DNA of 54,204 nucleotides from Nanobdellati archaeon (lineage in GTDB: Archaea; B1Sed10-29; JAGVWA01). Both the position numbers and the translations under genes were made by a program. The stretch is taken from NCBI GenBank assembly GCA_018304505.1, contig JAGVWA010000014.1:1-54204 (forward strand), read 5' to 3'. Below the pieces are notes generated by a model, which worked only from the letters and a program-made list of their open reading frames with translations, had not been told where the DNA came from and did no database searches. How positions within the stretch are numbered: position 1 is the first letter of the stretch; the number at the start of each line of letters is the position of its first letter. Of the stretch, positions 1 to 54,204 are shown in pieces.

Positions 1-2034
1 TTCAGTAGCAGCAGTGGCGCTTGGCGTCAGTGTCAAGTCTCCGGCGCCGGTGTTTGTGAAATTCACTGACACTATTGAGGACGTGTTGCCCTTGTGCACA
101 TAACCAAAGTCGATCCATGAAACGTTTGTTGACACGTTCGAGTTTGAGTTGTACGATATGTTGATGTTCGCAGTCACGGGTACAGAAGCCAATGTATACG
201 GGTGCACTTCAATTATGTACTCGCCCTGCAGCACGTCTGTTATTGTGATGGTTTCTGGGCTTGTGGTGCTTGACGTGGTTGCAGACTGCAGGTTCTTCAG
301 CGGGTCGTACACAAAGAAGTCGATGTCATGCGAGCCTGTCCAGGACACGTTGAACTGTATGCTGTCGTACTGTTGCGTCACGTTGATGCGGTAGAACTGC
401 CAGTCGCCAGGGTTCGCAGTTCTGCTTGTACAGTAGTCGCCATCAGAGAAGCAGTAGTTGGTCATGCACGCAATGGTGCTTGTCGTTGTCGTTATCCTGA
501 GCACTATTGGCACCTTGATGGTGTTGTTTGAATTGATGTACATGTAGCCGTCGTAGATTCCAGAGTCCACACCGTTAGGAACTGTTACATTTACTTGAAT
601 GTCGCGCGATGTGTTTGCAGTCAGCGAGAAGGATGAGTTGTCTAAGCTTATGTTACCGCTATCGATTGTTTGTGAAGTGGTCAGGTTTGAGAAACTCACG
701 GCATAGGCGCGTGTTTCTGACATGTTATTCGTCAATGTTACGTTGATGCTTGACGTGTCGAGGAATTGGAGGAAGGTCTTGTCGACACTCACTAGGTTGT
801 TGATTGCAGCGCTAGCATTCAAGAGCCCGTTGCCGATTTGATGCGGATCGCCGCTGATGTTGTCAGTGTTTGACAGGATGGCTCTGCGGATTTGTTCGGG
901 TGTCCATGTTGGATGCGCGTGCTTTACCAGGGCCGCGACGCCAGAAACAAATGGCGCTGAAAAGCTGGTGCCTGAATTGCGAATGTACCCACTGCTCAAC
1001 GTCGTGGTGTTAATCAACACGCCCGGTGCCATTATGTCTGGTTTGATTCTGCCGTCGCTCGTGGGGCCGTTGCTACTGAAGCTCGCTATGCTGTTTGATG
1101 AATCTACCGCTCCGACAGTTATTGCCCCTGCACTGGTTCCGGGGGTTCCAGTGTCACCGATTTCATCTCCGTTGTTGCCGGAAGACACAACCACCACAGC
1201 GTTTTTAGACGCAGCCTCTACGGTTTTTGCCATTATGTTGTCTTTGTTGTGGGGTATTGGTGTTGCGCCGAGGCTCAGCGAGAGCACATGCGCTCCATTG
1301 TCAATCGCATGGTCTATTGCCCGTATGATCATTGATGTTGTTGCTCCGCTGCCAGCTGAACTAAATACTTTCAGTGCCATTATGGTTGCTCCAGGGGCGG
1401 TGCCGTTTATGCCTCCACGTGCCGCCACTACGCCTGCTGTTTGGGTTCCGTGGCCGTGCCCATCGGTCGGGTCACTGTCATCATCGAAGAAATCGTATGA
1501 CGCTGAGAGATTGAGATTCGCGCTCAGGTCTGGATGGTCTGTCTGGATGCCCGTGTCAATAACAGCAACAATAACCCCTGAGCCGTTGATGCTGCCGCCG
1601 TTGAACGTTGGATTTGTAGCACCTATCTGCCCGATGGAGGTCTGCAAGTCAGGGGTGTATTGCGTCTGGTTTCCATCATCTTCAAATGGGTCGAGGTAAT
1701 ACGTTCTGTCGTAATGCACTCGTTTTATCAGGGGGTTGTTTTCAAGCGCGACTATTGCCCGCGAGTCCAGTTTTCCAGAAATCGCGTCAACAATTCCAAG
1801 CTCGCGTTCTTTCGAGACGCCCTGTACATTGATGGAGTTTTTCAGGCCTGGGAATCCAAGGTCCTCACGGAACTCGATAATTACAGGCACTTGCGTCAGG
1901 CTTTGCGGTGAGTATTGCCAAGCTAATGGTTCTGAGAGTTTTTCAAGCACCAGGCTATCGATTTTCGATGCGCTCGCCGTTGGCGCAATGAGTGTGATTA
2001 GCAAAATAATCGGTGCTATACGGGTCCAATCCAT
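1..2034 (-). CDS. Secreted subtilisin-like serine protease (S8), C-terminus beyond window
   Basis: This is a peptidase of the subtilase family, predicted to act outside the cell. I translated the minus strand from ATG 2034: a signal peptide (hydrophobic run ending in a TASA-type site near residue 22), a propeptide-like region, then the catalytic triad as Asp160 (VIDTG), His195 (GHGTQ) and Ser357 (GTSFSAP). About 280 Asn/Ser/Thr-rich residues follow, resembling beta-sandwich and pre-peptidase C-terminal domains with many N-x-S/T sequons, typical of surface proteins. 678 codons are present and the frame is still open at position 1. The start lies inside the 3' end of the upstream small gene (19-bp overlap), so the two are probably co-transcribed and translationally coupled. 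Confidence 0.93.
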   Translation of the reverse strand, partial: MDWTRIAPIILLITLIAPTASASKIDSLVLEKLSEPLAWQYSPQSLTQVPVIIEFREDLGFPGLKNSINVQGVSKERELGIVDAISGKLDSRAIVALENNPLIKRVHYDRTYYLDPFEDDGNQTQYTPDLQTSIGQIGATNPTFNGGSINGSGVIVAVIDTGIQTDHPDLSANLNLSASYDFFDDDSDPTDGHGHGTQTAGVVAARGGINGTAPGATIMALKVFSSAGSGATTSMIIRAIDHAIDNGAHVLSLSLGATPIPHNKDNIMAKTVEAASKNAVVVVSSGNNGDEIGDTGTPGTSAGAITVGAVDSSNSIASFSSNGPTSDGRIKPDIMAPGVLINTTTLSSGYIRNSGTSFSAPFVSGVAALVKHAHPTWTPEQIRRAILSNTDNISGDPHQIGNGLLNASAAINNLVSVDKTFLQFLDTSSINVTLTNNMSETRAYAVSFSNLTTSQTIDSGNISLDNSSFSLTANTSRDIQVNVTVPNGVDSGIYDGYMYINSNNTIKVPIVLRITTTTSTIACMTNYCFSDGDYCTSRTANPGDWQFYRINVTQQYDSIQFNVSWTGSHDIDFFVYDPLKNLQSATTSSTTSPETITITDVLQGEYIIEVHPYTLASVPVTANINISYNSNSNVSTNVSWIDFGYVHKGNTSSIVSVNFTNTGAGDLTLTPSATAATE

Positions 2035-2402
2035 GGCAGTGTCACGCTTATTGTATCATTTTTTGTAACATTATATATGAGTATTTCAGTGCCGATCACG
2101 GTGGATCTTGCAGATTTTACTTCAAGTTCGTAAATCCCATTTTCGAGCTGCGTAGACGCTGTTCCGTTTGTCACGGGCAGCTCTGTAATGGTCTCCCCCG
2201 CCCTGCTGATTTTCACACTGCAGTCCTCACACAAATAATCCCCGACGCGTGTAAAGTCGCTTGCGATGTCGCCAAATGTGTAGCTCACGTGGAGCTCAAT
2301 TGTTGAAACGCTCCCTGGGGTTTGTGCTGTTTTTGGCATAAGGGCCACGATGGCTGTTGTTGCAATAACAATCACAATCGAGGCAATCAGCACATTTTTC
2401 AT
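2016..2402 (-). CDS. Small secreted or membrane-anchored protein upstream of subtilase
   Basis: This is a 128-residue protein of unknown function. Residues 1-24 form a signal peptide or anchor (MKNVLIASIVIVIATTAIV). The rest is beta-rich and polar, with a CEDC motif that could form a disulfide or bind metal. I chose ATG 2402 rather than an earlier ATG because a TATA box lies at about 2424-2431, which places transcription start at or next to 2402 (leaderless). Its end overlaps the subtilase start by 19 bp. An accessory or inhibitory role for the protease is possible from context but is not shown by the sequence. Confidence 0.7.
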   Translation of the reverse strand: MKNVLIASIVIVIATTAIVALMPKTAQTPGSVSTIELHVSYTFGDIASDFTRVGDYLCEDCSVKISRAGETITELPVTNGTASTQLENGIYELEVKSARSTVIGTEILIYNVTKNDTISVTLPWIGPV

Positions 2403-2487
2403 GCTTAAACTAGGGTATTTGGGTATAAAAAAGCTTGTCATTGGGGGCATATTTAAAAGTAACGCCCACTTATTTTATACGAGGTTC

Positions 2488-5400
2488 ATGGTACGACTAG
2501 AGCGCCTTAAGCTGAAGAATTTCAAGAGCTTCAAGAACAGCATTATCCCAATATCAGAGGGCTACACAACAGTCATTGGGCCCAACGGTAGCGGCAAGTC
2601 TAATTTTCTCGACTCGATCTACTTCGCCCTCGGCAGCTCTAGCATGAAGAACATGCGCGTCAGCAAGCTCATGGACCTGGTTCACCCAGATTCCGATACG
2701 GCTGAAGTGTCATTGGAAATGCGGGACGGCGATGAACTCCACGCTATTTCGCGGACCATAGACAAGAACGGCAACTCAATTTTCCGGCTGAATAAGAAGC
2801 GGACGACGAAGTTCCACATCGAGGAACTGCTGAATAAACTGCATGTCCGGGCTGATGGGCACAACATCATAATGCAGGGGGACATAACCCGCGTTATCAA
2901 GATGACGCCGATGCAGCGCCGTGGTGTCATTGATGAAGTCTCGGGCATTGCGGAATACGAGGATAAAAAACAGGATTCTCTGCGGGAGTTGTCAAAGGTC
3001 GAGGCAAAGTTAAACGAGGCTAGCATCATAATGAGCGAGCGCAAAGGCTATCTTGCCGTTCTTGAAAAAGAGCGCCAAGAAGCCCAGGATTACACAAATG
3101 TAAAGCAGGACGTTAAGGCGCACAAAGCCTCGATTATCAAAAAGGAGCTTGAGTCTGCTGAAAAAGGCTACGACAAGGAACTTGAGGGGATATCCCAACT
3201 GCGGCTGGAGGTAGAGAAGATAATACGGAACAAGGACAACATATTGGGGGACATTTCAGGTTTGGAAAAGCAATATGATGAACTCAACAAGAGGATCATG
3301 CAGGAGTCTGACAAGCGGCAGATGGAAGCAAGAAAAGAAATCGAGGCACTGAATACCCAGGTTGGGATTCTGGAAAACAAGATGCAGGCGAGCAAGGAAT
3401 CGCTTGAGAAGAACCGCGAGAAGAAATCGCAGCTGCAAATCGAGGACTCACGGATAGGCAACGAGATCGATGCAAAGGAGCGCACTCTCCAGAAGAAAAT
3501 GTTTGAAGAGTCGGACCTGCAAAAGGAGACAGCGGAAGTGGCGCTTAAAATAAAAGAGCTTGAAGAAAAAACCGGAAACCTGGATCAACAAATGGAAAAG
3601 ATTTACAGCGAGATCGATAGGATAAATCAACAGGTCGAGGAAAAGAAGGAGAAGTTCCACAAGATCGATGCACTGATCAAATCAACGCGCGAAAGGTTGA
3701 ACCTGAAGCAGGCCTCACTGGATGAGCATGAGGGCGACACGAAAAAAGGACGGCAAAGGGAAGACGAAATCAGAAACAAAATCAATGAACTTGAGTTACA
3801 GGTGAAACAACTCAACAGCAACTTCCAGACAGAGGAGCGTGGGCTTGAAAAACTCTATGCGCGTGAAAAGGAAGTGCAGGGGCTTTATAAGACGTATTCG
3901 CAGGAGCTCGATAAGGCTAAGGAAGAGCTGTCCATGTTGAGGACGAGGGTGTCCAGCGCGCAGGCTGTCAGTGGGCTCAGCAGGGCCGTAGAAGAAGTCA
4001 CAGGAAACGCAAGCCTCAAGGGCATCCTCGGCACAGTCGCTGACCTTGTTTCATACAAGGATGAGTACGCCCACGCGATCGAGGCAGCAGCGGGCAACAG
4101 GATGTTTTATATAGTAACAGAAACAGCGCAAGACGCAACCAACGCAGTGAAGTTCCTGAAGCAGGAAAAAATCGGCAGGGCCACGTTTCTGCCGCTGGAC
4201 AAAATCAGGCCCCCTAACGACGTAAAGGAGGCTAAGGAAGCGCGATCAGCAAAAGGGGTTATAGATTACGCAATCAACTTGGTCACCTTCAACCCCCTCA
4301 TCAGCGAGGCCATGAAGTACGTGTTCTCTGATACGTTAGTGATAAGCAACATCGATGACGCTAAGGCCATCGGCATAGGAAAGGCCAGAATGGCCACGCT
4401 TGATGGCGATCTTGTAGAAGCGTCAGGTGTAATTACAGGCGGCTCGGCAAAGAAAACATCAACACTGGCGGATGCAAAGCGCCTTGATTCCATAAAGAAG
4501 ACGACGCAGGAGCTGGAGCAAAACAAGCAAGCAATAACCCAAGAATTGGAAAAGCTCAGAAGCGACATGGATACCGTACGGGATGAGAAGATTAACTACG
4601 AGCTCGAATTAAAGGAACACCAAATAATGCTTAAGGAATGGCAAAACAAGCTCAAGGATTATGAATCAGAATCGCAGCAGGACGGAAAGAAAATCAGTTC
4701 AGTTGAAAAGGAGTTGCAGGGCCTTGAAAAACTGATAGCGCAAAAAACGCAAGAAGCCACTGAAGCCGAAAATGAAATATCTGCACTGCTTCAGAAGCGC
4801 CATGAGATAAAGGAAAAAATAAGCTCGCCACAGTCGGTTGAGCTCAATGAGGAAATAAAGAAGCTCAAAAGATCACTCGAGGTGCTGCGAGAAAATCACT
4901 CAAAGGCACGGGTAGAGGTAAGCACATTGAAAGCTGAAATCGAGAGCGTTCTCTTAGTGAATCGAAAAAACCTGGCAAAGGGGATCAAGGAAATCGAGCA
5001 ATCGTCAACTGACATCAACAAGAAGATAGGAGAAATAACGCAAGAGAGGAACAAGCTGATTGGATTTGTCAAGGAAAAAGAGGAGAAGGCGCGTGAACTG
5101 GCTTCATCAATGAATGACTTGTACGAGGCCCGAACAGAGCTTGAGGACAAGCGCAGGGGAATGATTGAACACACCGGAGAACTTGACAGGGAAAAAGACC
5201 GCTTGAAAGAGCAGGTGTCTGAACGAGAGCTGAGCAAGGCGAAAATCGAGATAAGGCTCACTGACCTGAAGGTAGAATGGGAAAGATATAAGGAAGTTGA
5301 AGTGCTCGACAAGGGCATCAGGGCACTGAAAGAGGACTTGCAGCTGCTGGAGCAAAAGCTCGAAGGCTTTGGAAACGTAAACCTGAAAGCCATAGAGATG

Positions 5401-6021
5401 TACGATCAGTACAGCAAGGAACTCAAGGAAATGCAGACAAAAGGGGAGAAACTCATGACGGAGAAAGACGCCATAATGAACATGATAATGGAAATCGAGG
5501 ACAAGAAGATCCACGCATTCATCGAAACCTTTAACGCCATCAACGAAAACTTTGATAAGTACTTCAAGGAGTTCTACCCCGAACAGGGCTCCTACGGCAT
5601 GCTGAAACTCGAGAGCCAGGAAAAACCGCTAGAGTCCGGCCTATTGTTGGAGGCAAAGCCTGCACACAAGCACCTGCGAACAATAGACGCAATGAGCGGC
5701 GGGGAGAAAACCATAACTGCTATCGCGTTCCTGTTCGCGATACAGGCGTACAAGCCAAGCCCGTTCTACATTCTTGACGAGATCGACGCAGCCCTTGACC
5801 AGGCCAACTCCATTCGTGTGGCCAACATGCTCAAAAAGTTCGCAAACGAAATGCAGTTCATAATAGTGACGCACAATAAGCAAGTCACAAGGGAATCAGA
5901 TCAAATAATCGGCATACACATGAACAAGGAAGGTTCCTCAGTTGTTGAGATCGACATGAAGAGCATTGCAGGCGCGGCAAACGCTGCTGTCGTGAATGTT
6001 GAGAAGGCGGCGGCAGTCTGA
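2488..6021 (+). CDS. smc: Chromosome partition/condensin ATPase SMC
   Basis: SMC is the ABC-type ATPase that forms DNA-embracing rings for chromosome organisation. The 1177-residue protein has Walker A GPNGSGKS at residues 31-38, a long first coiled coil (about 170-490), a hinge (about 495-655, with the usual Gly-rich turns near ITGGS), a second coiled coil (about 660-1030), the ABC signature MSGGEK (about 1067) and Walker B FYILDEIDAALD (about 1090). ATG 2488 fits: a TATA-like box at about 2449-2457 precedes it, and the protein then begins at the family start MVRLERLKLKNFKSF. The upstream 46 in-frame codons are not part of the family. No ScpA or ScpB gene is adjacent. Confidence 0.97.
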   Translation: MVRLERLKLKNFKSFKNSIIPISEGYTTVIGPNGSGKSNFLDSIYFALGSSSMKNMRVSKLMDLVHPDSDTAEVSLEMRDGDELHAISRTIDKNGNSIFRLNKKRTTKFHIEELLNKLHVRADGHNIIMQGDITRVIKMTPMQRRGVIDEVSGIAEYEDKKQDSLRELSKVEAKLNEASIIMSERKGYLAVLEKERQEAQDYTNVKQDVKAHKASIIKKELESAEKGYDKELEGISQLRLEVEKIIRNKDNILGDISGLEKQYDELNKRIMQESDKRQMEARKEIEALNTQVGILENKMQASKESLEKNREKKSQLQIEDSRIGNEIDAKERTLQKKMFEESDLQKETAEVALKIKELEEKTGNLDQQMEKIYSEIDRINQQVEEKKEKFHKIDALIKSTRERLNLKQASLDEHEGDTKKGRQREDEIRNKINELELQVKQLNSNFQTEERGLEKLYAREKEVQGLYKTYSQELDKAKEELSMLRTRVSSAQAVSGLSRAVEEVTGNASLKGILGTVADLVSYKDEYAHAIEAAAGNRMFYIVTETAQDATNAVKFLKQEKIGRATFLPLDKIRPPNDVKEAKEARSAKGVIDYAINLVTFNPLISEAMKYVFSDTLVISNIDDAKAIGIGKARMATLDGDLVEASGVITGGSAKKTSTLADAKRLDSIKKTTQELEQNKQAITQELEKLRSDMDTVRDEKINYELELKEHQIMLKEWQNKLKDYESESQQDGKKISSVEKELQGLEKLIAQKTQEATEAENEISALLQKRHEIKEKISSPQSVELNEEIKKLKRSLEVLRENHSKARVEVSTLKAEIESVLLVNRKNLAKGIKEIEQSSTDINKKIGEITQERNKLIGFVKEKEEKARELASSMNDLYEARTELEDKRRGMIEHTGELDREKDRLKEQVSERELSKAKIEIRLTDLKVEWERYKEVEVLDKGIRALKEDLQLLEQKLEGFGNVNLKAIEMYDQYSKELKEMQTKGEKLMTEKDAIMNMIMEIEDKKIHAFIETFNAINENFDKYFKEFYPEQGSYGMLKLESQEKPLESGLLLEAKPAHKHLRTIDAMSGGEKTITAIAFLFAIQAYKPSPFYILDEIDAALDQANSIRVANMLKKFANEMQFIIVTHNKQVTRESDQIIGIHMNKEGSSVVEIDMKSIAGAANAAVVNVEKAAAV

Positions 6022-6056
6022 AGCCCAAAACGCCAAATGCTCTGTCAGGTGTACTA

Positions 6057-6617
6057 TTAGGCTTTTGGGGCGCTGATTTTGCTTATAATGTCGTGGACCT
6101 GCTGGACGTCCCCAGTAACGTAGTACGGCGCCCGCGCCTTCGTTTGTTTAATTAACCCGGAATTGCGGAGCTCTTTAAGAATATAGTAGTGGAAGTGCGC
6201 GTGTGACATTTTTTCTATCCTCATTGAGGCCTTTTCCAAATCTGTTGCACTGATATGGCCGTTTGCGTTCTTTACAAGGGTCTCCATGACAGCGTGGCGT
6301 CTTTTGTCCCTCGCCCATAAGACGGCCTTATCCCTGCCGAAATACTTATCAAGCTGCGAAAGCGTCTCTTTGTTGATGAATGGCACAATGATTCGCGGAT
6401 AGATGGTGTACCAGAAACCCGCAAACAGCACTACGGTTACGACGGCAATGTTGTAGCCCAAAAGCAGGCCCCGGTTGTACAATGGGGAGATGGTTTCCTG
6501 CTCGAACAAAAATGATAGGGGCGTTAAGTAGAATGACAGCGCCGTCAAAACTATGATCAGCGATGCCAGCGGCTCGTTTTTTATGAAGTCAACAACCTTT
6601 TTTTTCGAAAGCCGCAT
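6057..6617 (-). CDS. Membrane-anchored winged-helix protein
   Basis: This is a 186-residue protein with two transmembrane helices near the N-terminus (about residues 18-37 and 48-75). A cytoplasmic C-terminal half has the pattern of a MarR/ArsR-like winged helix: a helix-rich stretch ending in a LKELRNSGLI recognition helix and a wing with PYYVTGDV. Such proteins are usually DNA-binding or signalling regulators held at the membrane. ATG 6617 is preferred because GGGGGATC lies just upstream and a TATA element (about 6656-6662) sits further up. The target is unknown. The gene converges on smc. Confidence 0.7.
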   Translation of the reverse strand: MRLSKKKVVDFIKNEPLASLIIVLTALSFYLTPLSFLFEQETISPLYNRGLLLGYNIAVVTVVLFAGFWYTIYPRIIVPFINKETLSQLDKYFGRDKAVLWARDKRRHAVMETLVKNANGHISATDLEKASMRIEKMSHAHFHYYILKELRNSGLIKQTKARAPYYVTGDVQQVHDIISKISAPKA

Positions 6618-6662
6618 GTGATCCCCCAAACAGGGGTATGTATTACACTGTGGGGTATATAA

Positions 6663-6828
6663 CAATTGCGCTCGAGCAATCGCGCTTGTTTAATGTAAGT
6701 TTAGTTGATGTTTAAATTCCCGAGGCGTATTAGCGAAAGCGCTTTATATACAGGGGTGCATAAGTATATTGCTCATATACTACACCTCCAAACACCAATT
6801 TTTTCTTTTTTTTGTTTCCAGTGGGGCT
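6663..6828. other. Intergenic stretch with two TATA-like elements
   Basis: This gap separates the winged-helix gene from the coiled-coil gene. It contains TATA-like boxes near 6656-6662 (serving the winged-helix gene) and near 6742-6750, where the sequence reads as a TATA box on both strands next to a short inverted repeat (AGCGAAAGCGCT). I see no open frame of note and no tRNA. A short non-coding transcript is possible but unsupported. Confidence 0.3.
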
Positions 6829-7443
6829 TTATTGCTCGCGCTCCTCTCGTTCTTCTACCAGGTCTATTAGGAAGGCCTTCAAGGCCTCGCTTTTAAGAAT
6901 TGTTCCGTAGAGCAGCATTTCTTCTTTTGACATGGCGCTTTCAAGCACAGCGTTTCGGGCTTCCTGCGAGACCCCGCCGCGCGCTTCAAGCTCTGCAATT
7001 CGTCTGTTGGCCTCAGCGATCTTGTCTGCGATATGTATTGCCTTGTCGTACTGGTTAATGCGCACCTCTGCGTTTTTGATGCGACGCCTAGCATCATTGA
7101 GGTAAGGCGTTAACCCCTTCCCAGCAGCCTCCCGGGTTGCGATCGTCTGCAACACAGATTCGCCAATCTCCGCTTGAACAGCGTTTACGTCAATGCCTTT
7201 TTTCGCCAGCTCTGCTAGCTCCCGCTGCGCTTGTTCTACAGTAATTTGGCCCTGGGATAATCTTTCAGCAAAACGTGAAGCTGTTGCCCTCAATTCACGC
7301 AAAGCGAGCTGGTTTGCCAGCAATTTTTCGCGGGCTTCTGCCGCTTGTGCCTGCATGCCCTCGGATTTTTCAGCACGTACTGTTGTATCGCGCATCGCCT
7401 TTTCTCGGATAGCCTTCAAACGCCGTGCTGCTTCTACGTCCAT
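6829..7443 (-). CDS. Coiled-coil protein of unknown function
   Basis: This is a 204-residue charged protein, almost wholly alpha-helical by composition (Ala, Glu, Arg and Lys heptads throughout). No catalytic motif, membrane segment or Cys pair is visible. ATG 7443 fits a leaderless start: a TATA box lies at about 7466-7473. The upstream frame contains only five extra codons. I do not recognise the family. A structural or scaffolding role would be a guess. Confidence 0.6.
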   Translation of the reverse strand: MDVEAARRLKAIREKAMRDTTVRAEKSEGMQAQAAEAREKLLANQLALRELRATASRFAERLSQGQITVEQAQRELAELAKKGIDVNAVQAEIGESVLQTIATREAAGKGLTPYLNDARRRIKNAEVRINQYDKAIHIADKIAEANRRIAELEARGGVSQEARNAVLESAMSKEEMLLYGTILKSEALKAFLIDLVEEREEREQ

Positions 7444-7484
7444 ATATATTTTACACACTCTCTGTATATAAACATAAGTCAGTT

Positions 7485-8510
7485 TCAGTTTCCGATGTAT
7501 CTTGAATAGAGGCTCTTGGCCTTGCTTTCGTCATTGGTTCCTTGGATGATGCACCGGCCATTGTTGAATAAGTTGAACGTGTATGGCTTTTTCCTAAACC
7601 GCAGCAGAAACATGTTTGAGTTTAACAGTTCAATGCCCGACCCAGAATCCGTTTTTTTGATTTTCTCTTCAAGGGCCTTGACGTCTACTGCTTTTTCTGG
7701 CAAAATCTGGACGCTGTTTCTGCCGCAAAGCACCGTGGCCCTTTTCTGCTTGTCTTCAAGCCTGGAAAATTGGCGCTGTTTGCACACGCGGCATTGCGGG
7801 TTTTGCTTCATTTTAGAAACGGTAAAGTCATTGATTGACAGGTTAAACGACAGCAGCTGCCCGGATTTTTTCCCACCCGTCAGGCATTTCATGGCTTCAG
7901 AGACCTGCAAAGACGCTGCTGTTGACACGGCTTCACTGGAAACACCGGAAATGTCGCATGTCTCTGGCCGCCTTGGGGGGTTCCTGAAAACGCACTGCAT
8001 GCAGATTTTGTCGTCAAACAGCGCTGCCATGCCCTGGTTTTTTATAACCGAGCCAAAGACGTATGGAATCGCGAGCTTTACACACGTCTCGTTAATAATG
8101 AGTCTGGTTTCGAAATTGTCAGTCCCGTCAATAACAAGGTCATGGCTGCTGATGATCTGCTCTGCGTTTTCTGTGTTAAAGTCCTCAACCATTTCATGAA
8201 CTTCGATGTATGGGCTGGCTTTTTTAGCTTCGATTGACAAAGCAATTGCCTTGGGCAGCCCGATTTGTGGTTCTGTGTACTGTTGCGTTGCCAGGTTCTC
8301 CGGCTCGACAAAGTCCCGGTCTACGAGCGTCAATTTTGGTATGCCGATTTTCGCCATCGCCAGGGCAGTGCTTGAGCCCAGCGATCCGCAGCCGATGATG
8401 CATACCTTGGATTTGAGGGCCTTGCTGAATCCTTTGCCCCAGAAGGTGTGCAGGCGGGCGTGTTTTTCCTGCGGTTGCTGCCCCGGTAATTGGGGGTGTT
8501 GTGGGTACAT
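7485..8510 (-). CDS. E1-like adenylyltransferase (ThiF/MoeB/UbaA family)
   Basis: This family adenylates the C-terminal Gly-Gly of small ubiquitin-like sulfur carriers (SAMP, MoaD or ThiS type). The 341-residue protein has the nucleotide-binding GCGSLGS (residues 40-46), the DRDFVEPENLATQQY segment, the DGTDNFETR motif (about 137-145), a zinc-type pair CMQC and CRVC, and a Cys in TCDISG at the usual catalytic position. A C-terminal extra domain of about 90 residues (after the second Cys pair) is not typical of MoeB. It is divergent from a small gene and a ThiI-type PP-loop gene, which suggests a shared role in tRNA thiolation or sulfur transfer. The start is a leaderless ATG. Confidence 0.85.
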   Translation of the reverse strand: MYPQHPQLPGQQPQEKHARLHTFWGKGFSKALKSKVCIIGCGSLGSSTALAMAKIGIPKLTLVDRDFVEPENLATQQYTEPQIGLPKAIALSIEAKKASPYIEVHEMVEDFNTENAEQIISSHDLVIDGTDNFETRLIINETCVKLAIPYVFGSVIKNQGMAALFDDKICMQCVFRNPPRRPETCDISGVSSEAVSTAASLQVSEAMKCLTGGKKSGQLLSFNLSINDFTVSKMKQNPQCRVCKQRQFSRLEDKQKRATVLCGRNSVQILPEKAVDVKALEEKIKKTDSGSGIELLNSNMFLLRFRKKPYTFNLFNNGRCIIQGTNDESKAKSLYSRYIGN

Positions 8511-8544
8511 TTATTAATAGTAATAGTTGCCCAATTTAAGGGTA
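8510..8544. promoter_or_regulatory. Compact divergent promoter for E1-like and ThiI-companion genes
   Basis: Only 33 bp separate the two divergent ATG codons. A TATA-like run (TTTATTAATAG, about 8510-8520) sits at the correct distance for a transcript beginning at ATG 8544. A second AT-rich box on the other strand (CTTAAATTGG, about 8532-8541) sits at the correct distance for a start at ATG 8510. Each promoter would therefore overlap the other's start, and both mRNAs would be leaderless. Confidence 0.5.
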
Positions 8545-8843
8545 TGTCTGACTTCTTTGTGATGAAGCCGTGCCAGAAGGCTACTGCTTTTGAGGTTGTT
8601 CCGCAAAAGCAAATGTCAGTGGATTTTGATAGCCTTGGCAAGGTCTTTGAAACCGTCATACGCATCGAAGGAATGATGATCCTCAACATCCAGGGGGTTC
8701 AGGCAACGGTTTATCCGCGGGGCAAGATCCTGATAAGGACTACTGACAGGGACAAGGCGGAGCAGGCCGTGAATTCTATCTATGAAATTGCCGTCAAGGA
8801 AGGATGGTTCAAAGAAGATTCAACTCGGGGGAGTGGGCAATGA
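8544..8843 (+). CDS. Small conserved-looking protein coupled to ThiI-like PP-loop enzyme
   Basis: This is a 99-residue protein of unknown function. The second half (GVQATVYPRGKILIRTTDR, then an acidic helix AEQAVNSIYEI) resembles one strand-helix unit of a TBP half-repeat or a small alpha/beta RNA-binding module; this resemblance is weak. The stop overlaps the next start as ATGA, so translation is coupled to the PP-loop enzyme. It may replace the RNA-binding THUMP part that the truncated ThiI lacks; that is inference from position. The upstream in-frame codons to 8490 are rejected because the TATA box fits ATG 8544. Confidence 0.65.
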   Translation: MSDFFVMKPCQKATAFEVVPQKQMSVDFDSLGKVFETVIRIEGMMILNIQGVQATVYPRGKILIRTTDRDKAEQAVNSIYEIAVKEGWFKEDSTRGSGQ

Positions 8844-9454
8844 AGGGCGTAATGTTGTTGTCAGGAGGCATTGATTCCCCGGTTGCCATGCACCTCATTA
8901 GCAAGGTGCACGACATCGAGGCGCTGCATTTTTCCAATGGGGAATTTGCAGGCAAGGAGTCAGTAGACAAGTCAATACTGATAGCGAAAAAGCTTGGCCT
9001 AACCAGGTTGATGGTTATCGACATCGCGCACCTGCTTAAGGAGATCGCCACAAAGTGCTCAAGGAAATATTATTTTGTCTTGATGAAGCGGTTCATGCTG
9101 CGCATTGCCGAGAAAATCGCATTGCTGAATGAATGTGCGTTCATCTGCACAGGTGACAGCCTTGCCCAGGTGTCCAGCCAGACCATGAAGAACCTGGAGG
9201 TTGTCGATGCAGTCACACCAATGCCTGTGCTGAGGCCGCTTATTGGATATGACAAGGAAGAAATCATTTTGTTGGCCAAGGAAATCGGGACATTTGATTT
9301 GTCGAAAGGTCCGGAGATGTGTGACATACTTGGCCCAAAGCACCCTGCCACCAAGGCAAGGCTTGAGCATGTCATGGAAGAAGAGAAAAAGATCAATGTT
9401 GCGGCGCTTGTTGATAATGCAGTGGCGTCTGCGCGTTGGGCAGCAGTGCCATAA
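8840..9454 (+). CDS. thiI: ThiI-like PP-loop ATPase domain protein
   Basis: The PP-loop domain of ThiI adenylates U8 of tRNA before sulfur insertion. The 204-residue protein contains the PP-loop LLSGGIDSPVA (residues 5-15), ICTGDSLAQVSSQT (the family's GES-type segment), PVLRPLIGYDKEEI, and a CDILGPKHPATKA motif near the C-terminus that matches the ThiI Cys-x-P-x-HP-T-K pattern. The N-terminal ferredoxin-like and THUMP domains of full ThiI are absent, as is a rhodanese domain. ATG 8840 overlaps the previous stop by one base set (ATGA). The small upstream protein may supply tRNA binding. Confidence 0.85.
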   Translation: MKGVMLLSGGIDSPVAMHLISKVHDIEALHFSNGEFAGKESVDKSILIAKKLGLTRLMVIDIAHLLKEIATKCSRKYYFVLMKRFMLRIAEKIALLNECAFICTGDSLAQVSSQTMKNLEVVDAVTPMPVLRPLIGYDKEEIILLAKEIGTFDLSKGPEMCDILGPKHPATKARLEHVMEEEKKINVAALVDNAVASARWAAVP

Positions 9455-9460
9455 CAGAAT

Positions 9461-9470
9461 GATTTTTATA
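9461..9470 (+). promoter_or_regulatory. TATA box of the membrane TBP-repeat gene
   Basis: The stretch TTTTTATAT, just after the ThiI-like gene, lies about 25 bp upstream of ATG 9493. It therefore supports a leaderless transcript and decides against the in-frame TTG at 9484. Confidence 0.55.
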
Positions 9471-9492
9471 TGCCCACTGTTTCTTGTGCACA

Positions 9493-11643
9493 ATGAGCCG
9501 TGTAAGTGCAGCAAATAAAATGGCAGCGGGCCGTATGGACTTTAAAGTAGAAAACATCCTAGCCACGGCAAAGTATCAAGGCAAGATTGATGTTGACAAG
9601 GTTTCAAGGAAGTACTGGAGCAGCCGATACCATGAAGAGGCGTATGGGGCTTGCCAGGTTAAGTTCAGGGAATCAGGCGCTACATTTGGCTTGTTTGATC
9701 ACGGCAAGTTTACGATAACAGGGGCAACGTCAGAGACGGAACTCGATGATGCTGTAAGACTATTCGCGAAAAAAATAGTTCCGCCACTGAGCGACCGTAA
9801 ATTGATAGTTACAGATGTTAAAATCGAGAACATCCTCGCCACCGCTGACCTAAAGCAGCACATCGACCTTGTGAGGCTCGTGAGGAAAAGCAGGGGCATA
9901 AAATATGACCCTAAGAAATTCCCCGCGGCGTTTGTGCATTTTAAAAAACCTGATGGCACCGTCACACTGTTCGCGAGTGGCAAGCTGACTGTTACTGGTT
10001 TGTCAACCCTGCCGAGCATCAATGAAGTCGTGTCTAAAGTGAAGTCGATTGTAAGCCAGCAGGCTGCACCTGCAAAACCAATATCATTAAGGCCAAAGAA
10101 GATGCGCGCGCGCGTCGAGAACCCCGCCCTGCATTTTGGGGGAGCCTTTGTGATGCCTAAGAGGAGAAAGAGCCCGTTGGATTTCAATGTTGAGAATGTT
10201 CTGGCAACCGCAGACCTTGACACAAACCTTGACTTGTTCCGCATTACAGAGAAAATCAAGTCAGCAAGGTTCAAGCACGGCCCAATGGGGGTAGTGCAAA
10301 TCGATTTAAATGATCCCGATTCTACAATGGCGATGTTTGCTAATGGCAAGATCACTTCAGCAGGGTGCGCGTCGCAAAAGGAACTCTCGGGGTGCTTCAG
10401 GAAAGTTTACGCCATGATAAAGCCACCTTTGTCTGATGACGAACCTCGGCTTTCAAAAATACAAGTTGAGAACATCCTTGCTACTGCTGATTTTAAGAAG
10501 CCCCTGAATTTGCAGAAGATAGCGAGGGCAGCAAAGAACGCAGAGTACAAACCCGCAACCTTTCCCGCGGTCGTTCTGAGGTTTAAGAAACCAGATGCTG
10601 CAGTCGAGTTGTTCGAAAATGGAAAATTGACGTGCATTGGCACCAGGACAATAAAGGATCTCGATGATGTGCTTGCGCAGGCAGCTGCACTGGTTTATTC
10701 AGTGATGCCGCGCCTCGCGGAACGGCCTGCAAAAACAAAGGTAGTGAAGGCAGGGAAGGTAAAAGCGCGACCACGGGTGATTCTGTGGCACAAGCAAAGG
10801 CACGCGAAGCTGAATGCATTTGTTTTAGTGGTGTTGCTGCTGGCCTTGTTCAGCACGGCCCTGATGCGCAGCGATTTAACAGGCCCTATTAACGGTTTTC
10901 CAGAAATCGTTTTCCCGCCGCTGGTGCCGGTTGCGCCGGTTGTTAATGAGACATTTGTTCCTCAAATTCCATCTGGAGGGATTTCCGGCATTGCCCAGGG
11001 GCCTGGCGGTGAGCGGATTGCGCAGCTAATCGTCACTATGAGTGAGCCTACTGACAAGGCCGCGGCCGCAGTGCTGACGTTTTACAATGGCGAGAACCAG
11101 ATATTCTATCCTGAAAAAATCGGAAACGTTTATGACGCGGGCTTGAAAAGCGAGCTTGATGACCCATTTATTATCGAGATAAACTGCAATAGCCTTGGCA
11201 GGCGCGTGGTGTCAAAGTATCAGTTTAATTTCACAGAGCCTATCATGGATTATGTTGCTACGTGCGATTCATTAAGCGGGAGCACTTACACCGCCTTATC
11301 GCGAAAAACAGCTTCTACATTACCCGGAACGCCACAGCAGGAACCAGTGCAGAGCGTGCCAACCGCGCCAGAAAAGTTTTTCATCAACGTAAAACTCGTG
11401 ACATCTGGCAACCAAACAGGGCAGAACATTACCTTGGTGTATGACGATTCGCCCGCGGATCCCGAAAAGCGGACAGAGGTGAGCAACCTTACGAACTCTG
11501 AGGGCTTCACGCAGTTCTACATATTTTCAAGCAACCTTTACTCGCCGTCGTTGTTCTATCAGTTTACCTATCCGTGCGTTGGCGGTGGAAGGAATCATGG
11601 GGAGTACATCAACGTTTACACTACGGTCATATTGAGTTGCTGA
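9493..11643 (+). CDS. Membrane-anchored protein with four TBP half-repeats
   Basis: I see four copies of the TATA-binding-protein half-repeat in this 716-residue protein: about 17-97, 108-187, 230-310 and 322-403. Each opens with VENILATA or a close variant and ends near the stirrup pattern F-x-x-GK-x-T-x-x-G. This equals two complete TBP saddles joined by a basic linker (188-229). The residues at the DNA-intercalating Phe positions, always 17 apart, are Tyr51/Phe68, Phe143/Phe160, Met265/Phe282 and Phe357/Phe374. A basic stretch (411-439) and one membrane helix (about 440-458) follow, then about 258 polar residues with several N-x-T sequons, predicted outside. Known TBPs are soluble, with two repeats. 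A membrane-tethered TATA binder, perhaps released by proteolysis, is inference. Confidence 0.88.
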   Translation: MSRVSAANKMAAGRMDFKVENILATAKYQGKIDVDKVSRKYWSSRYHEEAYGACQVKFRESGATFGLFDHGKFTITGATSETELDDAVRLFAKKIVPPLSDRKLIVTDVKIENILATADLKQHIDLVRLVRKSRGIKYDPKKFPAAFVHFKKPDGTVTLFASGKLTVTGLSTLPSINEVVSKVKSIVSQQAAPAKPISLRPKKMRARVENPALHFGGAFVMPKRRKSPLDFNVENVLATADLDTNLDLFRITEKIKSARFKHGPMGVVQIDLNDPDSTMAMFANGKITSAGCASQKELSGCFRKVYAMIKPPLSDDEPRLSKIQVENILATADFKKPLNLQKIARAAKNAEYKPATFPAVVLRFKKPDAAVELFENGKLTCIGTRTIKDLDDVLAQAAALVYSVMPRLAERPAKTKVVKAGKVKARPRVILWHKQRHAKLNAFVLVVLLLALFSTALMRSDLTGPINGFPEIVFPPLVPVAPVVNETFVPQIPSGGISGIAQGPGGERIAQLIVTMSEPTDKAAAAVLTFYNGENQIFYPEKIGNVYDAGLKSELDDPFIIEINCNSLGRRVVSKYQFNFTEPIMDYVATCDSLSGSTYTALSRKTASTLPGTPQQEPVQSVPTAPEKFFINVKLVTSGNQTGQNITLVYDDSPADPEKRTEVSNLTNSEGFTQFYIFSSNLYSPSLFYQFTYPCVGGGRNHGEYINVYTTVILSC

Positions 11644-11677
11644 GTAGCGAAAATTTAGAGGCCGAAAAAACGAAAAT

Positions 11678-12019
11678 TTAGAGAATCGCCCTGAAGCTTG
11701 CCTCTATTCGTCTTTTTGTCCAGCTTGATAAGGCATAGAGGAAGAATCCGCCGACGATGAAAACGATGAATATCAGCCTGATTAAGTCAAAGCTTTCTAT
11801 CCCTGCTGGTTGGAAAATGTCGAGTAGGAGAAGGATAAATATCGAGCTCGTGATGAGGCTTATGTAGGTGATCTCGTTCGATATTTCCTTTAAATATTCG
11901 ACAAGCAGGTAGTCGTAAGTGAATTGCGTGCCCATGGCTCTGGATGTGCCTGAAGGTTTTGCTTTGCTGTGGGGTGTTGCTTTGCTGCGGCTTGGTTTCA
12001 TGGTGGACGTTGCTGCCAT
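11678..12019 (-). CDS. Small two-helix membrane protein
   Basis: This is a 113-residue protein of unknown function. A basic, Ser/Thr-rich N-terminus (about 30 residues) precedes an amphipathic stretch and two transmembrane helices (about 53-70 and 81-98), then a short basic tail. The TATA box at about 12041-12048 fits a leaderless start at 12019. It stands alone between the TBP-repeat gene and the ribosomal stalk operon. Confidence 0.6.
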   Translation of the reverse strand: MAATSTMKPSRSKATPHSKAKPSGTSRAMGTQFTYDYLLVEYLKEISNEITYISLITSSIFILLLLDIFQPAGIESFDLIRLIFIVFIVGGFFLYALSSWTKRRIEASFRAIL

Positions 12020-12135
12020 GTTTTCACTTAAGCTGTTTTAGTATAAATATGTAGTGCCATGCCGTCTTTGGCGTGCGCTTTGGTGTGGGCAGGCACTCTT
12101 TCGATTATGTTGTTGAATAAAGGGTTTCTGGGTTT

Positions 12136-12429
12136 TTAACCGAAGAGTGCTGCTAGTCCGCCGCCTTCGTCTGCTGGCGCTGGTTCTTCCTTCTTTTCTG
12201 CTTTTGGCTGTTCTGCTGCTCCGCTTGCCTGGACTGCTGCTGCGACTGGTGCGACTGCTGCGCTGGCTATTGCTTCGTCTATGTCAACGCCGTCAAGTGA
12301 TGCAATGAGTGCCTTTACCTTGCCTGCGTCTGCGTCGATGCCTGCTGATTTCAGCACTTTTGTCACTGCGTCTTCAGTCACGTCTTTTTTTGCGGAGTGC
12401 AACATTAGAGCTGCGTATACGTATTCCAT
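12136..12429 (-). CDS. rpl12: Ribosomal stalk protein P1/L12 (aP1)
   Basis: The 97-residue acidic stalk protein dimerises through its N-terminal helices and recruits translation factors. It begins MEYVYAALMLHSA, has the usual Ala-rich hinge, a charged KAEKKEEP segment, and the conserved C-terminal tip GGGLAALFG. It is the last gene of the L11-L1-L10-P1 operon and follows L10 by 15 bp. Length and sequence are normal for archaeal P1. Confidence 0.97.
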   Translation of the reverse strand: MEYVYAALMLHSAKKDVTEDAVTKVLKSAGIDADAGKVKALIASLDGVDIDEAIASAAVAPVAAAVQASGAAEQPKAEKKEEPAPADEGGGLAALFG

Positions 12430-12444
12430 TTTTTTTCTCCTCCG

Positions 12445-13476
12445 TTATTCCTGTGGTGGTTGTTGTTCTTCCTGTTTTGTTGGTTCTGTTGGTGTTGGTT
12501 GTTCTTGTGGTTGTTCTGTTGTTGGTTGTGTGGGTTGTTCTGTTGTTGGTTGTGATGTTTGTGAATATCCTTTTGCCTCCAGCGTCGACATTAAGGCCGA
12601 GCCCCGTCGTCCGCCCTTGGCGATGATGTTCTTGATTGTCTTGCTTGTCGGGTAGTCTATGTGGTTTGCCAAACCCAAGGAATTGGCTTCTGCCTTGCGT
12701 AGCATTATTTTGATTGACTGTCTTGTCGGGTAGCCTGCAAAGACCGCAAGGTTTATCGAGTATGCTATTGCGTTATTCAGGGTTTGCCTGAATTGCTCTT
12801 CGTCGATGCTTAGCACTTCCGGCAGGTAGATGGTGCCGTCTTTGTATAACGCAGTTATCTGCAGGCCGATCTTCATTGGCTTTATGCCAAGTTTCAAGAG
12901 CGCAGAGGCCTTCACGGGTGTTATTTCCTCACCCGCCTTTACGATGATTGAGTCTTCAGCGATCACGATTTTGCCCTTGTCCAGCTTTACCTTGAGGCCC
13001 GCTTGCTTTAGCTCTGCTAGTGCAGGGCCTGCGGGCATGTCGGTTTCTGCTGCCGGCACAATGATGTCTCCTAGGGCTAGTTGCCCGGGCTTTGCTGACG
13101 CGTTGCTCATGTTCTTTTTTAGGTAATTGAACAGCTTGAATGGGTCTTCTTTTGATACGATTAGGCCTGCTGGGCCGTTGAGGTGTTCGGTTAGTTTAGC
13201 TAGGTCATAGTCCACAAGTTTGGAGATGGCTCGCCTGATCAATTCTGATCGCGCGACCTTGACGTCTGCCCTGCCCCTGAGTTTCTTTCGAAGTTCCTGA
13301 AATTCCCTTGACGGCAGCGATTCGATTGCGATAACTCCGACCACGTGCTGGTCCTTCAGAAAGCCTGCGATCTCGTCTACCTGTTTCAGTTTCCACTCGG
13401 CAACGCGCGTTTCAGCTGTTTCTGCCGGCTGTGCGCCAACTGTTGTAACTGGTGCTGCTGCGACTGCGTCTGTCAT
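12445..13476 (-). CDS. rplP0: Ribosomal protein uL10 (P0)
   Basis: uL10 anchors the P1 dimers on 23S rRNA. The 343-residue protein has the L10 domain (about 27-130) and the archaeal P0 insertion. The region that normally carries P1-binding helices follows (about 230-295). The C-terminus is unusual: instead of the acidic tail ending in a GLFG-type tip, it ends in about 45 residues of Pro/Thr/Gln/Glu repeats (PTTEQPTQPTTEQP). The start overlaps the L1 stop (ATGA), so translation is coupled. Confidence 0.95.
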   Translation of the reverse strand: MTDAVAAAPVTTVGAQPAETAETRVAEWKLKQVDEIAGFLKDQHVVGVIAIESLPSREFQELRKKLRGRADVKVARSELIRRAISKLVDYDLAKLTEHLNGPAGLIVSKEDPFKLFNYLKKNMSNASAKPGQLALGDIIVPAAETDMPAGPALAELKQAGLKVKLDKGKIVIAEDSIIVKAGEEITPVKASALLKLGIKPMKIGLQITALYKDGTIYLPEVLSIDEEQFRQTLNNAIAYSINLAVFAGYPTRQSIKIMLRKAEANSLGLANHIDYPTSKTIKNIIAKGGRRGSALMSTLEAKGYSQTSQPTTEQPTQPTTEQPQEQPTPTEPTKQEEQQPPQE

Positions 13477-14117
13477 TTCATCTCCACCTTTATTACTGGG
13501 CCCATTGTTGTTTTTATGAACATTGATTTTATGTTGCCTTCTTGGTTAGGCAGGCTCGCTATGACCTTGCTGTACACGAAGCGTATGTTCTCTTCCAGGT
13601 CTTGGTTGGGCATGTCTTCTGTTCCAACGGGGGTGTGCACTGTTGGCAGGAACTTGCCCTTGTTTTTTATGGTAATGGTTTCCTGTAAGCCCTTGATGAT
13701 GTTTTCTATCGGCGATCGTGGTGGCACGGGTTTCGGCATCTTGCCTTTTGGTCCGAGTACCTGTCCCAGGTTCTTGGCTACGAGGCCCATGATTGCGGGG
13801 TCAGCTTCTGCGAGGAAGAAGTCGATCTTGCTTGTGATTTGTTTGACCTTCTTCTTGTCTTGCCCAAGGTCTGAAAGTTCGGCGTCTGTAATGACGACGT
13901 CTGCTGCTTTTTTTGCAGCGTCCACCATCGTCTTTGTAATGACGGCTACGCGTTTTTTCTTGCCCCTGCCTTTGGGCAGCTTTAGTTCCAGCTTGAGCCT
14001 ATTGTCCGGCTTGTTGAAATCAACGGTGCGAAAATTGATAATTAAGTCTACGCTTTGATTAAATTTGCGTTGCTTGCTCTTGTCTTTGATTTCTTGTATC
14101 GCCTGTGCGAGTTTCAT
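13473..14117 (-). CDS. rpl1: Ribosomal protein uL1
   Basis: uL1 forms the mobile L1 stalk at the E site and in many archaea represses its own operon. The 214-residue protein begins MKLAQAIQEIKDKSK and contains the family segments VDLIINFRTVDF, KGRGKKKRVAVI and LGPKGKMPKP. ATG 14117 was chosen because GGAGGGTG lies about 7 nt upstream and it restores the family N-terminus; an earlier in-frame start adds ten unrelated residues. It overlaps the L10 start by four bases. Confidence 0.96.
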   Translation of the reverse strand: MKLAQAIQEIKDKSKQRKFNQSVDLIINFRTVDFNKPDNRLKLELKLPKGRGKKKRVAVITKTMVDAAKKAADVVITDAELSDLGQDKKKVKQITSKIDFFLAEADPAIMGLVAKNLGQVLGPKGKMPKPVPPRSPIENIIKGLQETITIKNKGKFLPTVHTPVGTEDMPNQDLEENIRFVYSKVIASLPNQEGNIKSMFIKTTMGPVIKVEMK

Positions 14118-14242
14118 GTAAAAACACCCTCCTAGCGCCTTCCTCATTGCGAGGTGCGGTAGTGTGTTGGGCAGTTGTTATCGTGTGGTGTTGCGTTAGT
14201 ATTTTTGTGTTTTTGGTTTATAAGCTTTTTGTTGCCTCGATT

Positions 14243-14497
14243 TTAGTCTTGGCCGTCTTGAAATTCGAGTGCTGATGCCACGAGGCTTAGCTGCTCGTTG
14301 TTTTCCGCCAGGGCTTGTTCAATCCTGCCCCTCGTATCTTTTGGCACGGGCCCCGTGTCGCCTATGTCGTGGAATTCATTAATTAAGTTAGTGCCTTCTG
14401 TGTCAAGCTCTTTCTGCAATGCCTGCAGTGCTGCTTGGTTTTGATGGTCCACGGCGCTATAAAATCTTTGATCAAATTGATCTTGGTTCATCCACAT
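14243..14497 (-). CDS. Met-Trp small protein inside the L11-L1 operon
   Basis: This is an 84-residue acidic helical protein of unknown function. The start MWMNQDQFDQRF closely resembles MWMTQDIFRKEA at 42775, so I place the start at ATG 14497 rather than the earlier in-frame ATG at 14536. It lies between L11 and L1 (46 bp after L11, about 125 bp before L1), where other archaea have no gene. It is one of twelve Met-Trp small genes in the window. It would be co-transcribed with the ribosomal operon unless a separate promoter in the 125-bp gap serves L1. Confidence 0.65.
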   Translation of the reverse strand: MWMNQDQFDQRFYSAVDHQNQAALQALQKELDTEGTNLINEFHDIGDTGPVPKDTRGRIEQALAENNEQLSLVASALEFQDGQD

Positions 14498-14547
14498 CTG
14501 CTTCACGTCCTTTGCGCGTTTTGATTTTTGGATCAAGCGGTTCTTGG

Positions 14548-15249
14548 TTACTTCTTCTTGGCGCCCTTTCCGCCTTTGCCACCCTTGGCGTTGGTTGCCG
14601 TTGCGGGTGCTGCTGCGGCTTCTTGGATCTCGGTAGTGCCCTTGACCTTCTTTTTCTTGCCTGCTTCTTCGCCTTCCTTTGTGGCTGCGCCTAATTGAGT
14701 AATGGCATCGATGTGCTGCTTGTTCTTTTTCATGACATCCTCCTTGCTGGGAATTTCAAGTTCAATTTTGCCTGAAAGCTTGTCATCAAACTTGCCTGTG
14801 TCAACCTCTTTCTGCATTTCCCGTGGGTCTTTTCCGTCTACGAGGATGCCCATTGGTATGCACGAGCCGATGACTTCCTTTAGGGCTGCCCTGTCGGACC
14901 GTCCATGGATAACGTTTCTTTTGGTTTTGAGGATCTTGATTAATTGATCAACTGCGATGTCGCCAGCCTTTACTAATGCTGCTTTTCCAGATCCTTTTTG
15001 GATAAAGATTGCGTTCTTGATCAGGGCACTTGTCGGCGGTGTACCAACTTCGATTGTGTAACTCTTTGCGGCAGTATCAACGATGACCTTTACCGGCACC
15101 CTGGTTCCGGCGAACTCTTTTGTTGCGGCGTTGATGTCTCCGACTACCTTGCCGATGTTCAGGCCCATTGGCGCCAGTGTCGGCCCTAGAGGTGGGCCCG
15201 CTGTGGCCTTGCCGCCTTCGATTAGCGCGTTTACGATTTTTTCCGCCAT
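14548..15249 (-). CDS. rpl11: Ribosomal protein uL11 with long C-terminal extension
   Basis: uL11 binds the GTPase centre of 23S rRNA. The first 165 residues are typical: N-terminal GGKATAGPPLGPTLAPMGLN, KIVVDT-type strand and the C-terminal RNA-binding domain (KRNVIHGRSDR). About 68 further residues follow, mostly Lys, Ala, Gly and Glu, ending KGGKGGKGAKKK; family members normally stop near residue 160-170. The tail is probably disordered and RNA-interacting. It starts 1 bp after Spt5 stops. Confidence 0.96.
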   Translation of the reverse strand: MAEKIVNALIEGGKATAGPPLGPTLAPMGLNIGKVVGDINAATKEFAGTRVPVKVIVDTAAKSYTIEVGTPPTSALIKNAIFIQKGSGKAALVKAGDIAVDQLIKILKTKRNVIHGRSDRAALKEVIGSCIPMGILVDGKDPREMQKEVDTGKFDDKLSGKIELEIPSKEDVMKKNKQHIDAITQLGAATKEGEEAGKKKKVKGTTEIQEAAAAPATATNAKGGKGGKGAKKK

Positions 15250-15250
15250 G

Positions 15251-15727
15251 TTACACTTTCGCCCCTGTTGTTTCTTTTGCTTCTTCCTTGTCCTGCTTTT
15301 CGATCAGGCGCACTTGCGATGCGTCTACTGTAATCGGAATCGGTACTGCTGATTCTATAATCTCCACGGTGATTTTTTCCTTGCCTTCATCTACGCGGAT
15401 GATGCGCGCTTTTTCTCCCTTGAAGGCCCCGCTTGTTAATTCCACGGTGTCCCCGCGGGCGAAGCCGCTGGTCATTGCCTTGACTTCGAAGAAGTGGTCA
15501 AGTTCTTGGATTTGTAACTGCCCTTTCACCAAGCCGCGTATGTTTGGGGCTTTGTAAGTAAGCTTCTTGATCTCGCCCTCGTTCTCGGCTTCTATTACCA
15601 GATAGCCTTTGAGCCCATCGATTAGCGCAATCGAGGGTATCGCGAGCCCTTCTAATTTTGTCTTGTTTTCGAGTATCTCTGCTACGACTTTCTCTTGGCC
15701 GATTACTGTTCTTACGCCAAAAATCAT
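15251..15727 (-). CDS. spt5: Transcription elongation factor Spt5 (NusG homologue)
   Basis: Spt5 binds the RNA polymerase clamp and increases processivity, pairing with Spt4. The 158-residue protein has an NGN domain (about 1-85, beginning MIFGVRTVIGQE) and a KOW domain (FARGDTVELTSGAFKGEKA, about 92-140). The short C-terminal tail is acidic/Lys-rich. It lies between secE and L11, the order found in many archaea. Confidence 0.96.
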   Translation of the reverse strand: MIFGVRTVIGQEKVVAEILENKTKLEGLAIPSIALIDGLKGYLVIEAENEGEIKKLTYKAPNIRGLVKGQLQIQELDHFFEVKAMTSGFARGDTVELTSGAFKGEKARIIRVDEGKEKITVEIIESAVPIPITVDASQVRLIEKQDKEEAKETTGAKV

Positions 15728-15813
15728 TTTCTCACGGTGTTTTTTAAGTGCTTAAAACTAGCCTTGCCTATTTTTTGGGGTATTTGGTTTAAAAGCTTTC
15801 TCTTTCTGTTGTT

Positions 15814-16005
15814 TTACACGAACCCAAACACGTAGCCGAGGCTCATGATTATATAGCCGATTGCTCCAAGGACCACCATTCCGAGGCCTGTTACCTTGGC
15901 CACGGCGGCGAATTCCTGTTTTTTTGGTTTTTTAGTCAGCCGCATGACGCGTATGGCCCTCGTTACAAAGCTGCCTGTTCGCTCTTGCAGGTTTTTCAGG
16001 TCCAT
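15814..16005 (-). CDS. secE: Preprotein translocase subunit SecE (Sec61-gamma)
   Basis: SecE clamps SecY in the translocon. The 63-residue protein has an amphipathic helix (residues 1-38, containing RVMRLTKKPKKQEF) and one membrane helix (about 40-62). Length and topology match archaeal SecE. It is between ftsZ and spt5, the expected order. Confidence 0.94.
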   Translation of the reverse strand: MDLKNLQERTGSFVTRAIRVMRLTKKPKKQEFAAVAKVTGLGMVVLGAIGYIIMSLGYVFGFV

Positions 16006-16040
16006 TTTTTAGTCATCTCTTTTGCTGTTTCGTTGCTGGG

Positions 16041-17267
16041 CTACACATAATCGAGGTCTAGGTCTGCGTCTGTGCCGCGAGAGCTGCCTTCTTCGAGGTA
16101 GGGTATCCGGCCCCCAGATATCAGCACCATTGCTTGTATCGTATTCCTAGGTAAGTCTTCGTTGACCATGGCGCCCCATATGATGTGCGATTCATGGTGT
16201 ATCTTTGACGCCACGGCCTCGCAGATGATTTCTGCTTCCCTGAGGCTCATGTCGCCCCCGCCGATGACGTTTATCAGGGCCCTGTTTGAATCTGACACGT
16301 CAACATCAAGCAGCGGCGAGTTGAGTGCCTCTTCGACAGCCTCCAATGCCCGGGCCTCGCTTGAGGTCGTGTCGCCTGAACTTTCGCCGAGGCCGATCAT
16401 GGCAGAGCCGCCGTCGGTAAGGATTGTCCTGACGTCTGCGAAGTCAAGGTTGACTAAGCCTGGGCGTGTGATCATTTCTGTGATGCCTTTTACCGCATTC
16501 GTCAGCACCTCGTCGGCTACCTTGAAGGCCGCATTTAACGGCAATTCAGGTACGATTTCGAGTAGCTTATCATTTGGGATGACGATTGTTGTGTCCGTGT
16601 GTTTCCTCAGTTTCTGCAGGCCGCTGAGGGCGTTCTGCATCCTCTTTTTGCCTTCAACAGAAAATGGCAATGTGACGATGGCCACTGTCAGGGCTCCCAT
16701 GTCCTTTGCCACGTTTCCAATAACTGGGGCACAGCCTGTTCCCGTGCCGCCGCCAAGGCCACATGTTATGAATACAAGGTTTGCGTCGTCCAGAACCTCA
16801 CGGATGTCGTCCTGGTTTTCCTTTGCAGCTTCCTCTCCAACTTGCGGGTTTGATCCTGCGCCTAGTCCGCGCGTGAGCTTTTTTCCAATAAGGACTTTCT
16901 TGTCTGCTGGAATCATGAGAAGGTGTTGAGCATCGGTGTTTACGGCAATGAACTCAGCGCCGTGAATGCCGATTTCGCTCATCCTGAGCATGGTGTTGTT
17001 TCCGGAGCCCCCTGCTCCAATGACTTTTATGCGGGCAGAGCTTTTGTCAAGCGTGTCTTGCAATTCTTTGTCTGTCATGGCGCCTTTCTTGGCCTTTGCT
17101 GCAGCTGCTGGCGCTTTTTTCTGTTCGTCCGCCGCCTGCCGCGCGAACTTTTTCAGTTCCATTTCTTCAGCATCAATGATGCTTGACGTTTTTCCTGTGA
17201 TCTTCGTTGAAGTGGTTTTTTTCATTTTGCCTTTTCGGCCCGCTGCTCGTTTTATTATCGATTTCAA
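16041..17267 (-). CDS. ftsZ: Cell division GTPase FtsZ
   Basis: FtsZ polymerises at midcell. After an N-terminal extension of about 75 charged residues (longer than usual), the 408-residue protein has RIKVIGAGGSGNN, the tubulin signature GLGGGTGTGCAPV (about residue 178) and the T7 loop NLDFADV. The C-terminus ends DLDLDYV, with a possible short partner-binding tail. It heads the minus-strand run ftsZ-secE-spt5-L11, but a 30-bp gap and probable TATA elements may separate the transcripts. TATA-like boxes lie near 17345. Confidence 0.96.
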   Translation of the reverse strand: MKSIIKRAAGRKGKMKKTTSTKITGKTSSIIDAEEMELKKFARQAADEQKKAPAAAAKAKKGAMTDKELQDTLDKSSARIKVIGAGGSGNNTMLRMSEIGIHGAEFIAVNTDAQHLLMIPADKKVLIGKKLTRGLGAGSNPQVGEEAAKENQDDIREVLDDANLVFITCGLGGGTGTGCAPVIGNVAKDMGALTVAIVTLPFSVEGKKRMQNALSGLQKLRKHTDTTIVIPNDKLLEIVPELPLNAAFKVADEVLTNAVKGITEMITRPGLVNLDFADVRTILTDGGSAMIGLGESSGDTTSSEARALEAVEEALNSPLLDVDVSDSNRALINVIGGGDMSLREAEIICEAVASKIHHESHIIWGAMVNEDLPRNTIQAMVLISGGRIPYLEEGSSRGTDADLDLDYV

Positions 17268-17413
17268 GTAGAAGCCCCCATATCGTTTTTAGTTTTAGTC
17301 ATTGTAGTCATGAACAGAAAGACTGATAGTAGTTCTGTACTAATTAGTATATAAGGATTTGTTTTGCAGGCGGGTAGGTTTTTTAAGCCCTTGCGTTAAT
17401 ATTAAAACCACAT

Positions 17414-17495
17414 GCTGGTGTGGCAGAGCGGTTAATGCGCTGGTCTCGAAAACCAGTTCCGAAAGGAATCGCAGGTTCAAATCCTGCCGCCAGCG
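17414..17495 (+). tRNA. tRNA-Ser(CGA)
   Basis: The acceptor GCTGGTG pairs with CGCCAGC, with discriminator G. D-arm, anticodon arm CTGGT-CTCGAAA-ACCAG (anticodon CGA), a long variable arm with TTCC/GGAA stem, and T-arm GCAGG-TTCAAAT-CCTGC are all intact. No intron is present. Hairpin-rich DNA begins directly after it. Confidence 0.96.
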
Positions 17496-17839
17496 TAAGA
17501 GGGGCTTCGCCCCTTCTATCCCTGAAGCACTGCATTCGGCTTCGCCGAAGCAGAGCGGTTCTTTGGTTTTGAAAAACAGGGGTTTTCAAATTTGATAAAC
17601 GCGTAGCGTTCTGTCAAATGCAGCTTTCTTTTTAAGAAAGGTGCAAGCACCACCCTCAGCGTCAAAGGGCTTCGCCTACAACAAAACATGATTTTGTTGA
17701 GGCCTCAAAGAACTACGTTCTTTGCAGACCCTCTTGACACCTGCGGCGCATCAAGCATAGCTTGATGCACCTGTTTTTGGTGCGTCGAGGTGCCACAGTA
17801 AGGCTTGGCGCCATGGTTTTCTTTTCAACAACGCGTTTG
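17496..17839. repeat. Hairpin-string element after tRNA-Ser
   Basis: This 344-bp gap holds no convincing gene. It is a chain of short near-perfect inverted repeats, for example GGGGCTTCGCCCC, TTCGGCTTCGCCGAA, a GAAAAAC/GTTTTC hairpin, TTGATAAACGC-GTA-GCGTT (about 17596-17622), CAAAGAAC/GTTCTTTG and CATCAAGC/GCTTGATG. Several modules recur after tRNA-Thr (20236-20390) and inside the tRNA-Leu intron (40160-40314). A 23-bp block at 17510-17532 is identical to 20355-20377. Confidence 0.75.
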
Positions 17840-18481
17840 TTAGATGTATTGCGCGAAGGCTATTGAACTTATTATTGAAACCAGAACAATGCCGAGCAGG
17901 TATGCAGCGATTGATCGCAGTGTTGTGATTTTGTGGGCCTGGCGTAAGCCGATGATGAACAATGCAATGCCCCAAACCTCAGCCAGCAGCACGAGCAGCA
18001 GTATTGGGGCTGTTACTGGATTTGCGAGAACTCCCGTTATCAGTTGCTCACTCGTCATATCCCCAAGGCCCTGGCTTATGAATACTTGTATGGGTTCAGG
18101 TGTTGTGTAGAAACCGATGTGCGAAAGCGCTGTGCTGATGGTGTCCGGGACAATTGCAAACCCGGCCATGGTAACGAATTGCTTTAGTGTCGCCGTGCCT
18201 TTTAGGGCAACCGCCATGTAGTGCATGACCAGGATTGTCAGTATGAGCATGGACAGCCCGAACACGGCGAGGGTGCCCCATGGGATTCCTGGGGCCGCAG
18301 CAAGTGGATTTACAACCGATGCAATAAAAGAAATTCCGAGAATTGCGATGCTTACTGGCAGGTATCTATCAGTGTTCTTTGCCGCGCGGTCGAAAAAACG
18401 CGATGGGGCGAACACAAGGTCCAGCAACTTGTAATCCTCATCGGTCTTGTGTTTTGCAGTTTTTGTTTTTCTCTGGGCCAT
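17840..18481 (-). CDS. Yip1-domain membrane protein
   Basis: This is a 213-residue protein with five predicted membrane helices after a short basic N-terminus. The layout (LLDLVFAPSRFFD, then hydrophobic helices with a conserved Pro/Gly-rich turn) matches Yip1-type integral membrane proteins common in archaea, whose role is unclear. ATG 18481 gives the basic N-terminus MAQRKTKTAKHKTDED. It is divergent from the DUF192 gene. Confidence 0.72.
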   Translation of the reverse strand: MAQRKTKTAKHKTDEDYKLLDLVFAPSRFFDRAAKNTDRYLPVSIAILGISFIASVVNPLAAAPGIPWGTLAVFGLSMLILTILVMHYMAVALKGTATLKQFVTMAGFAIVPDTISTALSHIGFYTTPEPIQVFISQGLGDMTSEQLITGVLANPVTAPILLLVLLAEVWGIALFIIGLRQAHKITTLRSIAAYLLGIVLVSIISSIAFAQYI

Positions 18482-18563
18482 GTGTACATCAACCGCGCAG
18501 GGTATTTATTCCTTTGTCAGTGGAAGCAACAATCCATATATATGGTGTGTGCGTTTGTAGCCC

Positions 18564-19085
18564 ATGCGCCAACTTATTGTTCTGGTCATCATGGGGTCCG
18601 TACTAATATTTCTAGCTTTGATTATCCCGATTCAAGAAACTGCTGCGCCGCAATCAGGCAGTGGAAGCAGCCCACAGGGCGGAGGTTTTGATGCAATTGT
18701 TTCGTTTTCTAATGGTGCTGTGGTGCATGTCGAGATCGCGAACACTACGGGGGCCCGGCAAGTTGGTTTGATGAACCACCAGGGCTTGGGAGAAAAGGAA
18801 GGGATGCTGCTCGATTTCATGTCTATTGGAAGCCACGGAATTTGGATGATGAACATGAAGTTCTCCATTGACGCTATATGGGTTAACACTGTAGGAATCG
18901 TGGTGCACGTTGAGGAAAATCTGCAGCCGTGCAGCAGCAATCCAGGGAATGTTTGCCCCGCGTATTATTCTAAGGCATCAAATGTTCGTTATGTGCTTGA
19001 GGTGCCGGCAGGTTTCGCTGCGCGCAGAGGTATTGCCATTGGGGACGATGTTGAAATTGCCACAATTCAAAAACAGGTAGGTTAA
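18564..19085 (+). CDS. DUF192 family protein with N-terminal membrane anchor
   Basis: DUF192 proteins are small beta-rich proteins often secreted by archaea and bacteria; function is unknown. The 173-residue protein has a signal or anchor at 1-22, a Gly/Ser linker, then the family motifs (ARQVGLMNHQGL, GMLLDF, GIWMMNMKFSIDAIWV, YVLEVPAGFAA). The TATA box at about 18535-18544 fits ATG 18564. It converges on the antiporter gene with a 4-bp overlap. Confidence 0.88.
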   Translation: MRQLIVLVIMGSVLIFLALIIPIQETAAPQSGSGSSPQGGGFDAIVSFSNGAVVHVEIANTTGARQVGLMNHQGLGEKEGMLLDFMSIGSHGIWMMNMKFSIDAIWVNTVGIVVHVEENLQPCSSNPGNVCPAYYSKASNVRYVLEVPAGFAARRGIAIGDDVEIATIQKQVG

Positions 19086-20029
19086 ACTGCTAGCGATCTC
19101 GCTATCAGGGTTAGGATGTACAATGAGTAGATCACTGCGGCCACAAGGGCTTCTGTTTTATGGAACCACGTGCGCATGACGATGACAGTCACGAACACCG
19201 TTGTGATTAGCAGGAATAGGAAGTCATAAGCGAACGTGCCTAGGGCTATTGGTATTGGTTGAATTAGGGCGACAGACCCGATGACGACAAGAATGTTGAA
19301 TATGTTTGAGCCGATGATGTTGCCTATGCTTAGCGAAAATTGTTTTCGCCTGATTGCAACGAGGGACACGACGATCTCTGGCAGGCCGGTTCCTATTGCG
19401 ATAACAGTTGCGGCGATGGCCCAGTCTGGAATGCCTGCCATTATCGAGAGGAGTATTGCATTGTCAACGGTGATTTTTGCGCCGAAGTACAAAACCGTGA
19501 TGCTGATAGCAAGTTTGGCATAGTCGTGCCACGTTGTTCCGAGGTATTTAACAGACACGGTTTTTTCTTCTTTTTTGAAGTCTCGGTATATGCTGAATGA
19601 GTAGTAAGCGTACAAAGCGATAAACGCGAGGCCTAGGAGCCGCGTGACGCTACCGATGAGGGTTGTTGCTGCGAACAGGATCGCGGAAACCAGCAGCCAC
19701 ACCACGTCCCGCTCTAGGAGCTTCTTGTCATTGAACGTGTATCGTGTGTGGAACCCTATGATGGCTATGATGAAGCAAATGTTTAATATGTTGCTCCCGA
19801 GGATGGTGCCGATGGAAATTCCAGCATGCCCCTCGGCTACTGCAAGGCTGCTGACGGTCAATTCAGGGAAGCTGGTGCCAAAAGCGACAATGGTGAGGCC
19901 AATGATGAGTTCTGAAATCCCGAATGACCTGGCGATTTTTGATGAGGCGTCTATGAGGGCGTCTGCGCCCTTGACCAAGAGGGCAAGGCCGATGACCAGC
20001 AACGCGGTTTCTATGAACACCATGCGCAT
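19082..20029 (-). CDS. Sodium/calcium exchanger family antiporter
   Basis: This is a CaCA-family cation exchanger (YrbG-like) in the cytoplasmic membrane. The 315-residue protein has two homologous halves, each with an alpha repeat: GLTIVAFGTSFPELTVS (about 42-58) and GTGLPEIVVSLVA (about 212-224), each carrying the cation-binding Glu, plus GSNIFNI-type motifs. About ten membrane helices are visible. ATG codons at 20029 and 20023 are both possible; the TATA box centred near 20049 puts the transcript start close to either, so the mRNA is leaderless. Confidence 0.93.
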   Translation of the reverse strand: MRMVFIETALLVIGLALLVKGADALIDASSKIARSFGISELIIGLTIVAFGTSFPELTVSSLAVAEGHAGISIGTILGSNILNICFIIAIIGFHTRYTFNDKKLLERDVVWLLVSAILFAATTLIGSVTRLLGLAFIALYAYYSFSIYRDFKKEEKTVSVKYLGTTWHDYAKLAISITVLYFGAKITVDNAILLSIMAGIPDWAIAATVIAIGTGLPEIVVSLVAIRRKQFSLSIGNIIGSNIFNILVVIGSVALIQPIPIALGTFAYDFLFLLITTVFVTVIVMRTWFHKTEALVAAVIYSLYILTLIARSLAV

Positions 20030-20118
20030 TTATAGGGGCTATTGACTTATAAATCCAATCCCTGCAATGAAAAGGGTTTTAATATCAAAAAAGAACAATA
20101 ACCTAAACAGCGTGAATC

Positions 20119-20235
20119 GCCTCAGTGGCTTAGACTGCATAGGGGCAAGCTCTTTGCTTGTCATCCTGGCGGGAGAAGTGGTATAGCGCCTGTCTCGTAA
20201 ACAGGAGGTCGTGGGTTCAACTCCCACCTGAGGCT
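20119..20235 (+). tRNA. tRNA-Thr(CGT) with a 43-nt insertion in the D-loop
   Basis: The acceptor GCCTCAG/CTGAGGC with discriminator T, anticodon arm CCTGT-CTCGTAA-ACAGG (anticodon CGT) and T-arm GTGGG-TTCAACT-CCCAC are perfect. Between D-loop bases AGACTG and GTA lies a 43-nt insert (about 20138-20180; exact ends are ambiguous by two bases). The insert contains a GGCAAGC/GCTTGTC hairpin. Removing it gives a normal 74-nt tRNA. I could not draw a standard bulge-helix-bulge at its borders, unlike the other introns here. Confidence 0.8.
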
Positions 20236-20391
20236 TAGGGGGGCTTCGCTTGCAAGGAAACGAAGTTTCGTTGAAGATTTGAAAAACAGGGTTTTTCAAA
20301 TTTGACAAACGCGTAGCGTTCTGTCAAGTCTCAAGGAACTCAATTCCGTGCAGACCCCTTCTATCCCTGAAGCACTGTCACCATCGAGCTA
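20236..20391. repeat. Hairpin-string element after tRNA-Thr
   Basis: The gap holds inverted repeats that match those after tRNA-Ser: an AAACGAAG/TTTCGTT-type hairpin, TTTGAAAAAC/GTTTTTCAAA, TTTGACAAACGC-GTA-GCGTT (about 20300-20328), and CTCAAGGAACT/TTCC with GCAGACCCC. The 23-bp block at 20355-20377 is identical to 17510-17532. Module order differs from the tRNA-Ser copy, which suggests shuffling. No coding frame is visible. Confidence 0.75.
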
Positions 20392-20730
20392 TTATAGGTA
20401 TATAAATAGAACGTTCAGGATGCCGAAGATCAGGCCGAAGATTAAGTTTGCGGCCTTGTAAGTGATCTCTGTGCCAGTCAGGGTTATTAGTGCAAATAGG
20501 GTCAGGGCTCCGGCAACAATGCCCTCCATGTGGCCGTGTTTAAAATAGTCGTAGGCCCCAATTACCAGCCATGCCACGCCGAACAGGGCCAGTATGTAGT
20601 AGATGCCGGCTGTTATGGATTGTGGGAGAATTACCGAGGCCCCAAAGGCTATCATTACCAATAGAGGGACGTTTTCCCCGCCGATCCTGGTGCGGTCACG
20701 TTTCATGTGGTATGGTGTCGGTTCTCCCAT
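20392..20730 (-). CDS. Small four-helix membrane protein
   Basis: This is a 112-residue protein with a basic N-terminus and about four membrane helices (from residue 20 onward), ending ILNVLFIYL. I do not recognise the family. A TATA box at about 20771-20779 and a near-perfect inverted repeat at 20752-20767 lie upstream. The start may be ATG 20730 or the later ATG 20706. Confidence 0.65.
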   Translation of the reverse strand: MGEPTPYHMKRDRTRIGGENVPLLVMIAFGASVILPQSITAGIYYILALFGVAWLVIGAYDYFKHGHMEGIVAGALTLFALITLTGTEITYKAANLIFGLIFGILNVLFIYL

Positions 20731-20751
20731 GTTAATCCCATTAATATTCTT

Positions 20752-20767
20752 ACTACCTTTTGGTAGT
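20752..20767. promoter_or_regulatory. Inverted repeat at promoter of small membrane protein
   Basis: ACTACC-TTTT-GGTAGT is a perfect 6-bp inverted repeat located between the TATA box (20771-20779) and ATG 20730, around the expected transcript start. It is placed like a repressor site. The binding protein is unknown. Confidence 0.4.
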
Positions 20768-20898
20768 TACATATTTATAAAGCTTTCGTCCCAGCACAGC
20801 CACCTGAGAATCGGGGGAGGGTTTATAAATAAAGTTAGGTACAAATACTACCGTATTAAGAGTTACATAGCTGCAGTGCTATTTATGGGGGATTTGCA

Positions 20899-21195
20899 AT
20901 GGTAGGACACAAGCATCATGGTCTGCACTCTAAGACACGGCATGCCAGAAAAAAGGGGATTCGGGAAAAGGGCATGACGCCAATAACCACGTTGCTGCGC
21001 AAATTTAATGAGGGGGAGAGCGTACACATCTCTGTAAACCCATCGCAGCACAAGGGCCAACCCTACAGGAGATTCCACGGAAAAACAGGCGTGATTGTCG
21101 CAAAGCAGGGCAGGGCATACCTTGTGCAGATTAAGGATCAAAACGCAACAAAGCAAGTAATAGTTTCTGCACCACATCTTAAACGGCAGGTGTAA
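20899..21195 (+). CDS. rpl21e: Ribosomal protein eL21
   Basis: eL21 is a large-subunit protein of archaea and eukaryotes. The 98-residue protein has the expected HKHHGLHSKTRHA start, the IREKGMTPITTLLRKF segment and FHGKTGVIVAKQGRAYLV. GGGGGAT precedes the start by about 7 nt, and a TATA box lies near 20822. It heads the eL21-rpoF-DUF655-ksgA operon, a common archaeal arrangement. Confidence 0.97.
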   Translation: MVGHKHHGLHSKTRHARKKGIREKGMTPITTLLRKFNEGESVHISVNPSQHKGQPYRRFHGKTGVIVAKQGRAYLVQIKDQNATKQVIVSAPHLKRQV

Positions 21196-21198
21196 ACC

Positions 21199-21528
21199 AT
21201 GATTGGAAAGGAAATAATTTCACAAAAGGCGCTGACATTGGCGGAGCTTAAGAACATACTTCAAAAGCGCGAAAAGGAAGGCGAACTTTCATTTGAGCAA
21301 AAGACGGCGCTGGAGTACGCGAAGGAGTTTGGAAAAACCCCTGTAAAGAAAGCGCAGGAGGCAATCGCCAAGATAACCGAAATGGGCTTGGACGAGGACA
21401 CCGCGACATCCATAGTGAACGTAAAACCCGCCTCGAAAGAGCAAGTCAATCTTATCATAGAGCATTCAAGGGCAAAGCTGAAGGATGCTCAGGTAAAAGA
21501 AGTGCTGGACCTCTGTGTGGCGCTTTAA
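21199..21528 (+). CDS. rpoF: RNA polymerase subunit F (Rpb4)
   Basis: RpoF pairs with RpoE to form the polymerase stalk. The 109-residue protein starts MIGKEIISQKALTLAELKN and has the HRDC-like Rpb4 helices with EMGLDEDTATSIVNVKPAS. It follows eL21 by 3 bp. Length is normal. Confidence 0.94.
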   Translation: MIGKEIISQKALTLAELKNILQKREKEGELSFEQKTALEYAKEFGKTPVKKAQEAIAKITEMGLDEDTATSIVNVKPASKEQVNLIIEHSRAKLKDAQVKEVLDLCVAL

Positions 21529-21533
21529 CTGGG

Positions 21534-22166
21534 GTGAATGGCTTGTTCAAGGAGAATTCTGCGATAATACTAGATTTCCTGCCTACAGGATACGCCTCGG
21601 GCTTTAAAAAGGAACCAGTAGCCCAGGCAATAGGCGAGGACTTCCTGACGTTGCTTGAATTGACGCCGAAACCCAATGTTTCGTTTTCGCTAAGGGAAAA
21701 GGTTTACATTGGCAAGGACGAGCGCGACAAGGTGCAGTTCATCAAGGGTCGCATAACCTTTGATAAGCTCACAGCGACTGCGCGCAACGAATTAGAGGCT
21801 TACGTCAAGGACCGCGTCCAAGAACAGGAAGCAAAATACGTGGAATTCTTCAACAAGGCTGGACCAATTACGGTGAGGCAGCACTCGCTGGAGTTGTTGC
21901 CCAACATTGGAAAAAAGCACATGTGGGACATCATCAACGCTCGCGACAAGAAGCCCTTTGAGTCATTCAAGGACATAGAGCAGCGCGTTGCGTTAATGCC
22001 GGACCCGAGAAAGGTCGTTATCGAAAGGATGATGGATGAATTCAAGGGCGGGGAAAAGTACTACTTGTTCATCAGGCCGCCGGCGCCAAAAACCGAGCAG
22101 CATGAAGGCAGATTTGGGGGCAGCCGGCCTTTTCAAAACCGGGACAGGGGTTTCAGGCGACGCTAA
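21534..22166 (+). CDS. DUF655 family protein
   Basis: DUF655 proteins occur next to rpoF in archaea and have a helix-hairpin-helix fold; they are probably nucleic-acid binding. The 210-residue protein has the family start (AIILDFLPTGYAS), a central strand-rich domain and the HhH segment HSLELLPNIGKKHMWDII. The C-terminus is Gly/Arg-rich (GGSRPFQNRDRGFRRR). The start is GTG 21534, 5 bp after rpoF; an ATG at 21538 is out of frame. Confidence 0.9.
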   Translation: MNGLFKENSAIILDFLPTGYASGFKKEPVAQAIGEDFLTLLELTPKPNVSFSLREKVYIGKDERDKVQFIKGRITFDKLTATARNELEAYVKDRVQEQEAKYVEFFNKAGPITVRQHSLELLPNIGKKHMWDIINARDKKPFESFKDIEQRVALMPDPRKVVIERMMDEFKGGEKYYLFIRPPAPKTEQHEGRFGGSRPFQNRDRGFRRR

Positions 22167-22918
22167 ATGACACTGAAGCCAAACGTGATGAGGATACAGG
22201 CAACATATGGCTTCCGGCCAAAGACCAAAACTTCCTAACAGACCAGGCAGGGATTTCCCGCATTGTGCGCTATCTGGAGCTCGACAAGGGCAAGGACACA
22301 GTTCTAGAAGTAGGCCCTGGCCTGGGCTTCATTACAGCGGAATTGGCGAGGAACGCGAAGAAGGTCATAGCAATCGAAAAAGACACCAAGCTCAAACCGA
22401 TTCTTTCAGATGAATTGTCCCAATATGAGAACATTGAAATAATATACGGGGATGCCCTCGAGGCCAAGTTCCCGGAGTTCAACAAGTTTTTTTCAGCAAC
22501 CCCGTACTCGATTTCAAGCCCATTAATTTTCAAGCTGCTGGATTACGATTTCGACCTCGGCGTTATGATCCTGCAGCGCGAGTTCGCGGAAAAAATGGTG
22601 GAACAGCCAGGTTCTTCGGACTATGGTCGCCTCAGCGTGATGTGCCAGAAGTACTTCGAAATCGAGTTCAAGGAAGCCCTGTCGAGAATGCTTTTTTTTC
22701 CACAGCCCAAGGTTGATTCAGGGGTTGTGGTGCTGCGAAAAAAGGACGTGAAGCGCGACCAGCAGTTCGACGAATTCATCCGCGAGATCTTCAGGTACAA
22801 GAACAAGGACGTCAAGAACGCGGTCAAAACCGCGTTTGGCAAGGACATTGAAGACAATAGGAAGGTCTTCACGCTCGATTTGATTTCACTAAAAGGCCTC
22901 TATAACCGGGTTTTCTAG
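22167..22918 (+). CDS. ksgA: rRNA dimethyladenosine transferase KsgA/Dim1, start region disrupted
   Basis: KsgA/Dim1 dimethylates two adenosines near the 3' end of 16S rRNA. The SAM site EVGPGLGFITAEL and C-terminal helices are present. Two oddities show. The family motif QNFLTDQ lies in frame at about 22230-22250, upstream of the first usable start in that frame (GTG 22265); ATG 22167, directly after DUF655, reads MTLKPNVM...YGFRPKT in another frame. A 1- or 2-nt shift near 22215-22230 would join them. Also, the catalytic NLPY-type motif reads ATPYSISSP. Either a sequence error, a non-AUG start or loss of function is possible. Confidence 0.75.
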
Positions 22919-22922
22919 CAGC

Positions 22923-23216
22923 TTACATATCGTTGTTCAAGTCCCGCAAGACCACGCCAAGGGCATCTTTAGTGTCCTTATCAGGGCACGTACTGAGGAA
23001 GCTGTTGAGCATGCTCCGTGCCCTGTTCCTGATAAGTGCCCGCGATACGGGCAGTTCATCGTCGGCAATTTTCAGCAGCCTGTGCCCCTCAATAAGCGGT
23101 TTAAGATTTGAAAAATCGTCAAGCGAAAGCCCTCTTCTCCTGCGTGATTGAAGTTTCGTCAGCAGGTCGTGCGTTATTTCTTCAACCTTAATCGTCTCGA
23201 ATGAGTCTTGCCACAT
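22923..23216 (-). CDS. Met-Trp small protein, array copy 4
   Basis: This is a 97-residue helical protein of unknown function, starting MWQDSFETIKVEE. The start at ATG 23216 follows GGGGG by about 8 nt and gives the Met-Trp start shared with its neighbours; the in-frame upstream start at 23318 would overlap the preceding gene. It starts one base after the preceding stop. It converges on ksgA. Confidence 0.65.
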   Translation of the reverse strand: MWQDSFETIKVEEITHDLLTKLQSRRRRGLSLDDFSNLKPLIEGHRLLKIADDELPVSRALIRNRARSMLNSFLSTCPDKDTKDALGVVLRDLNNDM

Positions 23217-23217
23217 G

Positions 23218-23592
23218 TTAAAGCCCCCAGTCCGCGAGATCTCTCTGCGGTGGATTATCATATCTCTCGATTTTGGTTTGCCCGTCTGGCGTGACGGCAA
23301 CAGGGGCCATGGTTTCATCGGTTAGTATGTCGTTTATGGCCGCGTTTGCAAGTTTCCTGACAGCAGCTGGTTTTCTGCCAATTTCCTGAAAGCGTTGTAT
23401 GTGGTTCACGGCATTCTGCAGGGCGCGCTGTTTTGCACCCTCTTCTAGATCGCTTGTGTTTTTCAGAATCGATAGCGCATTTTGCAGGTGCATAACTCGT
23501 GTAGACGCATAAGTATCATATCTTTTCTCTGGTTTTTGTTGGTCCGCAATTAACTCATTAACCTTTGGTATTGCGTCTTTTGCTGCCCACAT
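23218..23592 (-). CDS. Met-Trp small protein, array copy 3
   Basis: This is a 124-residue protein starting MWAAKDAIPKVNELI, mainly helical, with a more polar C-terminal tail (DGQTKIERYDNPPQ). The first 25 residues resemble the neighbours MWNALDAVEII and MWNANDALAQT, which suggests descent from one gene. GGAG lies upstream of ATG 23592. Function unknown. Confidence 0.65.
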   Translation of the reverse strand: MWAAKDAIPKVNELIADQQKPEKRYDTYASTRVMHLQNALSILKNTSDLEEGAKQRALQNAVNHIQRFQEIGRKPAAVRKLANAAINDILTDETMAPVAVTPDGQTKIERYDNPPQRDLADWGL

Positions 23593-23628
23593 GCACATCA
23601 GTCTCCACTTCAATCCTCTAATAGCTCC

Positions 23629-23862
23629 TCATGACAGCCACACCTGGTCCTGTTGAATTTGGGTTATCGCGGCGTCAGCAGATTCGGTCAGTTCAGGGCA
23701 TCTTGATTTCAGCCTTTCCAGTTGGCAAAACGCGTCTCTCAACTGGCCTTTTGGCATGCCGATGCCCCCTTCAAAGTTCCGTAGGTGTTTAATGGCTGTC
23801 CTTTTTTCTGGGCACGTTGGCAGCTGTTCAATAATCTCTACTGCATCTAATGCGTTCCACAT
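23629..23862 (-). CDS. Met-Trp small protein, array copy 2
   Basis: This is a 77-residue protein starting MWNALDAVEIIEQLP, helical, with three Cys (CPEK, AFCQL, RCPEL). It is clearly related at the N-terminus to the next gene upstream (MWNANDAL). The spacing to that gene is 4 bp, so they form one transcript. Function unknown. Confidence 0.65.
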   Translation of the reverse strand: MWNALDAVEIIEQLPTCPEKRTAIKHLRNFEGGIGMPKGQLRDAFCQLERLKSRCPELTESADAAITQIQQDQVWLS

Positions 23863-23866
23863 AAAT

Positions 23867-24175
23867 CTAGTCTCCAAGTGATGACCTGTCGAATGTCGAG
23901 AATCCAGGTTCTGTGTCGATGTACCTCATTGCGTCAAATGCTATCCTCGCCGCGTGTTCATTGTCGCAGTGCCTCCTGAATATTGCCAGGCCTTTTTCGG
24001 CTTGCACAAGCAGCTGCCAGCGTTTCTTGCCAGAAAGCGCGACTGCCTGTTGCAGGCTCTGATGAGCGGTTGTCAGCGCTTCCCTGTCTTCTGGTCCCCG
24101 CACAGAGGTGTTTTTTCCGTAGCCTGCGTCAATCAGCGTCGTGGTTTGTGCTAGTGCATCATTTGCGTTCCACAT
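23867..24175 (-). CDS. Met-Trp small protein, array copy 1
   Basis: This is a 102-residue helical protein starting MWNANDALAQTTTL, first of four in the array. GGGGGAGC precedes ATG 24175. The shared AT-rich promoter region (24180-24225) also serves the divergent archaeosine gene. Function unknown. Confidence 0.65.
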   Translation of the reverse strand: MWNANDALAQTTTLIDAGYGKNTSVRGPEDREALTTAHQSLQQAVALSGKKRWQLLVQAEKGLAIFRRHCDNEHAARIAFDAMRYIDTEPGFSTFDRSSLGD

Positions 24176-24237
24176 AAGCTCCCCCACGTAATATTCTTAC
24201 TATTAAGTATTTAAACCTTAACGCGCAAGAATATCCT

Positions 24238-25545
24238 ATGACCATATTTCATGAAAAGCAGGACCAGATCATCAACGTACAGAGCGGCCAGTGCAACTGG
24301 AAAGATTGTGTTGGGTGTGGCTGGGGCAAGCTGAAGTTCCCGGTGTCAGTGGAAAACCTGAAGCAGCAAATTCTGCGCGTGAAGCTCGATCCTGAAAAGA
24401 TACTAAAGATTTTCGAATCTGGGAGTTTCTTTGACGATGACCAGATCCCGCGCGAATTCAGGCAATGGTTCGCGCAGCACTGCAAAGAGCAGGGCATCCG
24501 TCATTTGGTTCTGGAAAGCCGCCCGGAATTCATTACAGAAGAGAACCTAAACGACTTCAGAGGCGTAGGAATCGACATGCATATCGCCATCGGCCTCGAG
24601 AGCACTGACAACGCGATCCTCAAGAAATACAATAAGGGCTTCACGTTCGAGGACTACAAAGCATCGGTAGACGTCATCCGAAAAGTCGGCTTCAAGGTAC
24701 GAACGTTTATACTCGTCAACATGTATCACAGCCAGCAACTGGATTTGGAAAAATCGATAGAAGAGACCCTGCCATTGACTGACTCCTTAGTCATTATTAA
24801 CATGATGCCGCATGCCTCAACGAGCCTCTTCTCGTTATGGGTCAACGGCCTGTGGAAACCGTTTGACAGGAAGCAATTCTACAGCGCGGTTGACAAGTGG
24901 AAGGACAACCCGAAAGCAGAAATTGATTTTGATAACTTCGTATTCGCGCCAAAATTCGTTGAGCGGGAACGCGTAATGATTAAGGGGGCCACGGTTGATA
25001 ACTTGAAGCATAAGCATTTCGAGGTGTGGCAGGACTTCATACAGAGGATTTATGAAAGGCCAGAGCGCAAGGACATCGCGTTGTTCTTGCCGTGTAGTTT
25101 CCAAAAGCCGTACGAGCGGTCACAGACGCACACAGCAATTGACAAGGTCCTACAGTCATCGGACCTGTTTCCCAGGATTCACAAGCTCGTTATCTCAACA
25201 CCGGGAGTCGTACCTTTTGAGTTCAACAGCAAGTACCCGTTCAACAGCTACGACTGGCCGGAGTGGGAAGAAACGTCAGACGTCAGGCAAGAATATGTAA
25301 ATGTAAACGCGGAGCGCATCAGGAAATACCTTGAAAACCACGAATACAAAATGATTGTTTGCTATCTCAAGCCAACTTCGGACACGTATAAGGCCCTGGA
25401 ACGAGCGTGCCAAGACCTGGGCTTGAAGTTCACGAACCTGCTTTCAGACGAGGTCTTCGATTTGGTGAGCGACTTGAAGAATCCAGTAGCGCGCCCAGAG
25501 GCGCTTGCGAATTTGCGAAGAAACCTAGCAGGCGTCACCTGCTGA
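24238..25545 (+). CDS. Radical SAM-archaeosine synthase fusion (RaSEA plus DUF5591)
   Basis: Archaeosine at tRNA position 15 is made by ArcS, which attaches lysine to preQ0, and RaSEA, a radical SAM enzyme that cleaves it. The 435-residue protein joins pieces of both. Residues 1-270 look like a radical SAM domain with Cys19, Cys24 and Cys27 (C-x4-C-x2-C) and segments such as GIDMHIAIGLESTD. Residues 280-420 look like DUF5591 of ArcS: LPCSFQKPYERSQTH and VISTPGVVPFEF...YPFNSYDWPEW. The TGT-like and PUA parts of ArcS are absent. Assignment of each half rests on motif recall, not a search. Confidence 0.72.
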   Translation: MTIFHEKQDQIINVQSGQCNWKDCVGCGWGKLKFPVSVENLKQQILRVKLDPEKILKIFESGSFFDDDQIPREFRQWFAQHCKEQGIRHLVLESRPEFITEENLNDFRGVGIDMHIAIGLESTDNAILKKYNKGFTFEDYKASVDVIRKVGFKVRTFILVNMYHSQQLDLEKSIEETLPLTDSLVIINMMPHASTSLFSLWVNGLWKPFDRKQFYSAVDKWKDNPKAEIDFDNFVFAPKFVERERVMIKGATVDNLKHKHFEVWQDFIQRIYERPERKDIALFLPCSFQKPYERSQTHTAIDKVLQSSDLFPRIHKLVISTPGVVPFEFNSKYPFNSYDWPEWEETSDVRQEYVNVNAERIRKYLENHEYKMIVCYLKPTSDTYKALERACQDLGLKFTNLLSDEVFDLVSDLKNPVARPEALANLRRNLAGVTC

Positions 25546-25615
25546 GCCCCCTAACAGCAACATTGAGCCCTTCATTGCCCAATCTATTTAAAGGTTGCTT
25601 GCATCATTGGAATGC

Positions 25616-26848
25616 ATGGCAGATGTGTTATTTTCAATTTCTATAATCGGCGCTATCATCTTGGTGGGCTTTCTTGGGAACGTGCTTTTTAAGAAAACAA
25701 GTGTCCCAAGCACGCTATGGCTTATTATTTTTGGTATGGTCTTGAGTTTTTTGGGCCTTGCGGGCACGGCTGAGGCTATTGATTTTGCGGGCCTTGTCGG
25801 GGCAATTGCAATTATCGCAATCCTCTCTGACGGCGGCATGAGCCTAAATCTGAAGGAAGTCCTTGCTCACGGGCACCTTGGCTGGCTTTTGCTTATGATG
25901 GGGCTGGTTTCCTCAATGTTCTCAAGCATTGTTGTTCTGGGCCTTTTTGGTTTTCCCCTGGAAATCGGGCTGCTGGTCGGCCTGATAATAGCGGGTACAA
26001 GTTCATCTGTGGTAATTCCAATAATGGTTTCCTTGAGGGTCTCGGACAGGATCAAGTCAATCCTCTCTATTGAATCTATTGCGGATACATTCTCGATATT
26101 GTTTGCTTTGCTGCTAATGGAATTTCTGTCAGGTGAGATGGAGTTGTTGCCAGGTACCCTTCTTCAAGCGATTTCTTCAGAGCTAATTTCAGCAATCTTC
26201 ATTGGTGGCTTGCTTGGTTTTGCATTGGCTTCGCTTATCGTAAGGCTTAGGAAGCATGAGTTTTTTTATTCCGCTTTGTTAGGGGCCCTGCTTTTGTTGT
26301 ACGTGTTTGCAGAGACGTTTGGTGCCAACGGGGCACTGGCAATATTTTCGGCGGGATTGATAATTGGCAATGCGCACGTCATTCAAAAGGCAATCTTTCC
26401 AAGGGGGCATTTTGAAAAAATGGACCGCGATGTTGGCAGGACCCATTCATTAATCGCTTTCCTAATTCGTGTGTTCTTCTTCGTGTTCCTTGGAATGTTG
26501 GTTGGGCTACCCGACACGCGATTTTTATTAATAGGGTTTATTGTTGTCACGGTTGTGCTTTTAGTTAGGATAGCATATATCCATTTCTTATCAAAAGCAG
26601 GGATGGTAGAGTTTTCTTTAATGGAAAAACGCTTGGCCTCTATCATTATTCCAAGGGGCCTGTCAGCTGCGGTTTTGTCAACCTTTGCTTATTCATTCAA
26701 TCTCCCGTTTGCTGGCGAGGTTGTCCAGATAGTGTTTTCGATAATATTGTTTTCGATAGTCTTCACAACAGCCGGTGTTTTCGTCAGCTTAAGGGACACG
26801 GGTGCGCACGCCAACGTGCGAAGAAATTTTAGGGGGGCGAAAGTGTGA
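25616..26848 (+). CDS. CPA2-type cation/proton antiporter (Kef/NhaS-like)
   Basis: This is a Na+ or K+/H+ antiporter of the cytoplasmic membrane. The 410-residue protein has about 12 membrane helices and family motifs such as LSDGGMSLNLKEV, GTSSSVVIPIM and IPRGLSAAVLSTFA. No RCK/TrkA nucleotide-binding domain follows. ATG 25616 lies 28 nt after a TATTTAAA box, so leaderless or nearly so. The next gene overlaps its stop (GTGA), suggesting coupled expression. Confidence 0.88.
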   Translation: MADVLFSISIIGAIILVGFLGNVLFKKTSVPSTLWLIIFGMVLSFLGLAGTAEAIDFAGLVGAIAIIAILSDGGMSLNLKEVLAHGHLGWLLLMMGLVSSMFSSIVVLGLFGFPLEIGLLVGLIIAGTSSSVVIPIMVSLRVSDRIKSILSIESIADTFSILFALLLMEFLSGEMELLPGTLLQAISSELISAIFIGGLLGFALASLIVRLRKHEFFYSALLGALLLLYVFAETFGANGALAIFSAGLIIGNAHVIQKAIFPRGHFEKMDRDVGRTHSLIAFLIRVFFFVFLGMLVGLPDTRFLLIGFIVVTVVLLVRIAYIHFLSKAGMVEFSLMEKRLASIIIPRGLSAAVLSTFAYSFNLPFAGEVVQIVFSIILFSIVFTTAGVFVSLRDTGAHANVRRNFRGAKV

Positions 26849-27585
26849 GTTTTGGATTGCAGTTTAAGATGGTGCCAGGGCAGGTTATTTCTCAAGCCTT
26901 TTACCAAGAGCGCCCATTGCCAAAAACATTTTTGGATAAAGCGCGAAAAAAAGACCCCGAAGCATTCCGGTTTTTGCATGAAGGGTATATAAGTTCTCTC
27001 GAGAATGGAAGTTTCAACAAGGCTATCGGCTCTAGAGCCAATGATTTATTAGAATGGGTAAAAAAACAAAAGGAAGCCAAGCAGATGATTCGCGAGGCAG
27101 AACTGCACAAGAAAGGGGTTGAGAAGCAATGGAATGGCCTCAAGGAAAAGTTGTTGCCATGGATTGAGGAGCTGTCTGGTTTTCAATTACCTGATTTCTC
27201 ACTGCCGGTTTATGTGCTTCACCCAAAGCAACGTGCTGGGCATTATATTGCAAACCCACCGCGCATATATTGGGCTACAGGCGACAAATGGAAAAATTAC
27301 TCAAGTGTTTACATGTGCCACGAGATCATGCATTTTCTTACGGAAAAACCAGGCCATAACGTAAGACACGCTGTCCTGCACGCAATCATCGAGTTGGCAA
27401 CTGACAATGAAATTCGCATAAGGCTGAACAAAGCCCCGAGGAAATATACTCTTGAGGGGCATGTTGAATTGAAGGTGCTGAGGGAAAAGTGTTACCCCCA
27501 TTGGAAAAAATACCTCGAGAAAAAGACGTACAGAAATATCCTAGAACTCGCTGCGCATTGCTCTGAGAAAGTGAAGAAAAAATGA
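26845..27585 (+). CDS. Putative zinc metallopeptidase-like protein
   Basis: This is a 246-residue protein of unknown family. It has the zinc-peptidase motif HEIMH (His159, His163) followed by helices (HAVLHAIIELATDNEI) that could supply a third ligand, and a preceding strand YVLHPKQRAGHYI, as in zincin folds. No signal peptide is visible, so it is probably cytoplasmic. GTG 26845 overlaps the antiporter stop; ATG 26869 is an alternative. The last codon lies two bases from the tRNA-Gly end on the other strand. Confidence 0.55.
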   Translation: MSFGLQFKMVPGQVISQAFYQERPLPKTFLDKARKKDPEAFRFLHEGYISSLENGSFNKAIGSRANDLLEWVKKQKEAKQMIREAELHKKGVEKQWNGLKEKLLPWIEELSGFQLPDFSLPVYVLHPKQRAGHYIANPPRIYWATGDKWKNYSSVYMCHEIMHFLTEKPGHNVRHAVLHAIIELATDNEIRIRLNKAPRKYTLEGHVELKVLREKCYPHWKKYLEKKTYRNILELAAHCSEKVKKK

Positions 27586-27586
27586 G

Positions 27587-27740
27587 TGCACCTAGCGGGA
27601 TTTGAACCCGCGCCACAAGCTGTTTCCCGCGGGTCTCATTAACCACTCAACCTCGCCGGAGGCGAGAGTTGTGTTTCGGGTGTCGAGAGGGGGAAACCCT
27701 TCGTTGGGAAGCTTGAGTCATGCCCCTAGACTATAGGTGC
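27587..27740 (-). tRNA. tRNA-Gly(CCC) with 83-nt intron at 37/38
   Basis: Acceptor GCACCTA/TAGGTGC, D-arm, anticodon stem CAAGC/GCTTG and T-arm GCGGG-TTCAAAT-CCCGC are intact. The loop is TTCCCA-A after removal of intron 27622-27704. The junction is a textbook bulge-helix-bulge: outer stem CAAGC/GCTTG, bulge ACA, helix TTCC/GGAA, bulge CAA. Anticodon CCC. Confidence 0.93.
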
Positions 27741-27783
27741 GCTGCTGTGAAATGTTTATATAGCTACGATGTATTTTAACTTT

Positions 27784-28083
27784 ATGAACGGCTCACGCGG
27801 ATCATCTGCGGCAACGGCAATCATCTTAGTGCTTGTGCTCATTATACTTGTGGTCCTCTTTGTTTATCTCACTGCGCCTACTGAATATGATGACCCCAAA
27901 CTGAGGGCCGCGCGCGCAAAAGCAGTTGATGCATGCGAAACTCCGATAAAGTACCAGATTGGCGGCATTGACCCGAAGCTCGCTTGCCAGGCCTCACTGG
28001 CGATATGCGACAAGATGCCAGGCCTTGATAAAGTGGAGTGCTACGTTGGGCTGGAAGGCTTCCGGGCGCAGCCAACAGAATGA
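27784..28083 (+). CDS. Small single-helix membrane protein
   Basis: This is a 99-residue protein with one N-terminal membrane helix (about 12-32), then a polar domain with four Cys (CETP, LACQA, ICDK, ECYV) that could form two disulfides outside. The TATA box at about 27755-27762 sits 25 nt before ATG 27784 (leaderless). It is followed closely by the histidine phosphatase gene. No family is recognised. Confidence 0.65.
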   Translation: MNGSRGSSAATAIILVLVLIILVVLFVYLTAPTEYDDPKLRAARAKAVDACETPIKYQIGGIDPKLACQASLAICDKMPGLDKVECYVGLEGFRAQPTE

Positions 28084-28102
28084 GTTATTGGATACTGGTT
28101 TT

Positions 28103-28711
28103 ATGGTACAAACAATTTTCCTGCTACGTCATGCTGAGTCAGAGTCTAACGTGCAGAAGTACTATGGCGGCTGGACGGATTCGCCGCTAACTGATCTTGG
28201 GCGAAAGCAGGCAGGCATCCTCGGCAGGAGGCTGTTGCGTGAAAACATCGGCAAGGCGTACTGTTCTGATCTTGCAAGGGCAAGGCAGACGTTTCAGGCG
28301 ATTGGCTTGCAGTGTCCAATTGAATATGCAGAGGCGCTACGTGAAAAGAACTACGGCATCATGGAAGGCAAACCCTGGACTGACGCAGAGGAACATCGGC
28401 AGGCGCACTTTAATCAAGAGCACAAGTTCGAAAAAGGCGAATCGGTAGTTGAAGTTCAGAAACGCGTTGTGGACTTCTTCAATAGCAAAGTTTTAAAATC
28501 GTCAGAGGAAAAAGTGATTGTGGTGTCTCATCACAACCCCCTCGTTGCATTGGCGTGCCACGTTATTGGTCTTGATTTGAAAAACTGGAGGCACTTGCAG
28601 ATCGGAAATGCGGGCCTGTGCATTCTGAATTTTGAAGAGGGCATCTGGAGAATTAAGTTGTGGAATTCATTGTCGCACTTTGGCCTGCAGAATGATGGGC
28701 CGCTTTATTGA
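28103..28711 (+). CDS. Histidine phosphatase (phosphoglycerate mutase-like)
   Basis: This is a histidine phosphatase superfamily enzyme that works through a phospho-His intermediate. The 202-residue protein has the signature LLRHAESESN (His10), the acid position near EALREKNYGIMEG, and the second His in VVSHHNPLVAL. The substrate cannot be told; cofactor-dependent mutase or a small-metabolite phosphatase are both possible. ATG 28103 lies 20 bp after the previous stop, so they may be co-transcribed. Confidence 0.88.
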   Translation: MVQTIFLLRHAESESNVQKYYGGWTDSPLTDLGRKQAGILGRRLLRENIGKAYCSDLARARQTFQAIGLQCPIEYAEALREKNYGIMEGKPWTDAEEHRQAHFNQEHKFEKGESVVEVQKRVVDFFNSKVLKSSEEKVIVVSHHNPLVALACHVIGLDLKNWRHLQIGNAGLCILNFEEGIWRIKLWNSLSHFGLQNDGPLY

Positions 28712-28714
28712 GTT

Positions 28715-29266
28715 TCACTGGTGCGACCTTGTGCGCGCGTGAATGGCTTTTGCTGCTGCCTTTGGTTTCGCAGCCTTTGCGTGGCGAATTTCTGCCTGCT
28801 CTCTTTGCAGCGCGGTTCTTACTGCCGCGCGCTCGCGCTCTTTCTTTGCTGCTAGTTGCTGTGCACGTCTAACGTCGCTTGCTTCCCTAGCCAGTTCCAC
28901 TTTCCGTTGGCCAGCCATGCCTTCAAAGCCCCGCCTCATTTGGGCAACCCTGTCTAATGGAGTTACGGGCCTGGCAACGGGGGGTAAAGTTGGTTTCCGT
29001 GCCTGAATCCCGGGGCTTGCGTATAGCTGTTTTGCCCTTGGAAGTGGAGCCTGTTGTGGCCCGACGTTAGTTATGGGCCTTGCTGCTTTCGGTGCTTCGT
29101 GTCGCATGCCCATGCCCCTCCGGGCTTGTGATATCTGCTGCCCTTTTGGCGCTTTTAGCTGATAGGGTATTGCCGGCGCTGGCGGTTTCGGCGGCTGCCT
29201 AACAGGCGGAACTGGGGGGCGTGCTGCGTTTTTTGGTTTCCTTCTGAAGCGGTCTAGGATGCCCAT
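28715..29266 (-). CDS. Basic Pro-rich and coiled-coil protein
   Basis: This is a 183-residue very basic protein. Residues 1-100 are rich in Pro, Gln, Arg and Lys (PPVPPVRQPPKPPAP), and residues 105-180 form a charged helix. The start MGILDRFRRKPK resembles the beginning of membrane-proximal proteins of some archaea, but I do not recognise the family. A TATA box at about 29287-29293 fits ATG 29266. Confidence 0.6.
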   Translation of the reverse strand: MGILDRFRRKPKNAARPPVPPVRQPPKPPAPAIPYQLKAPKGQQISQARRGMGMRHEAPKAARPITNVGPQQAPLPRAKQLYASPGIQARKPTLPPVARPVTPLDRVAQMRRGFEGMAGQRKVELAREASDVRRAQQLAAKKERERAAVRTALQREQAEIRHAKAAKPKAAAKAIHARTRSHQ

Positions 29267-29391
29267 ATATTACTCACGCTGTGCTGTTATATAAAGGTTT
29301 CAGGTTCTTGCAGAAAAAAGAAAAAAAGAAAGGGGGCGTGATCATTGTGGGGCCAGCTTAACCACGCTCATTTTTTCTATTGCACGAATCG

Positions 29392-29820
29392 TTATGCGAG
29401 CCGCTCTAGTATGTACGCGTTCACCTGCTCGGCTTTGTTTTTTATGTTGCCCCGATAGACGATGTGCTTGTCGATTTCAGCTGGCTTAAATGTTTCAATC
29501 ACGTGGCTCATAGCGCTTTCGATGTCGAAGTCCTTGCAGGAGTAGATGTCCATTGTGAAGTGCCTGTTCTTCGGAAAGGTGTGTATGGCAATATGACTTT
29601 CGGCAATGATTACAAAACCAGTCACCCCGACGTCAGTGGGGGTCCTCTGCCTCACGACGTATGGCCGCGTCATTTTCGTCATGTTGATTTTCTCGGGCAG
29701 GTTATCAAGAAGTTCGTATACGTTATCTATGCTGTTCAGGGTTTCTTCGTTACAGCCGTACCCTTCAATCATGAGGTGCGGGCCGTACATGTCTCGGTAT
29801 GTGTTTTTGGGATGAATCAA
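29392..29820 (-). CDS. speD: S-adenosylmethionine decarboxylase (SpeD/SpeH type)
   Basis: This pyruvoyl enzyme makes decarboxylated AdoMet for spermidine synthesis. The 142-residue proenzyme has the self-cleavage site E74-S75 in AESHIAIHTFP; Ser75 becomes the pyruvoyl group. The partner motif is MDIYSCKDFD with Cys. The start appears to be TTG 29820 with GGAGG nearby; ATG 29790 (MYGPHLMIEGYGC) also fits the family. An arginine decarboxylase role, known for crenarchaeal homologues, cannot be excluded. Confidence 0.9.
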   Translation of the reverse strand: MIHPKNTYRDMYGPHLMIEGYGCNEETLNSIDNVYELLDNLPEKINMTKMTRPYVVRQRTPTDVGVTGFVIIAESHIAIHTFPKNRHFTMDIYSCKDFDIESAMSHVIETFKPAEIDKHIVYRGNIKNKAEQVNAYILERLA

Positions 29821-29957
29821 ATCGCCTCCAGTATGGCCTTTTTGAAACCGCAGAACAAAGTCTTTTGGCTCGTAGGGGCTTTTGCGTTCATTCGAACTTT
29901 TTTAATAATGCAATAGCGAGTATTTAAGTGTATTCCCCGAGGAGATTTAGGGGCAGT

Positions 29958-30572
29958 TTAGAAGCCGAGTTTTTCTTTCACAAACACAATCGTGATGCGC
30001 CCTGGCATTACTTCCTTGTGAACAATGAGTTCTTTGTTTATGCCGCTGTGCATGCTGTAAGCCTTCAAGGCACGCTGGTCTTCAAGCGGGAATGCGTATT
30101 CTTCGATTCGTTTGAAACCGTCATCGAGGTTCTTGACGATCTTCTGCGTGCCGATTACAAATATTTGCTTTTTTGCGCCGAAAGCGTAAGTGCCTAATTG
30201 ACTGCCGGTGTTTGAGGCAATAACTAGTTTTCCGTCTTCTGTCACTGCATGAACACTACCTATCGCGAAATCGACAGCCGCTGAGGCACGGCGCATTGCG
30301 TCGCGCTGTTCCTTTTCGTCAATGCCGCGAATTTTGTTGGCAACTGAATCGTACTTTTCGGATTCGTTGATCGCTTTTGGTATGCCGATCGCTTCTAGTG
30401 TCATGGAGCTCATTAGGTTGACTTCTGCGCCTTGCGGTATCAGCTCCAGGGTTTTGTCCAATGCATCGGCTGCGTTTTCTACAATTAGTACTTGCATGCC
30501 GTTGCTTTCCAGCGCCGCTTTTGTTTTATCAATTACCTCATCAGTTGCGAGTTCGTCCCATGCCATTTTCAT
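29958..30572 (-). CDS. LUD-domain protein (LutC/YkgG-like)
   Basis: LUD-domain proteins occur in lactate-utilisation iron-sulfur complexes, but many archaeal members are stand-alone with unknown substrate. The 204-residue protein has the family segments GAEVNLMSSMTLEAIGI, VDFAIGSVHAVTEDG and VIASNTGSQLGTYAFG, with VIGTQKIVKNLDDG. No Cys-rich iron-sulfur motif is present and no lutA or lutB is adjacent. ATG 30572 was chosen. Confidence 0.85.
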   Translation of the reverse strand: MKMAWDELATDEVIDKTKAALESNGMQVLIVENAADALDKTLELIPQGAEVNLMSSMTLEAIGIPKAINESEKYDSVANKIRGIDEKEQRDAMRRASAAVDFAIGSVHAVTEDGKLVIASNTGSQLGTYAFGAKKQIFVIGTQKIVKNLDDGFKRIEEYAFPLEDQRALKAYSMHSGINKELIVHKEVMPGRITIVFVKEKLGF

Positions 30573-30656
30573 CAATCCAGTTTGCGTGTTTGTTTAGGGA
30601 TATGTTGTTTTAGGTTATTAAGTTATGCTTGTTTATTTTGTATGCATCGGTTATCA

Positions 30657-31355
30657 TCAGAGGGAATGAGAGATGGCTTTTATAATGAAATCGTATCGTT
30701 GGTAAGTGTTAGGCTCAAACTGCATTTCAAAGTTATATTCCAGCACTTTGTTTTTTATTGAGTCGATTGTTTTTTCCGCAATGCTAACAGGTTTTTTGCC
30801 CCTGCTGAAAACAATCATCGTGTTTGGGGAATTTGCATCTAATTTATTTATAAGTTTTCTTTCAAGGTCCTTTGGTTTGTCTTCGGCTTTTATAAATAAA
30901 AAATACTTGTCAAGATTGTCTAGTAATGAGTTGATCTGCTCTTCCAGGCTCTTTTCATCATTTGCGTCCTGTAAAAGGAGGCCAAGGTATCTGCTAAGAA
31001 TCCCTCTTTGGCTTATTTCAGCAATCCGCCTACCGCTTGCCCCCCAGTTGGAATATACTTTGTCTAGAAGTTGGTTAAGGGCCTTATGCTTTTTGTTTTC
31101 TTCAAGTTCTTTGAGGTGGTATCCAATTTGTATTTGTAGTAAGTATTCCCTGCTTTTGATGTATCTACGTAGTAATTTCAATTCTGGTTTTTTTCTGTTG
31201 TTTTCAATTTCTTTGATTGTCTCGGTATTCTCGATGAAGGCTAGATCACCAGACTTGAATCTTTCGATGTATTGTTTAAGGTCTTTTTTAAATGTGGTTA
31301 TGGCTCCCTCGGTCATCCCCTTAAAAGCGTTTTCAACAAATTTATCAGGGTCCAT
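30657..31355 (-). CDS. Helical protein of unknown function, second of an AT-rich pair
   Basis: This is a 232-residue protein, mostly helical and Lys/Glu/Leu-rich. A short segment TMIVFSRGKKPVSIAEKTID near the C-terminus could belong to an alpha/beta fold. The codon use is more AT-rich than in the flanking genes. It overlaps the end of the preceding small gene by 11 bp, so the two are translated together. No known toxin or nuclease motif is evident. Confidence 0.6.
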   Translation of the reverse strand: MDPDKFVENAFKGMTEGAITTFKKDLKQYIERFKSGDLAFIENTETIKEIENNRKKPELKLLRRYIKSREYLLQIQIGYHLKELEENKKHKALNQLLDKVYSNWGASGRRIAEISQRGILSRYLGLLLQDANDEKSLEEQINSLLDNLDKYFLFIKAEDKPKDLERKLINKLDANSPNTMIVFSRGKKPVSIAEKTIDSIKNKVLEYNFEMQFEPNTYQRYDFIIKAISHSL

Positions 31356-31590
31356 TTTGATAATCCTCTAAATATGATGCTATACTTATTGGATTATCAT
31401 CAAGGAGCACAGTGCTTCCTGGGAAGATAGCCATGTTTGAAAGTTTGACCTCATCATTGGTGTATCTGTCCCTTACCCGTTCTCGTGTTTTAGGGTCTAC
31501 CACGAATTTACCATCTGAATCATAGCCCAGTTCTCTTAGAAGCATTGTTTTTGATTCTGTTGGCAGATCCTTCATAGCTATTAGTTCCAT
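31345..31590 (-). CDS. Small acidic protein, first of an AT-rich pair
   Basis: This is an 81-residue protein starting MELIAMKDLPTESK. GGGGA precedes ATG 31590 at good spacing, so I prefer it to the earlier start at 31614. The gene pair resembles the layout of two-gene toxin-antitoxin or accessory modules (small first gene overlapping a larger second), but no domain supports that. Confidence 0.6.
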   Translation of the reverse strand: MELIAMKDLPTESKTMLLRELGYDSDGKFVVDPKTRERVRDRYTNDEVKLSNMAIFPGSTVLLDDNPISIASYLEDYQNGP

Positions 31591-31694
31591 GCTTATCCCC
31601 GTATGAATTAACATAAAGCGACTTTATAAGCCTTTGTTAGATAATCCAGATGATTTTCTGTTGTTTCGTGTTTATAAAATTAATGTGCACGGGT

Positions 31695-31718
31695 CTGGTT
31701 TTAACTAGTTTAAACCAG
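31695..31718. promoter_or_regulatory. 24-bp near-perfect palindrome
   Basis: CTGGTTTTAACT/AGTTTAAACCAG matches itself inverted at 11 of 12 positions. It sits in a 257-bp gene-free gap upstream of the AT-rich pair (31345-31590) and downstream of tRNA-Asn. It could be a regulator site or a terminator. A second, weaker repeat (ACAGAAC...GTTCTGT) lies near 31776-31805. The rest of the gap holds no visible gene. Confidence 0.35.
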
Positions 31719-31871
31719 TTGGGTTACAAACTAACCAATAACCGCCCTTCAATTCATTGGTAGGGGTATGTCAGTACAGAACCGTATTTAAGTTTTTCTG
31801 TTCTGTGGCAGACCAGGTTTGGAAAAGCAATTTGCAAGAGAATAATTTAATTGGCTTTAGGTAATTGTGAG

Positions 31872-31945
31872 CGCCCGAGACGGGATTTGAACCTGTGACC
31901 TGTCGGTTAACAGCCGACCGCTCCGCCGAACTAAGCTACTCGGGC
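31872..31945 (-). tRNA. tRNA-Asn(GTT)
   Basis: Acceptor GCCCGAG/CTCGGGC with discriminator G, D-arm, anticodon arm with loop CTGTTAA (anticodon GTT), and T-arm CACAGG-TTCAAAT-type are intact. No intron. Confidence 0.95.
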
Positions 31946-32027
31946 ATTGGATTTAGATTGTAGAATAGGTTATATAAAAAAGGTTTATATGGGTCCAACG
32001 AGTTCTGGGCCCATTAAAGTTGGTTAA

Positions 32028-32420
32028 TTAATTTGGCGAGTTGTTCTTCAAATAGAAGTACACAGTTCGCAGTGGCATGTTCACGTTTTCTGAGATTTGT
32101 TTTACTGGAACGCCTGTTTTGCGCTGGTCAAAAATAGCTTTCACTGTCGCGTCTTCGTATTTCACTGGCCTGCCGACCTTGAAGTCGCCGGATGTGAACT
32201 TTATGCTCTTTTCCTGCAGTTGCTGGAACACCTTTTTGCTCGTCTGTGCATATAGGCTTGGGGGGCATGACAAGTTTTCTAGAGTTGGGCATTGTGCCAG
32301 CGTAGCTTGTACAATGTCAAGTGTTGGTCTTAGGTTAACGTAAACGTGCTTGTGGTCTCCCTTTATTTTCTTTATGTTTTTAATCAAAGTTTTTTTGTCT
32401 TTTCCTCTGATAACGTGCAT
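32028..32420 (-). CDS. HTH DNA-binding protein (resolvase-type HTH)
   Basis: This is a 130-residue protein. The C-terminal 50 residues (GRPVKYEDATVKAIFDQRK, then PVKQISENVNMPLRTVYFYL) form a Hin/homeodomain-like helix-turn-helix. The N-terminal 75 residues form an unknown small alpha/beta domain, perhaps a sensor. AGGTGA lies just before ATG 32420. A perfect 8-bp inverted repeat at its promoter (32461-32487) suggests it represses itself. Confidence 0.75.
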   Translation of the reverse strand: MHVIRGKDKKTLIKNIKKIKGDHKHVYVNLRPTLDIVQATLAQCPTLENLSCPPSLYAQTSKKVFQQLQEKSIKFTSGDFKVGRPVKYEDATVKAIFDQRKTGVPVKQISENVNMPLRTVYFYLKNNSPN

Positions 32421-32460
32421 TTCATTTCACCTTCGCTTTAGTTGGTATGGGGCAATCAAA

Positions 32461-32498
32461 AATATTGCGTAATGTTTGTGCAATATTGTGTATATAAA
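32461..32498 (-). promoter_or_regulatory. Promoter and likely operator of the HTH gene
   Basis: The TATA box is at 32491-32498 (minus strand TTTATATA). AATATTGC at 32461-32468 and GCAATATT at 32480-32487 form a perfect inverted repeat with an 11-bp spacer, between the TATA box and the expected transcript start. This is the usual position of an archaeal autorepressor site. Confidence 0.55.
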
Positions 32499-32555
32499 GG
32501 TTTTGTTACAATTGGGTAGTGGTTATTTTCTAATAAATTATTGCAAACGCGTGCC

Positions 32556-33701
32556 CTAATCGAGGAAGTCGCGCTTTTCGAGCTTTTCAGGGATGTACTC
32601 CTCACTTATGAACGTCAGGCGTTTTTTGGCAAGGCTCTGCAACTCGGCCTTTATGCCCTTGTTAATGCTCATCTTGAGCTCAGTTTGCCATCGCGGGCTT
32701 TGGAACACTGGATAGCTGAGCATTTCCTTTGCGCGGGCGATGTCTACTGGTTTTTGCTTAAGCGCAATGTCTTCAAGGCCATAGTTCACAACGTCAGTCA
32801 ATGTGAGGCCAACGAAATTCGCAGTTGGGGTCGCTAGCTGTTCGCTAGTATGGGGCAAGGCGTACGAGCCGTATTTCAGTACAGAGTAGATGTACCATCC
32901 CCAGGGGTCTGCATCAGTGAAAACATAAATCGGTAACTTGAATTCGTTGCTGAATCTGTGCAGGAGCCTTCTTGCGCCTCTTGTGCTTTGTCCTTGGGTT
33001 GCTATGAGAATGCAGTTCATGTCTTTCCATATCCTGTCTTCGTGTAGGCGCTCCCAGACGGCGTTTTTCTCTACATATAGAACGAAGTCTGCGTCAATGC
33101 TTTTGAAATGCACGTCATCTGTTATTGAGGGTATGGCCCATCCTCCGCTGCCGAGTTTGCTCCAGTTGATCTCATCTCCCTGGCTCTCGATTACTACATT
33201 GCCAACGACAGAACCCTTTTTGTCTGCCTGCAAGTTCAGGTCTTCCCGCAGTACGCCAAGGGCTACCTCTAAATCTTCGGAAATCACGTTTGATTCTTTT
33301 TGATCATTAACTATGGCTTCTTTTTGCCCAGGAACTTTTATGTTCAAGAGCATGTAGTACAGGTCCCTGATTGTGGCATGCAAGTTTTCCCTGAGCAAAT
33401 CATCCTTGCACGCTTGTGCAACCGCGAGCATTTGCGCAAACTTTTTGGTATGAGACACGTTCATGTAGCGCCTCTTGATAACCTTATCGCCGGGCATTAT
33501 GATGTTTGTTTCAGGATGGTGATAAGCGTTTGATTTCCCCCTTAGTGGAACGGTGAGGTACGGGGCCTGGTCTTTCTTTATGTCTTCGACAACTTCCTTT
33601 GCCAGCTGTTCTATCTTATCGATTGTCTCGAGCCTCTTTTTCCGCTGCGCTTCAGTCTCTGGTATTCTGAATTTTTCCCTACTTGTTTGCTTTTTTGCCA
33701 T
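32556..33701 (-). CDS. top6A: DNA topoisomerase VI subunit A
   Basis: Top6A is the Spo11-like DNA-cleaving subunit. The 381-residue protein has the catalytic Tyr (Tyr116, in TIRDLYYMLL) and a Toprim domain with acidic residues in VFTDADPWGWYIYSVLK. ATG 33701 is chosen; a start three codons earlier is equally possible. It follows top6B by 33 bp in the order B then A, as in most archaea. Confidence 0.97.
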   Translation of the reverse strand: MAKKQTSREKFRIPETEAQRKKRLETIDKIEQLAKEVVEDIKKDQAPYLTVPLRGKSNAYHHPETNIIMPGDKVIKRRYMNVSHTKKFAQMLAVAQACKDDLLRENLHATIRDLYYMLLNIKVPGQKEAIVNDQKESNVISEDLEVALGVLREDLNLQADKKGSVVGNVVIESQGDEINWSKLGSGGWAIPSITDDVHFKSIDADFVLYVEKNAVWERLHEDRIWKDMNCILIATQGQSTRGARRLLHRFSNEFKLPIYVFTDADPWGWYIYSVLKYGSYALPHTSEQLATPTANFVGLTLTDVVNYGLEDIALKQKPVDIARAKEMLSYPVFQSPRWQTELKMSINKGIKAELQSLAKKRLTFISEEYIPEKLEKRDFLD

Positions 33702-33734
33702 GTTCATCACTGATCGTTATTTTACTACTACTGC

Positions 33735-35408
33735 TTATTCTAGTTCGTGCGCCACCTCATCGGGTATTTCGTCTGCTTCTTCCTCAACCTCTGGTTCAGG
33801 GGCCTCTTCAAGTTCTGCACTGTACTTGGCCTCAATTATCTGTCGCAGTTGCGATTCAAGCCTTTCGGCGCTCTCTCCGGTTATCTTTGCAAGTGAGTCC
33901 GCTACTGGTTTTATGTACATCTCGAGCGTCTTTTTCTTCTGTTCCTGCTCGTACATCTTCTTCTTGCCGGCCACGTATCTGCCGACCTTTCTGCCGACTT
34001 CCATCAGCGCAAGCCGGATTTCCTTTAGCACTTCATCTTCGCTGGCGATGCTTTGCTTTCCAGCGCCAGTGTACGGCACATGGATGCTCGTGAAGTTGAC
34101 CATTATTGTCAGCGGATTTTCAGGTCTGATTTCATAGCGTTTCCAGTCAACGCTTTGTATTGCCTTTGTGATTGCGCAGCCTCCCGAGTCGAACAATAAC
34201 GGCGTCCTGTTTGCAAATCGCATGATTTCGATGTTGTCCTTTTTGGCTTCCCCGAGCTGTTCAAGTTCAGCTTCGCCTACCTTTCCTGATTTTCCCCCGT
34301 AGGCAATGGCAACTTCTATTTGGAATGGGACCCCTCCGCGGAAGATGCCGGCGGGCCTTGTGAGGATGTCCTTGAATTCGGGCGTCAGGATGTTCTCTAG
34401 GGCTTTTTCTAGGTTGTTTTGACCAATGGGAATCAAAACATCGGTCGGTGGGGCGATGAAGGAAATTTTTTCAATGGCTTGGCAAACCTGTTCTGCTTCT
34501 TCCCACCTCAAGTCTTGCGGGCGCTTGTTCATGTCGAACGCAACCCTGTCTTGGATTTCCTTGGTCTTTGCATTACTCATCCTGGTGAATTCTGACTCAA
34601 GGAATGAAGCCACGCTCCGTGCCTTGGTTTTTGTTGCATAGGCCATTAAGTCGCTTGTCTCAAGGCCCTTTGGGTGGGGCTTTGCCTCCTTTGGCTGTTT
34701 TGGGATCTGCCCAGATGCCCGGTCATAGACCGTTGTAATGCTGTCAGGGTCCATATACGTCAGCTTGGCGTGTGGGTTTACGAGCATTGTTCTTCTGATG
34801 TATTCATCAGGGCCTTGTTCTGATTTTTGGTACAGCACGTGTTTCAGTTCTGTCTCTACCCTTGTTCCGCGCATCCTGCCTGAATATATTTTCTCGTCGC
34901 TTATGGCGGCCGAGTTTGTCTTTAAATCAATGGCCACGCGCATTTCGTGTACCTCATTGTTGCCCTGCCCGGTGATGATTTTTGTGGGCTTGCCTGTTGT
35001 CTCCTGCGCGAACATGACTGCGCCAGCAGCCCCGATGCCTTGTTGTCCGCGGGCCTGCTTAAAAACATGAAACTTGGTTCCGGCCAACATGGTGGCGAAT
35101 ACCTTGCCAACAAGTTTTTTCGGTATACCCGGACCATTGTCTTCTACAATTAGCTTGTAGTGTTCATGGCCGAGCTTGTCCAGCTTTACGTAAATTTCCG
35201 GGAGGATGCCTGCTTCTTCGCATGCATCAAGTGCGTTGGTAACGTATTCGTGTATAACCGTCGTTAGGGATACGATCTTTCCGCTGTAACCGAGCATTTG
35301 CCTGTTTTTCTTGAAGAACTCTGCTACGGAGTGCTCTTTGAAATCTTTGTGGATGTTGATTGTTTTTTCTGTGGGTGCTGATTGTGCCTCTGCCACTGAT
35401 AAAGTCAC
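33735..35408 (-). CDS. top6B: DNA topoisomerase VI subunit B
   Basis: Top6B is the GHKL ATPase subunit that gates strand passage. The 557-residue protein has Bergerat-fold boxes: EYVTNALDACEEAG (box N), VEDNGPGIP (box G1), and GQQGIGAAGAVMF (box G2), followed by the H2TH and transducer domains. The C-terminus is acidic. The start overlaps the KH-protein stop by four bases. Confidence 0.97.
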   Translation of the reverse strand: MTLSVAEAQSAPTEKTINIHKDFKEHSVAEFFKKNRQMLGYSGKIVSLTTVIHEYVTNALDACEEAGILPEIYVKLDKLGHEHYKLIVEDNGPGIPKKLVGKVFATMLAGTKFHVFKQARGQQGIGAAGAVMFAQETTGKPTKIITGQGNNEVHEMRVAIDLKTNSAAISDEKIYSGRMRGTRVETELKHVLYQKSEQGPDEYIRRTMLVNPHAKLTYMDPDSITTVYDRASGQIPKQPKEAKPHPKGLETSDLMAYATKTKARSVASFLESEFTRMSNAKTKEIQDRVAFDMNKRPQDLRWEEAEQVCQAIEKISFIAPPTDVLIPIGQNNLEKALENILTPEFKDILTRPAGIFRGGVPFQIEVAIAYGGKSGKVGEAELEQLGEAKKDNIEIMRFANRTPLLFDSGGCAITKAIQSVDWKRYEIRPENPLTIMVNFTSIHVPYTGAGKQSIASEDEVLKEIRLALMEVGRKVGRYVAGKKKMYEQEQKKKTLEMYIKPVADSLAKITGESAERLESQLRQIIEAKYSAELEEAPEPEVEEEADEIPDEVAHELE

Positions 35409-35947
35409 CTTCTCATTTTCTGTCGCTTGTATTTCTCTACGAACTTGATAACGTTCGGAATGGGTGTGCCTTCGATGATTTTAGAAACAGCTTCCTTTGC
35501 TGCGTTCACATCTTCTATTTCTCCGAGGATAGTTACTAGATTGTTGTTTATAATTATTTCCGTGTCTGTCAACTTCGACAAGTACGCCCTGACTTTGCCT
35601 TCGGTTCCAATGAGGCGTGATTTTACCCGGCTTAACTCTTTGTCAGAATCGCCAACCGCCTCGGCTAAATTGACTTGTCCTGTGTAGTATTGTGGATTTT
35701 CTAGTTTATAAGCTTTTTGCGGTGCGATTCCGCCGGCTATCGCCTTTATCACTTCACGCGCCTGGATGCCTTTCAGTGCATCGTTTTCAATGTTCCTGAT
35801 TAGGTTGACCTCTCCGGTTTCTGAATTGATTTCCAACTTCACCGTGAAGCGCCTTTCGATCTCGTTTTTTGTCTTGCCCTCTTTTCCGATAAGTACGGCG
35901 ATTCTGTCCCGCGGGACCTTGAGCATGTCAACGATCTTTTCTTCCAT
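35405..35947 (-). CDS. KH-domain RNA-binding protein (Dim2/Pno1-like)
   Basis: Dim2/Pno1-type proteins help mature the 3' end of 16S rRNA and work with RIO kinase. The 180-residue protein has two KH motifs: IAVLIGKEGKTKNEIE (about 17-32) and RLIGTEGKVRAYL (about 109-121). ATG 35947 gives MEEKIVDMLKV. It sits between the HAD and top6B genes; rio1 is two genes away. Confidence 0.92.
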   Translation of the reverse strand: MEEKIVDMLKVPRDRIAVLIGKEGKTKNEIERRFTVKLEINSETGEVNLIRNIENDALKGIQAREVIKAIAGGIAPQKAYKLENPQYYTGQVNLAEAVGDSDKELSRVKSRLIGTEGKVRAYLSKLTDTEIIINNNLVTILGEIEDVNAAKEAVSKIIEGTPIPNVIKFVEKYKRQKMRR

Positions 35948-35977
35948 GTAGTTCATCTTTTCATTTGGCTAACATTA

Positions 35978-36613
35978 TTATTCGATGTACCTAAGCAGAT
36001 CTGTTAGTTTTTGTATTACTATGTTAGCGCCTGCTCTTATTAATTCTTCTTTTCTATGCGTCCCTGTTGTTATGCCAATAGCTTTTCCGCAGCCTGCGTT
36101 CCTGGCCCCCTGCATGTCGAATTCATGATCTCCGACGAACCAGGCCTCTTCTGGTTTTACGTTTAATTTGTCGCACGCCATTAATATGGGTGCAGGGTCG
36201 GGTTTAATGACATTTACGTCGTCCTTTGTGACAACAACGTCGACGGGCAATGGGATCTTGTCAATGAATATGTCGTTTATTTCCTTTGTCCGGGTTGTTA
36301 CAAAAGCGGCCTTTATGCCCTTGTTTTTCAGTTCACTCAGCGTCTCATTTGCCCCGGGCAGCAAATTAAGCGTTGTGTCCTTGTAAGCTGCGTGGTAGGC
36401 TTTCCTGAATTCCTCTGCCTTGTCTGCGCTGTCAGGCAGTATCTGCTTGAAGCCGCTTTCAACGCTTTTTCCTATGATGTGCTTGTAAATCTCATCTTTG
36501 GTGATTTCGCGCACGCCGATTCTGACGCATGCCTTTTGCATCGCGCTCACGACGCCGTGCAGATCCAGAATGGTTCCGTCAACGTCGAACAGTACTGCTT
36601 TTGGATTCGTCAT
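35978..36613 (-). CDS. HAD-family hydrolase (phosphoglycolate phosphatase-like)
   Basis: HAD phosphatases use an Asp nucleophile. The 211-residue protein has motif I DVDGTILD (Asp9, Asp11), motif II VTT(R), motif III Lys in KP, and motif IV VGDHEFDMQGARNAG. A small alpha cap is inserted after motif I. The substrate is unknown. The start overlaps the RIO1 stop (ATGA). Confidence 0.9.
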   Translation of the reverse strand: MTNPKAVLFDVDGTILDLHGVVSAMQKACVRIGVREITKDEIYKHIIGKSVESGFKQILPDSADKAEEFRKAYHAAYKDTTLNLLPGANETLSELKNKGIKAAFVTTRTKEINDIFIDKIPLPVDVVVTKDDVNVIKPDPAPILMACDKLNVKPEEAWFVGDHEFDMQGARNAGCGKAIGITTGTHRKEELIRAGANIVIQKLTDLLRYIE

Positions 36614-37335
36614 TCCAACACCTGCTTTATTACCTTTGCATGGTCGAATGGCACCTTGTACTTCTTTGCGATTTTTTCAATTTCTCGCAGGTCCCTCTCA
36701 AGGAATTCGCGTGACATTGGATGCTCAATGCTGACGCCCTGGCCAATGTCGATGATCACTGGCTCATTGTTGTTCATTAGCACGTTGAAATCATTCAAGT
36801 CTGCGTGCACCAGCTTGGCCTTTTTCCACAATGCAATGACGGAATCGATTAGAAATTGTACTACGTCGGCTGGTTTCTCCGGCTTTGTGTACTTCAACAA
36901 CGGCGCAGCATTTCCATCATCAGTGTCTATGAACTCCATTAGCAGGACGTTGTTGAAAAAGCCGAAGGCATGAGGCACCCTTACCTTGGCATGTGTTGCC
37001 TCAATTAAATTCCGGAATTCCTTTTGGCACCACACCTTGACGATGCCCCTTTTGGTTCCGCGGATTTTTTCAAACCGTGGGTCGCCTTCGATGTAGTCTG
37101 TCATGTGATGGAAACCCGTGGTTTCTATCCTAAAAATCTTGACCGCGCGGTAAGTTCCGTCGGCGGCTGTGGCCCGGAACACGTCGGCTTCCTTGCCCGT
37201 GCTGATCGGAAAGTCCAGCGACGCGATCTGGTTTTTACCAAACACCTTGAGCAAGGCGTTGTTTGTGTAGTTGTCGAAAACGCGCTCTCGGATCTTGAAG
37301 AACTCCCTGCCTCTGTGGATCTCTTTTTCGCTCAT
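36610..37335 (-). CDS. rio1: RIO1-type serine kinase
   Basis: RIO1 is an atypical kinase or ATPase that acts late in small-subunit maturation. The 241-residue protein has a RIO-type P-loop (ISTGKEADVFRA), the ATP Lys in YRAVKIFRI, the catalytic loop LVHADLNDFNVLM and the metal motif VIIDIGQGV. ATG 37335 gives MSEKEIHRGR; earlier in-frame codons are rejected. It heads the rio1-HAD-KH-top6B-top6A run, and aIF1A, its usual neighbour, is at 52857. Confidence 0.94.
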   Translation of the reverse strand: MSEKEIHRGREFFKIRERVFDNYTNNALLKVFGKNQIASLDFPISTGKEADVFRATAADGTYRAVKIFRIETTGFHHMTDYIEGDPRFEKIRGTKRGIVKVWCQKEFRNLIEATHAKVRVPHAFGFFNNVLLMEFIDTDDGNAAPLLKYTKPEKPADVVQFLIDSVIALWKKAKLVHADLNDFNVLMNNNEPVIIDIGQGVSIEHPMSREFLERDLREIEKIAKKYKVPFDHAKVIKQVLE

Positions 37336-37427
37336 GGATATGTTATTGAAAATTGAGGTTAAAAGGGTTAGCTTTAAATACCATTTGCGCAAGAAATATA
37401 TGATACGTTCATAATGGAAAATGCCGA

Positions 37428-37718
37428 ATGTGGAACATTGTAACAGTTAATCCCGGCGAGGACCCAGAACGGTACTCGGAGCTTCAGGCAGAGATCGAGA
37501 GACGGAAGGGGGTACGGTTAGGGGATAATTCCATTGAGTATCCAGTCCCTGGAAGCGTTATAATAAAGATGAGTGACGGGCGGATCAAGGAGCGCATCGA
37601 TGGGGATGGTGGGGATCACTTCAGTGGAAGACTGTGGACTTACCAATTGATGATCAACAGGAACGAGCCGAATGCGGATCAATTCAGGGAAGCGCTAAGG
37701 TTGGCCAAAGGAGAATAA
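37428..37718 (+). CDS. Met-Trp small protein
   Basis: This is a 96-residue protein starting MWNIVTVNPGEDP, with a helix (residues 15-27) and beta-rich middle. Function unknown. A TATA box at about 37391-37398 fits a very short leader. After its TAA stop the same frame remains open and protein-like for another 29 codons (PQIGQINYGLSVGHEVNDF...), so the gene may once have been longer. Confidence 0.6.
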   Translation: MWNIVTVNPGEDPERYSELQAEIERRKGVRLGDNSIEYPVPGSVIIKMSDGRIKERIDGDGGDHFSGRLWTYQLMINRNEPNADQFREALRLAKGE

Positions 37719-37895
37719 CCGCAAATCGGTCAAATCAATTATGGGCTATCCGTAGGGCACGAGGTTAACGATTTTGTTGAGGCCTTTGCAGAATCGATAA
37801 AGAGGTAAAAGGCGGCTGGCCTTTTGTGTGCTAGAAGCACACACTACGATGTAGTAACAAAAGGTTTATATATCTGTTTTGCAATAATTATAAGC

Positions 37896-38198
37896 ATGTG
37901 GAGTGTTGGTTGCGGTCAGGAAAATACGGCTTATCTTATAGACAAAGATGCAAATGGGAAACCAATAACAACATTCAGGAAACGGCTTTTTGATGATGAT
38001 ATGAAGCGCATTCCATGGTACAAGGGCGCTTGGGAACAGCGTGATGGTGGCCCTGATTTTAATGATGGGGGCAAAGAGATAAGCGAGGGATACACGCCAG
38101 TGCGGGGATTTTTAAAAAAGAGGGAACTTGAAAGTGACAGAAGGATACACAGAGACATAGCGTATCTTCAGCATGTTGAATGTGAATTTGGGTTATAA
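37896..38198 (+). CDS. Met-Trp small protein
   Basis: This is a 100-residue polar protein starting MWSVGCGQENTAYLIDKD. The TATA box at about 37864-37872 sits 25 nt upstream, so the mRNA is leaderless at ATG 37896, which decides against 24 earlier in-frame codons. A GTGTGC/GCACAC hairpin lies before the promoter (about 37826-37845). Function unknown. Confidence 0.6.
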   Translation: MWSVGCGQENTAYLIDKDANGKPITTFRKRLFDDDMKRIPWYKGAWEQRDGGPDFNDGGKEISEGYTPVRGFLKKRELESDRRIHRDIAYLQHVECEFGL

Positions 38199-38221
38199 AA
38201 GATTTAGTTCTATGCCGTGAG

Positions 38222-38933
38222 TCATTTTTTATTCTTTCGCATGGTCTTATCAAGCTCGAGATGGTAAATCGTACGCAGTCGAGCGGTCTTTCTTTTAAAC
38301 ACCCTCCGCCTTTTTACCAATTGCCGGGATATACTTATTTTTTCACTGTTGGTCAAGGTAGGGTCATATTTTAAACGGTTTTGCAACGGGGCCACAAATT
38401 TTCTATGCGCGTTTTTAATCTTATTCACATATTTTTTAAGCCGTCTTACTTTCCAGACGGGCATAACGACTGGCTCTCCGCGTACATAAATATTGGCCCG
38501 TCTTGTGAGTTCTTGCCCATGCCTTAATCTCTCCAGCAAGGTGGGCTTTAGTTCAGGAAGCGTCCTTTGTAAGACGTCTTCAGGGGGTATGATAGCAGTG
38601 CGGAATTTTCTTTCTATTTTTGGTATGACTATTGGTTTTTTAGGCGGCACTTCTGTTTGTTCAATTTCTGAACCAGGGGTGACTCCTGTTTGAGTGCTGC
38701 TTTGAGCTTGAGTTCCTTGTTGCGCTTTTCTTTTAAGCGTGAAGACAAAAATCCCTAAACCCCGTGCTTCAGCATCTGTTATTAATGGATTTTGAATAGC
38801 TTCTAGCCCGGCTTGTTTCTGCTTGTCGTCCTGGGCTAGCTTAGCATCTTTTTCAGCTTTTTCGCGCGCCTTTCTTTCGTCTAGTTGTTGCCATGTGTTT
38901 TGTCATCTGTATTGTCTGAGGCACATGAGACAT
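38222..38933 (-). pseudogene. Frameshifted basic coiled-coil protein
   Basis: An intact open frame (38222-38650, GTG start) encodes a 142-residue basic protein. The same frame stays open upstream to about 38908 without any start codon and reads as a plausible charged helix (ERKAREKAEKDAKLAQDDKQ). ATG 38933 lies in another frame and reads MSHVPQTIQMTKHMATTRRK before a stop. A single indel near 38875-38890 would make one protein of about 235 residues. Function unknown. Confidence 0.45.
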
Positions 38934-38950
38934 TGTAACTTAGCTGACCA

Positions 38951-39073
38951 CTAGCTTTTTTTGATTTTCAACAGAACTCGTTTGGTTGTGAAATCCGCGT
39001 GTTGGAGACCAGGTGTGGGATACCTGGTCTCATTGCGTTTGAGGTTCATTTCGTAGTTTATTTTTTCAGCCAT
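38951..39073 (-). CDS. Possible 40-residue basic protein
   Basis: The frame from ATG 39073 reads MAEKINYEMNLKRNETRYPT and ends KIKKS. A TATA box at about 39104-39111 and AAAGGGA upstream support expression. A 10-bp perfect hairpin (39005-39031, GAGACCAGGT/ACCTGGTCTC) lies inside the frame, so this could instead be a structured RNA or terminator. Confidence 0.35.
   Translation of the reverse strand: MAEKINYEMNLKRNETRYPTPGLQHADFTTKRVLLKIKKS
39005..39031. other. Strong 10-bp hairpin
   Basis: GAGACCAGGT and ACCTGGTCTC pair perfectly around a 7-nt loop. It has no T-run on the plus side. It lies in the possible 40-residue frame and may be a terminator, RNA structure or regulator site. Confidence 0.4.
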
Positions 39074-39178
39074 TTTCCCTTTCGGGCAATATAGTTACTC
39101 AGGTCAGGGTATATAAAGATTCCTAGTTTTTGTCAAGACCAGGGGGTAGTTACATTGCTGGCTTTTGAATCGGGAAAA

Positions 39179-39961
39179 TTAAGTGTTCATAATTTTAGAT
39201 TGTCTTAGTATTTTCTTAGGGTCCAGGGCCATTATTTCTTTCCAAGTTACATTGGGGCTTCTTTTCATGAACTCCTTTATTATTTGGTATCCAATTGAGT
39301 AGCCTGTCCACAAGGGATATTCACTGCTTCCAAAGAACACCTGCTGGAATAGCTTGTGACTTTTGGAGTTCAATTTGCTTTTTAATTTCTTTAGCTGCGC
39401 CTTGCTTTCATTTCTTGATAATGCGCTGGCCCACGGCGCGGTCTTTCCGCCAACAACGTTCTCGCGGTAGTGTTCTGCCATGCCCTCATAGATGATTGCA
39501 TCTAGAATAGAGTTGTTGGCTATTGGGTATTTTGTTATTGAATGACAATACTCATGTGCTATCGTTTCCCGTAGGCTGGTTTTCCACCCCGCTGTTCCGG
39601 TGATGAATATGTTTATTGTGTTGGTTCATGGGCAGTATCCGTTAACCCCATTCATTTTGTTTTTCACAAATTCAGAAAAGCAGGGGAACACGTTAACGTA
39701 TGTTACTGTGTGTGGTTTGCTGGTGACGTTTTCGCTTTGGCATTTTTTTATGGTATGGATAACGATTTTTTTTATTTCTGTTTGGTCTAATGGGATGGGC
39801 TTTACTTTTCCGTCCGGGTCAATCTTTTCTTCTAAATGCATCTTAAGCGCTTTTTTGGTTTTCCAGCCAGCATACCCGTTACCCGATTTTTGTACTTTTT
39901 TGAGGATCTCTTCCAGCGCGCGTTTGCCCTGTGACCGCGTGTCGATTATTTGTATTTTCAT
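39179..39961 (-). pseudogene. Zinc-metallopeptidase-like gene interrupted by one in-frame TGA
   Basis: The frame from ATG 39961 to 39179 would encode about 260 residues with a single TGA at 39626-39628. Coding continues in the same frame past the stop (INIFITGTAGW, then TIAHEYCHSITKY). HEYCH at 39542-39556 is a HExxH zinc motif, and the whole resembles DUF2268-type predicted proteases. The two halves can be read as separate open frames (39626-39961, and 39179-39481). Nonsense mutation, read-through or sequence error are possible. Confidence 0.6.
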
Positions 39962-40145
39962 TTTTGGTGCGCCCCTGAAGGTGCAGGGAGAAATTCAGAA
40001 CGCCCAAATTTGCATATGGGCGTTTGCTGCCCCGTTGCGTAGCAACGGTGCGGATCTGCTTTTCTACAGCAAATTTGCTGAGAAATCGAAAAAGCTTTGC
40101 TTTTTCGTATTTTCCCCAAGCTTTTGCCAGTGGGCAAAAGGCTGG
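39962..40145. repeat. Hairpin string downstream of tRNA-Leu
   Basis: On the minus strand, just after the tRNA-Leu 3' end, lie consecutive hairpins: CTTTTGCC/GGCAAAAG, CGAAAAAGC/GCTTTTTCG, CAGCAAATTTGCTG, CCGTTGC/GCAACGG and AACGCCC/GGGCGTT. No coding frame fits. It resembles the DNA after tRNA-Ser in style. Confidence 0.65.
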
Positions 40146-40422
40146 TGCAGGGAGAGGGAGTTTCCCAAGGAAGCCCATCTGCCCCTAAAAACCATGGCAC
40201 TTCGCCGCAAGGCGAAGGTGGCATTTCAGGACTTGACAGAACGCTTGCGCGTTTGTCAAGCCCGAAAAAACCCTAGTGGGTTTTTTCAGGGGTCAAGGGG
40301 ATGAAATCCCTTGTTTTGAACCCTCGTAGGCACTGAGCCAATGGATGTCGCATGCGCGGCGAGCCCATTTCTGGGTTCGCCTGATCTTGAGTCCATCCCG
40401 TTTTCCGCTCCGGCATCCCTGC
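40146..40422 (-). tRNA. tRNA-Leu(CAA) with two introns, one of 155 nt in the T-loop
   Basis: Exons: 40386-40422 (acceptor GCAGGGA to CTCAAG), 40315-40346 (A38, stem TCCAT, variable arm, T-stem GAGGG, TTCAAA) and 40146-40159 (T, CCCTC, TCCCTGC, A). Joined, they give an 83-nt class II tRNA with anticodon CAA. Intron 1 (40347-40385, 39 nt) is at 37/38. Intron 2 (40160-40314) sits in the T-loop between positions 59 and 60. Its borders form bulge-helix-bulge: T-stem, helix TTC/GAA, bulges AAA and ACT, helix CAAGG/CCTTG. A TATA box near 40448-40456 precedes it. A standard tRNA scan would probably miss this gene. Confidence 0.85.
40160..40314 (-). repeat. Hairpin-module intron of tRNA-Leu
   Basis: The intron is a row of hairpins: CAAGGG/CCCCTTG, GAAAAAACCC/GGGTTTTTTC, CTTGACAAACGC/GCGTTCTGTCAAG and CTTCGCC/GGCGAAG. 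The third module matches those after tRNA-Ser and tRNA-Thr almost base for base, in the same orientation relative to the tRNA. Confidence 0.75.
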
Positions 40423-40530
40423 GTTACTCAGATTGTGCTTTTGTGCCTATAAATACGTTTACATCCAGTTAGGGCAAAGCGTAAGTTTAATAAGCAGTAA
40501 ATATGCAAATATTTAGTGTAGGGGATAATA

Positions 40531-40890
40531 ATGTGGTTTACAACTAATGGTTATGCAACGGGGAAAAGGTTGAGGGGTTATATGGGCACAGCACATGGCT
40601 CAAATAACCATGCGGAAATAATGACGGCTGCCGAGGCGTTCTCTAACGAGATAGGTTATGCTGAAACAGATGAAATCCTTGACGACGATGATTGGTTCAT
40701 GATTAATCAGTTCATAGACCACTATGATGCCTGTGTCAAGCCGCGTGTAGCGGAAATTATGCAGGGGGTTGTAGAAGAGCCATTTATGTGTAGATTGGAA
40801 ACAGGGCCAAGCGGATCACAAGTTTCAACTACCCCTGTGTCAACTCAAAAGCTGAGTGATCTACGTACCACCCGTTGGGGTACGGATTAG
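40531..40890 (+). CDS. Met-Trp small protein
   Basis: This is a 119-residue acidic protein starting MWFTTNGYATGKRL. A helix with many Glu and Asp (ETDEILDDDDWF) lies mid-protein, and the C-terminus is Ser/Thr-rich. AGGGGAT precedes ATG 40531; TATA-like elements lie near 40500. Function unknown. Confidence 0.6.
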   Translation: MWFTTNGYATGKRLRGYMGTAHGSNNHAEIMTAAEAFSNEIGYAETDEILDDDDWFMINQFIDHYDACVKPRVAEIMQGVVEEPFMCRLETGPSGSQVSTTPVSTQKLSDLRTTRWGTD

Positions 40891-40923
40891 GTAAACGAGG
40901 ATTAATTGACGGTGGTGACTCAT

Positions 40924-41145
40924 GTGTGGACAGAACGAGAAAACGATGAAGACCCTGACCGCATCAGCAAACTAAGCAAACCGGCACACGAAAAGTTCTG
41001 TGCTTGCCGTGAATGTACGACAGCCTTGCTCAATAGTTGCCCGCCGGGCAACGCAAGGCCGAGAATGGTTGAAATGTTTGGGTATCAACGGCTCCCGTCA
41101 AAAGGCGGACTGCTAAGGCACCCGGTAACAGGCGAGGTCCTGTAA
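40924..41145 (+). CDS. Met-Trp small protein with GTG start
   Basis: This is a 73-residue protein starting MWTERENDEDPDRIS. Start GTG 40924 lies about 7 nt after GGTGGTGA, a good ribosome-binding site; the earlier TTG 40906 has none. Four Cys (CACRECTTALLNSC) suggest a small zinc or disulfide site. It follows the previous Met-Trp gene by 33 bp. Confidence 0.55.
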   Translation: MWTERENDEDPDRISKLSKPAHEKFCACRECTTALLNSCPPGNARPRMVEMFGYQRLPSKGGLLRHPVTGEVL

Positions 41146-41196
41146 CTCCTGCAATGGGTTTTTCCTGCAGGGGGTTTTCTGTTTCGGATTTTTTGC

Positions 41197-41304
41197 TCAG
41201 GATGCTAACACAGGAATGCTTTTCGAGGCCAGCAAGGCCATGAATAAAATAAAGCCTATGCAAACCCCGACAAGGAAATGAATCATCTGTTCTGCTTTTG
41301 TCAT
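41197..41304 (-). CDS. 35-residue single-helix membrane protein
   Basis: This frame, too short for usual gene calling, reads MTKAEQMIHFLVGVCIGFIL, then FMALLASKSIPVLAS, a single membrane helix. AAGTGAG lies before ATG 41304. It follows the lipoprotein hydrolase by 22 bp on the same strand, so co-expression is likely. A CTGCAGG...CCATTGCAG hairpin near 41146-41175 may end the transcript. Confidence 0.5.
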   Translation of the reverse strand: MTKAEQMIHFLVGVCIGFILFMALLASKSIPVLAS

Positions 41305-41326
41305 TCTAACTCACTTCAATTCTGCG

Positions 41327-42151
41327 TCACGTTTTTAGCCAATCAATTATTTCCTGCTTTACGCCGGGCTGTGTTGTAAGCAAGTTTGTTCCGTGCCCGC
41401 CGCTCTCGAAAATTCGGATTTTGTTGTCCTGGTTCTTCATCGCATTGTCGATGGTCTGCACAGTTGATGCAGAGTATTCGTCATCAAAGGCCGCAATGAG
41501 GAACGCCGCGCTTTTGTATTCCGGCGCCACGGGGCCGATGTTGACCCCACGGTAATCAATTCCGGGAGACAGCAGCACGATCTTTTTTGTACCCTGGCTA
41601 ATGGCACCGTAAATCAGCGCGAGGTTCGCCCCGATTGACGCACCGACCAGCGCATCAGGTTGCATGCCCTGATTTTCAAGGTACTGCACTGCGGCCTCAA
41701 TGTCCCTTACCGAGTTCTGGAAGTCCGGTGGCCCCATAATTTGCCAGCTCCTGATCTGCATTGTCGATTGGCCGTGCCCGCGCATATCGATACTGAGGGC
41801 ATTGAAGCCCTGCTGCTGCAGCTGCCGGGCAAAATCCTCGTACGCCTTCCTGTCGGAAGAGAGCATGTGCACGAGCACCACAGACCTGTTTGTGTCAGAA
41901 TTTGAATACAGGGTTCCGAAAATCGCGACCCCGTCAGTGGTTACAAAGTTCACGACCTGCTCGCCGAGTTTTCTGTTCTGCTTAGTGTAGTTAATCTCCC
42001 CTGATGCAGCGGCACCATGGTCTTGTACGTCTTGGTCTTGTACGTCCTGCGACGCCGGGGTTTGTATGCACGCGCTCAGAAAAACCATTGCAAGCAGTGC
42101 AAGCAGCGACACAACCACGGGAAAACCAACGTTAAGTTTCACGTGTCTCAC
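41327..42151 (-). CDS. Lipoprotein alpha/beta hydrolase
   Basis: This is a secreted or anchored alpha/beta-hydrolase fold enzyme. The 274-residue protein has a signal peptide with a lipobox-like LSAC (Cys28), a low-complexity QDVQDQDVQD linker, the oxyanion region VVLVHMLSSDR, Ser in GASIGAN, an acid near AFDDEYS and His in GGHGTN. The substrate is unknown. Start GTG 42151 directly follows the upstream stop, with AGGTGA about 7 nt before. Confidence 0.85.
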   Translation of the reverse strand: MRHVKLNVGFPVVVSLLALLAMVFLSACIQTPASQDVQDQDVQDHGAAASGEINYTKQNRKLGEQVVNFVTTDGVAIFGTLYSNSDTNRSVVLVHMLSSDRKAYEDFARQLQQQGFNALSIDMRGHGQSTMQIRSWQIMGPPDFQNSVRDIEAAVQYLENQGMQPDALVGASIGANLALIYGAISQGTKKIVLLSPGIDYRGVNIGPVAPEYKSAAFLIAAFDDEYSASTVQTIDNAMKNQDNKIRIFESGGHGTNLLTTQPGVKQEIIDWLKT

Positions 42152-42670
42152 TTATTTCACCTGGAATGAGTTAAGGATCTGGTTTGCCCCGACCTCGTGC
42201 TTGCTGAAAGTGCTTAGTGGCGCGCTGAATTCGTGAACAAATGCGGTCCGCTCTTTTTTGAACACGGTTAGAGCATAGCGAAATGCGCCGAGCGTGTATT
42301 TGATCTGGTGCCCCTCGATTTGATTTACTCGTGTGGGGTTCGCGCTTATCAGAATGAAGTCCCGTTCCTGTTTAAGCTGCGCCCTTACGTCGTCGATGTA
42401 CTCCTGCGCAGTGCCGTCGAATTTAACCAGTGTCAATGTGTAAAAGGTGCCGCTGGTGTTTTTCGGGCCCAACACAAGCTCAGTGCCTGGCTTGAATCTC
42501 TCTGTGCTCTCTTGCCAGTCCTCAGGTATACTGATTTCATATCTATCTGTTGAGAAAGTCAAACGCTGCTCCGGAAAAATCAGCGGGCTGATTTGGGTAT
42601 ACAGCAATGCAAGTACAATGATTATCCCGATCAGGGTGTAGTCCTCAAAGTCCATTCCAAGGAATGCCAT
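42152..42670 (-). CDS. Membrane-anchored PsbP/DcrB-like protein
   Basis: This is a 172-residue protein with one N-terminal membrane helix (about 10-32) and a beta-rich outer domain (YEISIPEDWQES, LTLVKFDGTAQEYIDD, IEGHQIKYTLGA) that resembles the PsbP-like/DUF1795 fold of small lipoproteins. It is directly upstream of the lipoprotein hydrolase and probably co-transcribed. Confidence 0.65.
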   Translation of the reverse strand: MAFLGMDFEDYTLIGIIIVLALLYTQISPLIFPEQRLTFSTDRYEISIPEDWQESTERFKPGTELVLGPKNTSGTFYTLTLVKFDGTAQEYIDDVRAQLKQERDFILISANPTRVNQIEGHQIKYTLGAFRYALTVFKKERTAFVHEFSAPLSTFSKHEVGANQILNSFQVK

Positions 42671-42774
42671 GGGTAAATATCGAGTCAGCGGTATTTAAAA
42701 TGCGATGTGCAGACACCAGTACGTTTTTATACCAGACGCAATTAATAAACAACACACTAGGCGTGATGAAATAG

Positions 42775-43062
42775 ATGTGGATGACACAGGACATTTTCAG
42801 AAAAGAGGCAGACGAGATCAGGGACTGCATTAAGGGTGGCGCCATTGATGACGCCGCTAGCCGCCTTGCGAAAATAGGCGGGGAGATTTCTGAAGAATTG
42901 CGTGTTGCGCAAAACGCCATGCGGTTAAGTGACAGCCTAATTGTTGGCCCACAGATAAAATCAAGGTACGTCCTTCTGAGTGGGCAGGCCAGGGAGCTAG
43001 ATGACATCAGGGCGCAGCTTAGCTCGTTGAGTGGCAACGAATCAGGCAATAACGGGCAATGA
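42775..43062 (+). CDS. Met-Trp small protein, first of a trio
   Basis: This is a 95-residue helical protein starting MWMTQDIFRKEADEIRD, very like the start of the gene inside the ribosomal operon (MWMNQDQFDQRF). The C-terminal segment ELDDIRAQLSSL resembles the ends of the two following genes. GGCGTGATG lies upstream of ATG 42775. Function unknown. Confidence 0.65.
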   Translation: MWMTQDIFRKEADEIRDCIKGGAIDDAASRLAKIGGEISEELRVAQNAMRLSDSLIVGPQIKSRYVLLSGQARELDDIRAQLSSLSGNESGNNGQ

Positions 43063-43127
43063 GGAGAAGCTTTTTATTTTAGTGCGAGTAAAGTATTAAA
43101 GAAAATAGAAGTTCTAAGTGATGCGTA

Positions 43128-43385
43128 GTGTGGAGCGTAAGTTCAGACGTTGATGAAACAGTAAGGGGCGCGCGTTTGTTAATCGAGAATAGCATGCCCC
43201 ATCCTGCAAGTGTCTTGGTGGCCCATGCAGAAGGGCAACTAGAGCGTGCCATGGCAGAAACACCCCACGAGGAGGACTTCTGGGGGGCCCCAATAATAAC
43301 ACAGCGCACACTTATGCGCCAAGCTGAATTGCGGCAAAGCACTAAAGCGCTTGATGCACTAAAAGCAGAACTAGAAAGAATTTGA
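43128..43385 (+). CDS. Met-Trp small protein, second of a trio (GTG start)
   Basis: This is an 85-residue helical protein starting MWSVSSDVDETVRG, encoded GTG-TGG, with GTGATG just upstream as ribosome-binding site. It ends ALDALKAELERI, like its neighbours. A GTG start combined with Trp2 argues that Trp2, not the codon pair, is conserved. Confidence 0.6.
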   Translation: MWSVSSDVDETVRGARLLIENSMPHPASVLVAHAEGQLERAMAETPHEEDFWGAPIITQRTLMRQAELRQSTKALDALKAELERI

Positions 43386-43421
43386 AGCATAAAAGATACA
43401 CAAAAACGGAGGTAGGGACAC

Positions 43422-43691
43422 ATGTGGGTAGACACATACATTTTTGAGGAACAAGAAAGAGATATACGGGGGCTTATAGACGAGGGGCATGTTGATGAAG
43501 CAAATAGCATTTTCACAGGGCTGGCCGAACAAGTTGGCGAAGATCGAGTAAGGCTGGACCGCGATTTTTTGGTAACTCCTGTATCAGTGGCTGGATCTGG
43601 ACTTGGTTTGCGAGACAGCAGCGACCAGCTCCAAGGACAGGAAGCAAGGATAGCTGAGATCAGAGCGGAGCTCGCGTTGTTCGGCTTGTAA
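43422..43691 (+). CDS. Met-Trp small protein, third of a trio
   Basis: This is an 89-residue helical protein starting MWVDTYIFEEQERDIRGLI, ending RIAEIRAELALFGL. GGAGGT lies about 8 nt upstream of ATG 43422. It is probably co-transcribed with the two genes before it. Function unknown. Confidence 0.65.
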   Translation: MWVDTYIFEEQERDIRGLIDEGHVDEANSIFTGLAEQVGEDRVRLDRDFLVTPVSVAGSGLGLRDSSDQLQGQEARIAEIRAELALFGL

Positions 43692-43750
43692 AATGCACAG
43701 TAATCTGCGTATGGGCTGTGCATTTTCAACCTAAATTACTTATCCTCGCA

Positions 43751-44155
43751 ATGCGCAATAAGTGCATGAGAGACAACTTTAACCAGGTTGAGGAATGGCT
43801 ACAAGCCCAAGGATACGAACTGGCAATGGACTCTGATGAGTTCCTGTACTCCCTGGCCCTGACAGACAATGACGAGAAGATTTTGTCAAAGATCGGCCTG
43901 CTCAACAAAACCAGAGAAAGGGCGCACTTCATAAAGCTCATTGTAATGGCCTCAGAACTCAAAAAGCGCGGCCATGACATGTTCCAGGACGATTACTCGA
44001 AAATCGAGTACTGTAAGGCCTTTAAGAGGGCGTCAATATACCAGCTCAAGTACCTGGCCCTGCATTCCAAATTGGGGGCGGCTCGAAAAAGCATAGCTCT
44101 GAATGCGTTACGCTTATTAAGGACAACCCGAAGAGCCGATGGAATGACGAATTAG
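43751..44155 (+). CDS. Helical protein of unknown function
   Basis: This is a 134-residue basic, mostly helical protein starting MRNKCMRDNFNQVEEWL. The middle (DNDEKILSKIGLLNKTRERAHFIKL) looks like a helical repeat. An earlier GTG (43718) or later ATG (43766) are possible starts. It is next to the Met-Trp trio but lacks Trp2. Confidence 0.55.
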   Translation: MRNKCMRDNFNQVEEWLQAQGYELAMDSDEFLYSLALTDNDEKILSKIGLLNKTRERAHFIKLIVMASELKKRGHDMFQDDYSKIEYCKAFKRASIYQLKYLALHSKLGAARKSIALNALRLLRTTRRADGMTN

Positions 44156-44204
44156 CCGCTGATTGCCGTGGAAAGCTTTATATCTAAATGTAGCCATTAA
44201 GAAA

Positions 44205-44300
44205 ATGGCCAACTTTGTTGGCGCACACTTAAACAAGGCACATAAGAAAATTTTTTTCGTGAATCAAAATGGACGCAGTAGCTATACTCAAGGAGCATAA
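44205..44300 (+). CDS. Possible 31-residue leader frame before idsA
   Basis: ATG 44205 lies at the expected transcript start for the TATA box at 44176-44183, so it would be read first. It encodes 31 residues (MANFVGAHLNKAHKKIFF...) and overlaps the idsA start in another frame. It could be a leader that affects idsA translation, or chance. Confidence 0.25.
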   Translation: MANFVGAHLNKAHKKIFFVNQNGRSSYTQGA

Positions 44301-45375
44301 AAAGGAAGTAGACGCCAGGCTGGCAAAATTTCTTGACGAAAAGATAGCACAGGCCAAGGAAGTGATGGAAGCTCAGGGGCAAGAAACAAGCCAGGATGCA
44401 ATACAGACCGGCAAGGAGCTTATTTCAATTCTCAAGGATTACAATGTCAAGGGGGGAAAGCGCATACGGCCAGCGTTTGTCGTTGAAGCCTACAAGGGCG
44501 TCGGCGGCACTGACCTTGACGCTGCTTACGATGCAAGCCTTGGCATTGAGCTCCTGCAGGCCTTTTTCATTATACACGATGACATAATGGACCAGGACAA
44601 CCTACGCAGGGGCATGCCAACAGTGCACTACAATTACAAGCAAATCGGTGAAGATCGGTTCAAACTCGAAGATGGCCAGCACTTTGGGGAGTCAATGGGC
44701 ATCCTTGGTGGCGATTTCTGTGAGTCATTCGGCAACGAAGCAATACTGGATTCGAAGTTCTCGGACAAAATAAAAATAGAAGCCTTAAGAACATATCATA
44801 GGACACTCCAAAAAACCGGTTTCGGGCAGCTCATAGACATTACTGGGGAGATAAAGCCGGACATAATTTCGCAAGCCGAATTACTGACGGTGCATCGGCT
44901 GAAGACATCGGGATACACGATAGAAGGTCCCATGCACCTCGGCATAGTGCTTGGAGATGGCACAGAGCAGCACAAGGCAGCGGCCACGAGCTATGCCCTG
45001 CCGTTAGGCCAGGCATTCCAGCTCAGGGATGACATTCTTGGCATGTTCGGCTCAGAGGAAGTAATAGGAAAACCAGCAAACAGTGACTTGAAAGAAGGCA
45101 AGAAGACGCTGTTAATAATCAAGGCCCTGGAAAACGCAAACCCAGTGCAGCGCGAAATCATCTTCGAGGCACTTGGAAATCCACACGTAACGAAACAGAA
45201 TCATGAAGAAGTAAAGCAGGTCATCAGGGAAACAGGCTCGTTGGAGTACTCTGAAAACATGGCACGAGGCCTGGCACAGCAAGGCATCAGCGCCATAAAG
45301 AACTCGAGCTTCAACCAGGACGCCAAGGACTGGTTCGTGGGCATGGCTGACTATCTGATAAACAGGGAGTTCTAG
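44269..45375 (+). CDS. idsA: Polyprenyl diphosphate synthase (GGPP synthase, IdsA)
   Basis: This enzyme makes geranylgeranyl diphosphate for archaeal ether lipids. The 368-residue protein has the first Asp-rich motif DDIMD (104-108), RRGMPTVHYN after it, and the second motif FQLRDDILGMFG (about 250). The N-terminal extension of about 60 residues before GGKRIRPAF is longer than in minimal enzymes. ATG 44269 lies 63 nt downstream of the likely transcript start. Confidence 0.95.
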   Translation: MDAVAILKEHKKEVDARLAKFLDEKIAQAKEVMEAQGQETSQDAIQTGKELISILKDYNVKGGKRIRPAFVVEAYKGVGGTDLDAAYDASLGIELLQAFFIIHDDIMDQDNLRRGMPTVHYNYKQIGEDRFKLEDGQHFGESMGILGGDFCESFGNEAILDSKFSDKIKIEALRTYHRTLQKTGFGQLIDITGEIKPDIISQAELLTVHRLKTSGYTIEGPMHLGIVLGDGTEQHKAAATSYALPLGQAFQLRDDILGMFGSEEVIGKPANSDLKEGKKTLLIIKALENANPVQREIIFEALGNPHVTKQNHEEVKQVIRETGSLEYSENMARGLAQQGISAIKNSSFNQDAKDWFVGMADYLINREF

Positions 45376-45467
45376 CACCCCGGCACATGAGTATTCAGTG
45401 TCGGCCAATCATTTTGCGCATACGCCTTTTTAAATCAAGTTAACAATAATATTCCTAGTTTTAATAT

Positions 45468-45577
45468 GGTCGCCATAGCGTAGCTTGGTAGCGTTAGAGA
45501 CTGTGGATCTCTAGGGCCGGGTTCAAATCTGCAATGAGTTTCAATGAACTCCTGCGGTGAAAGTCCCGGTGGCGGCC
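45468..45577 (+). tRNA. tRNA-His(GTG) with 36-nt intron in the T-loop
   Basis: G-1 pairs with C73; acceptor GTCGCCA/TGGCGGC, anticodon arm AGAGA-CTGTGGA-TCTCT (GTG) are intact. The T-stem CCGGG/CCCGG encloses an intron at 45528-45563, between positions 59 and 60. The borders form a perfect bulge-helix-bulge: helix TTCA/TGAA, bulges AAT and AGT, inner helix CTGC/GCGG. Splicing yields loop TTCAAAT. The encoded G-1 is typical. Confidence 0.94.
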
Positions 45578-45605
45578 CTATCTTTGTTTTTTTCTCGCTA
45601 GTTTA

Positions 45606-46898
45606 TTAGAATCTGCGTCGATTTCTGTTTGCACCTTGGGATGGCCTATGTATGCCTTGGGATGGTCTTGGCGCCCTGTGCCGCATTCCCCCGGGCATCC
45701 TTCCTGCCCCCCCTTGGCCTGATCTCGGCCTCATAGGCCCTCTTGGGCCACCATGAAGGCTGGGCCTTTCACGCCACTGTATTGTAACTTGTTCTATTCG
45801 CGGCATTTGCTTTTCAACAAGCACGTCTCCGTGTTCACTCCAGACGTTCCTGAATGAATCTTGATCAGAATTGCCGATGATGTTGATGGCCGCGCCCTCT
45901 TTTCCTGCGCGCGCAGTTCTCCCGATCCTGTGGATGTACATCTTCTCATCCTTGGGGGTGTCGTAGTTGTACACATGAGTCACTCCGGTAATGTGCAAAC
46001 CGCGCGCAGCAACGTCGGTGCAAACCAGAACTTCGGTTTTCTGGGAATGGAACTTTTCCATTGTCCGAGTGCGCTTGTTTTGGGCAAAACCGCCGTGGAT
46101 TGCCTGTGCTTCTATTCCAAGCTTCTTTAGGTTGTTCGCAACAAAGTCCGTGTTTCTTCTGGTGTTGCAGAACACCATCACAAGCCCGGAATGCTCATTT
46201 TTCAGCAGATGGACCAGCGTGCTGAACTTCAACTTGTCTGGAACCTGGTAGTAGTACTGCGTCAGTTTTTTTGGGTCAACGTACTGTTCTAGCGAAATGC
46301 TTACCGGGTTTTTCATGTACTTGCGTGAAAGCCGTGCAAGGTCTGATGGAATGGTTGCCGAGAACAGCATTGTCTGCCGGTCTACCGGGCAGTTGTTGAT
46401 GATCCTCTCAACGTCATCAATGAAGCCCATGTCTAGCATTCTGTCGCCTTCGTCCAGTACAACGGTTTTCACTTTGCTTAAGTCGATTGTTCTTCGGGAA
46501 ATGTGGTCTAGTACCCTACCGGGGGTTCCTACGACGATGTCTGCTGTTTTTAGTTCCTTGATTTGGTTGCCTATGGGGACCCCGCCGAAAACAAGCGCTA
46601 TGTTGAGTTTTTTGTATTTTGAAAACTTGTCCAGTTCTTTTTTGATCTGCTCTGTCAGCTCCCTTGTGGGGGACAGGATCAGTGCCTGTGCATGCTGTTT
46701 GTTTTCCGAATTTTGTATGATGCCTGCGCCAAAAGCGAGGGTTTTTCCGGAACCGGTTGCGGATCCGGCAATGATGTCCTTGCCTTGTAGCGTTAGGGGA
46801 ATGGTTTTTTCTTGTATTTCTGTAGGTTGTTCAAAACCTTGGTCTTCTATTGCTTTTGTTAGCTCGGCCTGTAAGCCAAGCTCTTTGAATTTATTCAT
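45606..46898 (-). CDS. DEAD-box RNA helicase with DEGD motif II
   Basis: This is an ATP-dependent RNA helicase. The 430-residue protein has the Q motif (GFEQPTEIQ), Walker A ATGSGKT, TPGRVLDH, motif II VLDEGDRMLD (DEGD rather than DEAD), SAT in LFSATIP, and HRIGRTARAGK. The C-terminus is rich in Arg, Gly and Pro, an RNA-binding tail. ATG 46898 gives MNKFKELGL, the family start; 66 earlier in-frame codons are not family-like. Confidence 0.95.
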   Translation of the reverse strand: MNKFKELGLQAELTKAIEDQGFEQPTEIQEKTIPLTLQGKDIIAGSATGSGKTLAFGAGIIQNSENKQHAQALILSPTRELTEQIKKELDKFSKYKKLNIALVFGGVPIGNQIKELKTADIVVGTPGRVLDHISRRTIDLSKVKTVVLDEGDRMLDMGFIDDVERIINNCPVDRQTMLFSATIPSDLARLSRKYMKNPVSISLEQYVDPKKLTQYYYQVPDKLKFSTLVHLLKNEHSGLVMVFCNTRRNTDFVANNLKKLGIEAQAIHGGFAQNKRTRTMEKFHSQKTEVLVCTDVAARGLHITGVTHVYNYDTPKDEKMYIHRIGRTARAGKEGAAINIIGNSDQDSFRNVWSEHGDVLVEKQMPRIEQVTIQWRERPSLHGGPRGPMRPRSGQGGAGRMPGGMRHRAPRPSQGIHRPSQGANRNRRRF

Positions 46899-47149
46899 GT
46901 TGTCGCCTCTGTGTGCGTTTTTTCGTTGGTCTATTTTATGCGATAAGGCGCTGGGTCTTAAAGATAAAATAGCGTCGGGCATGTTGAACGTTTTGTGTGC
47001 TAACACGCCAATGTATAGTAATATTGCAACCGAGTATATAAAGCTTTTGGTTAGATTGCGATAATGAGGCAAGGCTTTATATACCCGGGGGCGCACATAG
47101 AGCGATGGCTAATAAACTCAGCTATAAAAAAATAAAAAGGTGAAACATA

Positions 47150-47368
47150 GTGGAAGACGAACAGGAATTTGAGCGAGAAGAAACACAAGAAGAAGAACAA
47201 GAAGAAACACAAGAAGAAAGACCCGAGAGGGAAATGTACAAGGCAACTTGCTCAGAATGTGGTCAAGAAACTGAAGTCCCATTTAAACCAGACCCGGAAA
47301 GGCCGGTTTACTGCAGGGACTGCTACAAGCAACGCAAACCAAGACGATCGGGGCCAAGAAGATACTAA
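47150..47368 (+). CDS. Small zinc-ribbon protein with acidic N-terminus
   Basis: The 72-residue protein has about 28 mostly Glu/Gln residues, then MYKATCSECGQETEVPFKP and RPVYCRDCYKQRKP, a CxxC...CxxC zinc-binding module seen in many small archaeal and candidate-phylum proteins. The C-terminus is basic. GTG 47150 is preceded by AGGTGA, and a TATA box lies near 47074. Role unknown. Confidence 0.85.
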   Translation: MEDEQEFEREETQEEEQEETQEERPEREMYKATCSECGQETEVPFKPDPERPVYCRDCYKQRKPRRSGPRRY

Positions 47369-47658
47369 GCAGAGTCACAATTTCTAGATTTTCTTAACTG
47401 AACAAGCAAGCAGAACGAAAAAGTAAACCCGTTTTTTCAAGGTCGGGGGGCCATGCACAACCCCTGTGGTGTTTGTGCGTGTGCCTAACAGGTCGCCGCA
47501 GAACACCATTAAACGCCGCAGAACACCACCAAACACCACTGATCGCACGGCTCAAATTATTGGCCCATCTTGGATAAATGGGCAAAATATTTAGCAAAAA
47601 CTCAGCGGTTGGCTAAAATTTTTCGTAAACTTTATATAGAGGAACTACATAAACTATA
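47369..47658. other. Gene-poor stretch with a tandem 20-bp repeat
   Basis: This 290-bp gap has no convincing gene. It holds two tandem 20-bp copies (47494-47513 and 47514-47533, starting CGCCGCAGAACACCA and differing at two positions) and a TATA box (about 47630-47638) for the small Cys-rich frame that follows. Confidence 0.45.
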
Positions 47659-47859
47659 ATGGGAACATTTACATATTGTAAACGCGGCGCTCGTTCATGG
47701 GCAGGCCTTTGCGGCAACACTTCTATCCCATCAGTAATGAAAGTTGCAACACAACGTGCACAGCAAACCCACGCGTGCAAAAAAGTTCGACAATTGCCGG
47801 GTAAAGCTTTAAATACAGCTGTGTGCACAAACATTGTGCAACTATATTGCAATTGTTAA
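47659..47859 (+). CDS. Possible 66-residue Cys-rich basic protein
   Basis: The frame from ATG 47659 encodes a basic protein with six Cys (MGTFTYCKRGARSW at the start, ending IVQLYCNC). The TATA box at about 47630-47638 sits at leaderless distance. Its 3' end overlaps the promoter of the next gene. It lacks a signal peptide. Real or chance is uncertain. Confidence 0.4.
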   Translation: MGTFTYCKRGARSWAGLCGNTSIPSVMKVATQRAQQTHACKKVRQLPGKALNTAVCTNIVQLYCNC

Positions 47860-47882
47860 TAAAAAAATGGAGGGATATGCAG

Positions 47883-48947
47883 ATGAAAAACATGACATTG
47901 GCACTATTAATAGTGTCATTATTTGCCGCGCCTGGTTTTGCGCAAACGTCCCAGTTCCAGACAACGGCACTACAAGTACACCTAGATGGTTTCATAGACA
48001 ACACGTATCGCGATGGAACACAGAACTATGTGAATAAAGTGAATGACCCGCAAAATTGGGGAAATGCAAATGACGCAGCAGTAACAAACCAGGATGGGGA
48101 ATTGGTTTTGTATCTAGAATCCTTAGATGGAAGCGAAGTTGTTCGATATATTGATGCGGATGCTGATGGTATCACGGACTTAGAGTTAAGAGCATCATCA
48201 GATAACACAGGGTACTTCTGCTACAGGGCAGGTTTCGGCCAACACAGCGGGGGTTATGCCTCGGACATCCGTAATGATATATATTGTGGGGGGATTGTGA
48301 TCTCGGTTGGCTATACAATTTATAGCATTGAAATGACATTTAGCCAATCTACACTACCTGCTGGAACACTCCTTATCTCTACGCTCGGATCAGTCAATAA
48401 CGTCAATGTAAAGGTATCAGGGGCAGGCCCCAAGGCACCGAAGTACACCATTGTAGAGCATGTGCTGGCAAACAAGACCGGCGACTCGCCATGGTTTGGA
48501 TATGGACCATCAAATGACTATACAAGCAGTGTTTCAGACCTGGAAAACTGGCAGGGTAACAACTATGCCTTTATAGACGAAGCAAACGATAAGTTCGGCA
48601 TGTCATTAGACCTTGGTCAACCTGCTTATGTAGACAGGTATGTTGACATAGGGGGGGATGGAACCGATGACCTAAAGCTAGAAATGCTTGACTACCAATA
48701 CACTGGCATGGTAAAAGTAACGTGCCTATCAACAGGGCAGAGTATTTCAGGATCAACCACATGCAACGGTTACCCGCTTAACATTATCATGTATGGTACG
48801 GCAATCGCATGGGGCGGATCAAGAATGGAAGTCCAGGTCAATGGCGTATCAAACCTGCCAACACTCATCACGACAACAGGGTCTAACTCAAAAATCAGAT
48901 TAGTGAAAACTGCAACTGGTGGTGGCAAAGGCAAAAAGGGCAAATAA
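47883..48947 (+). CDS. Secreted protein with two homologous domains
   Basis: This is a 354-residue protein with a clear signal peptide (MKNMTLALLIVSLFAAPGFA, cleavage before QT). Two related halves follow: each has an NDPQNW/DLENW-type segment, then a DxDGxxDLxL motif (DADADGITDLEL about 95; DIGGDGTDDLKLE about 258) and a Cys pair, suggesting two calcium-binding beta domains. The C-terminus is Gly/Lys-rich (GGGKGKKGK). ATG 47883 was chosen over 47877 because GGAGGGA then lies 7 nt upstream. Family unknown. Confidence 0.75.
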   Translation: MKNMTLALLIVSLFAAPGFAQTSQFQTTALQVHLDGFIDNTYRDGTQNYVNKVNDPQNWGNANDAAVTNQDGELVLYLESLDGSEVVRYIDADADGITDLELRASSDNTGYFCYRAGFGQHSGGYASDIRNDIYCGGIVISVGYTIYSIEMTFSQSTLPAGTLLISTLGSVNNVNVKVSGAGPKAPKYTIVEHVLANKTGDSPWFGYGPSNDYTSSVSDLENWQGNNYAFIDEANDKFGMSLDLGQPAYVDRYVDIGGDGTDDLKLEMLDYQYTGMVKVTCLSTGQSISGSTTCNGYPLNIIMYGTAIAWGGSRMEVQVNGVSNLPTLITTTGSNSKIRLVKTATGGGKGKKGK

Positions 48948-49337
48948 GCAAGTCCCTAAAGAAACCAACGTATGAATGGCGTGCATTCGAGGATTTTTCT
49001 GAATGCACGCTTTAACGCTCTTTTTTTCATGTAAAACTTTTTTTATTTATGGCAAAACTAAAGAAACAAAAGTAGTATAAATACGGATCGTGCAAGTATT
49101 TAGTGGTAAGCAGGGGATAGTGCGGAGAATGAAAAAGATCATGAACAGAAACAACTACAATACATGGCGCAACAAGTCCATAAACAGTGGCTAGCAGTTC
49201 TATATCATTGGCGGATGGCAAAAAATAAATGGCTCCATGAAAAAAACCGTACAAAATATAAAAAAGGCAGGGTAAAAATCAAGGGCCCGCTTAATGACTG
49301 GGGGATCATCAATCCTAATCAGGAAGCCCGTTGCTTT
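48948..49337. other. Intergenic region with one doubtful small frame
   Basis: This 390-bp gap contains a TATA box (about 49073-49081), GGAG before ATG 49129 opening a 21-codon frame, and ATG 49164 opening a 67-codon frame (MAQQVHKQWLAVLYHW) that runs into the ATPase 3' end. The 49164 frame stays open upstream for another 20 codons without a start. Neither frame can be shown to be a gene. Confidence 0.35.
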
Positions 49338-50417
49338 TTAGTCCTCCTGTTTTCTATAAGCAACTAGTTTGTACAGCTCCATCACAGCCAATCCAACAAG
49401 CAAGAACCACGAAATCGTTGCCCAGTCACTAATGCTCAGGGGCGCAGTGCCAAAGAAGCCTTGCATTGTCGGGTTGTACACAACCAGCAGTTGCAGAACA
49501 ACGCTGCTGCCAACGCCTAATAGTAGGAGCTTGTTGCTAAACATGCCCTTGTAGAATGGCTCTGTAGTGTTGCGAATCGAGAACACAAGACTCATTTGGA
49601 ACAACACGAGGAACGTAAAAACCGCAGTCTGTGCATGCACGAATTCAGCGCCGTCTGATAGGTACTGGCTGAACATGAACACGCCAAGCAGGGCCATTGC
49701 TGTGCCGTACACTACCAAGCGCTGCAAAGCCAATTTGGAGAGCACCTTGTCGGTTGCCTTTCGCGGTTTTCTCTCCATTATCCCGGATTGCGGCGGATCC
49801 AGGCCCAAAGCAACAGCAGGCAAGCCATCTGTAACTAAGTTGATCCACAAGATGTGCAGCGCTGTCAGTGGCAATGGCAAATTCGCTACCAGTGCAAAGA
49901 AAATCGTCAGGACTTCGCCGATGTTGGCTGATAAGAGGTACTTGACGAACTTCTTGATGTTGTCAAACACGCCCCTCCCGGTTTCGATAGCGTTTACTAT
50001 TGTCGAAAAATTGTCGTCGACAAGGATCATATCGCTGGCTTCTTTCGACACATCAGTGCCTGAAATTCCCATTGCCACGCCAATGTGTGCTTTCTTGAGG
50101 GCGGGTGCGTCATTCACACCGTCGCCGGTAACCGCGACAACCTCGCCCTTATCGCGCAGCAGGCTAACGATTCTGTGCTTGCCCTCTGGGTTAATGCGCG
50201 CGAACACGTTCACAGACCTGAGTTTTAGTTCAAGTTCGTAATCCGTCATTAGCATAAGGTCCTTGCCGGCAATGGCTTCCTTTGAGGATATGCCGACTTG
50301 GTCTGCAATGGCTTTTGCTGTCATTGGGTTGTCGCCAGTTACCATTATTACCCGTATGCCCGCGCTTCGGCACTTCATAATAGCGTCTTTGACTTCAGGT
50401 CGTGGGGGGTCGATCAT
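49338..50417 (-). CDS. P-type calcium-transporting ATPase, C-terminal fragment
   Basis: This 359-residue frame continues the P2A ATPase: MIDPPRPEVKDAIMKCR, MVTGDNPMTAK, the hinge motif TGDGVNDAPALKKA, and six membrane helices at the end. It normally follows a LIG(L/V)VG segment, but here the upstream half is in another frame. It overlaps the first frame by 23 bp. Alone it lacks the phosphorylated Asp. Confidence 0.85.
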   Translation of the reverse strand: MIDPPRPEVKDAIMKCRSAGIRVIMVTGDNPMTAKAIADQVGISSKEAIAGKDLMLMTDYELELKLRSVNVFARINPEGKHRIVSLLRDKGEVVAVTGDGVNDAPALKKAHIGVAMGISGTDVSKEASDMILVDDNFSTIVNAIETGRGVFDNIKKFVKYLLSANIGEVLTIFFALVANLPLPLTALHILWINLVTDGLPAVALGLDPPQSGIMERKPRKATDKVLSKLALQRLVVYGTAMALLGVFMFSQYLSDGAEFVHAQTAVFTFLVLFQMSLVFSIRNTTEPFYKGMFSNKLLLLGVGSSVVLQLLVVYNPTMQGFFGTAPLSISDWATISWFLLVGLAVMELYKLVAYRKQED

Positions 50418-51942
50418 GCCCTATGAGTGTCATGGCTTGCTCTAATTTGGAAGACCTTGCAATGGCCAAAACACGGAGGGCCTGCGAGGCCATTTCAGCA
50501 TGCTGCGCTTCAAAATCCGTAATTGCATCATGAGTGAGCTTTACTCGCCGGCCATGCTGGTTTATGTAATGCGTGGACTTCTCAATAACTTCTTCAAAGG
50601 CACCCTTGGTGTAAAACACCTTGCCGCGGGTTCCTGCGCGGTTTGCGGGCCTGACTTGCACGGTCATCATTTTTCGCTCTGCATCAAACGGGTTTTCCTG
50701 TACGCGTTCATAATCACTGATGTCTAGCCGCGCTTTTTTTGCCGCCACGAGCAAGGAGATCTCTGTCGGGTCGCCTAGCGGTTTTGGGGTGATGTGTGAA
50801 TTGTTGCATAGCGCGCCTGCTGTCAATACCTCGGTGAGGCTTTCCGATGCATATTTTCTGTTCTTATGCAGGAATGAGCCTCTGGTGTCGTATCCAGCGC
50901 CTGTAATGTGGATCAGTTTTTGGTCAGTATACACATGCGTTACGGTCATCTCGTTCTTCGTCAGGGTCCCGGTTTTGTCTGTGCAGATTACGGTTGTTGC
51001 CCCAAGGGTTTCTACTGCTGGCAGTTTCCTGACAATCGCATTTTGTCTAGCCATTTTCTGTAGCCCTATGGCTAGCGTTATCGTCAGTATGGCTGGCAGG
51101 CCCTCAGGAATGGCTGCCACGGCGAGGCTAACGGACAGCAAAAACAGCTCTAGCAGGGGGATCTGCCTCAAGAGCCCGATAAAGAAGATCAGCGCCAGAA
51201 TTGCAAACACGATTGCCGTAATGGTCTTACCCGTTGCCTGAATTTCCTTCTGCAGCGGAGTTACCTTCTCTGGCTTTTCCAAAACAAAGGAAGCGATTTT
51301 CCCAATTTCGGTGTTCATGCCGGTCGCAGTGACTAAGCCAAGGCCGCGGCCATACGTTATTATGGTGTTCTTGTAGCACATGTTTGTTCTGTCAGCCACT
51401 AGTGTTGAAATGGGCAACGGATCCCTGTTTTTGCCTATCGGGCTTGACTCCCCGGTAAGCATTGATTCGTCTGCCTGCAGGCTTGCAGATTCGATGATGC
51501 GGCAGTCTGCCGGCACTATTGTGCCTTGTTCCAGCACAACGACGTCGCCCGGAACGATGTGCTCTGAATTGATTTTTTGCTCGCGCCCGTCCCTGATTAC
51601 TATGGCGAGGGGCGTTGCTGCCTTCTTCAGGGCCTCAATGGCCCGCTCTGCCTTGTACTCCTGCACAAGCCCAAGCAATGCGTTCAGGAAAACGATAGCC
51701 ATAATGACTATGGTGTCCTTGAGGTCTCCAAGCAGGGCAGTCACGAGGGCGGCTATTACGAGGATGGCTACAAAAAGGTTTTGGAACTGTGAGATGAACA
51801 GTCCAATGATGGTCGGCCTTGGAGGCTCCTGAAACGCGTTTTTGCCGTACAATGCTTGGCGCTCTGCTGCATGTTTTTCGTTAAGCCCATTGAGGGTTGT
51901 TTCGAGCTCCTGTAAAACCTCACTGACGGACAGATGGTGCAT
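50395..51942 (-). CDS. P-type calcium-transporting ATPase, N-terminal fragment
   Basis: This 515-residue frame holds the first two-thirds of a P2A (SERCA/PMCA-like) ATPase: the N-terminal cation domain, the actuator loop with LTGES, PEGLPA in the fourth helix, the phosphorylation site CTDKTGTLTKNEMT and the nucleotide domain with KGAFEEV. It ends after TLIG with an unrelated HDRPPTT tail. A small deletion (consistent with loss of 8 bases of a GLVG-like segment) near 50405-50415 breaks the reading frame from its partner. Substrate is inferred from family resemblance. Confidence 0.9.
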   Translation of the reverse strand: MHHLSVSEVLQELETTLNGLNEKHAAERQALYGKNAFQEPPRPTIIGLFISQFQNLFVAILVIAALVTALLGDLKDTIVIMAIVFLNALLGLVQEYKAERAIEALKKAATPLAIVIRDGREQKINSEHIVPGDVVVLEQGTIVPADCRIIESASLQADESMLTGESSPIGKNRDPLPISTLVADRTNMCYKNTIITYGRGLGLVTATGMNTEIGKIASFVLEKPEKVTPLQKEIQATGKTITAIVFAILALIFFIGLLRQIPLLELFLLSVSLAVAAIPEGLPAILTITLAIGLQKMARQNAIVRKLPAVETLGATTVICTDKTGTLTKNEMTVTHVYTDQKLIHITGAGYDTRGSFLHKNRKYASESLTEVLTAGALCNNSHITPKPLGDPTEISLLVAAKKARLDISDYERVQENPFDAERKMMTVQVRPANRAGTRGKVFYTKGAFEEVIEKSTHYINQHGRRVKLTHDAITDFEAQHAEMASQALRVLAIARSSKLEQAMTLIGHDRPPTT

Positions 51943-52023
51943 GAAATAGGAACTCTGTGGGCCTTTTTATAGTTTCAGTATATAGTTTCAATATTAAGCC
52001 GTCTGCAGGCGCGTTAAAAACAT

Positions 52024-52048
52024 AAAAAGGGGCGATCATTGGATCGCC
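52024..52048 (-). terminator. Hairpin terminator after DUF378 gene
   Basis: On the minus strand GGCGATC/GATCGCC forms a hairpin (52031-52048) followed by CCCCTTTTT. It lies about 84 bp after the DUF378 stop. Confidence 0.45.
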
Positions 52049-52131
52049 AGCTTGTTCGGGTTGTTTGGGTTGCTTATGGTTTTGGTTGCGTGCTTACATA
52101 CCAATGGATGTGCATGTGGTTGCTGTGTGGT

Positions 52132-52347
52132 TTACATGTACATATCTTTGACCATCCATAGTGCGGATAGGCCTACGAGGATGTAGACGACCCATTCTAC
52201 TTGTGGCCAAGATCCCAGAATCATGTTAACGATGTTCCAGTTGGATCCTGCGAATCCACCGACGCCGACAAGGCCCCAGTTCAGTCCTCCGATTAGCAAG
52301 AGGATCTTGGCTGCCATGCCGATTCCATCCTTCTCTTTCTTTGCCAT
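52132..52347 (-). CDS. DUF378 family small membrane protein
   Basis: DUF378 proteins are short two-helix membrane proteins of unknown role found in many prokaryotes. The 71-residue protein has the family motif LIGGLNWGLVGVGGF and a second helix ending in SALWMVKDMYM. A TATA box near 52378 fits a short leader. Confidence 0.88.
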   Translation of the reverse strand: MAKKEKDGIGMAAKILLLIGGLNWGLVGVGGFAGSNWNIVNMILGSWPQVEWVVYILVGLSALWMVKDMYM

Positions 52348-52447
52348 ATATTAGCACCTCCAAGCTAAAGACCCGCCAGGGGTATATAAAGCTTTCGTTA
52401 TTCACGATGGTTCCATCGTTGTTTAACGTTTGGGTTGTGTTGTAGTC

Positions 52448-52741
52448 TTAACACCAGTGGTGGTGCTTTTTCGTGACCTTCTTAATGCCCCATAACGTGA
52501 CTAATAGTGCCAGCCATGGGAACGTGACTGCGATGTACTTGAGTTCACTTAAGAGCCATAGCACGCTTATTATGAGCACTGCCCATGAGAACCACTTGTG
52601 ACCCAATCCTCCATGTCCGCTAAATTCGGCGCACATGCAGGGGTCGCATCCGCACACAGGGCAAGCCCCGGTGCTCATCATGCTTGTGCTTGCTTGTTTG
52701 CCCGTGCTTCGAGCGCTTCTTCTAGTTGTTTTTCTTGCCAT
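52448..52741 (-). CDS. Small membrane protein with Cys-rich zinc-like motif
   Basis: This is a 97-residue protein with a basic Ser/Thr-rich N-terminus, a Cys cluster CPVCGCDPCMC that could bind zinc or iron-sulfur, and two membrane helices (about 50-65 and 68-85), ending KKHHHWC. The family is unknown. It lies between DUF378 and aIF1A. Confidence 0.65.
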   Translation of the reverse strand: MARKTTRRSARSTGKQASTSMMSTGACPVCGCDPCMCAEFSGHGGLGHKWFSWAVLIISVLWLLSELKYIAVTFPWLALLVTLWGIKKVTKKHHHWC

Positions 52742-52856
52742 AAGTATACCTCCTCATTTTTGTTTTCTAATTCAAGGAAAGGCCGTGGTGGTTTAAAAAG
52801 CTTTCTCAAAAACAAGTTTGTGCCGAGTTTGTACAGGCCACGTCTTGGGAGCTGGC

Positions 52857-53207
52857 TTAGAGGCCCTGCAGCAGGCCCCTTCTCCTGAGCTGCTCAACTT
52901 CGGTTTGCCAGTACCTGTGCACGATGTTGCACTTCTTGTCGCCTTCGACTGGCCAGGGTTCAATCAAAACATAATCATCAACGCGCACCCACATTCGCCT
53001 GCGCTTTGCTCCGGGTATCCTGCCCATTCTGATTTTGCCGTCAGCGCACCTAACCGTCATTCTCATGCCGCCGTGCAGGGCCTCGACAAGGCCCATGATT
53101 TCACCCGGCCTGGGAAGCCTAACCCTGTGCTCTGTCTCGTCGGTGGTGCCTGTTTTTGGCTTTCTGCCAGTTGCCTGGCCGCTTTTTCTTCGAACGAATT
53201 TCCTCAT
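52857..53207 (-). CDS. eif1a: Translation initiation factor aIF1A
   Basis: aIF1A binds the A site of the small subunit in initiation. The 116-residue protein has a basic N-tail, an OB fold (PRPGEIMGLVEALHGGMRM, MGRIPGAKRRRMWVRVDDYV) and a short C-tail. It is the third gene after aIF2-beta and DUF424. In other archaea aIF1A usually precedes rio1, which here is at 36610. Confidence 0.97.
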   Translation of the reverse strand: MRKFVRRKSGQATGRKPKTGTTDETEHRVRLPRPGEIMGLVEALHGGMRMTVRCADGKIRMGRIPGAKRRRMWVRVDDYVLIEPWPVEGDKKCNIVHRYWQTEVEQLRRRGLLQGL

Positions 53208-53211
53208 GTCT

Positions 53212-53499
53212 TCACCATTTGAATATCATTGCGTATGGCACGCCTTGCACTGTGCTGTACTCTGCTATTAGGCCTTTTTCTTTTAAAACCTTGATGATTT
53301 CTGGCCCGGTAATCATTACGTTGCTGTGCCTTTGCACCAGTTCTATGGCTTCCCCGGTGTTGATTTCGCGGTCTTTGTAAAAGCCTGCCTTGACCTCGAG
53401 TTTCTTGTTGCCCTCGTTGAAGGCCTCCCCGATGAGGTTTTTGTCGCAAATCCCCATGACTTGGTTGTTGACCTTTGAGTAGAATAGCGAATTTTTCAA
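53212..53499 (-). CDS. DUF424 family protein
   Basis: DUF424 is an archaeal family of unknown function, often beside translation factors. The 95-residue protein has the family pattern (VMGICDKNLIGEAFNEG, AIELVQRHSNVMITG, GVPYAMIF). It starts 1 bp after aIF2-beta ends and precedes aIF1A by 4 bp, so all three are co-transcribed. Confidence 0.88.
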   Translation of the reverse strand: MKNSLFYSKVNNQVMGICDKNLIGEAFNEGNKKLEVKAGFYKDREINTGEAIELVQRHSNVMITGPEIIKVLKEKGLIAEYSTVQGVPYAMIFKW

Positions 53500-53500
53500 T

Positions 53501-53911
53501 TTAGATCGCCTTTACAGGTGCGCGCGCGCCGCATACTTCGCATCGCTTGTGCTTTACGCCACCGAAGGCCACGAGGTCCGTATCTGGTTTTTTGCACTCT
53601 GCGCAGATTACGTATTCATCAATGTACCTTTTGAGCCGTGAATTCAGCGCGTCTGGCCTGTGTTTTCCCTTTAGCAATCCGCGTTTCTGGTCAAGGTCCC
53701 CCGATGTGGCGAATTCCTTTGATAAATATTTCATTAAGTGCAGCGGGTCCCGTCGCAGCTTTAGGGCAACGTCTTCGAAATTCCTAATCATGGTCTGGTT
53801 GCCCTGAATAAAGCTCTCGAATTCAGGGGGCTCAAACCGCTCGCTGCTTTTGACCTTGTCTGGCAGGTTCGCGTATAGACTGTCCAATAGTTCTGCATAA
53901 CTCGATGTCAT
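53501..53911 (-). CDS. eif2b: Translation initiation factor aIF2 subunit beta
   Basis: aIF2-beta is part of the factor that delivers initiator tRNA. The 136-residue protein has the central alpha/beta domain (QTMIRNFEDVALKLRRD, HLMKYLSKEFATSGDLD) and a C-terminal zinc ribbon (CAECKKPDT, CEVCGARAP). ATG 53911 gives MTSSYAELLDSLYA. First gene of the aIF2-beta/DUF424/aIF1A operon. Confidence 0.97.
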   Translation of the reverse strand: MTSSYAELLDSLYANLPDKVKSSERFEPPEFESFIQGNQTMIRNFEDVALKLRRDPLHLMKYLSKEFATSGDLDQKRGLLKGKHRPDALNSRLKRYIDEYVICAECKKPDTDLVAFGGVKHKRCEVCGARAPVKAI

Positions 53912-53987
53912 AAAGAGCACCTTCTAGTCTACTTAGTGCACCGCGGTATTTAAAAGCGTTTACGTAATAGCCGCGAAAATAATCAGC

Positions 53988-54204
53988 TTATGCCTTCATC
54001 GCTTTTGCGATGTTCTCTGGCAATTCACGTATTGCGCTTTCAATGTTGTCTAGTTTGTTGTGCGTTTTTTTCATGCCGTCATCCAGTTGGTCCATTTTGT
54101 GTCCGAGGTTTTGCATGATTCCGGGGAGTGGTTTGAGGTATTCTACGCTTTTTTCAAATTGTTTGAGTTGTAGGGCTTGTGATGCGTGCATTTTGTCTGG
54201 GATG
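53988..54204 (-). CDS. Coiled-coil protein, N-terminus possibly beyond window
   Basis: At least 67 residues form a helical coiled coil (MHASQALQLKQFEKSVEYLK, then amphipathic stretches). The frame is open to the window edge (54204), so ATG 54191 may be internal. No family is recognised. Confidence 0.5.
   Translation of the reverse strand, partial: IPDKMHASQALQLKQFEKSVEYLKPLPGIMQNLGHKMDQLDDGMKKTHNKLDNIESAIRELPENIAKAMKA

What the first reader, a model, noticed from the sequence alone, without database searches (positions are those of the whole stretch)
9493..11643. Membrane-tethered protein with two complete TATA-binding-protein saddles
Four TBP half-repeats (each with VENILATA-like start) lie in tandem, followed by one membrane helix and a glycosylatable outer domain. 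Even-numbered repeats keep both intercalating Phe residues; repeat 1 has Tyr/Phe and repeat 3 has Met/Phe. I know of no TBP fused to a membrane anchor, and duplicated TBP is unusual. A signal-responsive basal factor released by proteolysis, or a protein tethering promoters to the membrane, are possible.
Basis: partly seen in the sequence, partly recalled or inferred. Interest (0 to 1): 0.93.

Follow-up and report, generated by a model that had tools for sequence, protein, structure and literature searches.

The report
Membrane-anchored protein with two TBP saddles
A tiny uncultured archaeon carries, besides its ordinary TATA-binding protein, a second one doubled into two DNA-binding saddles and fixed to the cell membrane by one helix with an outside domain, which suggests that a general promoter-binding protein was turned into a membrane-bound regulator or DNA anchor.

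Summary
One uninterrupted 716-aa frame (window 9493-11643, +) carries four Pfam TBP lobes (whole-protein E 1e-71; each lobe 1e-13 to 1e-22). They arose by pairing and then block duplication, and both pairs model as full TBP saddles. A basic linker, one transmembrane helix and an orphan acidic outer domain follow, predicted N-inside/C-outside. Composition and codon use are even throughout, so a frameshift or chimeric join is unlikely. A separate ordinary tbp and a single TFB gene lie elsewhere in the genome.

All four lobes keep the minor-groove Asn, the second intercalating Phe and Gly-Lys. None keeps the intact glutamate pair that contacts TFB, which is near-invariant in 110 other lobes. I therefore read it as a membrane-bound DNA-binding regulator, or possibly a DNA tether, built from TBP, and not as a basal factor. 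Function is inferred.

No orthologue was found: 0 of 18 other genomes of its phylum, and none credible in 393 other archaeal genomes. None of 143 other TBP-lobe frames has more than two lobes.

In passing: relatives use single-lobe TBPs of 88-124 aa, several two-lobe TBPs have recently duplicated or converted lobes, and one relative encodes a TBP behind a lipoprotein signal.

The parts
9463..9471 (+). TATA-like element TTTTTATAT centred 26 nt upstream of ATG 9493; fits a promoter for a leaderless transcript (inferred)
   Evidence: Direct reading; 38-nt gap after the preceding ThiI-like gene that ends at 9454
9493..11643 (+). Whole gene, 716 aa: four TBP lobes, basic linker, one TM helix, outer domain
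9529..9786 (+). TBP lobe R1 (aa 13-98); Tyr51/Phe68 at the intercalating positions
   Evidence: R1-R2 model pLDDT 89.5
9805..10068 (+). TBP lobe R2 (aa 105-192); Phe143/Phe160; TFB-contact pair reads Asp139/Lys141
10069..10170 (+). Basic linker between the two saddles (aa 193-226, net charge +9)
10171..10434 (+). TBP lobe R3 (aa 227-314); Met265/Phe282
   Evidence: pLDDT mostly 92-98
10450..10710 (+). TBP lobe R4 (aa 320-406); Phe357/Phe374; TFB-contact pair reads Lys353/Ala355
10711..10809 (+). Basic juxtamembrane linker (aa 407-439, net charge about +11)
10810..10866 (+). Transmembrane helix LNAFVLVVLLLALFSTALM (aa 440-458), predicted N-in/C-out by the positive-inside rule
10867..11640 (+). 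Predicted outer domain, acidic (net -11), 4 Cys, 5 N-glycosylation sequons, no recognised family

Best explanation
The gene encodes a single-pass membrane DNA-binding regulator made from TBP. Shown by sequence: four TBP lobes forming two tandem saddles, then a basic linker, one membrane helix and an orphan outer domain. Inferred: the N-terminal part lies in the cytoplasm and binds TA-rich minor groove from the membrane, the outer domain receives an external signal, and because the TFB-contact residues are lost the bound saddles do not start transcription themselves. They would cover or bend promoter DNA at the membrane and so repress or modulate TBP/TFB-dependent promoters, or hold those loci near the membrane. 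It would work like a ToxR/CadC-type transmembrane transcription regulator whose DNA-binding part is TBP and not a winged helix.
For: Four significant TBP lobes. Both saddles model as TBP: R3-R4 pLDDT mostly 92-98, R1-R2 mean 89.5, Foldseek TM-score to solved TBPs about 0.75-0.91. The DNA-facing Asn, second Phe and Gly-Lys are kept in all four lobes although synonymous codons of the R1R2/R3R4 duplication look randomised (23 of 61 shared residues use the same codon), which argues for long-term selection on the DNA face. The TFB-contact glutamates are lost while the cell's ordinary tbp keeps them. The cytoplasmic part is strongly basic (+31) and the outer part acidic (-11). Topology matches the definition of transmembrane transcription regulators, DNA-binding domain plus TM region (PMC10269533). 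The genome has its own ordinary tbp and one TFB gene, so this protein is an extra.
Against: No DNA binding, localisation, expression or target is shown. R1 and R3 have lost one of the two intercalating Phe each, and both Phe pairs are needed for efficient bending by M. jannaschii TBP (PMC4041446), so each saddle may bend poorly. The N-in/C-out topology rests on charge bias and hydropathy only. The outer domain has no known fold. The gene is known from one MAG, and no neighbouring target gene was identified.
Confidence: 0.42

Rival explanations
1. A structural tether: the two saddles clamp AT-rich chromosomal DNA and fix the nucleoid or an origin/segregation site to the membrane or envelope, with no gene-specific regulation.
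For: Basic lobes and basic linkers (+31 in total); two saddles in tandem favour avid, less specific binding; loss of TFB contacts; an SMC gene lies 3.5 kb upstream in the same window (2350-6021).
Against: An outer domain of about 257 aa with 4 Cys is more than a plain anchor needs. SMC proximity may be chance, and the gene is absent from all relatives, which also have to segregate DNA.
Confidence: 0.25
2. A membrane-held basal factor: proteolysis releases the TBP part, which then recruits TFB and RNA polymerase to a stress regulon.
For: Topology like RseA-type S2P substrates (established knowledge); S2P homologues present; a two-saddle TBP part is intact.
Against: The TFB-contact glutamates are lost in every lobe while the lone TFB in the genome is conserved enough to score strongly. 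S2P homologues are present in all 14 control genomes. No cleavage site can be recognised.
Confidence: 0.1
3. The TBP lobes no longer bind DNA; the fold serves as a protein- or ligand-binding part of a cell-surface or envelope protein.
For: Intercalating Phe lost in R1 and R3; stirrup motif Glu-Pro-Glu-Gln-Phe-Pro-Gly changed; long branches. A relative, G012, carries a TBP behind a lipoprotein signal, so TBP folds can be exported in this phylum.
Against: Asn, second Phe and Gly-Lys kept in all four lobes; strong positive charge on the lobe side of the membrane; no signal peptide on this protein.
Confidence: 0.15
4. Artefact: assembly join, frameshift or pseudogene.
For: Single MAG; no orthologue.
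Against: One open frame of 716 codons, even GC3 and codon score across all parts, gap-free R1R2/R3R4 alignment with the same PPLSD linker, archaeal ribosomal genes L1, L10 and L12 immediately downstream.
Confidence: 0.03

Closest known systems
Archaeal TATA-binding protein (PF00352; PRK00394)
   Same: Lobe fold, lobe order, kept minor-groove Asn, second intercalating Phe, Gly-Lys
   Different: Four lobes in place of two (or one, in its own phylum); TFB-contact glutamates lost; fused to a membrane helix and outer domain; Val to Leu and Ser to Thr in the first strand of all four lobes
Transmembrane transcription regulators (ToxR, CadC, archaeal TTRs; PMC10269533)
   Same: Single-pass protein with cytoplasmic DNA-binding part and an outside part; meets that paper's definition (DNA-binding domain plus TM region)
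   Different: DNA-binding part is TBP; the main text of that survey does not mention TBP; no sensing domain recognised; no target known
Single-lobe TBPs of this phylum and of many Micrarchaeota MAGs
   Same: Nearest branch in the 39-row tree (weak support); probable stock from which the four lobes were made
   Different: 88-124 aa, soluble, TFB-contact glutamates intact
Lipoprotein-signal TBP of relative G012 (217 aa, L175 8791-9444)
   Same: Only other TBP-lobe protein found here with a membrane-targeting segment
   Different: Two lobes; N-terminal lipobox, so the lobes face outward; no specific kinship in the tree
Bacterial TBP-lobe proteins (RNase HIII N-domain, RnlA; PMC7221094)
   Same: TBP lobe used for nucleic acid binding outside basal transcription
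   Different: Single lobe fused to nucleases; no membrane part

Membership tests
TBP family (PF00352) | Significant match to the TBP profile | tested here: met
   Whole protein E 1.1e-71, four stretches, cut-off exceeded by each lobe
TBP family (PF00352) | Saddle fold of paired lobes | tested here: met
   Models pLDDT 89.5 (R1-R2) and mostly 92-98 (R3-R4); TM-score about 0.75-0.91 to solved TBPs
TBP as basal transcription factor | Glutamates C.L3.2 and C.L3.4 that contact TFB | tested here: not met
   H/E, D/K, K/G, K/A in R1-R4; Glu in 92% and 97% of 110 other lobes (roles from PMC7221094)
TBP as basal transcription factor | Two pairs of intercalating Phe per saddle | tested here: not met
   Three of four positions per saddle kept: Tyr51/Phe68 + Phe143/Phe160, and Met265/Phe282 + Phe357/Phe374
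TBP as basal transcription factor | TATA binding, bending and TFB recruitment | not testable with these tools
   Needs biochemistry
Transmembrane transcription regulators | DNA-binding domain plus at least one predicted TM region | tested here: met
   definition from PMC10269533
Transmembrane transcription regulators | DNA-binding part in the cytoplasm | tested here: inconclusive
   Positive-inside bias and sequon placement agree with it, but topology was not measured
Transmembrane transcription regulators | Controls transcription of target genes | not testable with these tools
   No expression or binding data

The most novel reading that the evidence does not exclude
A general transcription factor has become a one-component transmembrane receptor: the cell regulates promoters from the membrane with a doubled TBP that binds TATA-like DNA but cannot recruit TFB, a dominant-negative membrane TBP. 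It was built in a phylum where the ordinary TBP is still, or again, a single-lobe unit.
Probability: 0.3. Interest if true: 0.92.

Novelty: new variant of a known kind. Interest (0 to 1): 0.76.

Why it matters
TBP is regarded as one of the most invariant proteins of archaeal and eukaryotic transcription, soluble and two-lobed. A TBP doubled, stripped of its TFB contacts and fixed in the membrane would be a basal factor re-used as a membrane receptor or DNA tether. The surroundings matter as much. The same phylum uses single-lobe TBPs, the state assumed to precede the ancient duplication, and several lineages seem to have paired the lobes again. Whether a one-lobe TBP works as a dimer with a conserved TFB contact on each half is a question that can now be put to the bench.

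Tried and rejected
Frameshift, chimera or assembly join: rejected by even GC3 and in-frame codon scores and by the gap-free internal duplication. Phage or virus origin: no match in phage records or viral contigs. Orthologues: first genome-contig scan with the whole protein found none; outer part absent from the class and from 394 archaeal genomes apart from one 17.9-bit piece over stop codons, taken as chance. Other multi-lobe TBPs: genomes with extra TBP matches were searched in two sets of 20 and 42 genomes and long frames inspected; none has more than two lobes. Outer domain: no Pfam family (best 0.058), no PDB relative (best 0.58), low-confidence model. Synteny: the gene next to the ThiI-like gene is not conserved, and the quadruple TBP is absent there in the 12 relatives inspected. 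Exact kinship of the four lobes is unsure because of long branches.

Full report
OBSERVATION. The frame at 9493-11643 (+) is real and uninterrupted. Pfam TBP matches it at E 1.1e-71 in four stretches, and a genome-wide search scores the lobes one by one at E 5.9e-16, 4.5e-19, 1.1e-13 and 6.8e-22, all over the curated cut-off. Hydropathy gives one membrane segment, LNAFVLVVLLLALFSTALM, mean 2.48. The part before it carries net charge +31 and no N-glycosylation sequon. The part after it carries -11, four cysteines and five sequons, of which the sequon excess alone is only suggestive (P = 0.056 against shuffles). By the positive-inside rule the TBP part is inside.

IS IT ONE GENE? GC, GC3 and the in-frame codon score do not change along the frame. 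R1-R2 aligns to R3-R4 over about 190 residues without a gap, including the same connecting PPLSD. Archaeal ribosomal protein genes L12, L10 and L1 lie downstream and a ThiI-like gene upstream. A TATA-like TTTTTATAT centred 26 nt before ATG 9493 fits a promoter of its own. I did not test how common such boxes are in this genome.

STRUCTURE. With archaeal TBPs as alignment rows, AlphaFold2 gives R3-R4 block values mostly 92-98, and a second job gives R1-R2 mean 89.5, pTM 0.82. Foldseek finds only TBPs at the top for both: TM-scores normalised to the target about 0.75-0.91 for single TBP chains in the full-length search, 0.83-0.91 for R1-R2. So there are two complete saddles. The membrane helix is modelled at 429-459; the outer domain is not resolved.

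WHICH CONTACTS ARE KEPT. I compared the four lobes with 110 other lobes. The Asn of the first strand (100% elsewhere), the second intercalating Phe (100%) and the Gly-Lys after it are kept in all four. The first intercalating Phe is Tyr, Phe, Met, Phe in R1-R4. The two stirrup glutamates (92% and 97% elsewhere) read H/E, D/K, K/G and K/A. Ravarani and colleagues (PMC7221094) name two acidic residues of that loop in the C-terminal lobe (C.L3.2, C.L3.4) as direct TFB contacts. I equate them with the two Glu of Glu-Pro-Glu by spacing and loop position, not by a structure calculation. All four lobes also share Val to Leu and Ser to Thr in the first strand, a signature not seen as consensus elsewhere. 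Both Phe pairs are needed for efficient bending by M. jannaschii TBP (PMC4041446), so bending by this protein may be weaker.

HISTORY. A tree of 114 lobes makes the four one clade, with R1 and R3 as sisters (99/90). The smaller tree also pairs R2 with R4 (95/40), and places the clade next to a single-lobe TBP of the same order with modest support (93/92). Branches are long, so the placing is tentative. The reading that fits is single lobe, then pair, then duplicated pair. The duplication is old: of 61 identical residues between the halves only 23 use the same codon, and nucleotide identity is 49% with no long run. Yet the DNA-facing residues persist, which implies selection.

DISTRIBUTION. The rest of the genome has one ordinary tbp (two nearly identical lobes and a 145-aa Lys-rich tail) and one TFB gene. 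The outer part has no match in the other 18 genomes of the phylum and none credible in 393 other archaeal genomes. The whole protein has none in the named genome collection (the window's own genome may be left out there), phages or viral contigs. Of 147 distinct TBP-lobe frames collected, four are truncated or full copies of this gene; of the other 143, 101 have two lobes, 42 one, none more. Absence is limited by the sampling: fast look-ups, one genome per species, no metagenome scan, and the 394-genome TBP search lists only its best matches.

WHAT IT MOST LIKELY DOES. Shown: TBP lobes, saddles by model, membrane segment, loss of the TFB-contact pair. Inferred: cytoplasmic side, DNA binding, sensing by the outer part, regulation. 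The nearest working analogue is the transmembrane transcription regulator, defined as a DNA-binding domain plus a TM region in one protein and reported from 367 of 404 archaeal species (PMC10269533); that paper's main text does not mention TBP. I prefer a membrane-bound regulator that occupies TA-rich promoter DNA without recruiting TFB (0.42), then a structural DNA tether (0.25), then loss of DNA binding (0.15), then a released basal factor (0.10).

NOVELTY. I call it a new variant of a known kind (transmembrane regulator, TBP domain), since both parts are known and the join is new, and since it rests on one MAG.

CONTEXT THAT MAY MATTER MORE. In this phylum TBP is usually one lobe of 88-124 aa with both Phe and the TFB-contact glutamates intact. 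Some named MAGs deposited as Micrarchaeota and Diapherotrites show the same, and two near-complete genomes of another family (G046, G380) have exactly one single-lobe TBP match. Many genomes of the phylum have two single-lobe paralogues, which could pair. In G000, G005 and several Micrarchaeota the two lobes of the fused TBP group together or share 51-98 nt identical tracts, pointing to repeated re-duplication or gene conversion. I cannot tell from these data whether single lobes are ancestral or secondary.

Noticed in passing
L016 1486-1755, L021 1492-1755, L023, L028, L030, L033, L034, L039, L042 and others; L147, L149: Single-lobe TBPs (88-124 aa, stops on both sides, one PF00352 lobe, both Phe and the TFB-contact glutamates intact) are the usual TBP of this phylum and occur in many Micrarchaeota MAGs; near-complete G046 and G380 have exactly one TBP match. 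Two paralogue groups in the class suggest homo- or heterodimers.
   Followed up: partly
L175 8791-9444 + (G012:C1): A 217-aa TBP with two diverged lobes behind a lipoprotein signal (MGNKFVYAGIAFLAVAILLAGC), so apparently outside the cell and lipid-anchored; PF00352 E 6.4e-19.
   Followed up: partly
L001 1489-2028 (own ordinary tbp), L025, L056, L058, L064: Two-lobe TBPs of these lineages have lobes 74-85% identical, with identical DNA tracts of 51-98 nt between the lobes: recent re-duplication or gene conversion inside tbp.
   Followed up: partly
L001 about 2029-2463: The ordinary TBP of this genome carries a 145-aa tail with 52 Lys/Arg, like a histone H1 tail; related Lys-rich extensions sit at the N-terminus of single-lobe TBPs in G013 and G012.
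   Followed up: no
window 7485-8843: A ThiF/MoeB-like protein whose C-terminus weakly matches TBP, and next to it a small protein (8514-8843) without a family; part of a ThiF / small protein / ThiI-like cluster conserved in some relatives. ThiF relatives in other archaea show the same TBP-like C-terminus (L180).
   Followed up: partly
L177 (G283:C1, 420-aa frame): One TBP lobe (E 9.1e-22) placed before Lrp/AsnC-type HTH and ligand-binding domains: a TBP lobe fused to a gene regulator in another archaeal lineage.
   Followed up: partly
window 2350-6021 +: Full-length SMC gene 3.5 kb upstream of the membrane TBP; may be chance.
   Followed up: no
window 11678-12019 -: Convergent 113-aa predicted membrane protein without a family directly after the membrane TBP gene.
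   Followed up: no

What the first reader, a model, noticed from the sequence alone, without database searches (positions are those of the whole stretch)
40146..40422. tRNA-Leu(CAA) split by two introns, one a 155-nt hairpin chain in the T-loop
Exons assemble to a perfect class II tRNA only if a 39-nt intron at 37/38 and a 155-nt intron at 59/60 are removed. The T-loop intron borders form a bulge-helix-bulge with inner helix CAAGG/CCTTG. T-loop introns are known in some archaea, but I know of few this long or so structured.
Basis: partly seen in the sequence, partly recalled or inferred. Interest (0 to 1): 0.75.

Follow-up and report, generated by a model that had tools for sequence, protein, structure and literature searches.

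The report
tRNA gene with mobile T-loop intron
A leucine tRNA gene of an uncultured archaeon is cut by a 155-base intron in its T-loop; near-copies of this intron sit in other tRNA genes, and pieces of it lie just after many tRNA genes, so it looks like a mobile kind of insert that the tRNA splicing machinery can remove from any tRNA.

Summary
The exons at 40422-40146 form a perfect 83-nt class II tRNA-Leu(CAA) once a 39-nt intron (37/38) and a 155-nt intron (59/60) are removed. The genome is an archaeon of the Diapherotrites lineage, with about 34 introns in 42 catalogued tRNA genes. The T-loop intron has a homologue of the same length at the same site in tRNA-Gln(CTG), and one with the same ends but another interior in tRNA-Gln(TTG). 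These are the only Gln tRNAs found, so T-loop splicing must work. A same-order relative (G005) has at least 21 tRNA genes with T-loop introns; one family of 7 sits in 7 different tRNAs, including the Leu(CAA) orthologue. Parts of the window's long introns recur as hairpin arrays directly 3' of other tRNA genes. In five genomes such inserts can end in a copy of the tRNA's own 3' end (positions 57-73): 15 of 94 genes, against 0 of 94 upstream. I read the intron as a BHB intron from a spreading insert family that uses the universal T-loop UUCR as half of its splice motif. Splicing is inferred; how the inserts move is unknown. It is a new variant of known tRNA intron transposition.

The parts
40386..40422 (-). 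tRNA-Leu(CAA) exon 1, positions 1-37
   Evidence: 26 of 26 first bases identical to tRNA-Leu(TAA) of the same genome
40347..40385 (-). 39-nt intron at 37/38; relaxed BHB with a U.C mismatch in the central helix
40315..40346 (-). exon 2, positions 38-59, with class II variable arm and T-stem 5' strand
40160..40314 (-). 155-nt T-loop intron at 59/60; closing stem plus three hairpins; homologous to the T-loop intron of tRNA-Gln(CTG)
40317..40320 (-). UUCA (positions 54-57): exon half of the central BHB helix
40162..40165 (-). GGAA near the 3' end of the intron: intron half of the central BHB helix
40146..40159 (-). exon 3, positions 60-73
39991..40145 (-). hairpin-array trailer directly 3' of the tRNA; 84.6% over 123 nt to the long intron of the tRNA on C3 read as Arg(GCG)
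39980..39991 (-). TCTCCCTGCACC: partial copy of the tRNA-Leu 3' end closing the trailer
45468..45577 (+). tRNA-His(GTG) with a 36-nt T-loop intron (45528-45563), perfect BHB
17496..17745 (+). trailer of tRNA-Ser(CGA): same hairpin family; 81 nt are 97.5% identical to part of the T-loop intron of tRNA-Gln(TTG)
20236..20377 (+). trailer of tRNA-Thr(CGT): same hairpin family, 83.7% over 43 nt with the Leu(CAA) T-loop intron
27587..27740 (-). tRNA-Gly(CCC) with an 83-nt anticodon-loop intron that shares a 41-nt module (82.9%) with the Gln(TTG) T-loop intron

Best explanation
This is a working tRNA-Leu(CAA) gene with two bulge-helix-bulge introns. The 155-nt one is a T-loop intron of a family that spreads among tRNA genes in one order of Diapherotrites archaea. 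How it works: the T-loop sequence UUCR (positions 54-57) is nearly the same in all tRNAs and forms the 5' side of the central BHB helix. The intron brings the rest: a 3' end of the type YGAA-NN (GGAA here) and a closing stem that forms the inner helix. Such an insert is therefore spliceable in nearly any tRNA. EndA should cut after position 59 and before position 60, and RtcB should join the exons, leaving a structured and perhaps circular RNA. Shown: exons, motif, predicted structure, homologues in other tRNAs, the same site interrupted in the orthologue, the enzymes' genes. Inferred: splicing itself; that introns and 3' trailers are one family of insert; that the interior grows by taking up hairpin modules. 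Not known: how copies move.
For: Perfect tRNA after removal of both introns. Homologous 155-nt intron at the same site in tRNA-Gln(CTG), E 2e-60; tRNA-Gln(TTG) has the same intron ends with another interior. Both Gln genes found carry it and no uninterrupted Gln gene was found. BHB in Gln and His is 4/4 central and 5/5 inner. In the Leu/Gln pair all but one of 55 pairs stay paired in both, with one double change A-U/G-C in the closing stem (two sequences, so weak). G005: 21 T-loop BHB introns of 34-125 nt; the same scan with the 3' partner slid by 3 or 7 bases gives 0-8. A G005 family has 7 copies, all in T-loops of different tRNAs, including the Leu(CAA) orthologue, with a U-A/C-G double change in the closing stem. 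EndA and RtcB genes present.
Against: No RNA data. The Leu(CAA) T-loop motif has one A.G mismatch and the 37/38 motif one mismatch, while the only EndA found looks like the alpha4 type, without the extra loops tied to relaxed specificity (PMC12397907). Leu(UAA) could read UUG codons by wobble, so need for this gene is not proven. The link of introns to trailers rests on shared sequence and shared boundaries, not on an observed insertion.
Confidence: 0.78

Rival explanations
1. The gene is a pseudogene: an element has broken tRNA-Leu(CAA) and no mature tRNA is made.
For: No spliced RNA is available; the T-loop BHB has one mismatch; Leu(UAA) could cover UUG codons by wobble.
Against: All stems intact; both Gln tRNA genes carry the same type of intron and must work; the Leu(CAA) orthologue in G005 also keeps intact exons round a T-loop intron.
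Confidence: 0.06
2. The intron is kept because the excised RNA has its own job, for example as a guide or regulatory RNA; the T-loop is only its host site.
For: Very stable fold, z about -7 for the Gln(CTG) copy; one double change in the closing stem.
Against: No Rfam family matches; Gln(TTG) has a different interior with the same ends; the interior changes in length and content within one family in G005 (76 to 125 nt), so the interior seems exchangeable.
Confidence: 0.12
3. Old T-loop introns were inherited vertically in this order and only converge in sequence by gene conversion between tRNA loci; there is no mobile insert, and the 3' trailers with duplicated tRNA ends are unrelated.
For: Leu(CAA) has a T-loop intron in two families of the order; no tyrosine recombinase and no Cas1 in the own genome.
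Against: T-loop introns sit in largely different tRNA sets in G000 and G005 and none were found in the loci examined of G003 and G004; one family is in Val, Leu, Pro and other tRNAs; trailers and introns share long near-identical stretches.
Confidence: 0.25
4. Assembly artefact: repeats in a metagenome-assembled genome joined wrongly.
For: The assembly is in 21 contigs and the intron is repeated in the genome.
Against: The two copies differ at about 20 of 155 sites, mostly near the 3' end, each is closed by its own tRNA's exon 3 and acceptor strand, and a T-loop intron stands at the same site in an independent genome.
Confidence: 0.03

Closest known systems
Archaeal BHB tRNA introns at noncanonical positions, 59/60 included (PMC4090602, PMC8450103)
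   Same: BHB at the borders; removal restores a canonical tRNA; 59/60 is a listed site; EndA and RtcB present.
   Different: Archaeal tRNA introns are described as relatively short, under 100 nt (PMC4033280); here 148-155 nt in the T-loop. Known hot spots are Crenarchaeota, Thaumarchaeota and Nanoarchaeota, not this lineage.
[quoted passage not shown]
   Same: Near-identical introns at the same position in different isotypes of one genome.
   Different: Other phylum; concentrated on the T-loop in G005; parts of the intron also occur as 3' trailers, some with a duplicated tRNA 3' end.
Intron gain by integration of a mobile element, Caldiarchaeum tRNA-Thr (PMC3293823)
   Same: tRNA fragment repeated beside a tRNA gene together with an intron.
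   Different: There a 1.8-kb insert with a recombinase gene and a 5' tRNA fragment; [quoted passage not shown]
Casposons at tRNA 3' ends (PMC6614799)
   Same: Target at the 3' end of a tRNA gene, a recognised TCAAATC motif (T-loop), direct repeats made from the target.
   Different: 14-15 bp duplication, terminal inverted repeats and a Cas1 gene; here about 17 bp from position 57 to 73 (about 65 in one case), no inverted repeats seen, no Cas1 in G000 or G005.

Membership tests
Archaeal BHB tRNA intron | Removal gives a canonical tRNA | tested here: met
Archaeal BHB tRNA intron | Bulge-helix-bulge at both borders | tested here: met
   T-loop intron 3/4 central and 5/5 inner; 37/38 intron relaxed, with one mismatch
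Archaeal BHB tRNA intron | Splicing endonuclease and RtcB ligase genes in the genome | tested here: met
Archaeal BHB tRNA intron | Excision seen in RNA | not testable with these tools
   no RNA data
Transposing tRNA intron (Thermoproteales type) | Homologous introns at the same position in different isotypes of one genome | tested here: met
   own genome; G005
EndA with relaxed specificity (CSL or ASL loop, or alpha-beta heteromer) | Extra loop or second subunit | tested here: not met
   one 171-aa chain, aligned with M. jannaschii EndA without an insertion of that kind; sequence only
Element integrated by tyrosine recombinase at tRNA 3' ends | Direct repeat of the tRNA 3' end round the insert | tested here: met
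   15 of 94 genes in five genomes, 0 of 94 upstream, 2 of 1826 other-gene pairs; for the Leu(CAA) trailer only 12 bases
Element integrated by tyrosine recombinase at tRNA 3' ends | Integrase gene in the genome | tested here: not met
   no PF00589 hit in G000; not searched in the relatives
Casposon | Cas1-type integrase | tested here: not met
   none in G000, G001 or G005
Casposon | Terminal inverted repeats | tested here: inconclusive
   none obvious by eye in the listed inserts; no systematic test

The most novel reading that the evidence does not exclude
A family of small non-coding hairpin inserts spreads in the 3' halves of tRNA genes in this archaeal order. In one state the insert leaves the tRNA whole, with a second copy of the 3' end (57-73) beyond it; in the other the proximal copy is lost and the insert is removed as a T-loop BHB intron. 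Repeated rounds lengthen the introns by whole hairpins. tRNA introns would then be arising from mobile inserts in present-day genomes.
Probability: 0.35. Interest if true: 0.82.

Novelty: new variant of a known kind. Interest (0 to 1): 0.64.

Why it matters
How tRNA introns arise and spread is an old open question. Here a set of related genomes shows the same T-loop site empty, filled by short introns, filled by long hairpin introns, and next to inserts that end in a copied tRNA 3' end. It also offers a reason for the T-loop: it is the one place where the exon half of the BHB is the same in nearly every tRNA. ARAGORN missed the gene and Rfam's tRNA model did not reach its cut-off there, so tRNA sets of such archaea are likely to be undercounted. 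An apparently alpha4-type EndA beside many noncanonical introns would be a direct test of the accepted link between EndA type and intron position.

Tried and rejected
Rfam for a known RNA in the intron: nothing near any cut-off. C/D and H/ACA guide motifs by eye: none convincing. Tyrosine recombinase and Cas1 as local mobilisers: absent from the own genome. Homologues of the own trailer family in 18 relatives of the class: none at DNA level. A model from the G005 intron family gives 7 hits in own loci, all tRNA trailers or introns, but weak (E 0.05-1.2), and mostly tRNA loci were searched apart from the window. Resemblance of the element's first module to the T-arm and acceptor strand of tRNA-Leu: the best match is a Leu tRNA for all four modules tried, but only two of them beat most shuffles (6 and 10 of 400 do as well), the other two are at chance, and random hairpins come close; left as an idea. 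Covariation of position 57 with its intron partner: Fisher p 0.07, not enough. First genome-contig scan with the Rio kinase gave nothing.

Full report
OBSERVATION. On the minus strand, 40422 to 40146, the sequence reads as tRNA-Leu(CAA) with exons of 37, 32 and 14 nt, a 39-nt intron at 37/38 and a 155-nt intron at 59/60. ARAGORN misses the gene as it stands but calls tRNA-Leu(CAA) once the 155-nt insert is removed. A blind search over BHB-compatible introns returns the same two introns as its best solution. The T-loop motif has five outer pairs, a central helix UUCA/GGAA with one A.G mismatch, and the inner helix CAAGG/CCUUG; 193 of 200,000 shuffles do as well. The insert folds as a closing stem with three hairpins.

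SETTING. The genome has 917 kb in 21 contigs, 92.8% complete. The named close relatives of its EndA are mostly Diapherotrites. In 42 tRNA genes catalogued, roughly 34 introns could be read (several D-loop borders are approximate, and the count was made by hand), about 0.8 per gene. For comparison 0.84 is reported for Thermoproteales and 0.21 for archaea at large (PMC8450103). No second tRNA-Leu(CAA) was found.

THE INTRON IS SHARED. A DNA search of the own genome with the gene finds a 145-nt match at 94% in contig C3. It is the T-loop intron of tRNA-Gln(CTG), also 155 nt and at the same site. tRNA-Gln(TTG) on C14 has a 148-nt T-loop intron with the same first and last bases but another interior. 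These are the only Gln genes found, so the organism must splice this site. tRNA-His in the window (36 nt) and a class II tRNA with anticodon TAC on C15 (43 nt) also have T-loop introns. Of the 55 pairs of the Gln fold all but one are kept in the Leu copy, with one double change A-U/G-C, but two sequences cannot carry much weight.

A RELATIVE FULL OF T-LOOP INTRONS. In G005, another family of the same order, 21 tRNA genes have a T-loop BHB intron of 34-125 nt; the same scan with the 3' partner slid by 3 or 7 bases gives 0 to 8. One family has seven copies in that genome, all in T-loops of different tRNAs. One of these is tRNA-Leu(CAA), the counterpart of the gene in question, with a 79-nt T-loop intron (L224 1390-1592). 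Within this family the Val(TAC) copy has two more hairpins than the others, and the closing stem shows a U-A/C-G double change. No T-loop introns were found in the loci examined of G001, G003 and G004; for G003 and G004 these were only the best-scoring tRNA loci, so the absence is not proven for the whole genomes.

INTRONS AND TRAILERS. Directly 3' of many tRNA genes of the own genome lie arrays of short hairpins. A search with one of them hits almost only tRNA neighbourhoods. The long introns are made of the same modules: the Gln(TTG) T-loop intron matches the Ser(CGA) trailer at 97.5% over 81 nt; the long intron of the C3 tRNA that I read as Arg(GCG) (position near 25/26, read by hand) matches the Leu(CAA) trailer at 84.6% over 123 nt; the Gly anticodon introns share a module with the Gln(TTG) T-loop intron. 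[quoted passage not shown] The same holds in G001, G003, G004 and G005: over the five genomes 15 of 94 genes with an intact T-loop have such a copy within 300 nt downstream, none of 94 upstream, and 2 of 1826 pairs of different genes. Within one genome the base sequence just before the copy is alike across isotypes, for example AACAGAAAAGGCTT or close to it in three tRNAs of G003, while the copy itself matches the host tRNA. In the G005 Leu(CAA) locus the repeat is longer, about 65 nt, and includes the 3' splice region.

MECHANISM PROPOSED. The T-loop UUCR is the exon half of the central BHB helix and is nearly universal, so an insert that ends in YGAA-NN and closes with a stem can be spliced from any tRNA. 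I think T-loop introns and many trailers are two states of one kind of insert: with a proximal copy of the 3' end the tRNA is whole without splicing; without it, splicing is needed. This step is inferred. What moves the inserts is unknown: the own genome has no tyrosine recombinase and no Cas1.

A TENSION. The only EndA found is a 171-aa chain like that of M. jannaschii, without an insertion like the CSL or ASL loops that are tied to relaxed specificity (PMC12397907). The Gln and His T-loop motifs are canonical in shape, so an enzyme that reads only the BHB could cut them. The Leu(CAA) motifs have one mismatch each. This is a prediction to test, not a refutation.

COMPARISON AND VERDICT. Noncanonical archaeal introns, the 59/60 site and intron transposition are known (PMC4090602, PMC4033280), and integration of a mobile element as a source of intron gain has been proposed for Caldiarchaeum (PMC3293823). 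New here are the length and structure of the T-loop introns, their concentration in one order of Diapherotrites, the shared modules with 3' trailers, and the copied tRNA 3' ends. The literature held here is open-access only; a description elsewhere cannot be excluded. I rate it a new variant of a known kind, interest 0.64.

Noticed in passing
L119 (G000 C15, around 34100-34280, minus): A class II tRNA with a 17-nt variable region but anticodon TAC (Val), in addition to a class I Val(TAC) on C3; it has a 43-nt T-loop intron.
   Followed up: partly
L120 (G000 C15:28946-28991): A lone tRNA 3' half (T-arm and acceptor strand) without a 5' half nearby; a split tRNA half or a relic.
   Followed up: no
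L074 and L075 (G001 C33 and C41): The relative G001 has two EndA-like genes, where the other genomes of the order that were searched have one clear match at most, and its tRNA genes also score weakly as if disrupted.
   Followed up: no
G005 C29:5794-7086: The RtcB gene of G005 has one TAG stop inside the matched frame.
   Followed up: no
L224 1389-1760 (G005 C33): Downstream of the intron-bearing Leu(CAA) orthologue about 65 nt, from the end of the intron through exon 3 into the flank, are repeated after a 56-nt hairpin insert; the second copy keeps the bases of the 3' splice site.
   Followed up: partly
L116 and L008 (G000 C3:73913 and C8:17496-17745): The trailer of tRNA-Ser(CGA) contains the 3' end of tRNA-Ser(GCT) with the first bases of its trailer.
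   Followed up: partly
L007 and window 45468-45577: Two tRNA-His(GTG) genes, one without intron and one with a T-loop intron.
   Followed up: no
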